DNA of 41,727 nucleotides from assembly GCA_902573735.1 (NCBI GenBank), contig CACGLH010000011.1, positions 1 through 41,727 of the forward strand. Direction: 5' to 3'. Below are positions 1 through 41,727 of this stretch, piece by piece. Below the pieces are notes generated by a model. The model was not told the DNA's origin, ran no database searches, and was given only the letters and a program-made list of their open reading frames with translations. The translations under genes were made by a program, and so were the position numbers. Numbering within the stretch: position 1 is the first letter of the stretch; each line of letters starts with the position of its first letter. The DNA comes from an uncultured Alphaproteobacteria bacterium. GTDB taxonomy: Bacteria > Pseudomonadota > Alphaproteobacteria > Rhodobacterales > Rhodobacteraceae.

Positions 1-84
1 TCCAGTATGCAGTTTATTTTATAAATAAATATATAGTTTTTAAACAGACTAAATACTCATAAACCTAAAATTGGGGAGAACAAA

Positions 85-1584
85 ATGAAATTAATTGGCC
101 ATTTTATAAACGGTCGTGAAGTAAGCAGTAGTTCCAAAAGAACAGTAGATGTATTTAATCCAGCAACTGGAGAAGTTCAAAGAAAAGTTTCAATGGGTTT
201 GGCATCTGAGTTAGATGATGCTGTAGAAAAGGCAAAAGAGTGCCAACCTGCTTGGGCTGCTACTAATCCTCAAAAAAGAGCCAGAGTAATTATGAAATTT
301 ATTGATCTGCTACATAGAGATATGGATGAATTGGCAGCGGTTTTGTCTTCTGAACACGGTAAAACTATTCCAGATGCGAAAGGCGATATTATAAGAGGAC
401 TCGAGGTGGCGGAATTTTGTGTTGGAGCTCCTCATTTATTAAAAGGTGAATTTACAGATAGTGCAGGTCCTGGTATTGATATGTACTCTATGCGCCAACC
501 TCTTGGCGTTGTATCTGGGATAACACCTTTTAATTTTCCTGCAATGATACCAATGTGGAAATTTTGTCCAGCTATTGCCGCAGGTAATGCATTTATCTTA
601 AAACCTTCGGAGAGAGACCCCTCAGTACCAATGATGCTTGCGAATTTAATTCTTGAGGCAGGTCTACCTGAGGGTATTTTACAAGTTGTTAATGGAGATA
701 AAGAAATAGTGGATGCTATTTTGGATAATGAAGACATTTCTGCAATTGGTTTTGTAGGATCTACACCGATTGCAGAATATATATATTCTAGGGGTTGTTC
801 TAATGGTAAAAGAGTTCAGTGTTTTGGCGGTGCAAAAAATCATATGATAATTATGCCTGATGCTGATCTAGATCAAGCTGCAGACGCACTTGTAGGTGCA
901 GGTTATGGTGCTGCGGGCGAGAGGTGTATGGCGATTTCTGTAGCTTTACCAGTTGGAAAAGAAACTGGTGATAAACTTATTGAAAAACTTGTACCAAAGA
1001 TTGAAGCACTTAAGATAGGTCCTTATACTTCAGAAAATGAAGTAGATTTTGGACCAGTTGTTACAAAGCAAGCACAACAAAGAATTTTAAGTTTGGTAAA
1101 TTCAGGTATAGAAAGTGGTGCAAATTTAGTGGTTGATGGTAGGAACTTTCAAATGCAGGGATATGAAAATGGTTTTTTTGTAGGTGCTTGTTTATTTGAT
1201 AACGTTAAGACTGATATGGAAATTTATAAGCAAGAAATCTTTGGTCCTGTTCTTTCTACAGTTAGAACGGAAAGCTATGAAGAGGCATTATCTATAGCTG
1301 TTAACAATGAGTATGGAAATGGAACTGCAATATTTACACGTGACGGCGATACAGCCAGGGATTTTGCAAATAGAATAAATATTGGGATGGTAGGAATAAA
1401 TGTGCCAATACCTGTTCCACTAGCATACCATACTTTTGGAGGTTGGAAAAAATCGGCTTTTGGTGACCTTAATCAGCATGGACCTGATGCCTTCAGATTT
1501 TATACGAGAACAAAAACGATTACATCTCGTTGGCCCACTGGTATAAAAGAGGGAGCAAAGTTTTCAATACCAACAATGGACTAA
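85..1584 (+). CDS. mmsA: Methylmalonate-semialdehyde dehydrogenase (CoA-acylating)
   Basis: Oxidises methylmalonate semialdehyde to propionyl-CoA with NAD+ and CoA, the last step of valine catabolism; the family also takes malonate semialdehyde to acetyl-CoA. The 499-residue length is typical. Visible aldehyde dehydrogenase features are TPFNFPAMIPMW in the cofactor domain, the MMSDH-specific CFGGAKNH in place of the usual ELGGK, and the catalytic Cys281 in GERCMAIS. The ATG follows a good ribosome site (GGGGAG, about 8 bases upstream). It leads a tight operon: the next gene starts 9 bases after its stop, followed by isobutyryl-CoA dehydrogenase, hydroxyisobutyryl-CoA hydrolase and hydroxyisobutyrate dehydrogenase, which settles the valine role. 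Bases 1-84 upstream are AT-rich and hold no gene I can see. Confidence 0.96.
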   Translation: MKLIGHFINGREVSSSSKRTVDVFNPATGEVQRKVSMGLASELDDAVEKAKECQPAWAATNPQKRARVIMKFIDLLHRDMDELAAVLSSEHGKTIPDAKGDIIRGLEVAEFCVGAPHLLKGEFTDSAGPGIDMYSMRQPLGVVSGITPFNFPAMIPMWKFCPAIAAGNAFILKPSERDPSVPMMLANLILEAGLPEGILQVVNGDKEIVDAILDNEDISAIGFVGSTPIAEYIYSRGCSNGKRVQCFGGAKNHMIIMPDADLDQAADALVGAGYGAAGERCMAISVALPVGKETGDKLIEKLVPKIEALKIGPYTSENEVDFGPVVTKQAQQRILSLVNSGIESGANLVVDGRNFQMQGYENGFFVGACLFDNVKTDMEIYKQEIFGPVLSTVRTESYEEALSIAVNNEYGNGTAIFTRDGDTARDFANRINIGMVGINVPIPVPLAYHTFGGWKKSAFGDLNQHGPDAFRFYTRTKTITSRWPTGIKEGAKFSIPTMD

Positions 1585-1593
1585 ATTTAAATA

Positions 1594-2727
1594 ATGGATT
1601 TTTCTCTTTCTTCCGAGCAAAAATTAATTTTTGATACTGCTTATGATTTTGGGCAAAACTCAATTGCACCATACGCTTTAGAATGGGAAAATAGCCTAAT
1701 TCCAAAAAAAATTCTAAAAGAAGCAGGTGAATTAGGTTTCGCATCTTTATATGTTAATGAAAAAGATGGAGGTTCAGGTCTTACCAGATTAGATTCTACT
1801 TTAGTTTTTGAAGCTTTAGCAATGGCTTGCCCTTCTGTTTCTTCATTTATATCTATTCATAATATGTGTGCATGGATGATTTCAGAAAATGGAAATCAGT
1901 ACATTAAAAACGAATTTTTAGAGCCAATGGTAAAAATGGATAAGATTTGCTCATACTGCCTTACTGAACCAAATTCGGGTTCAGATAGTGCTGCTTTAAC
2001 TACAAAAGCTGAAAGGACTAATGAGGGTTTTAAAATAAATGGTACAAAATCATTTATTTCAGGAGGAGCATTTTCTGAGATATATCTTACAATGGTTAGA
2101 ACTGGAGAAAATGGCCCACATGGTATATCAGCATTACTAGTAGAAAAAAATACTCCAGGGTTAAGTTTTGGAAATAATGAAGAAAAAATGGGATGGAAAT
2201 CACAACCTACAGCACAAGTAATTTTTGATGATTGTAATGTATCTTCTAAAAAATTACTTGGTGAAGAAAACAAGGGTTTCATTTATGCAATGCAGGGTTT
2301 AGACGGAGGTCGTCTTAATATTGCAGCAGCTGCATTAGGAGGGGCCCAAACAGCTCTCAATATTGCAAAAAAATACATTAAAGAAAGAAAAGCTTTTGGG
2401 AAAAGTTTGTCTGAATTTCAAGGTTTACAGTTTAAAGTAGCCGATATGGAAATAGCTATTAACTCATCAAGGACTTTTTTAAGAGAAGCTGCTTGGAAAC
2501 TAGATAATTCAAAATCTGATGCTGGAGTATTCTGTGCTATGGCAAAAAAATTTGTTACGGACAATTCCTTCAATATTGCGAACAATTCATTACAACTCTT
2601 AGGAGGGTATGGATATTTGGCTGATTATGGTATTGAAAAAATTGTTCGAGATTTGCGAGTTCATCAGATTTTGGAAGGTACAAATGAGATTATGCAATTA
2701 ATAGTTGCCAGAGATTCTCTTAAGTAA
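1594..2727 (+). CDS. Acyl-CoA dehydrogenase, probably isobutyryl-CoA dehydrogenase
   Basis: FAD-dependent alpha,beta-dehydrogenation of a short branched acyl-CoA. The full three-domain fold is present in 377 residues: CLTEPNSGSDSAA contacts FAD, KSFISGGAFSE follows, and near the C-terminus ILEGTNEIMQ carries the expected catalytic base (about Glu361). The C-terminal ARDSLK ending and the location between mmsA and the hydroxyisobutyryl-CoA hydrolase argue for the ACAD8-type enzyme that turns isobutyryl-CoA into methacrylyl-CoA. The substrate is inferred from context; a general short-chain acyl-CoA dehydrogenase is the alternative. It is co-transcribed with both neighbours (gaps of 9 and 12 bases). 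Confidence 0.9.
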   Translation: MDFSLSSEQKLIFDTAYDFGQNSIAPYALEWENSLIPKKILKEAGELGFASLYVNEKDGGSGLTRLDSTLVFEALAMACPSVSSFISIHNMCAWMISENGNQYIKNEFLEPMVKMDKICSYCLTEPNSGSDSAALTTKAERTNEGFKINGTKSFISGGAFSEIYLTMVRTGENGPHGISALLVEKNTPGLSFGNNEEKMGWKSQPTAQVIFDDCNVSSKKLLGEENKGFIYAMQGLDGGRLNIAAAALGGAQTALNIAKKYIKERKAFGKSLSEFQGLQFKVADMEIAINSSRTFLREAAWKLDNSKSDAGVFCAMAKKFVTDNSFNIANNSLQLLGGYGYLADYGIEKIVRDLRVHQILEGTNEIMQLIVARDSLK

Positions 2728-2739
2728 TGTGAAGTATTT

Positions 2740-3768
2740 ATGACAGATGTAATTATTAGGCAAAATGGTAATGTAGGTCATATTACCTTAAATAGGCCTG
2801 ACGCCCTAAATGCTTTGACATATGATATGATTTTAAAAATTGAGAAAGCATTAATTTCATGGAAACAAAATGAAGAAGTAAAAATTGTACTAGTAGATGC
2901 AAATGGCGATAAAGCATTTTGCTCTGGTGGAGATGTTTCAGATTTATATAAAAATGGAACTACTGGAAATTTTGAATTTGGTAAATTATTTTGGTCTGAT
3001 GAATACCGTCTAAATCTTTTAGTTTCAAATTATCCAAAGCCATATGTTGTTTTTATGCATGGTTTCACAATGGGTGGAGGTGTCGGAATATCCTGTCATG
3101 GTAGCCACCGTATAGTTGGGGATAGTTCCATTATTGCAATGCCAGAATGCAGTATTGGTTTAGTACCAGATGTAGGTGGTTCTTACTTACTTACCAGAAA
3201 ATCAAAAAAATTAGGTATTTATCTTGGAATTTCAGGTCAACATATGAAAGCAGATGATGCAATTTTTACAGATTTTGCCGATTTCTATATACCTGAAAAA
3301 TATTGGAATGAAATTAAGTTACAATTAATAAAGAATGGCGATACTTCTATTTTATATGAATTTCAAAGAAATAGTTTAAAATCATGCTTAATGGAAAATT
3401 TGCAAATTATTGAGAAGGTGTTTTCACAAAATGAATTAAACTTGATAATTAAAGAAATGGAATTAAACTCTTTTTTTTCTAATAGTCTAAAAAAATTAAA
3501 AAAATCCTCTCCATTATCTATTTTAACTTCATTTCATATGCTTCAGATGCCAGAAATTTCTTGTTCTGTAAAAGATGCGTTAAAAATTGAGTATAGGGTC
3601 ACTTCAAGAGCACAAGAATTTGCTGATTTTCAAGAAGGAATTAGGGCTATGATTATTGATAAGGATAAGTCACCTCTTTGGAAATATCCAAAAATTGATC
3701 AAGTTCCTATCAAGAAAGTATTTGATTTACTTAAACCTTTAAGTTTTTCAAATGAGTTAAAAATTTAA
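2740..3768 (+). CDS. 3-hydroxyisobutyryl-CoA hydrolase (crotonase superfamily)
   Basis: Hydrolyses 3-hydroxyisobutyryl-CoA to 3-hydroxyisobutyrate. The protein has 342 residues, longer than a plain enoyl-CoA hydratase (about 260) and right for the HIBCH family. Crotonase motifs are visible: HITLNRPDALNAL at the N-terminus, the oxyanion region CSGGDVSDLY, GGGVGISCHGSHRI, and MPECSIGLVPDVGGSYLL, which holds the Glu and Asp typical of hydrolases. The C-terminal extension (SRAQEFADFQEGIRAMIIDK) is also HIBCH-like. It sits third in the valine operon. The methacrylyl-CoA hydratase needed one step earlier is not in this window, so it must be encoded elsewhere or be another crotonase. Confidence 0.88.
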   Translation: MTDVIIRQNGNVGHITLNRPDALNALTYDMILKIEKALISWKQNEEVKIVLVDANGDKAFCSGGDVSDLYKNGTTGNFEFGKLFWSDEYRLNLLVSNYPKPYVVFMHGFTMGGGVGISCHGSHRIVGDSSIIAMPECSIGLVPDVGGSYLLTRKSKKLGIYLGISGQHMKADDAIFTDFADFYIPEKYWNEIKLQLIKNGDTSILYEFQRNSLKSCLMENLQIIEKVFSQNELNLIIKEMELNSFFSNSLKKLKKSSPLSILTSFHMLQMPEISCSVKDALKIEYRVTSRAQEFADFQEGIRAMIIDKDKSPLWKYPKIDQVPIKKVFDLLKPLSFSNELKI

Positions 3769-3783
3769 ATAGGAGGATATATT

Positions 3784-4647
3784 GTGAAAATTGGATTTAT
3801 AGGCCTAGGTAACATGGGATTGCCAATGGCTGAAAATTTACAAAAAGAGGGTCATGAGGTAACAGGATTTGATATAAATAAAAATATTAATTCCAATATT
3901 AGAATTTCAAACAGTATTGAAGAAATTGTTAAAAGTAATAAGGCTATATTTACAATGCTTCCAAGTGGTAAAGAAGTTATTGTAGTTTATGATGAAATTA
4001 TAGATAAATGTGAAAGTTCCACTATAATGATAGATTGTTCTACAATAGATATAAAAAGTACTCATATAATATCGAACATTTCAAAAAAAAATGGATTACT
4101 TACTTTAGATGCACCAGTTTCAGGTGGAGTAGTAGGTGCAGTAGATGGCACTTTGACTTTTATGGTAGGAGGCGATGAAAGAGCTTTCTATAAAATTAAG
4201 CCTTTGTTTGAAGTGATGGGCAAAAAAGCAGTTTATTGTGGAGATTCAGGCTCAGGACAAGCAGCAAAAATGTGTAATAACATGATTTTAGGGATTTCAA
4301 TGATTGGCGTTTGTGAATCTTTCACTTTAGCAAAAAAAATTGGCTTGGATTTGAAAAAACTTTATGAGGTTTCTTCAAATTCATCTGGTAGTTGTTGGGC
4401 TCTTAATACTTACTGTCCTGCCCCTGAAATTGGCCCAGAAACACCTGCTGATAAAAATTATTTACCAGGTTTTTCATCTGAGTTAATGCTGAAAGATTTA
4501 ATGCTTGCTCAGGATGCTGCAATTCAATCTAATTCACATACTCCACTCGGTAATCACGCAATGAAAATCTATGAAGAGTTATTGAATGAGGGTGGTAAGG
4601 GTAAAGATTTCTCTTATGTTTTTCCTTTTTTTTATAATAAGAAATAA
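3784..4647 (+). CDS. mmsB: 3-hydroxyisobutyrate dehydrogenase
   Basis: NAD-dependent oxidation of 3-hydroxyisobutyrate to methylmalonate semialdehyde, the substrate of mmsA at the head of the same operon. The 287 residues carry the Rossmann motif GFIGLGNMGLPMAENL at the N-terminus, the substrate-binding DAPVSGGVVGA, and GSGQAAKMCNNM with the catalytic lysine, all hallmarks of beta-hydroxyacid dehydrogenases. The C-terminal DLMLAQDAA and GKGKDFSYVFPF fit the HIBADH subgroup. The start is GTG, preceded by AGGAGG at a good distance. Its 3' end almost touches the convergent methyltransferase gene, with one base between the stops. Confidence 0.93.
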   Translation: MKIGFIGLGNMGLPMAENLQKEGHEVTGFDINKNINSNIRISNSIEEIVKSNKAIFTMLPSGKEVIVVYDEIIDKCESSTIMIDCSTIDIKSTHIISNISKKNGLLTLDAPVSGGVVGAVDGTLTFMVGGDERAFYKIKPLFEVMGKKAVYCGDSGSGQAAKMCNNMILGISMIGVCESFTLAKKIGLDLKKLYEVSSNSSGSCWALNTYCPAPEIGPETPADKNYLPGFSSELMLKDLMLAQDAAIQSNSHTPLGNHAMKIYEELLNEGGKGKDFSYVFPFFYNKK

Positions 4648-4648
4648 A

Positions 4649-5242
4649 TTACACACCACACTTAGCATATATATGCATAATATTGATTGGTTTGTTATCA
4701 AAACTAAAATTTTCTTCTCTAAATAAATTAAAAATTCTTAAGTTAAATTTTTTTAAGATTTTTCTTAATTCACTTTCGGTTCTAGGGACATATATTCTGT
4801 TTAAGTTATCTCTATAAGCTTTGTGGCCTTCATGAATTCCGATATAAAAAATCCCCTTTTTGTTTAGAGCTTTGGAGATTTTACCAAATAATAAGTCTTG
4901 GTTTTTTTTTTCCAAATGCTGAATTGAAAAAGAAGCCCAAATTCCGTCATATTTTTTTGGAAAAACTATTTCATTCAAATCCTTTTGCTGAATGTTAATA
5001 GCTTTATGACTTTCAAATATTTCAAGCATTTTAAGAGAAGCATCTACTGCATCAACTTTAAAACCTTTCTGACTAAACCAAATAGACTTTTCTCCAGTTC
5101 CACAACCTAAATCTATAATTTGTCCACCTGGGGCAAGTTCGTTACAAAATATTTTTTGTGCTAAATCTATCTTTTCAGTAGATCTCCATTTTGCATATTC
5201 AGATGCATTTTTATTATAAAATTCTATAGTTTTGTGATCCAT
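4649..5242 (-). CDS. Class I SAM-dependent methyltransferase
   Basis: A 197-residue methyltransferase of the Methyltransf_11/25 type. Motif I is IIDLGCGTGEKS, motif II is the acidic VDAVDASLKML, and motif IV is YDGIWASFSIQHL. There is no membrane segment or extra domain, so it is a soluble single-domain enzyme of unknown substrate. It points toward the valine operon (convergent, one base apart) and diverges from the aminotransferase gene, with about 175 bases of AT-rich promoter region between. An 8-base inverted repeat (5264-5271 and 5374-5381) lies in that gap but is too weak to call an operator. Confidence 0.8.
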   Translation of the reverse strand: MDHKTIEFYNKNASEYAKWRSTEKIDLAQKIFCNELAPGGQIIDLGCGTGEKSIWFSQKGFKVDAVDASLKMLEIFESHKAINIQQKDLNEIVFPKKYDGIWASFSIQHLEKKNQDLLFGKISKALNKKGIFYIGIHEGHKAYRDNLNRIYVPRTESELRKILKKFNLRIFNLFREENFSFDNKPINIMHIYAKCGV

Positions 5243-5417
5243 ATTAAAAAATAATTTTAATCACGTAATTTTTATTTGATTTAGTTATTTCAAATTTAAA
5301 CTGCTGCATAATATAGAATGATACAAAAGTTCATTACTATATCAACAATAATAAATTAGTTGTCATATCAATTAAATTACGTTTATCCTTAACCTATGTA
5401 ACTTATAAGGTAATAAT

Positions 5418-6809
5418 ATGAATATACAGAACAAAAGTCTGAAAAACTCGTTGGAATTTAAATCCATTGATTATCAACTTCAACCTTACACTAATCCAGA
5501 ATTAATAAATGAAAAGGGTCCTCAAGTATTTAATTCAGGGAGTGGCGTAAATGTAGAGGATATTGATGGGAATAGTTACATAGAAGGTATGAGTGGTCTT
5601 TGGTGTGCTTCATTAGGTTTTGGTGAAAATGAATTAATTGAAGCAGCAGTCAAACAAATGAGAAAACTTCCATATTATCATTCATTTACTGGAAAAACTT
5701 GTGAAGCAACAATAAAATTATCTGAAAAACTTATTGAAATTGCACCAAATAATTTGAAGAAAGTATTTTTCTGCAATTCAGGTTCAGAGGCAAATGATAC
5801 TGCAATAAAAATTGTCTGGTACTATCACTCGTCTTTAGGAAATCCAAATAAAAGAAAGATTATAAGTAGGAAAGGAAGTTACCATGGTGTCACATTAGCT
5901 GCAGCTAGTCTAACTGCTTTAGATTATGCCCAAAAGGGCTTTGGTTTACCCCTTGATTTTGCCCTTCATACAACATGGCCCCATTATTTTCAAAATTCTT
6001 ATGAAAATGAGAGTGAAAAAGAATTTTGTAGCCGTTTAATTAAAGATCTAGAGAAACTTATAGAAATGGAGGGTGCTGAAAATATAGGTGCTTTTATTGC
6101 TGAACCCTTGATGGGAGCAGGTGGTGTTATTATCCCTCCAAAAAGCTACTTTGAGATGATACAACCTATACTTAAAAGGAACGAAATTTTATTTATTGCA
6201 GACGAAGTTATATCTGGTTTTGGCAGGACTGGTAATATGTGGGGAAGCCAAACTTTTAATATAAAACCAGATATTGTAACTTGTGCAAAAGGATTATCGT
6301 CTGCTTATGCACCTATTTCGGCAGTATTAATGTCTGAAAACATTTCTAAACAAGTTGAAAAACAAGCGATAAAATTAGGTCAATTTGGTCATGGCTATAC
6401 TTATTCTGGACACCCTGTTTCTTCTGCAGTTGCATTAAGAACGTTAGAAATTATGGAAGAAAGGGATATTATAACTCATGTTAGAGACATATCTACTGTA
6501 TTTTCGAAAAGAATTTCTGAGTTAAAGAAATATCGATGTATTGGCAATGTTCGTTCAATAGGTTTAATAGGTGCAGCAGAATTTATTAAACCAGGAACAA
6601 AAAGAGAAAAAATAGATCCACAACACAAATTTGCTGCTAAAGTTGTAAAAAAAATTCATGAAAAAGGTGTAATTTTAAGAGCTTTACCAATTGACGCTAT
6701 AGCTTTTTGCCCACCACTTATCATATGTAAAGATGAAATAAATCAAATGTTTGACAGGATTGAAACTGTTTTACCGGAAATGGATCAAGTTGCTTATGGA
6801 TATGTTTAA
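5418..6809 (+). CDS. Class III aminotransferase (omega-amino acid:pyruvate type)
   Basis: A PLP enzyme of 463 residues transferring an amino group from an omega-amino acid or amine to a keto acid. Motifs in order: FFCNSGSEANDTAIK (PLP phosphate binding), SYHGVTLAA, AFIAEPLMGAGGVI, LFIADEVISGFGRTG (Asp holding the pyridine N), and TCAKGLSSAYAP with the Schiff-base Lys291. The overall pattern resembles GABA/beta-alanine:pyruvate or putrescine:pyruvate aminotransferases more than GabT or ArgD. If beta-alanine is the donor, the product malonate semialdehyde could be used by MmsA upstream; that is inference. The ATG follows AAGG. It is probably the first gene of its own transcript. Confidence 0.87.
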   Translation: MNIQNKSLKNSLEFKSIDYQLQPYTNPELINEKGPQVFNSGSGVNVEDIDGNSYIEGMSGLWCASLGFGENELIEAAVKQMRKLPYYHSFTGKTCEATIKLSEKLIEIAPNNLKKVFFCNSGSEANDTAIKIVWYYHSSLGNPNKRKIISRKGSYHGVTLAAASLTALDYAQKGFGLPLDFALHTTWPHYFQNSYENESEKEFCSRLIKDLEKLIEMEGAENIGAFIAEPLMGAGGVIIPPKSYFEMIQPILKRNEILFIADEVISGFGRTGNMWGSQTFNIKPDIVTCAKGLSSAYAPISAVLMSENISKQVEKQAIKLGQFGHGYTYSGHPVSSAVALRTLEIMEERDIITHVRDISTVFSKRISELKKYRCIGNVRSIGLIGAAEFIKPGTKREKIDPQHKFAAKVVKKIHEKGVILRALPIDAIAFCPPLIICKDEINQMFDRIETVLPEMDQVAYGYV

Positions 6810-6869
6810 TTAAAAATAATTTATCAGAATAAACAATTCTATTTTAAAAAAAAATTACCCCATTATTAA

Positions 6870-7829
6870 ATGGAAAATGTTATAATACAATTACTTATTT
6901 GCTTAATTGGTCTATTTGGTCTTTTCTATGGTGGTGAAAAATTAGTTACAGGATCAGTAAATACAGCTTCATTTTTTAAAGTCAAACCTCAGTTTGTAGC
7001 AATTACAATTATTGCATTAGGGACATCATTTCCAGAATTGGTTGTTTCCGTAAATGCCGTTGTTGATGAGTCGCCAGGAATAGCTTGGGGAAATGTTTTG
7101 GGTAGTAATATTTCAAATATTCTTCTCGTTTTAGGTTTAGCTTCGTTAATGCATCCTTTGTATTTAAAAGGGGAAAAATCAAATGCTAACATCTTTTGGT
7201 TATTTTTCTCATCTGTTTTATTTTTCTCAATCAGTGTTGGAACAAAATCAATATCATTTTTCTACGGTATAGTCCTTATATTACTTTTGATAATATTTCT
7301 GATATATATGGTATATAAATCTAAAAATAATGAAGATACGACAGATAGAAATAAAATTGAAGAAAAATTATCGTTATTGAATACTATTTTATTTATATTC
7401 TTTGGTATCATAATATTAATAATATCAGCTGAGGCTGTAGTAAATTCTTCTGTCAAAATAGCTTCACTATTTAATGTACCTGAAACATTCATAGGTCTTA
7501 CAATTATTGCTATAGGAACATCTTTACCTGAAATATCAGCATCCATAGTCGCAGTAAAAAAAGGCTACTCTGAGATTGCTGTCGGAAATGTTATTGGGTC
7601 AAATATATTTAATACTCTTGGAATTATTGGTACATGTGCAGTTTTTTCTAGAGGTAGTGAATTTCTTGTACCTGAATCTTTTTTAATTTTTGATGTTCCA
7701 TTTATGTTAATTTCTACTTTGTTATTTTGCTTATTAATATATATTAATGTTGTATTAGGAAAAAAAATTGGAGTCATCTTTATAACAACTTATTTTGTTT
7801 ATATTTTTCTTAATTTTAAATTAGCTTAG
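6870..7829 (+). CDS. Calcium/sodium antiporter, CaxA/YrbG family
   Basis: An inner-membrane cation exchanger of 319 residues and about ten helices in two inverted halves. Each half holds the family's alpha repeat: ALGTSFPELVVS with GNVLGSNISNILLVLG in the first, and AIGTSLPEISAS with GNVIGSNIFNTLGIIG in the second. The conserved acidic residues in the two SFPE/SLPE motifs are the expected ion ligands. The halves are separated by a charged cytoplasmic linker at about residues 150-168. Exchange of Ca2+ (or another cation) for Na+ or H+ is the family function; specificity cannot be read here. The cyclase gene starts 15 bases downstream, suggesting co-transcription. Confidence 0.92.
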   Translation: MENVIIQLLICLIGLFGLFYGGEKLVTGSVNTASFFKVKPQFVAITIIALGTSFPELVVSVNAVVDESPGIAWGNVLGSNISNILLVLGLASLMHPLYLKGEKSNANIFWLFFSSVLFFSISVGTKSISFFYGIVLILLLIIFLIYMVYKSKNNEDTTDRNKIEEKLSLLNTILFIFFGIIILIISAEAVVNSSVKIASLFNVPETFIGLTIIAIGTSLPEISASIVAVKKGYSEIAVGNVIGSNIFNTLGIIGTCAVFSRGSEFLVPESFLIFDVPFMLISTLLFCLLIYINVVLGKKIGVIFITTYFVYIFLNFKLA

Positions 7830-7844
7830 AAAATAAATTAATAA

Positions 7845-8804
7845 ATGTCTGAAACCATAGAAAATGAAGAAATAAAAAATCTTAAGAGGGAAGTAGCAAA
7901 ACTTCGCTTAGAGGGAAATTTAAGAAAATCTTTATCTAATCAATTAACCATTCAAAAAAAAATAGCTGATGATGCTAAAGCTGAAGCATTAGCTAAAAGT
8001 GAAGAAGTTGAAAAAATATCAAAGCAACTAGCTAAATATCTATCTCCACAAATACATGAGCAAATTTTCAGTGGAAAACAAAGTGCTGAAGTGAAAAGCA
8101 ATAGAAAGAAATTAACAGTTTTTTTTTCTGACATTGTTGGATTTACTGATATCTCAGATGAGTTAGAATCTGAAGAAATGACAAATTTATTAAATTTTTA
8201 TTTAAATGAAATGTCTCAAATAGCACTAAGATTTGGTGGAACAATTGATAAGTTTATTGGTGATGCGCTAATGATATTTTTTGGTGACCCTGATACAAAT
8301 GGACCTCAAGAGGATGCAAGGAAATGTATTCAAATGGCATTAGAAATGCAAAAATTAATGAATCAGCTTAGTGGGTATTGGTCAAAAAATTACAGTTTAA
8401 AACAGGATTTAAAAATTAGAATTGGGATCAATACTGGTTTTTGTACTGTTGGAAATTTTGGCAGCTTAGATCGTTTAGATTATACAGCCATTGGCAGCAC
8501 AGTTAATTTAGCTTCTAGATTAGAAAGCATTGCTGAAGCTGGATCAATTATTATATCCGAGGATACATTCGCTCTTGTTAATAATTTTTTTACATTTAAA
8601 AAACCCAAAAATGTTAAAATTAAGGGTTTTTTGAGGGATATAAAATGTTATGAATTAAAAAAAGAGGATACCTCTAAAGAAGACATGTTTTCATTGTCAG
8701 GCAAAGGGTTTCAAATTGATATAAATAAAAAAATTATTAAAAAAGATGCTTTAGATGAAATAAAAAACAAATTAAGTTTAATTATGGATGGTGATACCGG
8801 TTAA
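7845..8804 (+). CDS. Soluble class III adenylate/guanylate cyclase
   Basis: A 319-residue protein: an N-terminal coiled coil (about 1-60), the short linker LAKYLSPQIHEQIFSGK common before such domains, then the cyclase homology domain (about 85-265). Both metal aspartates are present (Asp96 in FFSDIVGF, Asp140 in FIGDALMIFFGDP). So are the substrate lysine in TIDKFIGD, the aspartate in RLDYT, and the transition-state Asn/Arg in VNLASRLE, so it should be active. Lys plus Asp as base-selecting residues favours ATP, making cAMP. It is a clear paralogue of the C-terminal half of the gene at 38230-39726 but lacks a sensor domain. The tail after about residue 270 is unassigned. It is likely co-transcribed with the antiporter. 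Confidence 0.92.
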   Translation: MSETIENEEIKNLKREVAKLRLEGNLRKSLSNQLTIQKKIADDAKAEALAKSEEVEKISKQLAKYLSPQIHEQIFSGKQSAEVKSNRKKLTVFFSDIVGFTDISDELESEEMTNLLNFYLNEMSQIALRFGGTIDKFIGDALMIFFGDPDTNGPQEDARKCIQMALEMQKLMNQLSGYWSKNYSLKQDLKIRIGINTGFCTVGNFGSLDRLDYTAIGSTVNLASRLESIAEAGSIIISEDTFALVNNFFTFKKPKNVKIKGFLRDIKCYELKKEDTSKEDMFSLSGKGFQIDINKKIIKKDALDEIKNKLSLIMDGDTG

Positions 8805-8862
8805 TATACTTTTAATAAATAAGTGTAAAAGATACATAAAATAATCAAAAGGTAAATGATTA

Positions 8863-9060
8863 ATGGTAGCTCATGAGTTACAAAACACTTGCATGTTTTG
8901 AAAAAAAACCAAGGAAAAAGTAAAAAAACTTTTTCTCGGTAAGAATGCAAACATTTGTGATGAATGCGTTAAGATAGTATTTAATTTTAAAAATGGTAAT
9001 ACAGATGAAAAGTTAGTTAAACATCATTTATTAAGAAATGATTTTGATGATAATTATTAA
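8863..9060 (+). pseudogene. ClpX-type C4 zinc-finger mini-gene with in-frame TGA at a zinc-ligand Cys (pseudogene or selenoprotein)
   Basis: Read from ATG 8863 to TAA 9058 there are 65 codons with one interruption, TGA at 8899-8901. The translation around it is TCMF(TGA)KKTKEKVKKLFLGKN, followed by ANICDECVKIV. This matches the ClpX zinc-binding domain pattern CSFCGKSQxEVxKLIAGPNVYICDEC, and the TGA falls exactly where the second zinc Cys belongs. The other three ligands (codons at 8890, 8956, 8965) are intact. No ATG, GTG or TTG follows the TGA in frame, so the downstream part is made only if the TGA is read through. TGA is an ordinary stop elsewhere in the window (nadE, the GhrA-like gene). 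A point mutation, an assembly error, or selenocysteine are all possible; the sequence alone cannot decide. Confidence 0.6.
8909..8939 (+). other. Hairpin just after the in-frame TGA (possible SECIS-like element)
   Basis: GGAAAAAG (8913-8920) can pair with CTTTTTCT (8929-8936) around an 8-base loop, and CC 8909-8910 with GG 8938-8939 outside a small internal loop. It begins 8 bases after the TGA, with the apical loop about 20 bases downstream, which is in the range of bacterial SECIS hairpins. The loop starts UA and lacks the G usually required among its first bases, unless the closing G-C pair opens. The stem is mostly A-U, so it may be chance. Confidence 0.25.
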
Positions 9061-9103
9061 TTAAATATTTTATAATTATTTTTTAAATGACTTGAGAGTA
9101 TAT

Positions 9104-9121
9104 CCTTTTTATGTAAAAAGG
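9104..9121. repeat. 18-bp palindrome between the zinc-finger mini-gene and tRNA-Arg
   Basis: CCTTTTTATGTAAAAAGG has 8-base arms around TG. No T-run follows, so it is not a standard terminator on the plus strand; it could be an operator or a weak transcript end. Two copies of GTTTGCGC (9137-9144 and 9156-9163, 19 bases apart) lie between it and the tRNA. Confidence 0.4.
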
Positions 9122-9174
9122 AGATTCGTCTTATGGGTTTGCGCTTAAAAATAATGTTTGCGCAATTAAATTGT

Positions 9175-9251
9175 GGGCACGTAGCTCAGTTGGATAGAGC
9201 GACGGACTTCTAATCCGTAGGTCGGGGGTTCGAATCCTCCCGTGCTCACCA
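9175..9251 (+). tRNA. tRNA-Arg (anticodon TCT)
   Basis: A complete cloverleaf of 77 bases. The acceptor stem GGGCACG pairs with CGTGCTC (one G-U), followed by discriminator A and encoded CCA. The D arm is GCTC-AGTTGGAT-AGAGC, the anticodon arm ACGGA-CTTCTAA-TCCGT, and the T arm GGGGG-TTCGAAT-CCTCC. The anticodon TCT reads AGA/AGG arginine codons, the preferred Arg codons in this AT-rich sequence. It stands alone and converges on the NDUFS4-like gene. Confidence 0.97.
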
Positions 9252-9273
9252 AATCCTATGAAATTTTACAAAA

Positions 9274-9585
9274 TTAATGTGTCCATGGTATTTTTTTATT
9301 ATATGCAAAATTGTCACCATATCCATTTTCCCTAATGATATGTTTTCTAGAGTTAGCATAGAGAACAGTATATGGTATCCCATTTTTTTTTGCATAATTA
9401 ATAGCTACTTCTTTTGACTCAAACCATAGTTGTACCTGACTATTTGTATCACTAGATCCAGTCCATCCCATAAGTGGTTCAATTGATTTAGCCATATCAT
9501 ATTCTAATTCTAACACCCATTTTTTTGTTTGTGCCATTCCAGATTGCATTGCGGTTTTTGAGGGCTTGTATATTCTTGCTACCAT
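9274..9585 (-). CDS. NADH dehydrogenase accessory subunit, NDUFS4-like (ETC_C1 family)
   Basis: A 103-residue protein matching the conserved alphaproteobacterial/mitochondrial complex I accessory subunit (18 kDa, NDUFS4 type). It begins ARIYKPSKTAMQSGMAQTKK and holds the family signature PLMGWTGSSDTNSQVQLWF, then KEVAINYAKKNGIPY. It acts as a peripheral-arm subunit of complex I at the inner membrane. In this group the gene is often away from the nuo operon, as here. It is transcribed away from uvrB, with about 150 bases of shared AT-rich promoter region between them. I saw no clear ribosome site ahead of the ATG. Confidence 0.93.
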   Translation of the reverse strand: MVARIYKPSKTAMQSGMAQTKKWVLELEYDMAKSIEPLMGWTGSSDTNSQVQLWFESKEVAINYAKKNGIPYTVLYANSRKHIIRENGYGDNFAYNKKIPWTH

Positions 9586-9736
9586 TTTAATAAGGAAAAT
9601 ATTATTATTGAAGTAATCTTTATGAACATTAAATAAGTATCACACTATATTGGTATTAATATTCTTATAGTCAACTATTTAATTATTTTGTTTTAATTAA
9701 GATTACATATGGTTAATTAAATAATTCAAAAGAAAT

Positions 9737-11881
9737 ATGGTCGTTAAAGAAAAATTACAATCTGGTCAGATATTCAAAATTCAATCTGATTTTAAGCCTT
9801 CAGGTGATCAACCAAACGCAATTAAAGAATTAGTCGCTGGTATAAATTCATCTGAAAGAAATCAAGTACTATTAGGTGCTACTGGTACGGGAAAAACATT
9901 TACTATTGCTCATATCATTGAAAAAACTCAGAGGCCTGCAGTAATTTTAGCACCTAACAAAACTTTAGCAGCTCAACTTTATGGTGAATTCAAGACATTC
10001 TTTCCAGATAATGCAGTAGAATATTTTGTGTCTTTCTATGATTATTATCAACCTGAAGCCTATGTTCCTAGATCTGATACTTATATAGAAAAAGATGCTC
10101 AAATAAATGAGCAAATAGATAGAATGAGACATTCTGCAACTCAAGCACTATTAGAAAGAGATGATGTTATTATAGTTGCTTCAGTTTCTTGTATATATGG
10201 TATTGGTTCAGTAGAGACATATAGCGCCATGACCCAGGATTTGAGAAAAGGTAACAATTATGAGTTACGAAAAATAGTATCCGCTTTAGTAGAACAACAA
10301 TACAGAAGAAACGATCAGGCATTCCAAAGGGGGACTTTTCGTCTAAGGGGTGACGTATTAGAGATTTGGCCTGCACACCTAGAAAGTAGAGCATGGAGGC
10401 TGTCTTTTTTTGGGGATGAACTTGAAAAACTAGACGAGTTTGATCCCCTTACTGGAGAAAAAACAAAAAAAATGAATACTGTTAGAATTTATGCAAATTC
10501 ACATTATGTTACTCCAAGACCAACACTTACTCAGGCTATAAAAAAAATAAAAATAGATTTATTAAAAAGACTTGAAGAATTAAATAAAAATAACCAATTA
10601 CTTGAAGCTCAAAGATTGGAACAGAGAACTAATTTTGACCTAGAAATGATGGAGGCTACTGGGTCTTGTAATGGGATTGAGAATTATTCTCGTTATCTTA
10701 CAGGAAGGAAACCTGGAGAGCCACCTCCAACTTTATTTGAATATATACCAAACGATGCAATTATTTTTGCTGATGAAAGTCATGTTGCGATACCTCAACT
10801 AGGCGGTATGTACAGGGGAGATCACAGAAGAAAGCTTACTCTTTCAGAGCATGGATTTAGATTACCTTCATGCATGGACAATAGACCATTGAAATTTGAG
10901 GAATGGGATGCAATGAGGCCACAATCAATATTTGTTTCAGCAACACCTGGTAATTGGGAGTTATCATCAACTCAAGGAGTTTTTGTTGAACAAATAATAA
11001 GACCAACTGGTTTAATCGATCCACCAGTAGAAATTAGACCAATTCAAAATCAGGTTGATGATCTTTTGTATGAAGTAAATATTGCATCAAAAAACAATCT
11101 AAGAACTTTATGTACTGTTCTAACTAAGAGGATGGCAGAGGACCTTACTGAGTTTTTAAATGAAAAAGGTGTGAGAGTTCGATATCTTCATTCAGATATT
11201 GACACTTTAGAAAGAATAGAAATTATAAGAGATTTAAGGCTTGGTACATTTGATGTTCTTATAGGTATAAATCTTCTGAGAGAGGGTCTAGATATACCTG
11301 AATGTGGTTTAGTAGCTATTTTGGACGCCGATAAAGAAGGATTCTTAAGATCTCAAACTTCGCTTATACAAACAATTGGGCGTGCTGCAAGGAATGTGGA
11401 TGGTAAAGTTATAATGTATGCTGATAAAATTACAGGCAGCATAAAAGTAGCTATTGAAGAAACTAAAAGAAGAAGAGAAAAACAAATTGCATATAATAAT
11501 GTTAATAAAATTACTCCTGAAAGTATAAAGAAAAACGTAAAAGATGTTTTAGAAGGAGTATTTGAGGGTAAAACTGATTTAGAAAGAGTAACTGCAAAAA
11601 TTGATACTAAAAAATATGGAGATAATTTACAAGCACACCTTAATGGGATGAGGAAAGAAATGTTTGCAGCTGCTGAAAATTTGGAATTTGAAGAAGCTGC
11701 ACGACTTCGTGATGAGATTAATAAGCTTGAAAAAGTTGAACTATCAATTATGGATAATCCTTTTTTAAGGCAATCAGATATAAATCTTGAAAATGAAAAT
11801 AGCTTAAAAAAAACAAAAGGTAGATCAAAAGGAGGAATTGCAGGAACGCGCACTGTAAGAAGTAAAGCTAGAACAATTTAA
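9737..11881 (+). CDS. uvrB: Excinuclease ABC subunit B
   Basis: Damage-verifying helicase of nucleotide excision repair, working with UvrA and UvrC. At 714 residues it is full length. The Walker A motif GATGTGKT (residues 47-54), the beta-hairpin region [20 protein letters not shown], the DEAD-like IFADESH, helicase motif [10 protein letters not shown], and motif [11 protein letters not shown] are all present. The UvrC-binding UVR motif lies near the C-terminus ([15 protein letters not shown]). The C-terminal basic tail ([20 protein letters not shown]) is typical of alphaproteobacterial UvrB. It stands alone; neither flanking gene is on the same strand. Confidence 0.98.
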
Positions 11882-11892
11882 GGAAACTAATA

Positions 11893-12348
11893 TCAAACCC
11901 CAGATTGAGCTTTTTTCACTTGATAAACCCCGTTAATTAACCAGTTATCTTCACCATAATTTTTTATTTCATAATCAAACGTAAAAATTCTTTCATTTTT
12001 ATCTATAAAAAGGACTCTCTGTATCAAGCTTTCATTATAAAAAGTAAATTCCAAAAACTTGAATTCTTTTGGTGCCCAAATCATTGGGTATGAAGACTTA
12101 ACCATAGACCCAAATATATCTGCATTCTTGAACATAGATTTAATTACAGGCGATGCAAATGAGTAAGCTTCTTTAGTATCATAATTTAGAAAAGCACTTA
12201 TTTGAGAAGATATAATTAGTTGGGCTTTGTTCTCAAGATTTGAAATACTGTCATCATTCGCAAATGTTTTTTTACTGTAAAAAGCAACAAAAAAAACTGA
12301 GGAAAATGCAAAATATATAAGAAAAATATTCCTGATTAAAATACTCAT
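11893..12348 (-). CDS. DUF4864 family exported or membrane-anchored protein
   Basis: A 151-residue protein with a hydrophobic N-terminal segment (residues 5-24, LIRNIFLIYFAFSSVFFVAF) ending near TFAND, read as a signal peptide or anchor. The rest matches DUF4864: QISAFLNYDTKEAYSFASP, then MFKNADIFGSMVKSSYP, and a C-terminal NWLINGVYQVKK. The family has a nuclear-transport-factor-2-like look and is common in Alphaproteobacteria, but its function is unknown. It ends with TGA and is convergent with uvrB. An 83-base gap separates it from lysS upstream on the same strand, so co-transcription with lysS is possible. Confidence 0.8.
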   Translation of the reverse strand: MSILIRNIFLIYFAFSSVFFVAFYSKKTFANDDSISNLENKAQLIISSQISAFLNYDTKEAYSFASPVIKSMFKNADIFGSMVKSSYPMIWAPKEFKFLEFTFYNESLIQRVLFIDKNERIFTFDYEIKNYGEDNWLINGVYQVKKAQSGV

Positions 12349-12431
12349 TATTTCACCTTTATATATAGTTTTGTATTGGATATATAATTATAGATATTGA
12401 AAATTAAATAGAAAAAATCCATTGATGAATT

Positions 12432-14003
12432 TTATTCACCAGCTATTTTTTTTGAAATAAGGTTTCTTGTTTCTTCAATTCCATATATAGATATGAAACC
12501 ACCCAATCTAGGTCCAGTCTTTGTTCCTAGAATTATCTCGTAAAAAGCAGAAAACCAATCCTTAAGGTTTTCAAAATTATTTTCTTTTCCTACAGAAAAC
12601 AATAAAGATTGGATTTCTTGGATTTCACTCTCTTTAGGTAGTTCTCCCAACTTTGAATGAAGATCAGCTAATGCTGTTTTTTCTTTTGCAGTAGCTTTAC
12701 GAAATTTTTTTGAAGGTTTCACAAAGTCTTGGTAATAATTTATAGCATATTTTACAGCTTTTTTTAAATCAGTATGCTTATCAGCTTCAATGTTTGGCTT
12801 ATATCTTTTAATGAATGTCCACAATGTTTTTTCATCTTCTGATCCTGAAGCTGAAACTAGGTTTAATAGCATTGAGAAATTAATAATCATATTTGAGATT
12901 GGAGGATTTCCTGAATGAACGTGCCAAACTGGATTATTTATTCTCTCCAGCTCTGTTTGTTCAACAAATTTATTCAAATTTTGGTGGTACTCATCTACCA
13001 TTTTGGGAATAACATCAAAATATAGTCTCTTTGCAGTTTTGGGTTTTTGGAACATAAAAAAACTCAAAGAATCTCTATCAGCATATCTTAACCAGTCTTC
13101 CATTGATAATCCATTACCTTTAGATTTAGATATTTTTTGTCCTTGTTCATCTAAGAAAAGTTCATAATTCAATAATTCAGGTGGTTTACCTCCTATAATT
13201 TTACAAATTTTTGCTGCTAGTTCAGCTGATGGTATAAGATCTTTCCCAAACATTTCATAATCCACTTCTAAAGCTAACCATCTCATAGCCCAATCAGGTT
13301 TCCACTGTAGTTTTACATTTCCTGATTTAATGGATAATTCAACTTTTTCTCCATTAGGTTCTGTGTATATAATAGTACCTTTATTTTTATTTATTTTTTC
13401 AATAGCGACCTGTAAGACTTTACCTGTGATTGGGCTTATAGGAAGGAAAGGAGAGTATGTTTTCTTCCTTTCATCTCTTAATGAAGGTAAAATTACTGCC
13501 ATTATATTTTCGTAATTTTCTAAAATTTTAATTAAAGCTTCGTCAAATGCACCATCCTTATAATTCTTGGTTGCTGATTCAAAATTATATTTCAAATTAT
13601 AGTTGTCGAGGAATTCTTTTAATTTAGCATTATTGTGATCCCCAAAGCTCTCAAATTTATCAAAAGGATCTCTCACAGAAGTCAAAGGTAAATCAAGGTC
13701 TGCTTCTAATTTTTTTGAGTTGGGAATATTGGTTGGTACTTTTCTCAAACCATCTAAATCATCAGAGAAACATACTAACCTAGTTGGGATATCACTTAAA
13801 CAAGAGAAAGCTGTTCTTACCATGTTTGTTCTTAAAACTTCACCAAAAGTCCCAATATGAGGTAATCCAGATGGACCATAACCAGTTTGAAAAGTGACAA
13901 TTTTTTTTTCTTTATCTTCTTTTGAGATACGTTTCAAAACCCTTTTTGCCTCAAAAAAAGGCCATGAATTAATTTGGTTATAATTAGTTTTATCAACTTT
14001 CAT
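12432..14003 (-). CDS. lysS: Lysyl-tRNA synthetase, class I (archaeal type)
   Basis: Charges tRNA-Lys. It is the class I form (LysRS1), not the common bacterial class II form: the HIGH-type motif is GPSGLPHIGTFGE (about residues 44-56) and the KMSKS motif is KISKSKGNG (about 290). At 523 residues it is normal for LysRS1. Class I LysRS is standard in Alphaproteobacteria, so this is a lineage marker and not a recent transfer. It shares a short (about 100-base) divergent promoter region with the TerB-like gene. Confidence 0.96.
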   Translation of the reverse strand: MKVDKTNYNQINSWPFFEAKRVLKRISKEDKEKKIVTFQTGYGPSGLPHIGTFGEVLRTNMVRTAFSCLSDIPTRLVCFSDDLDGLRKVPTNIPNSKKLEADLDLPLTSVRDPFDKFESFGDHNNAKLKEFLDNYNLKYNFESATKNYKDGAFDEALIKILENYENIMAVILPSLRDERKKTYSPFLPISPITGKVLQVAIEKINKNKGTIIYTEPNGEKVELSIKSGNVKLQWKPDWAMRWLALEVDYEMFGKDLIPSAELAAKICKIIGGKPPELLNYELFLDEQGQKISKSKGNGLSMEDWLRYADRDSLSFFMFQKPKTAKRLYFDVIPKMVDEYHQNLNKFVEQTELERINNPVWHVHSGNPPISNMIINFSMLLNLVSASGSEDEKTLWTFIKRYKPNIEADKHTDLKKAVKYAINYYQDFVKPSKKFRKATAKEKTALADLHSKLGELPKESEIQEIQSLLFSVGKENNFENLKDWFSAFYEIILGTKTGPRLGGFISIYGIEETRNLISKKIAGE

Positions 14004-14108
14004 TAGAAATATTCTTTAAAAAATTAAACTGAAAAATTATGATAAGAATTTATTATCCCTCATTTAATAGGTCGTCAAATTAAAAAAAATATGATATGTT
14101 TTAGTATA

Positions 14109-14543
14109 ATGTCGAAAAATACAAACACCAACGGATTGATGAATGCACAGGATGCATTAGTTGCAATAATGGTAGCAGGTGGTGCATCTGATGAAAATAT
14201 TTCAAATAGAGAATTAGTATCTATCAGCAGAATAGTAGATCATTTGCCAATATTTAAAAGTTATGATCCATCAAAAATTAAAATTATAGCAGAAACTGTT
14301 TTTGATCTTTTTGAAGAAGAAGATGGATTAGATGCATTATTTGGTTTGATTAAGGAAGCATTACCTGAAAAATTATATGAAACAGCATATGCATTGGCTT
14401 GTGATGTTGCAGCAGCTGATGGTAAACTCCCTGAGGTACAATTACGTTTTTTAGAAGAAATTAGACATGAACTTAATATTGATCGATTGCATGGAGCAGC
14501 TATTGAAAGAGGTGCTAGAGCAAGACATATGTTAATTGAATAA
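14109..14543 (+). CDS. TerB-like (tellurite resistance TerB / DjlA-N fold) protein
   Basis: A small helical protein; from MSKNTNTNG it has 144 residues. An in-frame ATG six codons earlier (14091) is the alternative start; neither has a clear ribosome site. The sequence shows the TerB pattern: MNAQDALVAIMVAGGASDENISNREL, then ALACDVAAADGKLPEVQLRFLEEIR, with acidic residues in the AAADG turn that suggest metal binding. Exact function is unknown; in many Alphaproteobacteria such proteins have nothing to do with tellurite. It diverges from lysS and converges on nadD. Confidence 0.75.
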   Translation: MSKNTNTNGLMNAQDALVAIMVAGGASDENISNRELVSISRIVDHLPIFKSYDPSKIKIIAETVFDLFEEEDGLDALFGLIKEALPEKLYETAYALACDVAAADGKLPEVQLRFLEEIRHELNIDRLHGAAIERGARARHMLIE

Positions 14544-14553
14544 AATAATTAAG

Positions 14554-15153
14554 TTAGTTATGGCGATATTCTTTTTTTCGAATTTCTGTTGATGAAATAT
14601 TTCTCATTGGTCCAGTAATTAAAGTCCAAACAGGAGGGATATAATTAGATAGTATAATAGATTTTTCTTTTGGAAGTCTGTAGTTTCCAAATTTAATGGC
14701 AGTATGAGATAACCCTGCTTTGATTTGCTCCTCTGGTCTTGCTAAAACACCAACTGGAATGTTTTTCATTATCCAATCCCAATTTTTCCAATGATGAAAA
14801 TTTATTAGATTATCTGCTCCCATTAACCACACAAACTTGGTGGTTGGATATAATTTTTTTAATTTAATCAAAGTTTGAAAAGTGTATTTTGTTTTAAACT
14901 TTCTCTCTAGATCAGTGATTACGACTGAGGGATGATTCATAATTATTTTTGAAGCAAGAAATCTTGAATTTATATCTGATGGTATTACACTTTTTATTGG
15001 GTTTTCAGGACATACTAACCACCATATTTTAGACAAATTAAAAATCTTAAGTGCAAGTTTTGTAATATGTACATGACCTTCGTGTGGTGGATCAAAAGAG
15101 CCACCCAACAAGCCAATTGTCAAACCCGGTTCAACTGAAGGAAATCCCTGCAT
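14554..15153 (-). CDS. nadD: Nicotinate-nucleotide adenylyltransferase
   Basis: Transfers AMP from ATP to nicotinate mononucleotide to give deamido-NAD, the substrate of NadE, which is also in this window. The nucleotidyltransferase signature GLLGGSFDPPHEGHVHIT is near the N-terminus (about residues 14-31), and the second motif ISSTEIRKKE is at the C-terminus. Also visible are WLMGADNLINFHHWKNWD and PVGVLARPE, both NadD-typical. 199 residues is a normal length. It is convergent with the TerB-like gene. Confidence 0.95.
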   Translation of the reverse strand: MQGFPSVEPGLTIGLLGGSFDPPHEGHVHITKLALKIFNLSKIWWLVCPENPIKSVIPSDINSRFLASKIIMNHPSVVITDLERKFKTKYTFQTLIKLKKLYPTTKFVWLMGADNLINFHHWKNWDWIMKNIPVGVLARPEEQIKAGLSHTAIKFGNYRLPKEKSIILSNYIPPVWTLITGPMRNISSTEIRKKEYRHN

Positions 15154-15294
15154 TTTTTTTGCCTAAGATTATAATATGAAAGTAAACATATATCTTATTA
15201 TCATAATAAACTCTAAAAAACTCCTTATTGCTTTAAAGTATTTTTTTTTCTAAATAAAATGTAAAAATTATCGAACTTATTTAAGGTATAAATT

Positions 15295-16962
15295 ATGTCT
15301 TCAGTTAAATATATTTATCATATGCAAGATCTAACTAAATCTTTCCCAGGTGGCAAGAAATGTTTTGAAAATATCCATCTTTCATTTTTACCTGGTGTTA
15401 AAATTGGTGTAGTTGGAGTTAATGGTGCTGGTAAAAGTAGTCTTATGAAAATTATGGCTGGATTAGATAAAGATTACATAGGTGAAGCATGGGCTGCGGA
15501 AAATGTTAATGTAGGATATTTACCACAAGAACCCATATTAGATAGTAATCTAACTGTAAGAGAAAATATTTTAACAGCTGTAGCCGATAAAAAGGCATTA
15601 ATTGACGAATTTAATAATGTAGCAGAAAAATTAGCTAATAATTATTCTGAAGAAATAATGGAGCAGATGACTGAACTTCAAGACAAAATTGATGCTCAAA
15701 ATCTTTGGGAATTAGATAATCAAATAAATATAGCTATGGATGCATTGAGATGCCCAAGTGATGAGTCAAATATTAAAGAACTATCAGGAGGTGAAAAACG
15801 AAGGGTTGCTTTATGTCAACTTTTATTAAATTCACCTGAGTTATTATTGTTAGATGAACCAACTAACCATTTAGATGCGGAAACCATTGATTGGTTGCAA
15901 AGATTTTTAATTGATTACAAGGGTACCTGCTTGATAGTCACACATGATAGGTATTTTCTTGATCAAATTACAGGATGGATACTTGAACTAGATAGAGGTA
16001 AAGGTCTACCATATGAAGGTAATTATTCATCTTGGCTTGAACAGAAAACTCAAAGGTTAGAACTTGAGGGAAAAGAGGATAAAAAGAAACAAAAAGTTCT
16101 AGAAAAGGAATTGGAGTGGATAAGACAGGGCGCCAAAGCTCGTCAGGCCAAGCAGAAAGCAAGAATTAAATCATATGAAGAACTAGCTAACTCTTCTGAA
16201 AGAGTTAAGCAAAATAATGCACAGATTATTATTCCCAATGGAGAAAGACTTGGGTCTAAAGTGATTGAAGTGAAAAATTTAGGAATACATTTTGAAGATA
16301 AAATTTTGTTTGATAATTTGTCCTTTTCTTTACCTCCTGGTGGAATAGTAGGAATAATTGGTCCAAATGGAGCAGGGAAAAGTACACTGTTTAAGTTAAT
16401 CATTGGTGTTGAAAAACCTTCAAACGGTGAAATTTTATTGGGTGAAACTGTAAAGCTCTCTTATGTTGATCAAAGTAGAGATGATTTAAATAACTCTAAT
16501 ACCGTATGGGAAGAAATTTCTGGAGGTCAAGAAATTGTAAAGCTTGGAGAATTAGAAGTTAATTCAAGAGCATATTGTAGTTCTTTTAATTTTAAAGGAT
16601 CTGATCAACAAAAACCAATGAGTAAATTATCAGGAGGTGAAAGAAATAGAGTTCATATAGCAAAAATGTTAAAGTCTGGTGGCAATGTTTTAATGTTGGA
16701 TGAACCAACTAATGATTTAGATGTAGAAACTCTAAGTGCATTAGAATATGCCATATCTGAATTTGCTGGAAGTGCTATGGTCATAAGTCATGATAGATTT
16801 TTTCTTAACAGGATCTGCACTCATATTTTAGCTTTTGAGGGCGATAGTCATGTTGAATGGTTTGAAGGAGATTATGATGACTATGTTAAAGATAAAAAAA
16901 GAAGATTGGGGGAGGATGCAGTCAATCCAAAAAGAACAAAATATAGAAAGTTTGTGGTTTAA
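15295..16962 (+). CDS. ettA: Energy-dependent translational throttle protein EttA (ABC-F)
   Basis: A soluble ABC-F ATPase that binds the ribosome E site and gates entry into elongation according to energy state. The 555 residues hold two ATPase cassettes. Walker A motifs are GVNGAGKSS and GPNGAGKST, ABC signatures are LSGGEKRRV and LSGGERNRV, and Walker B motifs are LLLDEPTNHLDAE and LMLDEPTNDLDVE. The charged linker between them (about 250-300, RQGAKARQAKQKAR) and the short C-terminus are those of EttA and not of Uup or ABCF antibiotic-resistance proteins. It is a single gene converging on gltX. Confidence 0.95.
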   Translation: MSSVKYIYHMQDLTKSFPGGKKCFENIHLSFLPGVKIGVVGVNGAGKSSLMKIMAGLDKDYIGEAWAAENVNVGYLPQEPILDSNLTVRENILTAVADKKALIDEFNNVAEKLANNYSEEIMEQMTELQDKIDAQNLWELDNQINIAMDALRCPSDESNIKELSGGEKRRVALCQLLLNSPELLLLDEPTNHLDAETIDWLQRFLIDYKGTCLIVTHDRYFLDQITGWILELDRGKGLPYEGNYSSWLEQKTQRLELEGKEDKKKQKVLEKELEWIRQGAKARQAKQKARIKSYEELANSSERVKQNNAQIIIPNGERLGSKVIEVKNLGIHFEDKILFDNLSFSLPPGGIVGIIGPNGAGKSTLFKLIIGVEKPSNGEILLGETVKLSYVDQSRDDLNNSNTVWEEISGGQEIVKLGELEVNSRAYCSSFNFKGSDQQKPMSKLSGGERNRVHIAKMLKSGGNVLMLDEPTNDLDVETLSALEYAISEFAGSAMVISHDRFFLNRICTHILAFEGDSHVEWFEGDYDDYVKDKKRRLGEDAVNPKRTKYRKFVV

Positions 16963-16975
16963 AATATAATATTAG

Positions 16976-18301
16976 TTAAAATTCTGGAATTTTTTTCAAG
17001 AAAGGCAATAATTTTCCCATATCAGGGCCTATATTTTTACCAGTCAAAGCTTTTCTCAAAGGTAAAAAAAGACTTTTACCTTTTCTTCCAGTTTTTTCAG
17101 AAACTTGATTGGTCCATATTTTCCAACTATTTTTATCCAGCGGTGCTTGAGGAAGAATTTTTATTGCTGTTTTAACAAATTCTAAATCCTCTTTTTCAAT
17201 TACTGGATAAATTCCATTAATGCATATATCCCACAGTTGTGATATTTCTTCCCTAGTGTTCAAATTTTCTTTGATAGCTTCCCAAAAATTTTCTTGATCG
17301 TCATTTGGTATACCTAATTCAATTAATTCCTTCTTAATAATATTAATTGGAGTTTTTCTTAATACTTTTGATGACATTGAATTTAAAAGATTTAAATCAA
17401 ATTTTGTAGGTGCAGATCCAAATGAATTTATTTCAAAGAAACTTGCAACATCATTAAGAGAATGTAATATTTTTGGTGAATTCGAAGATCCTAAGGTCGA
17501 CATTAAATTAATTAACGCCATTGGTTCTACCCCAGAATTTCTTAAATCCCTAACTGATAATGAACCAAGTCTCTTTGAGAGGTTGTCTCCTGATAAATCC
17601 ACAAGTAAAGAATGGTGTCCATAAACTGGTACATCCCCATTGAGATTTCTTATAAGTTGTATTTGTATTGCAGTATTGGTTAGATGATCTAATCCTCTTA
17701 CAACATGAGTAATATTAAAATCTATGTCATCACATACTGAAGCTAATGTATAAAGAAACTGACCATCTTCTTTTACAAAAACAGGGTCAGAAAGTGAGGC
17801 AAGATCAATTCTTACGTCACCTATAATTTTGTCTTTCCAAGAAACCCCTTTTTTATCTAATAAAAAGCGCCAATGTGGATTAATTCCATCTTTCTCATAT
17901 TTCTTATGTTCATCATGTGAAAGTTTTAGAGCAGCTCTGTCATATACAGGGGGTTTACCCATATTAAGAAGTTTTTTTCTTTTTAAATTAAGCTCGCTTT
18001 TTGTTTCATAACAAGGATAGATTTTATGTTCAATTTTTAATTTTTCAAAAACATCGATATACCTTTCAAATCTATTTGATTGTTTCTCATATAAGTCCCA
18101 TTCAATTCCTAGCCACTCTAAATCTCTTTTAATTTCGTCTTCATAAATTTGTTTTGATCTTTCAAGGTCAGTATCATCTATTCTAAGTAAAAATTTCCCT
18201 CCATTTTGTTTTGAAAGCAAAAAATTAAATAGAGCTGTTCTAATATTACCTACATGTAAATACCCTGTAGGAGACGGAGCAAACCTAGTTAAAAACTTCA
18301 T
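16976..18301 (-). CDS. gltX: Glutamyl-tRNA synthetase (short form)
   Basis: Charges tRNA with glutamate. HIGH motif: APSPTGYLHVGNIRTALFN (residues 8-26); KMSKS-type motif: NLSKRLGSLS (about 240). At 441 residues it is the short bacterial GluRS. Many Alphaproteobacteria lack GlnRS and carry two GluRS, one of which can feed the GatCAB transamidation route for tRNA-Gln; which this is cannot be told here. Its ATG overlaps the TGA stop of nadE upstream (ATGA), showing tight translational coupling. It is convergent with ettA. Confidence 0.95.
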   Translation of the reverse strand: MKFLTRFAPSPTGYLHVGNIRTALFNFLLSKQNGGKFLLRIDDTDLERSKQIYEDEIKRDLEWLGIEWDLYEKQSNRFERYIDVFEKLKIEHKIYPCYETKSELNLKRKKLLNMGKPPVYDRAALKLSHDEHKKYEKDGINPHWRFLLDKKGVSWKDKIIGDVRIDLASLSDPVFVKEDGQFLYTLASVCDDIDFNITHVVRGLDHLTNTAIQIQLIRNLNGDVPVYGHHSLLVDLSGDNLSKRLGSLSVRDLRNSGVEPMALINLMSTLGSSNSPKILHSLNDVASFFEINSFGSAPTKFDLNLLNSMSSKVLRKTPINIIKKELIELGIPNDDQENFWEAIKENLNTREEISQLWDICINGIYPVIEKEDLEFVKTAIKILPQAPLDKNSWKIWTNQVSEKTGRKGKSLFLPLRKALTGKNIGPDMGKLLPFLKKIPEF

Positions 18302-19956
18302 AATTTATCTCTCCAATTTTGTACAATTGGGTACCGACGGCTTAATTGGAATGATTTTTTTGTAAGATGTACACCTGGAGCAGATTGAAATCTTTTATAT
18401 TCTGATTGATAGACTAATTTTTCAATTTTTTTTACTATATTGTAATCATACCCCTTTTTTACAATTTCTGAAATTGGCATATCATTTTCAATAAGACTTT
18501 CAAGGATTGAATCAAGTACCTCATAAGGTGGTAAACTATCCTGATCAGTTTGGTTTGGACGAAGTTCCGCAGTTGGGGATTTTTCTAATATGCTTTTAGG
18601 TATAACTGAACCTTTTGGTCCTTTCATCCAGGCTTCATGGTTAGAGTTTCTCCATTTGCAAATACTGTACAATCTTGTTTTGTAAAGATCTTTTATAGGA
18701 TTGTATCCCCCACACATATCGCCGTAAATTGTCGAATATCCAACAGCTATTTCGGATTTATTCCCAGTGGTAAGTAACATACTGCCATATTTATTGGACA
18801 AAGCCATCAATAATAAACCCCTTATCCTAGATTGAATGTTTTCTTCAGTTTCATTTTCTTTTTTCCCTCGAAAAGAAGGTAAAAGGGTTTGTTTAATTAA
18901 AGAATAAATTTTTGAAATAGAAATAGTTTCGACTTTACATTCTAAATTATATACCAACTGGTCAGCATCAATTAAAGATAACTTGCTTGTATAATCTGAA
19001 GGTAATTTTACACAAGACACATTATTCTTTCCTAGAATATCTACTGCAATCGTAGCAACTAAAGCACTATCAATACCACCTGACAGTCCTATAATTACTT
19101 TATTAAAACCAGATTTAATAATATAATCTTTAGTACCCTCTGAAATTGCCCTGTAATCCTGTGATAAATCATTTTTTATGTTGAAGTTGTTATCATGTGT
19201 ATTTTTAATAAAGGGTTCTTTATTTTCAAATTCTAAGATAGGAGTTATTTGTTCAAATTGGGGGAATTGTGTAATTAGATTTCCATTATTATCCACAACA
19301 AAAGAACCACCGTCAAACACTTGGTCATCTTGACCACCAATTAAATTTAAATAAATCACAGGTATATTATTTTCCCTAGACCTCTTAAAAACTTCATTAT
19401 GTCTTTTTTTTAATTTATTTCTCTCATAAGGTGACCCGTTAGGAGAAATTAGAAGATCAGCTCCTTTCTTTTTAAGAATTTTTGAGATATCGTCATACCA
19501 TATATCTTCACAGATGGGAAAACCAATTTTTATTCCTTTAATTTCCAACAATTCTTTATGGTCAGATTGACTGAAATATCTTTTTTCATCAAATAATGTA
19601 TTATTAGGAAGATGATATTTTTTTGAAATTATATTTGCTTCACCATCTTTTAGTAATAAATAAGCATTAAATATCTGTTTTTTTTCAACTACTGGAGAAC
19701 CTAACAAAAGATAGGTATTATTAACACAGTGTTTTCCTATAAACCTTATATATTTTTCTAAATCCGTTTGAAATGCTGGACTAAAAACCAAATCTTGTAT
19801 TTGATATCCTGAAAGGAACATTTCAGGAAAGGCTAAAATGTCAACTTTGTTCTTGGATGCTTTTTTATATGTTTCCAAAATGATTTTGGAATTTTTCTCT
19901 AGATCTCCTACAATAGGATTTAGCTGTGCAAGCATTATTTTTAAATTTTTATTCAT
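18298..19956 (-). CDS. nadE: Glutamine-dependent NAD+ synthetase
   Basis: Makes NAD+ from deamido-NAD with ATP and glutamine. It has two domains in 552 residues. The N-terminal nitrilase-type glutaminase carries the catalytic triad Glu45 (AFPEMFLSG), a Lys near 112-113 (KKYHLPN) and Cys149 (GFPICEDIW). The C-terminal synthetase holds the P-loop GLSGGIDSALV (about 293) and TGNKSEIAVGYSTIYGDMCGG. NadD, which makes its substrate, lies 3 kb away on the same strand. It ends in a true TGA inside an ATGA overlap with gltX, which shows that TGA is a normal stop in this genome. Confidence 0.97.
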   Translation of the reverse strand: MNKNLKIMLAQLNPIVGDLEKNSKIILETYKKASKNKVDILAFPEMFLSGYQIQDLVFSPAFQTDLEKYIRFIGKHCVNNTYLLLGSPVVEKKQIFNAYLLLKDGEANIISKKYHLPNNTLFDEKRYFSQSDHKELLEIKGIKIGFPICEDIWYDDISKILKKKGADLLISPNGSPYERNKLKKRHNEVFKRSRENNIPVIYLNLIGGQDDQVFDGGSFVVDNNGNLITQFPQFEQITPILEFENKEPFIKNTHDNNFNIKNDLSQDYRAISEGTKDYIIKSGFNKVIIGLSGGIDSALVATIAVDILGKNNVSCVKLPSDYTSKLSLIDADQLVYNLECKVETISISKIYSLIKQTLLPSFRGKKENETEENIQSRIRGLLLMALSNKYGSMLLTTGNKSEIAVGYSTIYGDMCGGYNPIKDLYKTRLYSICKWRNSNHEAWMKGPKGSVIPKSILEKSPTAELRPNQTDQDSLPPYEVLDSILESLIENDMPISEIVKKGYDYNIVKKIEKLVYQSEYKRFQSAPGVHLTKKSFQLSRRYPIVQNWRDKL

Positions 19957-20175
19957 CTGAAATTTTGATCTGATTAAGAAAGCGAAATAGGATATTTTAG
20001 AAATTATACAATAAACATATGTTTTAAATAATTCGGGTTGATCTTTATTCCAGTTATGAAATAAATATAGTAGATTTTATATAATACAATTAAACTAATA
20101 AACGACTTTAAATTTTTCAATTCTTTTTAGAAATTATATATGTAAATTAATTCAGTAGGTAGGTTATATTATTAT

Positions 20176-21573
20176 ATGCTAATTTTGAAAACGTTTGTTT
20201 TAAATTTATTTTTTATCTTTTTTTTAGAAGTGAATTTATCTTTTGCAGATGAACAAACACAAATAAAACAATATGAAACAGGTGGTATTTACGAGGGTGA
20301 GTTTCTAGATGGAAAACAGCATGGAAAGGGAAAATATTCCTTACCCAATGGATATAACTATGAAGGTGATTGGAAAGAAGGAAAAATTGAAGGTTTTGGT
20401 AAAGCCAAATACCCCGATGGATCTTTTTATGAAGGTACATTTATAGATGGGCAACACTCAGGTGAGGGTAAAATAATTTTTCCTGATGGATCATTTTACG
20501 AAGGTAATTGGTTAGAAGGAAATTTTAATGGCTATGGAACTTTAGAATATTCAAATGGTATAACTCTTGAAGGTGATTTTTCCAAGGGATTGTTAGATGG
20601 AAAGGGCACTCAAAAAAATAAAAATGGTTACGAATATAGTGGGGACTGGAAGCTTGGTGAGAAAACTGGAATTGCAATAATAAATTATGAAGGTGGAGGT
20701 AAATATGAAGGGGGTGTTTTAAAAGGAATAAGAAACGGTAAAGGAAAATTAATCTTGTTAGATGGGTCAATTTTGGAAGGAAATTTCACCAACGGTACTA
20801 TTTCGGGAAAAGGATCTATAGTCTATGTTAATGGTGACAATTATATAGGTGAATTACTTAAAAATAATATCGAGGGCCAGGGGATTAAAAAGTTTTCATC
20901 AGGATCTAAATTTGTTGGAAATTTTAAAAATAATTTATTTCATGGATATGGGATTTATGAAACCAAAGATGGCTATAAAGCAGAGGGTAATTGGAATAAA
21001 GGACAAATCGAGGGAAAAGGAAAAATTACTTACCCTGATTTATCAGTTTACAATGGAGATTTAGTTAAGGGTATACCTAATGGAGCAGGAACTATAATTT
21101 ATGAAGATGGAAGTAATTATTCAGGACAATGGCTGAATGGCAAGATTGATGGTTTTGGAGTAGCAAAATACTCAAACGGACAAATTTATACCGGAAATTT
21201 TAAAAATGGGAAAAATCATGGTAAAGGAAAAATGATTTTTGGAGATGGTTATACATATGAGGGCTTATGGTCTAACGGATTATTTGATGGTGAAGGCATT
21301 GCCGAATATTCTGATGGATCAAAATATTTTGGTTTTTTTAAGATGGGGAAAAGGCATGGTTTTGGTAAAATAGAGATGGCTGATGGTTCTACTTTTGAGG
21401 GTAATTTTGATAATGGGCGAATAAATGGTGAGGGGGTGGCTACTTACCCCAACGGTGATAGATATGAGGGATCATTTAAAGATGGTAAAAGAGAAGGGGC
21501 AGGAAAAATTATTTATAGAAGTGGTGTGATTTATGAAGGTCAGTGGAAAAATAATAATAGAATATCTGATTAA
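20176..21573 (+). CDS. Secreted MORN-repeat protein (about 19 repeats)
   Basis: A 465-residue protein with an N-terminal signal peptide (hydrophobic residues 2-22, then LSFADEQ, likely cut after Ala). From about residue 34 to the end it is nothing but 23-residue MORN repeats of the form YEGxWxxGxxxGxGxxxxxDG; I count 18 full copies and a final partial one. Each is a beta hairpin, and the stack should form one long rod. There is no catalytic domain. MORN proteins bind lipids or scaffold other proteins; in bacteria the role is mostly unknown. It would be periplasmic or outer-membrane-associated. It diverges from nadE across about 220 bases and sits upstream of leuA. Confidence 0.92.
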   Translation: MLILKTFVLNLFFIFFLEVNLSFADEQTQIKQYETGGIYEGEFLDGKQHGKGKYSLPNGYNYEGDWKEGKIEGFGKAKYPDGSFYEGTFIDGQHSGEGKIIFPDGSFYEGNWLEGNFNGYGTLEYSNGITLEGDFSKGLLDGKGTQKNKNGYEYSGDWKLGEKTGIAIINYEGGGKYEGGVLKGIRNGKGKLILLDGSILEGNFTNGTISGKGSIVYVNGDNYIGELLKNNIEGQGIKKFSSGSKFVGNFKNNLFHGYGIYETKDGYKAEGNWNKGQIEGKGKITYPDLSVYNGDLVKGIPNGAGTIIYEDGSNYSGQWLNGKIDGFGVAKYSNGQIYTGNFKNGKNHGKGKMIFGDGYTYEGLWSNGLFDGEGIAEYSDGSKYFGFFKMGKRHGFGKIEMADGSTFEGNFDNGRINGEGVATYPNGDRYEGSFKDGKREGAGKIIYRSGVIYEGQWKNNNRISD

Positions 21574-21622
21574 TTTCATTGGTATTAAATTTTTAATATG
21601 AGTTATCTTTAGTAAATAATCT

Positions 21623-21650
21623 TTGATAGTTAATCGATTTGGTGTACTAT
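21623..21650 (+). promoter_or_regulatory. Candidate sigma70-type promoter for leuA
   Basis: TTGATA at 21623-21628, a 16-base spacer, and TACTAT at 21645-21650, about 38 bases before the leuA ATG, which has AGGAGA as ribosome site. No leader peptide rich in Leu codons or attenuator is visible in the short gap. Confidence 0.45.
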
Positions 21651-21688
21651 TTTGTAGTCTAAGCTTTATCCTTTATCAGGAGAATTAA

Positions 21689-23242
21689 ATGTATGAAAAC
21701 AAAAATGCTAAAGTGTTAATTTTTGATACTACTCTAAGAGATGGTGAGCAAAGTCCTGGAGCTACCATGTCTCTAGCTCAAAAAATAGAAATAGCCAATC
21801 TTCTTGATGAAATGGGTGTTGACATTATTGAAGCTGGATTTCCTATAGCATCTGAAGGTGATTTTGAGGCGGTATCAAAGATTGGGAAAATTATTAATAA
21901 TGCCATTATATGTGGTTTGGCAAGAGCTAGTAAACTAGATATTGAAAGGTGTTGGAGGGCTGTAGAAAATTCAAAAAAACCTAGAATACATACCTTTATA
22001 GGTACATCCCCTCTACATAGGGAATTTCAAGTAAAACTATCTAAAAATGAGGTTTTGGATAGAGTTTTTGAGACTGTAAAATTTGCTAAATCTTATTGCG
22101 ATGACGTACAATGGTCTCCTATGGATGCAACAAGAACAGAGAGTGATTTTTTAGTTGAAGTAGTAAAAATTGCTATTCAAGCTGGTGCTTCAACTATAAA
22201 TATTCCTGATACAGTAGGGTATACTGCACCAAAAGAAAGTGCTAAAATTATTGAAAACCTCTTTATCAAAATTCCTGAACTTAAAGATATTACAGTTTCA
22301 ACTCACTGTCATAATGATTTAGGAATGGCAACCGCTAATTCTTTAGCTGCTGTTGAGGCTGGGGCAAGACAGGTTGAATGTACAATTAATGGCCTAGGAG
22401 AACGTGCAGGTAATACTGCTTTAGAAGAAATTGTGATGGCATTGAAAGTAAGGAAGGATATTTTACCTTACCAAACTAACATGGAAACTAATAAATTAAT
22501 TCAAGCAAGTCGTTTAGTTTCAAAAGTTTCAGGATTTCCAGTTCAATTTAATAAAGCTGTTGTTGGGAAAAATGCATTTGCTCATGAATCTGGTATTCAT
22601 CAAGATGGTATGTTAAAGCATGCTGGTACATTTGAAATTATGAAACCAGAAGATATAGGTCTAACTGAAACAAACCTTGTTTTAGGAAAACATTCTGGAA
22701 GAGCCGCTTTGAGAAAAAAAATAAACGATTTGGGGTATAATCTTGGTCATAATCAGTTACAAGATTTATTTTATAAATTTAAATCATTGGCAGATAAGAA
22801 AAAAGAAATTTATGATGATGATTTATTAGCTTTACTATCTGACACATCAATGGGAGAACAGAACGATTATTTAAAACTTATTAGCTTGGATGTGAAATGT
22901 GGAACTAGTTCTCCTCAATCTGCCAAAGCATCTATTATGATGGATAGTAAAGAGTATACAGTTGAATCAGTTGGTGATGGACCAGTTGATGCTGTCTTTA
23001 ATTCTATAAAAAAAGTTTTTCCTCATTCAGCAAAATTACAACATTTTCAAATACATGCTGTAACAGAAGGAACTGATGCGCAGGCTACAGTTTCTGTTCG
23101 ATTAGAGGAGTCTGGGAAAATAGTAACTGGACAATCCTCAGATACTGATACAGTTGTGGCTAGTGCCAAAGCTTATATAAATTCTTTAAATAAGTTAATA
23201 TTGAGAAGACAAAAAAAAGCTCCTAAAGCTATAGCGAATTAA
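21689..23242 (+). CDS. leuA: 2-isopropylmalate synthase
   Basis: Condenses acetyl-CoA with 2-ketoisovalerate, the first committed step of leucine synthesis. The 517 residues match the bacterial long LeuA type 1. FDTTLRDGEQSPGATM (about residues 12-27) opens the TIM barrel, STHCHNDLGMATANSLAA carries the metal-binding histidines, and GERAGNTALEEIVMAL follows. The C-terminal part from about 395 (LISLDVKCGTSSPQSAKAS onward) is the regulatory LeuA dimer domain where leucine binds. It has its own likely promoter. It sits directly ahead of mreB on the same strand, a pairing with no obvious functional link. Confidence 0.96.
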   Translation: MYENKNAKVLIFDTTLRDGEQSPGATMSLAQKIEIANLLDEMGVDIIEAGFPIASEGDFEAVSKIGKIINNAIICGLARASKLDIERCWRAVENSKKPRIHTFIGTSPLHREFQVKLSKNEVLDRVFETVKFAKSYCDDVQWSPMDATRTESDFLVEVVKIAIQAGASTINIPDTVGYTAPKESAKIIENLFIKIPELKDITVSTHCHNDLGMATANSLAAVEAGARQVECTINGLGERAGNTALEEIVMALKVRKDILPYQTNMETNKLIQASRLVSKVSGFPVQFNKAVVGKNAFAHESGIHQDGMLKHAGTFEIMKPEDIGLTETNLVLGKHSGRAALRKKINDLGYNLGHNQLQDLFYKFKSLADKKKEIYDDDLLALLSDTSMGEQNDYLKLISLDVKCGTSSPQSAKASIMMDSKEYTVESVGDGPVDAVFNSIKKVFPHSAKLQHFQIHAVTEGTDAQATVSVRLEESGKIVTGQSSDTDTVVASAKAYINSLNKLILRRQKKAPKAIAN

Positions 23243-23336
23243 AAAAAATAAAGGATTCAAAATTTATTAATATGCTAATAAATAAAAAGTTAAAGAAAAA
23301 TTTAATAGTTAAAAATTTAGCAATGGGTAATTCTAA

Positions 23337-24377
<1,041 letters not shown>

Positions 24378-24420
24378 TAAAATATTAATTTGAATAATTT
24401 TAATAGAATAAAAAATAATA

Positions 24421-25272
24421 ATGTCTTTAAAGAGTCAGAGAGATTATTGGTTGATTTTTAGATATATTATTTGGATAAGTGTTTTTTTACTTTTTCTCCT
24501 TTTATTTTTTCTGTGGAGAATCGATAATTACAGAGTTGAAAGATTCAGGCTTGCAATTTTAAACTATACCATTCCAAATGTTGAATTTTTTACCTCATCG
24601 GTAAAAGTAATTGGTAGAATTTTTCTAGATATATCTTCTTTTACAAATGTATATGAACAAAATAATACTTTAAAAAAAGAATTACAGGATATGAGAAAAT
24701 GGAGAGAGGCCGCAATTCAACTGGAACAAAAGAATGCTAAATTAAGAGCTCTAAATAATTTAAAGGTTAATTCGATATTAAACTGGGTTTCAGGTGAAGT
24801 AATTGCCGATAGTGGTAGTCCATATAGTTCATCTAGTTTAATAAATGTAGGTAGAGAAGACGGAATAATTGATGGATCAGCAGTTGTAGACGGACTTGGG
24901 TTAGTGGGAAGAATATCAGGAGTAGAAAATCAGATTTCTAGAATAATTCTTTTATCTGACATAAAATCCTATGTACCTGCAATAATAGAACCAAACAATC
25001 AGGAAGCAATTGTAAGAGGTGATAATTCATCAGCACCATTAATCGATTTTGTAAGAGGAATAAAAAAAATCCAACCAGGATTTCGTGTTTATACCAGTGG
25101 AACTGGTGGTGTATTTCCACCAGGAATTTTGATTGGAAAAGTTGTGCTTTCGGCAGATAAAAAAATTAGAGTTAAGCTGTCTGCTAATATAAATAAGCTT
25201 GATTATTTGAGAGTTCTAATAAATAAAAAACAAAAAATACCATCTCAAGTTGGTGAAATAATTATTAATTAA
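24421..25272 (+). CDS. mreC: Rod-shape determining protein MreC
   Basis: Periplasmic scaffold of the elongasome, anchored by one N-terminal helix (about residues 16-36, FRYIIWISVFLLFLLLFFLW). A coiled coil follows (about 78-115, NNTLKKELQDMRKWREAAIQ), then the two beta domains, with GEVIADSGSPYSSSSLINVGREDGI-type sequence as in the family, and FRVYTSGTGGVFPPGILIGKV near the end. At 283 residues it is complete without the long disordered tail of some alphaproteobacterial MreC proteins. It binds PBP2, encoded two genes downstream. Confidence 0.93.
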   Translation: MSLKSQRDYWLIFRYIIWISVFLLFLLLFFLWRIDNYRVERFRLAILNYTIPNVEFFTSSVKVIGRIFLDISSFTNVYEQNNTLKKELQDMRKWREAAIQLEQKNAKLRALNNLKVNSILNWVSGEVIADSGSPYSSSSLINVGREDGIIDGSAVVDGLGLVGRISGVENQISRIILLSDIKSYVPAIIEPNNQEAIVRGDNSSAPLIDFVRGIKKIQPGFRVYTSGTGGVFPPGILIGKVVLSADKKIRVKLSANINKLDYLRVLINKKQKIPSQVGEIIIN

Positions 25273-25353
25273 GTTGATTAATATACTATACATGATCACA
25301 ATAAATATACGATCCAACTTATATGTTATGATAAATCATTTAAATATTTTTCT

Positions 25354-25857
25354 ATGGAAATTATTAGATATAAAAAATCGATCATTTTTATTTTAGGCAT
25401 TTTATTTGTTATTTTTCCAATTGCTCCAATTTCTCGTCAGCCATTGATAGTTGAGAAACCTGATTTCCTTGTTTGTTTGATTTTTTCTTGGTTAATACTA
25501 GACCCTAAAAATGTATCAATAACAATATTAATATCTTTATCATTAATTGCTGATATTTTTTGGTTTAGACCTATAGGATTATGGCCTATTTTTATTATGA
25601 TTGGTTCTTTATCAATAAAATATATGATGACCAAAATATCGCTAGATAATTATTTTTTAAAAATAATTTATTTTATTATATTTTTATTATGTATTGATGC
25701 TTGTTTTTTTATATCGTCCTTAGTAGGACTCACTGAAAAATTAGATTTTAATATATGGCTCAATCGTCTAATCTTTACAGTTTTATTTTTTCCTGTAATT
25801 TTTCATCTATTAGAAAATTTATTATTTAAAGATAGTAAAAAATTAAATAAAAAATAA
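25354..25857 (+). CDS. mreD: Rod-shape determining protein MreD
   Basis: A 167-residue integral membrane protein with about five to six helices and little else. Recognised mainly by size, hydrophobicity and position between mreC and mrdA; PDFLVCLIFSWLILDPKN and ADIFWFRPIGLWPIFIMI resemble the conserved MreD core. It is part of the elongasome with MreC and RodA. The gap of about 80 bases after mreC holds no gene. It ends 4 bases before mrdA starts. Confidence 0.85.
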   Translation: MEIIRYKKSIIFILGILFVIFPIAPISRQPLIVEKPDFLVCLIFSWLILDPKNVSITILISLSLIADIFWFRPIGLWPIFIMIGSLSIKYMMTKISLDNYFLKIIYFIIFLLCIDACFFISSLVGLTEKLDFNIWLNRLIFTVLFFPVIFHLLENLLFKDSKKLNKK

Positions 25858-25861
25858 AATA

Positions 25862-27781
25862 ATGGAAATTAATTCTTTAAAAAAAAATGTTTTAGAAAAA
25901 AAATATGGCCGAAGATCATTTTTGATTGGTGCAAGCCAACTTGTTTTAGTTGGTTTTCTTATTAGACATATGCGTCAAATTCAGCTTAATGAAAATGAAA
26001 AATATAAACTTTTAGCGGAAGAAAATAGAATTGATATTGAAATTTTACCCCCTTTACGTGGAATTATATTTGATAGTAAAGGCATAATATTGGCGAAAAA
26101 TAAAGAAAATTACCGTATAAAAATTTTAAGAGATAAAAATATTGATCTACCAGAACTTCTAGATAATTTTTCTCAGCTTTTGAAAATCAGTAAAGAAAGA
26201 AAAAATGAAATTATTCAAAAATTAGAAAATAAAAGGTTTAATACTTCCGTAGTTATTGCTGAAAATTTAAGTTGGAATAATTTTTTGAAAGTTTTAGTAA
26301 ATTTGCCATCATTGCCAGGAATTATTCCAGAAATTGATTTTAAAAGATATTATACTCATAAGGAAATATTAGCTCACACCCTAGGATATGTGGGAGCAAT
26401 TTCTCCTAAAGATCTTAAAGAATTGTCAAAAAATGATCCAATTATGCAGATAGAAAATTTCATGATTGGAAAAGTTGGTATTGAAAAAGGATTAGATGAA
26501 TATCTAAGAGGGCAAGTTGGTCTTGGAAAATATGAAGTTAATGCATCAGGAAAAATTATTAGAAAATTAGGAGAAGAATCTAGTTCACCTGGAAAAGACT
26601 TACATTTAACTTTAGATTCAAATTTACAAAAGTTTTCTATGTTAAGAATTAAGGAATATAGCGCTTCTGTAGTTGTCATTGATCTAAAACATGGTGGAAT
26701 AATTTGTATGGCGTCAAATCCAAGCTTTGATCCAAATAAATTTGTTGAAGGAATATCACAAAAAGACTGGGATATTTTACTTGAGAGTAAGAACCAGCCA
26801 TTAGCTAATAAAGCAATTTCAGGAAATTATCCTCCAGGATCAACTTTCAAAATGATTGTTGCTATAGCAGCATTAGAAGAAAATTTGATAAGTGAAGAGG
26901 AATTATTCGATTGTAAAGGATACTATGAATTAGAAGAGAGAAAATTTCATTGTTGGAAATATTCTGGTCATGGAAGTACCAATTTATTAAAAGGTATAGA
27001 AGAAAGCTGTGATGTATATTTTTATCACTTGGCTGAAAGAATAGGTATTGAAAAGATAGCAAATTTAGCTAAGAAATTTGGCATAGGAGTTTCACCAATA
27101 TTACCACTTTCCGGTGTATCAAAAGGTCTAATTCCTACAAAAAGTTGGAAAAAAAATTACAAAAAAGAAACTTGGTTCACTGGTGATACTCTTAATTCTG
27201 GTATTGGACAGGGTTTTGTTTTATCTACTCCAATTCAAATTGCAATTATGACAGGTAGAATTGCTACAGGTTTTGAAATAAATCCATATCTCGTAAAAGC
27301 CATTGATGGAAGGCCAACTAAAACTAATAGACAAAAAACATTAGACATAAGCGCGAGTACACTAAGTATAATTCGTAGGGCAATGTTTGGTGTTGTAAAC
27401 AACAAAAAAGGAACAGCTTATGACTCGAGAGTAATCAATAATAATAAGTTATTTGCAGGTAAAACTGGCACATCTCAAATAAGACAAATTTCAGAAGATG
27501 AAAGGAATAAAGGTATAATAAAAAATGAGGATCTTCCAAGGTATCAACGTGATCATGCACTATTTACTGGTTATGCACCTTTTGCAAAACCAAGATACTC
27601 TATAAGTATTGTTGTAGAGCATGGTGGAGGAGGTGGGAAAATAGCTGCACCTATTGCAAGAGATATTCTTCTTTATGCATTAAGTGGTTCAATACCATCT
27701 ATTCAAGAATATCCTGTTGAAAAAAGAAATGACATAAATTTAATTTTAAATAATATAAAGAAAGAAATGATATCTACATAA
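25862..27781 (+). CDS. mrdA: Penicillin-binding protein 2 (elongasome transpeptidase)
   Basis: Cross-links lateral-wall peptidoglycan together with RodA. The 639 residues comprise one N-terminal membrane helix (about 18-36), the dimerisation/pedestal domain (LPPLRGIIFDSKGIILAKN, GYVGAISPKDLKEL), and the transpeptidase domain. The active-site serine is Ser327 in PPGSTFKM, the second motif is SCD in EESCDVYFYHLAE, and KTGTSQ begins at about Lys534. It ends with TAA at 27779-27781. The rodA reading frame continues in the same frame straight after this stop, with no standard start codon before the RodA first helix (see rodA). Confidence 0.96.
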   Translation: MEINSLKKNVLEKKYGRRSFLIGASQLVLVGFLIRHMRQIQLNENEKYKLLAEENRIDIEILPPLRGIIFDSKGIILAKNKENYRIKILRDKNIDLPELLDNFSQLLKISKERKNEIIQKLENKRFNTSVVIAENLSWNNFLKVLVNLPSLPGIIPEIDFKRYYTHKEILAHTLGYVGAISPKDLKELSKNDPIMQIENFMIGKVGIEKGLDEYLRGQVGLGKYEVNASGKIIRKLGEESSSPGKDLHLTLDSNLQKFSMLRIKEYSASVVVIDLKHGGIICMASNPSFDPNKFVEGISQKDWDILLESKNQPLANKAISGNYPPGSTFKMIVAIAALEENLISEEELFDCKGYYELEERKFHCWKYSGHGSTNLLKGIEESCDVYFYHLAERIGIEKIANLAKKFGIGVSPILPLSGVSKGLIPTKSWKKNYKKETWFTGDTLNSGIGQGFVLSTPIQIAIMTGRIATGFEINPYLVKAIDGRPTKTNRQKTLDISASTLSIIRRAMFGVVNNKKGTAYDSRVINNNKLFAGKTGTSQIRQISEDERNKGIIKNEDLPRYQRDHALFTGYAPFAKPRYSISIVVEHGGGGGKIAAPIARDILLYALSGSIPSIQEYPVEKRNDINLILNNIKKEMIST

Positions 27782-27796
27782 CAAAAGGTTTCAACC

Positions 27797-28948
27797 ATAG
27801 TAGTAAGTTATACTCAAAATTATAAAGAATTACCAAAAGGCTTTGAAAAAGTTTTTTACTATCACTGGCCCCTAGTCTTTCTTATTCTTGTTGTTGGATG
27901 TTTTGGTTTTCTAATGTTATATTCTGTAGCAGATGGGGATTATGATAAATGGACTAAACCACAATTTGAAAGATTTATTATTGGTTTTGTTATAATGCTC
28001 ATAATGGGTTTTATAAGCATTGATTTTTGGCGCGCATGTTCTCCCTTTGTATATTTTTTTAGTATTATTTTACTATTCTGTGTACTTTTTTTTGGAGATT
28101 ATGGAGGAGGAGCTAAAAGATGGTTAGAATTAGGTACTTTTAGGTTTCAACCATCTGAGATAATGAAAGTTGGATTGATTATGTTTCTTTCAATTTATTA
28201 TGATTGGCTCAAACCATCAAACACATCAAAATTATTTTGGGTAATTATTCCATTTTTTTTAATTCTATTACCAGCAGCACTTATTATTCCACAACCAGAT
28301 TTAGGTACTGGTACCATTATAATTATGATCGGATTTACTATGATGTTTGCTGCTGGTGTTCATTATCTTTATTTTATTATAATCATTTTTTTTATACCAG
28401 CTCTTTTGACGCTTATATTTTTTAGTAGAGGAACAAATTGGCAATTAGTAACTGATTATCAGTTTAGTAGGATTGATACATTTATGAATCCTGGGAAAGA
28501 TCCACTAGGTGATGGATATCAGATAACTCAATCAAAAATTGCGCTAGGATCTGGTGGATTTGAGGGCAAAGGATTTATGCAAGGAAGTCAAAGTCAATTA
28601 GATTTTTTACCTTATAAACATACTGATTTTATTTTTACTTCTATTGCAGAAGAATTTGGTTTTTTTGGAGGAGTTGGTTTGCTTTTAATATACTCAATTA
28701 TTATAATTTTTTGCATATACTCTTCATTTAAAAATAAAAATAGGTTTGGGAGCTTACTAACAATTGGCCTCTCAACTATTTTTTTCTCTTATTTTTTTGT
28801 TAATATAGCTGCAGTTACTGGAATGGCACCAGTTACTGGGGTTCCTTTACCTCTAATTTCATATGGTGGTTCTGCGATGCTGGTAGTTTTAGGAATTTTT
28901 GGTTTGATACAAAGCGCGCATGTCCACAGATTAATTAAGCGAGAATAA
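27797..28948 (+). CDS. rodA: Peptidoglycan glycosyltransferase RodA, with apparent ATA start
   Basis: SEDS-family glycan polymerase partner of PBP2. Family motifs are clear: KRWLELGTFRFQPSEIMKVG, IIPQPDLGTGTI, KIALGSGGFEGKGFMQGSQSQLDFLPYKHTDF (spanning the functional loop), and GVPLPLISYGGSAM at the C-terminus. The first in-frame ATG (27914) falls inside the first membrane helix and would remove most of it. The helix (WPLVFLILVVGCFGFLMLYS) lies upstream in the same frame, and from the mrdA TAA to 27914 there is no ATG, GTG or TTG. I place the start at ATA 27797, which has AAGG 8 bases upstream and gives 383 residues, the normal RodA length. Alternatives are a base change from ATG, or readthrough from mrdA. 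Confidence 0.85.
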   Translation: MVVSYTQNYKELPKGFEKVFYYHWPLVFLILVVGCFGFLMLYSVADGDYDKWTKPQFERFIIGFVIMLIMGFISIDFWRACSPFVYFFSIILLFCVLFFGDYGGGAKRWLELGTFRFQPSEIMKVGLIMFLSIYYDWLKPSNTSKLFWVIIPFFLILLPAALIIPQPDLGTGTIIIMIGFTMMFAAGVHYLYFIIIIFFIPALLTLIFFSRGTNWQLVTDYQFSRIDTFMNPGKDPLGDGYQITQSKIALGSGGFEGKGFMQGSQSQLDFLPYKHTDFIFTSIAEEFGFFGGVGLLLIYSIIIIFCIYSSFKNKNRFGSLLTIGLSTIFFSYFFVNIAAVTGMAPVTGVPLPLISYGGSAMLVVLGIFGLIQSAHVHRLIKRE

Positions 28949-28949
28949 A

Positions 28950-29900
28950 ATGAAGATTCTCTTTTTTTCAGATTTATTTAATTATTATAAAGAAAGTCTT
29001 TCTAATGAGTTAAAAAAAATAGGCATAAAGAATTTTGAGTTAACAACTGAAACTAACAATTTTAAAAATGATGTTCGTTTTATAATTTATTCACCAACAA
29101 AAAAAAATGGTAAAAAAGTAAAAAGAGATTTTTCAAGTTATGAAAATTTAATAGCAGTTTTGAGTTTATATGCAGGAATAGAGGATATTGTTGGCAATGA
29201 AACTTTAAAGTGTCCATTGGTAAAGATGATAGATGAAGATGGTTTAACTAATAGTATGATTGAATGGTGTTTAGCTCATACATTGAGATTACATCTAGGA
29301 ATTGATAGGCATATTTTAGGTCAAGACGGTTTCTGGCGACATAGAATTAAACCACCAATTGCAAAAGATAGAAGAGTGGGTATTTTGGGTTTAGGAGCAC
29401 TTGGAAAGCCTGTTGCGGTTTTTTTGAAAAAAATAGGTTTCAAGGTATTTGGATGGAGTAGAACACAAAAAAAAATTGATCAAATTAAATGTTTTCATGG
29501 ATCAGATGGTCTAAAACAGGTCTTGAGCGAATCTGAGATTTTAATTCTATTATTACCTCTCACAAGTGAAACTAGATTTATTTTAAATGATCATAGTCTT
29601 GAACTTTTACCAAAAAACTCTAAGATCATAAATGCAGGTAGAGGTGAATTAATAAGTGATAATGCTCTTATAAAAAAGTTACGTTCTGGTCATGTTGAAT
29701 GTGCTACACTTGACGTTTTTCAAACAGAGCCATTACCAAAAACACACCCTTATTGGGTTTTACCAAATGTAACTGTTACACCACATATTGCAGCTGATAC
29801 TCCTGTTGAGAGCTCTTCTAATGTAATAGCTCATAACATCAAAAATTTGATTAATGGCGAATTACCTAATGGTATAGTTGATTTAAATAGAGGTTACTGA
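28950..29900 (+). CDS. D-2-hydroxyacid dehydrogenase, GhrA-like (glyoxylate/hydroxypyruvate reductase A)
   Basis: NAD(P)H-dependent reductase of 2-oxo acids. 316 residues with the Rossmann motif VGILGLGALGKPVA, an Arg in the SRTQKK stretch at the cofactor 2'-phosphate position (suggesting NADPH), the catalytic-site Arg in NAGRGELIS, the Glu in TEPLP, and His in TPHIAADT. This pattern is that of GhrA and related enzymes acting on glyoxylate and hydroxypyruvate; the true substrate is inferred. It starts 1 base after the rodA stop, so it rides in the shape operon, which is probably incidental. It ends in TGA. Confidence 0.86.
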   Translation: MKILFFSDLFNYYKESLSNELKKIGIKNFELTTETNNFKNDVRFIIYSPTKKNGKKVKRDFSSYENLIAVLSLYAGIEDIVGNETLKCPLVKMIDEDGLTNSMIEWCLAHTLRLHLGIDRHILGQDGFWRHRIKPPIAKDRRVGILGLGALGKPVAVFLKKIGFKVFGWSRTQKKIDQIKCFHGSDGLKQVLSESEILILLLPLTSETRFILNDHSLELLPKNSKIINAGRGELISDNALIKKLRSGHVECATLDVFQTEPLPKTHPYWVLPNVTVTPHIAADTPVESSSNVIAHNIKNLINGELPNGIVDLNRGY

Positions 29901-29944
29901 TTTATAAATACTAAATTTGACTTCAAGATAAAAAATTAAATATT

Positions 29945-29986
29945 AAAGTTTTAATTAACTTGTCATTCTAAAGATAAAGTTTTAAT
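29945..29986. repeat. Direct repeat AAAGTTTTAAT upstream of nhaA
   Basis: Two exact 11-base copies at 29945-29955 and 29976-29986, 31 bases apart (about three helical turns), in the 112-base gap ahead of nhaA. This could be a binding site for a regulator of the antiporter. In such AT-rich sequence chance is a real alternative. Confidence 0.3.
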
Positions 29987-30012
29987 AAAGAATATTATTT
30001 AATAGGTTTGAT

Positions 30013-31272
30013 ATGAAAAAAGCTTTAAGTTTCCTCACTGAATACTCTCTTTTATTAATCATTGGTGCATTAATTGCTTTAATTTGGGCCAATATTAATT
30101 ACGATAGTTATCATCATTTTGTGGAATACCCAATATGGGACCATGGTTTCATAGGTCACGGTCATTATGATGAAAAGGGTCATTTTCACCGTACTCTTAC
30201 CCTTCATTACTTAGTGAATGATTTATTAATGGCCTTCTTTTTTGCAGTTGCAGGAAAAGAAGTATGGGAGGCTGTGGCTCTTAAATCTGGTCCATTAAGA
30301 GGGAAAAAAGCATTAACTCCACTAGTTGCTACATCTGGTGGAATGTTTGGTCCAATTGCTGTTTACTTAGGCTTGGCATATTTTATGGGTTCAGACACTT
30401 ACACAGCCGTAGCAAATGGATGGGCAATACCAACTGCCACTGATATAGCTTTTTCCTATCTTATTGGCAGGATAATTTTTGGTGCAGGTCATCCAGCCGT
30501 TAGATTTTTATTACTTTTAGCAATAGCGGATGATGCTGCTGGATTAATAATTTTAGCAATATTTTATCCATCAGGGGAATTACAACCAATTTTCATACTA
30601 TATGCTGCATTAGCGGCATTTTTAGTTTATGTATTAGCAAATTGGTTACCAAGAAGATTAGATGGAGATGATCCTAAAAATCCTGTATCATCAAAAATAC
30701 GTAAATGGTTTTCCTTTTGGCCATATGCAATAGGAGGGGCAATTACATGGTTTTGCTTTCAAGAGTCAGGAATTCATCCTGCGTTGGGCCTACTTTTTAT
30801 GATACCTGCAATACCTCATGCAGAAACTGATTTTGGTTTGTTTGCAAAAGAAGAGGAGCATGAACATGATCTACTTAACGATATTGAACATGGTTTAAAA
30901 ATTCCAGTTGAGTTTGTTTTATTCTTTTTTGGATTAATGAATGCAGGTGTTGCATTTTCTGCTATTGGTGATGCTACCTGGTTAGTATTAGCGGGTCTCT
31001 TTATTGGTAAACCTTTTGGTATATTTATTTGTGGTTGGATAGCTGCTAAACCACTAAATTTTGGAATGCCAGAAGGCATGACATATGCTGATATTTTTGT
31101 CTTAGGAATGGTAGCTGGTATTGGATTTACAGTTTCCTTATTTGTAGCTTCAGTTGCTTTTGATCCAGGTGCTGTTCAAGATGCAGCTAAAATGGGAGCT
31201 CTGTTAAGTTTTGCGGCAGCAATTATTTCAATAATTTTAGGTATTTTATTTAAGATTAAAAAAGTACCTTAA
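30013..31272 (+). CDS. nhaA: Na+/H+ antiporter NhaA
   Basis: Inner-membrane antiporter that expels Na+ for protons. 419 residues with 11-12 helices. The paired aspartates that bind the ion are seen in LLLLAIADDAAGLIILA, along with the family stretch ANGWAIPTATDIAFSYLIG and the C-terminal VLGMVAGIGFTVSLFVA. The loop after helix 1 (about residues 36-62) is unusually rich in His and acidic residues (YHHFVEYPIWDHGFIGHGHY and beyond), as is a cytoplasmic stretch near residue 282 (EEEHEHDLLNDIEHG). These may be pH or metal sensing, but that is inference. It stands alone after the GhrA-like gene, with a structured intergenic region downstream. Confidence 0.95.
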   Translation: MKKALSFLTEYSLLLIIGALIALIWANINYDSYHHFVEYPIWDHGFIGHGHYDEKGHFHRTLTLHYLVNDLLMAFFFAVAGKEVWEAVALKSGPLRGKKALTPLVATSGGMFGPIAVYLGLAYFMGSDTYTAVANGWAIPTATDIAFSYLIGRIIFGAGHPAVRFLLLLAIADDAAGLIILAIFYPSGELQPIFILYAALAAFLVYVLANWLPRRLDGDDPKNPVSSKIRKWFSFWPYAIGGAITWFCFQESGIHPALGLLFMIPAIPHAETDFGLFAKEEEHEHDLLNDIEHGLKIPVEFVLFFFGLMNAGVAFSAIGDATWLVLAGLFIGKPFGIFICGWIAAKPLNFGMPEGMTYADIFVLGMVAGIGFTVSLFVASVAFDPGAVQDAAKMGALLSFAAAIISIILGILFKIKKVP

Positions 31273-31284
31273 TATTTGATTTTC

Positions 31285-31426
31285 AATTGTGGAGCCAGCT
31301 TAACAGGGGTACTTGTTTTACTGGCTCAAGAGGGTTTACGATACCAGATAAGATTTATCTGGACGGGCTTATCAAGGGGCCAACCTAAATTATATTTGCA
31401 AGTATTAGGCCAAAATCTATTTTTTT
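31285..31426 (+). ncRNA. Candidate structured RNA downstream of nhaA
   Basis: Bases 31291-31380 contain 43 G/C of 90, far above the surrounding intergenic DNA, a known sign of structured RNA in AT-rich genomes. P1: GAGCCAG (31292-31298) pairs with CTGGCTC (31321-31327), with inner AACA (31302-31305)/TGTT (31314-31317) across a symmetric 3x3 internal loop and an 8-base loop GGGGTACT. P2: CCAGATA (31344-31350) pairs with TATCTGG (31356-31362). P3: CCTAA (31384-31388) pairs with TTAGG (31405-31409), flanked by GG/CC, followed after 8 bases by seven T (31420-31426), as in a weak terminator. I do not recognise it as tmRNA, SRP, 6S, RNase P or a known riboswitch. Strand is inferred from the T-run. 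Confidence 0.45.
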
Positions 31427-31539
31427 GTGAGTAAATTTTGTTAATTACAGAAAATATGATTGGTCTGAAATTTGCAAATTATTTACTGATAAAGAGTTGG
31501 AAGATTAAATGAATAAAAGCTTTACTTCTCCTATCAATC

Positions 31540-31566
31540 GAGCCAGTAAAATTAATTTACTGGCTC
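31540..31566. repeat. Perfect 11-bp hairpin repeating an arm of the RNA candidate upstream
   Basis: GAGCCAGTAAA (31540-31550) and TTTACTGGCTC (31556-31566) form a perfect stem around ATTAA. The 3' arm is the same sequence as 31317-31327 in hairpin P1 of the RNA candidate, so the 5' arm here could also pair with P1. A run of seven T lies about 30 bases further on, too distant for a standard terminator. Confidence 0.6.
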
Positions 31567-31620
31567 ACCAAAAAATTATAATCTTTACTTTTATTTTTTT
31601 ACAACTAAACCCAAACCATT

Positions 31621-31752
31621 ATGAAGAAGTCTGATCTACCGTCTAAGATATGCGTTATTTGTAAAAGACCTTTTAAATGGCGCAAAAAATGGTCTAAGGT
31701 CTGGAATGAAGTTAAGTACTGTTCTAATGCTTGTAGAAAAAAAAGGTCTTAA
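31621..31752 (+). CDS. DUF2256 family small Cys-rich protein
   Basis: A 43-residue protein. It matches DUF2256: MKKSDLPSKICVICKRPFKW, then RKKWSKVW and YCSNACRKKRS. Four cysteines in CxxC and CxxxC pairs should bind one zinc. The family is widespread in marine and freshwater bacteria and is of unknown function; it is often near photolyase/cryptochrome genes, none of which is seen here. No ribosome site is obvious ahead of the ATG. Nothing else in the reading frame competes, and the motif match is strong despite the small size. Confidence 0.9.
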   Translation: MKKSDLPSKICVICKRPFKWRKKWSKVWNEVKYCSNACRKKRS

Positions 31753-31798
31753 TTAAAAAATGTTTATTAGGTGCGCCAAAAAGTCACCAATTTTTTCG

Positions 31799-31825
31799 TT
31801 GAAATAAAATTGAAGAGGTTATAGT
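31799..31825 (+). promoter_or_regulatory. Possible promoter of the short RNA upstream of the ICMT-like gene
   Basis: TTGAAA at 31799-31804 and TATAGT at 31820-31825 with a 15-base spacer, slightly short. It would start a transcript near 31832 that ends at the terminator 31875-31899. Confidence 0.3.
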
Positions 31826-31831
31826 TGGTTT

Positions 31832-31899
31832 GTTCTAGTCTTACACTTATGTGTAATACTTCCTCCCTATACTTGGGCTACTTAAGTAGCCCTTTTTTT
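31832..31899 (+). ncRNA. Candidate small RNA (or leader) with exposed CCUCC and intrinsic terminator
   Basis: About 68 bases. A first hairpin is TTACAC-TTAT-GTGTAA (31841-31856), extendable by AGT/ACT across one mismatch. An unpaired pyrimidine-rich stretch TTCCTCCCTAT (31860-31870) follows, complementary to Shine-Dalgarno sequences, then the strong terminator. This layout fits a trans-acting sRNA that masks ribosome sites; alphaproteobacterial sRNAs with CCUCC-type motifs are known. It could equally be an attenuated 5' leader of the methyltransferase that starts 44 bases after the terminator, or the tail of the DUF2256 transcript. The 5' end is inferred. Confidence 0.45.
31875..31899 (+). 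terminator. Rho-independent terminator
   Basis: GGGCTACTTAAGTAGCCC (31875-31892) is a perfect palindrome forming a 7-bp stem with a UUAA loop, followed at once by seven T. It is the clearest intrinsic terminator in the window, sited between DUF2256 and the ICMT-like gene. Confidence 0.9.
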
Positions 31900-31942
31900 A
31901 TACCATGTTATCATTAATTAATTATTCAATCTTGTGTTTATT

Positions 31943-32725
31943 ATGGAATCCTTTAAAAAATCGAAACTTAAAATAAAAATTATTGCATTAATTTATGGGT
32001 TTATTTGCCATTCAACTTTTTTTTTAGCCGGATCAAGTATGATCTGGGTTTTATATAATGGATTTACGGTTTCTTTTGGCTATTTCAATTTTCCATTTAA
32101 TATTATTTTTAATTTCTTTTTACTAATACAATTTCCACTTTTACATTCCTTTTTACTTTCATGTAGTGGAAGAAAAATACTTAGGTTATTTTCTCCCAGA
32201 AATTTTGGTAAAACTTTAGAAACAACAAATTACGCTACAATTGCTTCCATTCAATTATTATTATTATTTTTATTATGGTCGCCCAGTAATATAATTTTCT
32301 ATGATTTGAAATACCCTAATAATATTTTCAATACTCTATTTTTTATTATTAGCTGGGTTCTTTTAAGTATATCTTCATTTCAGGCAGGTTACCAAGTACA
32401 GACGGGATCATTGGGTTGGACTTCTATGTTTTTTTCAAGAAAACCATTATTTCCTCCTATGCCTACAAAAGGGTTATTTAAATTAATTAGACACCCTATT
32501 TATCTTTCTTTTTGTTTAGTTTTATGGACACCCCCAACGATGACTCTAGATTTATTTTTAGTAGCACTTACTTATACTTCTTATTGTTTTTTTGCGCCAA
32601 GATTAAAAGAAAGAAGGTTTATAAAAATTTATGGTGAAGCTTTTTTAGAATACAAACAAGTAACGCCATATTTTTTTCCAAAAAATATACTTAACTTTTT
32701 AAAAAATCCGAAAAGTTTTTTTTAA
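31943..32725 (+). CDS. ICMT/MddA-like integral membrane methyltransferase
   Basis: A 260-residue membrane protein with about six helices, counted from ATG (MESFKKSK). An in-frame GTG nine bases earlier (31934) is possible; neither has a clear ribosome site. The C-terminal part carries the isoprenylcysteine methyltransferase/phospholipid methyltransferase signature: GLFKLIRHPIYLSF (SAM-binding region), LWTPPTMTLDLFL, and LKERRFIKIYGEAFLEYK. Layout and this signature resemble MddA, which methylates methanethiol to dimethyl sulfide, and the related NnrU/ICMT-like proteins of marine bacteria. The substrate is not established. A candidate leader and terminator lie just upstream and two AT palindromes just downstream. 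Confidence 0.78.
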   Translation: MESFKKSKLKIKIIALIYGFICHSTFFLAGSSMIWVLYNGFTVSFGYFNFPFNIIFNFFLLIQFPLLHSFLLSCSGRKILRLFSPRNFGKTLETTNYATIASIQLLLLFLLWSPSNIIFYDLKYPNNIFNTLFFIISWVLLSISSFQAGYQVQTGSLGWTSMFFSRKPLFPPMPTKGLFKLIRHPIYLSFCLVLWTPPTMTLDLFLVALTYTSYCFFAPRLKERRFIKIYGEAFLEYKQVTPYFFPKNILNFLKNPKSFF

Positions 32726-32852
32726 AACTTTTTATTTTTTAAATAGTATTAATTAATTCTTGAATTTTTAAGTTTTTTTATTAACATTTTATTTATAATT
32801 CAAAAGAATATATTCAATCGATTTATAAAAAAACATTGAGTTAAATAAAGAC

Positions 32853-32896
32853 CTTTTAAATTAAAAGATTTTAAACATTTTAAAATGTTGTTTTTA
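32853..32896 (+). terminator. AT-rich palindromes, probable terminator of the ICMT-like gene
   Basis: CTTTTAA-A-TTAAAAG (32853-32867) and the perfect 16-bp palindrome AACATTTTAAAATGTT (32874-32889), followed by GTTTTTA. The second could end transcription from the methyltransferase about 150 bases upstream, though all-AU stems are weak. The rest of the gap 32726-32995 is very AT-rich and I see no gene in it. Confidence 0.4.
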
Positions 32897-32995
32897 TATA
32901 TTATTTTTAAATCAAATTTTATGAAGTAATCGAAAAAAAATTAATACAATAGTGTAGTTACCGTTAAGTTACGATACTTAAATTTGATAAAATGA

Positions 32996-33337
32996 TTAAG
33001 CTTTCATTTGAACTGGTCCAGACAATTTTAGTTCGTTGGAAGAGGCTTCTTTCTCATAATTGTAAACATAAATACCCGAGTATTTATTTTCTTTAAAAAC
33101 AAAGGAGTTCTTTAAATCAGAGATAAAGTTGGCTTCTATCCCTTCAAATCTTTTTAACTTAGCAGATTCTGAAAACTTTATAATAATAGAGAGATCACCA
33201 TCTTTTCCTATCATTATGTTCAAACCTTCAAAATCAAATTCAACAATTTTTTTTCCCAATTTATCAGAGCAATATGATGCAGCCACCTTTGCTTCACTAA
33301 CACCAGGGAATTTATATTGGTAAACTTTTGCAAACAT
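32996..33337 (-). CDS. Unknown small protein coupled to a GAF-domain protein
   Basis: 113 residues; I do not recognise the family. It starts MFAKVYQYKFPGVSEAKVAA, followed by a predicted alpha/beta pattern (KKIVEFDFEGLNIMIGKDGD, LSIIIKFSESAKLKRFEG), with no signal peptide or membrane helix. The look is that of a small ferredoxin-like or antibiotic-monooxygenase-like fold, but that is only an impression. Its ATG overlaps the TAA stop of the GAF gene by one base (TAATG), so the two are translationally coupled and probably act together. No metal or catalytic motif stands out. Confidence 0.75.
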   Translation of the reverse strand: MFAKVYQYKFPGVSEAKVAASYCSDKLGKKIVEFDFEGLNIMIGKDGDLSIIIKFSESAKLKRFEGIEANFISDLKNSFVFKENKYSGIYVYNYEKEASSNELKLSGPVQMKA

Positions 33338-34191
33338 TATAATTCTTCCAATTCAGATAACATTGAATCAACTAATACGTTAGCCGCTTCTCCTTCAACT
33401 TTTCGCTTATTAAGTGTCCTAGTTTGCAGTCCCATTTTAAATTGTAATTCTTGACCTTTATCAGTAAGTATAATATTTCCATTTTTATCATCATTGCAAA
33501 GATTTTGATTTTTTAAATTTTTACATTTTTTGAGTTCAATATCTCTTCCTGCACATATATTTAAAAAGAAATTAAAGTCTTCTAGTGAACTTTCATTTAC
33601 AGTTTCTGTAAAAACATTTATAGCGCCAGAAATTTTTTCAGCAGTAATAGCTTTCTGTTCTGCTTGAGTGTCTAACTGGTGGGCTAAACGCTTTGTTAGT
33701 TTTTCTAAAAGTTTAACTTCCTGATTTTCAAGTTCTTTGATCTTTGGATCGAAAAGGCATATTGTCCCAAATACATAGTTATCTTTATTAATTATTGGAA
33801 ATCCTGCATAAGCCACAATCATACCTGCCTTTACAGCACCTGCATTCTTAAAAATTTCATGTTCTCTACAATCTGGTACTAGCAGTGGTTCAGGCGTTAA
33901 TATTGTATAAGCACAAGGACTTTGTGCTCTTTCAACCTTCACAGGTTTACCTTCAGTCATTTTCTCCAGTTCACCATTTAAAGAACATAGAGATATGCCA
34001 TGCTGAGTATCAACGTCTATTAAAGAACAAGTAGCTGCAAAAAAACCAGAAACCTCTAATGCCAGCTCACTATAAATATCAAATATATCACCTTGGTTGG
34101 TACCTATTACACCAAGTTTTTTTAATGCTTCTAACCGTCTTTCCTCATTAGAAGTCATTGGTGCAGGTTTGAAATTATCACTAGGTATCAA
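33337..34191 (-). CDS. GAF-domain sensor protein
   Basis: 284 residues without a recognisable output domain. An N-terminal stretch NEERRLEALKKLGVIGT, typical of GAF proteins fused to cyclases or kinases, leads into a GAF domain (about 25-180; AATCSLIDVDTQHGIS, SPCAYTILTPEPLLVPDCREH, FGTICLFDPK), then a helical region (about 165-200) and an unassigned C-terminal part. The ORF opens with TTG at 34191, which has AAGGA 7 bases upstream, so I keep this start; the in-frame ATG at 34158 (MTSNEERR) is the alternative. It is coupled to the unknown 113-residue protein. It could feed one of the cyclases in the region, but no sequence shows this. Confidence 0.83.
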   Translation of the reverse strand: MIPSDNFKPAPMTSNEERRLEALKKLGVIGTNQGDIFDIYSELALEVSGFFAATCSLIDVDTQHGISLCSLNGELEKMTEGKPVKVERAQSPCAYTILTPEPLLVPDCREHEIFKNAGAVKAGMIVAYAGFPIINKDNYVFGTICLFDPKIKELENQEVKLLEKLTKRLAHQLDTQAEQKAITAEKISGAINVFTETVNESSLEDFNFFLNICAGRDIELKKCKNLKNQNLCNDDKNGNIILTDKGQELQFKMGLQTRTLNKRKVEGEAANVLVDSMLSELEEL

Positions 34192-34562
34192 ATTAATATC
34201 CTTTTTTTATAATTTATTAAGTTAAATTCAATCTATAATTTGTCAACTTAATTAACACAATTAATTATTCCCTATATGGATTGAATACTAGGACTAAAAA
34301 AATATTTCATATGATCATTTACTCAAAGCAACTTATTTTTATTGAAAATTTAGTTGTAAACATAATTTAAATTTTATCAGAAATATAAAATCAAACTTTA
34401 ATAACTATTTTCTAAGATTTAAATATTTTTGATAATAATTATAATTGTGACTAAATAATTGTTAAAATCATAGCTTATTTTTGAGTATAGCTCTAGCAAA
34501 TTATTACGTTTATATTCAATGATTAACAATTGAATAATACTGTAAGAAGTTTAGGTAAATAA
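34192..34562. other. Intergenic region: promoter of GAF gene and end of TPR-methyltransferase gene
   Basis: 371 very AT-rich bases between two minus-strand genes. On the minus strand TTGACA (34241-34246) is a perfect -35 box about 50 bases before the GAF start, with only weak -10 candidates. Just beyond the stop of the TPR-methyltransferase, TATTCAAT (34513-34520) and ATTGAATA (34529-34536) form an 8-bp inverted repeat that may end its transcript. I see no gene here. Confidence 0.4.
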
Positions 34563-37058
34563 TTATGTCTTCTGACACCAAAATTGATACATACCACTAA
34601 AAGTATTTGGATTATTCTCCTCAAATTTTGTCCATTTATTTAAATTATACAAATCATTATTAGAATTTGTTTTTACAAATTTTTTAGTAATTGTTTTATC
34701 TCCAAAACCACAAAACTTAAGGTTAAGGTCATTTAAAGATTTAATAATAAGTGGTAAAGTAAAATTTTTTTCTTGAACATGAAAAAGTAAATCTTTTACT
34801 TCACTTAGGCTAAAAAAATCAGCCATTCCTAATAAATCTCTATGATGCTTTTTGTTAGATCTTAAAATTTTTTCTCTGAATGATCTTATTGCAATATTTC
34901 CAGAACTAATCCTTTGCTCTTCAATCTCCTTTCTAATTAAAAAAATATTTCTCCTAGCAATTTTACTGTAAAGGCCAATATTCATTAGTCCACCCACTTT
35001 TAGTAATTTAGTCAATATTTTCCAACCCAATAGGGGGTTTTCCATATGATGAATTACCCCAGAACTTTCAATTATATCAAAATCAGAATGAAATGCATTC
35101 ATATCCAATATATCGGCTTGCATGTATTCAATATTTTTTATATCCATTTCTTTGGTCTTACGTATAGCAAAAGCAAGGCTAGAAGAACTTAGGTCAATTG
35201 CTAAAACTTTCGATTTTGGAAATCTCAATGCTGTTTCTATGGATTGCTGACCAGTTCCGCAACCAGCAATTAATATTTCTGGATTTTTTACCTCATTAAT
35301 ATCATAATTGTATAATTTAATATCTAATAGATTTTCAATTTTTTTTGGCTCAGAATTTTGTTGATATCCCAAATTGACCCATCGTGGATATGGTCTTTCC
35401 TCATATTGTTTCTTAACCAATGTGGATATATTGTTTGTAATTTTTTTAAATTCTAAAATACTTTTTTTTATAACTTTTTCTTTTCTTGGTTCAACTACTT
35501 GCCTTATATACACTTCCTTAATAATTGGATTAATTTCTAAAAGATCACACCACTCATTTTCATGTAAAGCTTTAAAACTTGCTAAACATAATAGAACTTG
35601 GGGTTTAGGTTGTCCTCCATTTAAGAGAGTTTTTTTTACATTTTTTTCTAGAATTTGAAGATTTTTTGTATCATGTTCTTTCTCAAAATAGACATACTCG
35701 TTAGTAAAACACTGAAGAGCTAATGCTGATTGGAAAGGTAAGATTTGTGAGTTATCATCAATTTCAGAAATAGAGTATAATACTAAGGATCTTAAATGTT
35801 TAAATAAATTTTCAAACTCTAAATCTGGTAAAGGACAACTACTCATTAATTTTAATAAAAGAGGTATTTTTGAAAACGTAATAAGAATTTTTGTTAAGGG
35901 TAATTTGGAGTTTTTCTCATTATATAATTTTAACAATTTTAAAAGGGTAGGATCAAATTTTAAAAGATTAATAGCTTGAGTAGAAATTGTTGTTGGTCTA
36001 ACTATGTCTTTTCTTTCTAGAATTTTCAAAATGTTAAATTGAAGACTAGTGTCAGCCTTATTTATGGTTACATTTTTTAATGCAAATACCATATTTACAT
36101 ACACTCTAAAATAATTTGGTCTAAGAAGAAGCGACTTTTTATACATTTCAATGGCTTCCTCAAATTCTTCTAGATCTAACAGTGCATTACCCAAATTAAA
36201 GTAAGCTTCGGGATAGTTTTGTCTTAGTGCCAAGGCAGTTTTATAATTGAAAATAGCTTCGTGCAAATTATTTTCTTCATGAAAAACATTTCCTAAACTG
36301 TTGTATGCCTTTGGATAATTATTTCTTAGTAATATAGCTTTTTTAAAATTTACTTTGGCTCTTATATTTTTGTTACAAAATTTTAATAAATTGGCTTTAT
36401 TATAATATGCTTCAGCATATTCAGGATATATTTTTATGGCTTTGTTATAAGCTTTCAAAGCTTTTATATGGTCCTTTTTTTCATAAAGTACTGTACCTAA
36501 ATTATTATAAGCTTCTGCATAACTAGGATCTAAAGCTATTGCTTTGTTGTAGAAATTTATTGATTCAGTCAATTTTTTTAGGTTTTTAAAGGATGTGCCA
36601 ATATTGTTTATAGCTTCTACGTTATCAGGTTTAATGGATAGCACTTTATAATAATACTCAATTGCTAGTTCGAAATTACCTTTACTATAATTTATATCTC
36701 CAATAGAAAAGAGGGCGTTTATACAAGTAGGATTAATAGATAATATTCGATTATAAATCTCAATTGCTTGCTCAAAATCACCTATTGTATTTAATGCTCT
36801 CCCTAGATTTAAGTACCCCTCAATAAAATTATGATTAAGAGAAATTACTTTTTTAAATACTTCTATTGCTTCCTTAGTCTTTCCGATTGTGGCAAAAGAA
36901 ATCCCCAGAATATTCCAAACAAAATATTCATTTGGATTATTTTTTAAAAAAGCTTCTGCCATTTCAATAGCCTTTAAATAATCACCTTTATTAACTATGC
37001 TTACTAATTTTTTTACATCTTTTTCTATAAGTTTTTTTTCAATAGTTTTTTTTATCAT
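34563..37058 (-). CDS. TPR-repeat protein with C-terminal SAM-dependent methyltransferase domain
   Basis: 831 residues. Residues about 15-345 are nine to ten tandem 34-residue TPRs (pattern AEAYNNLGTVLYEKKDHIKALKAYNKAI-like, with alanine and tyrosine at the canonical positions). A helical middle (about 345-530) has no repeat I can identify. A class I methyltransferase domain follows: motif I EILIAGCGTGQQSIE (about 597-611), acidic motif LAIDLSSSSLAFA, and FDIIESSGVIHHMENPLLGW. Such fusions are known in marine bacteria, some with protein or glycan targets; the substrate here is unknown. There is no signal peptide. The TPRs probably recruit the substrate. It diverges from the PPOX-cyclase operon. 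Confidence 0.88.
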   Translation of the reverse strand: MIKKTIEKKLIEKDVKKLVSIVNKGDYLKAIEMAEAFLKNNPNEYFVWNILGISFATIGKTKEAIEVFKKVISLNHNFIEGYLNLGRALNTIGDFEQAIEIYNRILSINPTCINALFSIGDINYSKGNFELAIEYYYKVLSIKPDNVEAINNIGTSFKNLKKLTESINFYNKAIALDPSYAEAYNNLGTVLYEKKDHIKALKAYNKAIKIYPEYAEAYYNKANLLKFCNKNIRAKVNFKKAILLRNNYPKAYNSLGNVFHEENNLHEAIFNYKTALALRQNYPEAYFNLGNALLDLEEFEEAIEMYKKSLLLRPNYFRVYVNMVFALKNVTINKADTSLQFNILKILERKDIVRPTTISTQAINLLKFDPTLLKLLKLYNEKNSKLPLTKILITFSKIPLLLKLMSSCPLPDLEFENLFKHLRSLVLYSISEIDDNSQILPFQSALALQCFTNEYVYFEKEHDTKNLQILEKNVKKTLLNGGQPKPQVLLCLASFKALHENEWCDLLEINPIIKEVYIRQVVEPRKEKVIKKSILEFKKITNNISTLVKKQYEERPYPRWVNLGYQQNSEPKKIENLLDIKLYNYDINEVKNPEILIAGCGTGQQSIETALRFPKSKVLAIDLSSSSLAFAIRKTKEMDIKNIEYMQADILDMNAFHSDFDIIESSGVIHHMENPLLGWKILTKLLKVGGLMNIGLYSKIARRNIFLIRKEIEEQRISSGNIAIRSFREKILRSNKKHHRDLLGMADFFSLSEVKDLLFHVQEKNFTLPLIIKSLNDLNLKFCGFGDKTITKKFVKTNSNNDLYNLNKWTKFEENNPNTFSGMYQFWCQKT

Positions 37059-37311
37059 ATTTTCAAAATCTAATAATTCAGTTTCTACTTTTTAATTATT
37101 TGGAAAGTGATTCAATATTTTTATAGGATTTGTTTTGCCTTTTCTAAAATACAATTTCTAGTAAGAAAATATGCTTTTAATAATTCTTTATTAGCAAAAA
37201 ATTAAGACATATTATAATATTATAGTGCTATGTAGCAATATCATTAATAAAAAATTCATTTACACGAAAGTAAATTTTTGTAAACTTAAATTCGGCTTTT
37301 TAGGATATAGT

Positions 37312-37767
37312 ATGGTACCATCATTTACATTAAATGCATTGAGTTCTGGTTTAGGCCATTTTGGTGTAGCTTTTAATCAAATTGAAATCAGACACATTGA
37401 TACTTATGGGGCAATTGTAAATAATTCAAAAACGAATATAACATGTTTTGTTCGATCTTCAGAAAGTTCAGCTGTTTTAGATATCCTAAAAAAAACATCT
37501 AAAGTAAGTTACTATGTTGGAATGATAACGCATGAGGCGTATAATTTCAAAGGAGAATTTCAAGAAGTAATTGACTTAGATTCAGATTCTCTAAATATTT
37601 CAGAAAACTACAGAAAAAATTTAATTGATGTCTTATCTGGTCTAGGGCTTGATACAGAAGCTGTTAAAAATAGATATGATGAAGCTCCTGATTTAGGAAT
37701 AATCTTTAAAGTAAAAAAGGTATTTATACAAACCCCAGGCCCTGAAGCTGGAAAAATTATACAATAG
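37312..37767 (+). CDS. PPOX-fold (FMN-binding split barrel) protein
   Basis: From ATG 37312 (MVPSFTLNAL) it has 151 residues and a ribosome site AGGA 6 bases upstream; the frame is open 29 codons further up, but that extension lacks family features. It resembles pyridoxamine-5'-phosphate-oxidase-like proteins: YGAIVNNSKTNITCFVRSSE, VSYYVGMITHEAYNFKGEFQE, and the C-terminal signature VFIQTPGPEAGK. Members bind FMN, F420 or heme; none can be assigned here. It overlaps by one base a possible GTG start of the next PPOX gene (TAGTG) and heads a three-gene unit with the GAF-cyclase. Confidence 0.8.
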   Translation: MVPSFTLNALSSGLGHFGVAFNQIEIRHIDTYGAIVNNSKTNITCFVRSSESSAVLDILKKTSKVSYYVGMITHEAYNFKGEFQEVIDLDSDSLNISENYRKNLIDVLSGLGLDTEAVKNRYDEAPDLGIIFKVKKVFIQTPGPEAGKIIQ

Positions 37768-37778
37768 TGGAATTAAGA

Positions 37779-38162
37779 ATGATAAAAGATGAACATATAT
37801 CGGCGATGCAAGGAATGTTTCCAAGTTGGATAACCAGTTGTTCTAAAGAAGGGGAACCAAACACCACTGTTATTTCGCAAATATGGTATGTTGACGAAAA
37901 TCACGTGGCTTTATCTTTCCAATTTTTCAACAAAACAAAAAAAAATATATCAGTCAATCCTTTTGCCTATGCTACGATAACTGATCCTTCCAATATGAAG
38001 CAATATAACTTAGAACTTCAATTTGACCATTCAGAAACTGAGGGTGAATTATTTGATGAAATGGACATGAAATTACAGGCGATTGCTTCAATGACTGGAA
38101 TGACAGGTGTTTTTGAACTTCAAGCGGCTGATGTTTATAAAGTGTTATCAATTAATGATTAG
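37779..38162 (+). CDS. PPOX-fold protein (pyridoxamine 5'-phosphate oxidase family)
   Basis: 127 residues from ATG 37779 (MIKDEHIS); a GTG at 37767 overlapping the previous stop would add four residues. Family features are strong: GMFPSWITSCSKEGEPNTTVISQIW, HVALSFQFFNKTKKNI, and the end TGMTGVFELQAADVYKV. It is the second split-barrel protein in a row and lies 67 bases before the GAF-cyclase. The family often accompanies GAF-sensor genes, so a flavin- or heme-based sensing partner for the cyclase is a reasonable inference, not shown by sequence. Confidence 0.85.
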   Translation: MIKDEHISAMQGMFPSWITSCSKEGEPNTTVISQIWYVDENHVALSFQFFNKTKKNISVNPFAYATITDPSNMKQYNLELQFDHSETEGELFDEMDMKLQAIASMTGMTGVFELQAADVYKVLSIND

Positions 38163-38229
38163 CTTATTTAAAAACAATTACTAATTTTTTTAAAAAATTA
38201 ATCAAAAAAATAAAGGCAAAACTATTTTG

Positions 38230-39726
38230 ATGGATAAGCCTATTCAAAAAGATGAGTTTGAGAATTTAAAAAAGGTCTTAGAGAGAAAGACTAAGGAATT
38301 TGAAATTATTAAGCAGATTTCTTCTCAAATAAACAAAACATTAGATATTAATTTTATAGCCTCAGCAATGTTAAATGCAATGGATGAGTTTTTTGGATTT
38401 AAATATTCGATGATATTGCTTGTTGATGAAAAAATGCAAAAACTTAATGTCTTGGCAAGCCATGGATATGATATTAAAGGCATTGGTGCAAGTGTGAAAT
38501 TAGGTGTAGGGGTTATAGGAATAGTAGCTAAAAAGAAAAAAATGATGAGAATGGCTAACTTAGGAATGCAAAGAAGTTATATGAAGGCTATAAAAAACCA
38601 GATTAGTCCAGAGGAAAAGAAAAAATTAGGTAATGAGGTAGAATTACCCGGTCTAAAAAACGCTGAAAGCCAAGTTGCTATACCAATGCTCTTTAATAAT
38701 GAATTGATAGGTGTGTTATCAGTAGAAAGTGAAAAAGTAAATATTTTTAATAATTCTGATGAGCTATTAATTGGAATTTTAGCCAACCAAACTGCTAATG
38801 CACTTCAAAATGCAAAACTTTATCAATTGGAACAAAAAAGAAAATTAGAACTTAATAATGCATATTCAGAATTAGAAAAACTCAATACTTCTCTTGAAAA
38901 AAGAGTTGATGAAAGAACTAAAGAACTTTTAGATCTTTCAAAAAAACTAGCGAAATATTTTTCACCACAAGTTTATCAATCAATTTTTTCTGGTAAATTA
39001 GATGTCAAAATACAAACAAAAAGAAAACCTTTGACTGTCTTTTTTTCAGATCTTGAAGGGTTTACTGAACTAACTGAAAGGCTGGAACCAGAAGTTCTTA
39101 CTGAAATCCTTACTCAATATTTAACTGAAATGTCGAACATAGCAATCAAATGGGGTGGAACAATAGACAAATTTATTGGTGACGCTTTACTAGTTTTTTT
39201 TGGAGATCCAAGTTCAAATGGAAACAAAGAGGACGCTATAGCATGTGTTTCAATGGCTATAGAAATGCTTGAAAAATTAGAAATCTTAAGAAATTTTTGG
39301 AGAGATAAAGGAATTTCAAAACCTTTAAACGCAAGAATTGGAATTCATACAGGAGTTTGCACAGTTGGAAATTTTGGTTCAGAAGATAGATTAGATTACA
39401 CCATTATAGGTAATGGAGTAAATCTGGCCTCTAGAATTGAAACAAGTGCAGGGTCTAATAAAATCTTATTATCTGAAGATACCTATCTTTTAATTAAAAA
39501 AGATATAATTTGTTCAAAAAAACAAAAAATAGATGTAAAGGGTATTTCTTATCCAGTACAAACTTATGAAGTATTAGGATTTGCAAATAAATATTCTAAA
39601 ATCCCTTCTTTTGTTGAAAAAAGTATTCCTGGTCTCTCTTTATCACTAGATAAATCAGAAATTAAAGATAACCAGATTGCAATAAATTTGATTAAAGATG
39701 CTCTAAGAGCTCTTCAATCTGATTAA
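38230..39726 (+). CDS. GAF-domain class III adenylate/guanylate cyclase
   Basis: 498 residues from ATG 38230; a TTG one codon earlier is possible. Order: an N-terminal helix, a GAF domain (about 20-195; IASAMLNAMDEFFGFKYSMI, SQVAIPMLFNNELIGVLSVE, NQTANALQNAKLY), a coiled coil (about 196-240), the linker KLAKYFSPQVYQSIFSGK, and the cyclase domain (about 262-440). Metal ligands Asp274 (FFSDLEGF) and Asp318 (FIGDALLVFFGDP), the purine Lys and Asp (TIDKF, RLDYT) and transition-state Asn/Arg (VNLASRIE) are all present, so it should be active, probably making cAMP. It is a paralogue of 7845-8804 with a sensor added. Third gene after two PPOX proteins. Confidence 0.93.
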   Translation: MDKPIQKDEFENLKKVLERKTKEFEIIKQISSQINKTLDINFIASAMLNAMDEFFGFKYSMILLVDEKMQKLNVLASHGYDIKGIGASVKLGVGVIGIVAKKKKMMRMANLGMQRSYMKAIKNQISPEEKKKLGNEVELPGLKNAESQVAIPMLFNNELIGVLSVESEKVNIFNNSDELLIGILANQTANALQNAKLYQLEQKRKLELNNAYSELEKLNTSLEKRVDERTKELLDLSKKLAKYFSPQVYQSIFSGKLDVKIQTKRKPLTVFFSDLEGFTELTERLEPEVLTEILTQYLTEMSNIAIKWGGTIDKFIGDALLVFFGDPSSNGNKEDAIACVSMAIEMLEKLEILRNFWRDKGISKPLNARIGIHTGVCTVGNFGSEDRLDYTIIGNGVNLASRIETSAGSNKILLSEDTYLLIKKDIICSKKQKIDVKGISYPVQTYEVLGFANKYSKIPSFVEKSIPGLSLSLDKSEIKDNQIAINLIKDALRALQSD

Positions 39727-40042
39727 AAGAAAATACAAATTTGTAATTTTCATGTCACTATCAGGATCATTTTCTTGAGTTACCAGTTTATGCTATTCAT
39801 TAAAATTTGAAAATTCTAATGTTAAGAATAGATAACCAAAAATGTAGGATATACATAATATGTGGTGATAGAAGGCTTACTATTTCCCACCCAAAATGCG
39901 TTCAGTAGTACTTGCTAATAATAGGCTATGGTTTTTGAGTTAACCTAAAGAATTTGTCTTAGGGGTGGGTGTTATATAAGTTATATTTCATAATTTTCTT
40001 TTAAAGTTTTAAATTCTTAAATGGCTAAAACAGATATAAATT
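39727..40042. other. Convergent intergenic region with a long-range inverted repeat
   Basis: 316 bases between two converging cyclase genes. TACAAATTTGTA (39734-39745), flanked by GAAAA and ATTTTC, forms a hairpin right after the GAF-cyclase stop and may terminate it. CCCACCC (39886-39892) can pair with GGGTGGG (39963-39969); inside, CCTAA (39944-39948) can pair with TTAGG (39959-39963). The G/C content of this inner part is above the surroundings, so a small structured RNA is possible. No protein gene is visible. Confidence 0.4.
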
Positions 40043-41727
40043 TTACTCCAAACCAAGTGAAATAACCTCTTCAAAAAAAGTATTTATAAAATCACGGTCT
40101 ACAAATGTTGCAAATTCTTTTTGAAATCTTTCTTTATCCATTTTTTTGTCAAAAGATTTTTGTTTTTCAAGAAGTTTCTTGGCTTCTTTTTCGTTGCCAC
40201 TTTTATAATGTGCATAAGCACTTAACACATAACTTAATCCATCATTTCTATCTTTTTTACTTTCACCATGATTAATTGCCTCATCATATTTACCCATTGC
40301 TAAATAACCAGCCATAAGATTTTTTGTTATTCGCAAGTCTGTGTCATGAGGAGTACTTTTTAAAGCATCTTCGAACATTTTCAGGCCTTTTTCAAACTGT
40401 CCACAACCAAAAAAAACAAGTCCATTTACTAAAAAATCATATGTGCCATTAACCATAGCTTTTTCTGAAAAAGAAACGGCATTTTCGCAATTCTTTAATA
40501 AATTGGCTTCTATAAAAGCTCTTTGCGTCAAAATAGGAGGATAGTTTTCGTCAATTTTAAGCCCTTTGTTATTCAATCTAAGTGCTTCTTTGATTTCTGC
40601 TTTTTTATCTTCTGCTATTCCTGTAAATATTTTAACTACACTTCTCCAACTGCCCATCACTGCTAGACTTAATGGGGGGTAATTATCATTGTTTTTCATT
40701 TGTTGATATAGTTGATCTGCATTATACCATCCATCCCTAGAAATCTGTCTAAGATACCTTCTCATATTTATTTGAAGGAGATAATCATCGATGGAAGCAA
40801 ATTGTTCTATGTAATTATCAGAATATCCTAATTTTCCCCTGACTGCATTCTTAGAAACAGAAATTAAAATTTTGTTACCAATAGTATCCTGCATTTTAAA
40901 AAGATCTGTAATTCTAAAGTCAAATTTTTCTGCCCAAACAACTTTATTAATTTTTAAATCTGTAAGTTCTGAAGTAACTCGAATATCTTCACCAAATCTT
41001 TGAGCTGAACCATTAACTATAAAGTTAACACCAAATTTTTGAGATATAACCTCATTAGTAAGATTTTCTTTTTTAATATGATAACTGCTGTCCACTGAAA
41101 GAACTGTTATTTCACTGTATCTCTGTAAATTATTTATAATTGTTTCAGTTACAGCATCACTTATTGAAGCTTCACCAGTTGTTGAACTTGTTAAATCTTT
41201 AAATGGTTTAACTAATATTATAGGTGAATCTGAAATAGTCAGTTGCTGTTTTTTTTGAAAATCATAAAAAAAGTAAGAACCAATAATCAAAAAAGGAATT
41301 ATAATTAATAATAATTTATTTTCATAAATTTTTTTCTTTGTGGATTTGAGTTTTCTTTTTTGAGATGGATCAAGGAGAATATCATAAGCATGAAACTCAT
41401 TTTGCTTTATCTTTTGAATACCTAAGTCATTATAGTTAAAGTTAGTCTTTCCTTTGATAAAATCATATACAGCCTTAGAGATTGTTATTCCCTTGGGTTG
41501 AGCCAAAGCCTCTAATCGTGCTGCTATATTTACACCATCGCCTAATAAATTTTCATTATCTTGGATAACATCACCAGTGTTAATGCCTATTCTAAATTCC
41601 AATGGTACTGTGGGATTATCCGTAGTATTTCTTTTTTTTATTTGTTCTTGAAAAGAAACAGCACATTCGACTGCTTCTACAGCACTTGGAAACTCAATTA
41701 AAAAGGAGTCCCCTCCTGTATTAAAAA
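40043..41727 (-). CDS. Membrane class III cyclase with TolB-like domain and TPRs (5' end outside window)
   Basis: The gene continues past the right edge: upstream of the TTG at 41602 the frame stays open to 41727 and reads NTGGDSFLIEFPSAVEAVEC, a cyclase core. The visible part is at least 560 residues: the C-terminal half of the cyclase domain (FRIGINTGDVI, LLGDGVNIAARLEALAQPKG), one membrane helix (LLLIIIPFLIIGSYFF), a TolB N-terminal-like/COG5616 domain (ILVKPFKDLTSST, then NFIVNGSAQRFGEDIRVTSEL and VWAEKFDF), and C-terminal TPRs (FEKGLKMFEDALKSTPHD, MAGYLAMGKYDEAINHG). This layout is a known cyclase type in Alphaproteobacteria. Domains after the helix should be periplasmic. Activity cannot be judged without the missing N-terminus. 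Confidence 0.88.
   Translation of the reverse strand, partial: FNTGGDSFLIEFPSAVEAVECAVSFQEQIKKRNTTDNPTVPLEFRIGINTGDVIQDNENLLGDGVNIAARLEALAQPKGITISKAVYDFIKGKTNFNYNDLGIQKIKQNEFHAYDILLDPSQKRKLKSTKKKIYENKLLLIIIPFLIIGSYFFYDFQKKQQLTISDSPIILVKPFKDLTSSTTGEASISDAVTETIINNLQRYSEITVLSVDSSYHIKKENLTNEVISQKFGVNFIVNGSAQRFGEDIRVTSELTDLKINKVVWAEKFDFRITDLFKMQDTIGNKILISVSKNAVRGKLGYSDNYIEQFASIDDYLLQINMRRYLRQISRDGWYNADQLYQQMKNNDNYPPLSLAVMGSWRSVVKIFTGIAEDKKAEIKEALRLNNKGLKIDENYPPILTQRAFIEANLLKNCENAVSFSEKAMVNGTYDFLVNGLVFFGCGQFEKGLKMFEDALKSTPHDTDLRITKNLMAGYLAMGKYDEAINHGESKKDRNDGLSYVLSAYAHYKSGNEKEAKKLLEKQKSFDKKMDKERFQKEFATFVDRDFINTFFEEVISLGLE

Follow-up and report, generated by a model that had tools for sequence, protein, structure and literature searches.

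What does an in-frame TGA on a conserved cysteine position stand for: selenocysteine (Sec), a gene that has recently been broken, or a wrongly called base? The locus discussed here raises this question. It lies in a stretch of 41,727 nucleotides from an uncultured alphaproteobacterium (the window), whose forward strand carries at 8863..9060 a frame of 65 codons, running from an ATG at 8863 to a TAA ending at 9060 and holding a single internal TGA. The first-pass annotation had described this frame as a ClpX-type zinc-binding domain, and indeed the profile PF06689 (zf-C4_ClpX) matches across the TGA with 32.9 bits (cut-off 27). The zinc-ligand positions follow one another as Cys10 (TGC, 8890..8892), the TGA at codon 13 (8899..8901), and Cys32-Asp-Glu-Cys35 (TGT GAT GAA TGC, 8956..8967), so instead of the four cysteines of the zf-C4_ClpX family the mini-gene has three and a TGA. 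The annotation had also placed the TGA at a zinc ligand and counted the other three as intact. This is what we read, its “fourth” ligand being the missing one of four, namely the second in order. The mini-gene with a TGA at its second Cys ligand is thus confirmed as an observation, and we consider it probable that it is best explained by a nonsense mutation in a dispensable or weakly constrained zinc finger known only from one genus.

The likeness to the N-terminal zinc-binding domain of ClpX (PF06689; PDB 1ovx, 2ds5, 2ds7) concerns both the sequence and the layout of C-x2-C, spacer, and C-x2-C. A profile of the mini-proteins found only ClpX chains in the PDB (seven distinct sequences at E ≤ 0.01). 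Unlike ClpX, the mini-gene has no AAA+ part, stands alone with its 65 codons beside a tRNA-Arg gene, and has one ligand codon replaced by TGA. All six members of the mini-protein set (A2) match PF06689 at E ≤ 0.1, the own member being read with C at the TGA, and the member from the relative G010 reaches 36.4 bits. In the genome that carries the window (G000), the profile matches just the mini-gene and an intact ClpX on contig C3, which has kept its four cysteines. Literature searches returned a match on two-component systems only for a standalone ClpX zinc-binding domain, on mercury transcriptomics only for a ClpX zinc finger with selenocysteine, and on archaeal recoding only for Sec, pseudogenes, and sequencing errors. 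The word ClpX is absent from the main text of PMC2398784, PMC12013277, and PMC13188914.

The frame itself says less than it seems to. Inspection bears out the annotation's statement that 52 further open codons follow the TGA with no later start, as there is no in-frame ATG, GTG, or TTG among them. Random DNA of the same composition would have a chance of about 2% of staying open as long, but this openness is inherited from the intact gene and is uninformative on read-through. Nor is it a great coincidence that the stop landed on a Cys codon, because 4 of the 30 possible single-base stops in the intact G010 gene turn Cys into TGA (a chance of about 13% for a random nonsense hit). A genome-wide reading of TGA as sense was ruled out: TGA terminates 3 of the 34 window ORFs taken for genes, in agreement with the annotation, which regarded it as a normal stop in this DNA. 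Low-level read-through by a near-cognate tRNA would yield a little full-length protein with a residue other than Cys at codon 13. The open codons after the TGA could be seen as a point in its favor; on the other hand, openness is expected for any recent mutation, there is no sign of selection for read-through, and a non-Cys residue would remove the zinc ligand, which makes this explanation scarcely credible.

To place the TGA in its evolutionary context, 12 species of the genus were compared, the own species included. The records of the genus copies are named uncultured Alphaproteobacteria, Paracoccaceae, or Rhodobacteraceae, and the genus is probably marine, judging by isolate names. Standalone mini-genes occur in seven of the 12 species. 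In the own species, G010, G009, G008, and G011, they stand beside a tRNA-Arg (TCT), whereas in G005 and G002 they lie elsewhere. This tRNA (9175..9251, forward strand) is a synteny mark common to four relatives; ARAGORN finds it in the window, G009, G008, and G011, and the stretch in G010 is identical. An Rfam scan of 8000-10000 gave this tRNA alone above the gathering score, with two sub-threshold matches on its opposite strand. The forward-strand neighbors of the mini-gene are an upstream gene at 7845..8804 and a downstream gene at 9737..11881, which we take to be nucleotide-cyclase-like and uvrB-like, respectively. Over positions 26-32706 the window is collinear with contig C1 of G009.

Alignment of close relatives had been proposed as a check for a conserved TGA, and here the expectation for a selenoprotein fails. 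Each of the six further standalone copies found in the genus carries a Cys codon where the own copy has TGA; none has TGA, which is confined to a single assembly. At the same locus, the copies of G010, G009, G008, and G011 all read TGT at the place of codon 13, and their mini-proteins are intact orthologues with all four zinc-ligand cysteines. In G010, the DNA around the mini-gene is 93% identical over 571 bases. A scan of a named genome collection with two short patterns gave 10 loci, all without TGA at this place: the six genus copies, three ClpX-type frames from other organisms, and a single frame whose finger, with Cys at the TGA place, stands ahead of a different, unrelated-looking protein. 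Viral contigs held neither a relative of the mini-gene nor an exact match to the site pattern. A profile match in G004 was rejected as a mini-gene, being a clpX cut by a contig end. Within reach of the two short patterns, the mini-gene appears to be a small orphan confined to a single genus of Alphaproteobacteria.

Other copies in the genus are themselves in decay. In G005, whose genome is the most complete of the genus (97%), the copy is frameshifted after the first Cys and ahead of the second, just before the TGA place, and in the G002 copy the third Cys has become Arg. Both occupy a second location (1495-1676 on the reverse strand of locus L071 in G005, and 1492-1662 of L072 in G002) adjoining a presumably peptidase-M24-like gene, and no tRNA was found in these two loci. 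No copy was found in G001, G003, G004, G006, and G007; as these five assemblies are only 60-83% complete, some of the absences may be assembly gaps. In G002, G003, G005, and G007, a tRNA match is followed, as in the window, by a 103-aa-type gene and then uvrB, without a preceding mini-gene, and in G004 the tRNA lies near the same two genes but on the opposite strand. Among the matches listed for the examined flanking loci of G002-G007, none resembled a mini-gene remnant better than E 0.16. Judging from these genomes, the mini-gene seems dispensable in the genus.

The substitution pattern points the same way for the closest comparison. Between the own species and G010, the mini-gene has nine nonsynonymous changes and one synonymous change (159 N and 33 S sites; omega 1.9), whereas 32 neighboring window genes range from 0.00 to 0.32, with 0.05 for the cyclase-like and 0.06 for the uvrB-like neighbor. 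These 32 are the 35 ORFs given, minus two without a match in the G010 stretch and minus the mini-gene. The ORF at 5418..6809 is aligned over only 271 of its 1392 bases, and several later alignments are gapped. Codons with a stop on either side are omitted from N and S, the TGA codon itself being uncounted, and stops occur on the G010 side in three neighbor comparisons (24421, 31934, and 37225). In a rough binomial calculation, the 9:1 excess has P = 0.0003 at an omega of 0.1, 0.05 at 0.32, and 0.47 at 1. The value of 1.9 against 0.00-0.32 is as expected under relaxed constraint, although 10 substitutions give low power. In overall divergence, the mini-gene (5.6%) ranks between the cyclase-like gene, at 4.7%, and the 6.9-13.6% of four intergenic stretches. 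It is a fair statement, on these alignments, that constraint on the mini-gene appears weak in this species pair.

The direction of the changes is less simple. With G008, G009, and G011 as outgroups, the changes at otherwise constant residues (F12L, A29T, and D33I) fall on the branch of the Cys-coding G010, and the copy with the TGA adds only A39V; codons 18, 48, 49, 55, and 62 are not clearly placed. By this polarization, the own copy would, apart from its TGA, be less altered than that of G010. Between G008 and G009, the mini-gene looks constrained (omega 0.14, seven changes), and more distant pairs give 0.16-0.35, with synonymous sites nearly saturated.

Of the two inferences offered by the annotation, it is the recent nonsense mutation that fits best. 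We favor it because of the Cys in all six other copies, the nine nonsynonymous changes to one synonymous, the decay in G005 and G002, and the copies not found elsewhere. What counts against it are the small number of substitutions, the changes on the G010 branch, the constraint between G008 and G009, the open frame, and the sel genes of relatives described below. As we picture it, a small gene of one genus would encode a free ClpX-type zinc-binding domain, and in the own lineage, after the split from G010, the Cys codon at the second zinc ligand would have become TGA. We infer that the base is real and that the TGA acts as a stop at codon 13. Ribosomes would then most likely halt after 12 residues and the zinc finger would not be made, while a normal ClpX is retained elsewhere in the genome. 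Nonsense pseudogenes resemble the mini-gene in their single in-frame stop, Cys-coding relatives, high ratio of nonsynonymous to synonymous changes, and two decaying kin copies; the mini-gene differs from them only in that the stop coincides with a Cys codon.

Alternatively, the base may be an error of the assembly, arising in sequencing, or in amplification if the source was a single cell, in which case the gene would in truth be intact, with Cys at codon 13. The difference is indeed a single base confined to one assembly, and the conserved residues kept in the rest of the own copy agree with an error. Moreover, relatives are recorded under isolate names like AH-287-M23 and AG-891-A21, which we take to denote single amplified genomes. 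Against this stands the condition of the surrounding DNA: 32 of the 33 G010 ORFs of at least 100 aa along the stretch match the window and none is split, and only two stops occur on the own side, both at frame edges (within the first 22 codons and three codons before the end). These breaks were judged from the G010 ORFs, since the own ORFs, chosen as open frames, cannot show them. Also, the high ratio of amino acid changes is what a gene with waning constraint in this species pair would show anyway. So clean a window is a slight argument against careless assembly, yet it cannot decide on an individual base, and altogether we regard a base error as unlikely.

The other inference of the annotation was a selenoprotein, in which the TGA encodes Sec, so that a standalone zinc finger of the ClpX type would have a zinc or redox site of the form C-x-x-U. 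Its appeal lies in the exact coincidence of the TGA with a conserved Cys in a frame that stays open. In this the mini-gene resembles the bacterial CxxU/UxxC selenoproteins (SelW-like, AhpD-like, and PrdB) tabulated in PMC2398784; it differs from them in having no second homologue with TGA, a loop without G, and a structural zinc ligand in place of a redox site. FmdB is a zinc-ribbon protein. In favor of the selenoprotein, an FmdB-family regulatory protein is listed among the new selenoproteins of an ocean survey (PMC2398784), and Sec may serve as a metal ligand in some selenoproteins according to a 2026 review (PMC13188914). The absence of TGA from all six other copies and the 9:1 ratio with G010, which leaves no synonymous excess, argue in the opposite direction.

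The hairpin that follows the TGA (8908..8940, forward strand) is strong and suitably spaced, which counts in favor of Sec, but it deserves the same scrutiny. The 47 bases from the TGA fold with -10.5 kcal/mol (z = -3.4), and a fold as strong follows 1.8% of the 1621 TGA triplets on both strands of the window. The loop, AAAAAA, lies 20 nt after the TGA, in keeping with the SECIS-like distance and poor loop that the annotation had reported. The bSECIS model, as worded in PMC13188914, asks for a loop of 3-9 nt, a stem of 4-16 bp, a spacing of 16-37 nt, an MFE of at most -7.5, and a G in the first two loop positions, and the same text notes that some bSECIS lie outside it. Loop length (6 nt), pairing (12 pairs), spacing, and MFE of our hairpin agree with this model, but the G is lacking. 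Opening the top two pairs lets the loop begin with GU but enlarges it to 10 nt, beyond the limit in that text. When the model was coded from it, leaving off the upper stem limit of 16 bp, 42 of the 1621 window TGA triplets fit and that of the mini-gene is not among them.

The hairpin, moreover, is no property of the TGA copy. The Cys-coding G010 forms the same hairpin (-8.0) and G011 a similar one (-7.2), and it is weak in G008 (-3.2) and G009 (-3.6); because of this distribution, we conclude that it arises from the coding of a K-x-x-V-x-K-L-F stretch. The CxxU part of the annotation's inference is thus unsupported in view of the Cys-coding relatives, the lack of a synonymous excess, the decay of kin copies, and the hairpin, and a selenoprotein is improbable. 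Its most specific form, Sec at the second ligand by way of an unusual G-less, A-rich-loop SECIS in a genus that keeps selA, selB, and tRNASec beside a PrdB-like selenoprotein, is very improbable.

Members of the genus do possess machinery for Sec. In G010, G009, and G006, selA, selB, and tRNASec are clustered, and next to them comes a PrdB/GrdB-like gene whose UxxC place holds a TGA, which lends the selenoprotein reading some support. The in-frame TGA of this gene has the context VPV-U-PFCTRAVCG, and in G010 the part before it matches PF07355. Its TGA is followed in all three species by a CGC loop with G second, about 14 nt away, in a fold that does not stand out clearly from shuffled sequences (z -0.6 to -1.3). 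As assembled, the cluster is present in three of the 12 species (4008-8825 of L063 on G010:C15; on the reverse strand in L064 on G009:C1 and L065 on G006:C3), flanked by transporter-like genes. A selD match over the cut-off exists in nine of the 12 genomes, including G010 and G006 but not G009, where selA and selB without selD indicate that the assemblies are incomplete. No SelW-like Rdx (PF10262) was found in any of the 12.

In the own assembly, which is 77% complete, neither selA nor selD has a match and no selB match exceeds the cut-off, which at face value would weigh against Sec. Its tRNASec match (C16:26052-26137) only equals the gathering score (47 bits), as do matches in G001, G006, G009, G010, and G011, and is probably another long-armed tRNA. 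The stretch orthologous to the 18 kb around the G010 cluster is absent from it: this query gave 11 matches, 10 of them at 63-71% identity within query 11003-11682, presumably a transporter ATPase-like gene, and the eleventh, just 36 bases long, in the selB part. The far flank of the sel place is present only in pieces, on own contigs C51 and C9. Contig C46 (4171 bases) is 99% identical to G001:C5:31275-35444, and its end falls about 465 bases before the place of the selD match in G001. Refuting Sec by missing machinery, as the annotation had suggested, was thus dropped, since relatives carry the sel genes and the own assembly lacks those places; Sec may well be in use in the own species, and what argues against it here is conservation, the hairpin, and decay.

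As found, the mini-gene would be an ordinary case, a small orphan zinc finger that is broken in this copy. It advises caution, for a TGA on a conserved Cys, even with sel genes in relatives and a strong hairpin, is insufficient for a selenoprotein claim. Were the TGA to encode Sec after all, Cys would have given way to Sec very recently at a structural metal site, a change observed inside a single genus and, to our knowledge, the first Sec in the ClpX-type zinc-finger family.

A few further observations concern the assemblies. G001, at 99% identity over the own contig C46, is closer to the own species there than G010 is in the window, and the mini-gene locus was not found in its assembly. Its contig C44 (L086) ends inside selA at 4222 and the homologous stretch resumes about 7.4 kb on, in G001:C46; because of this break inside selA, a sel cluster of G001, if present, would lie in an assembly gap. 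On G009:C1, the mini-gene and the selA-selB cluster share one contig (L068, L106-L109), about 55 kb apart. Finally, the window holds two related nucleotide-cyclase-like stretches, at 7845-8804 and 38227-39726, each of which cross-matches the other's G010 counterpart with 75-77% identity over 119-164 bases.
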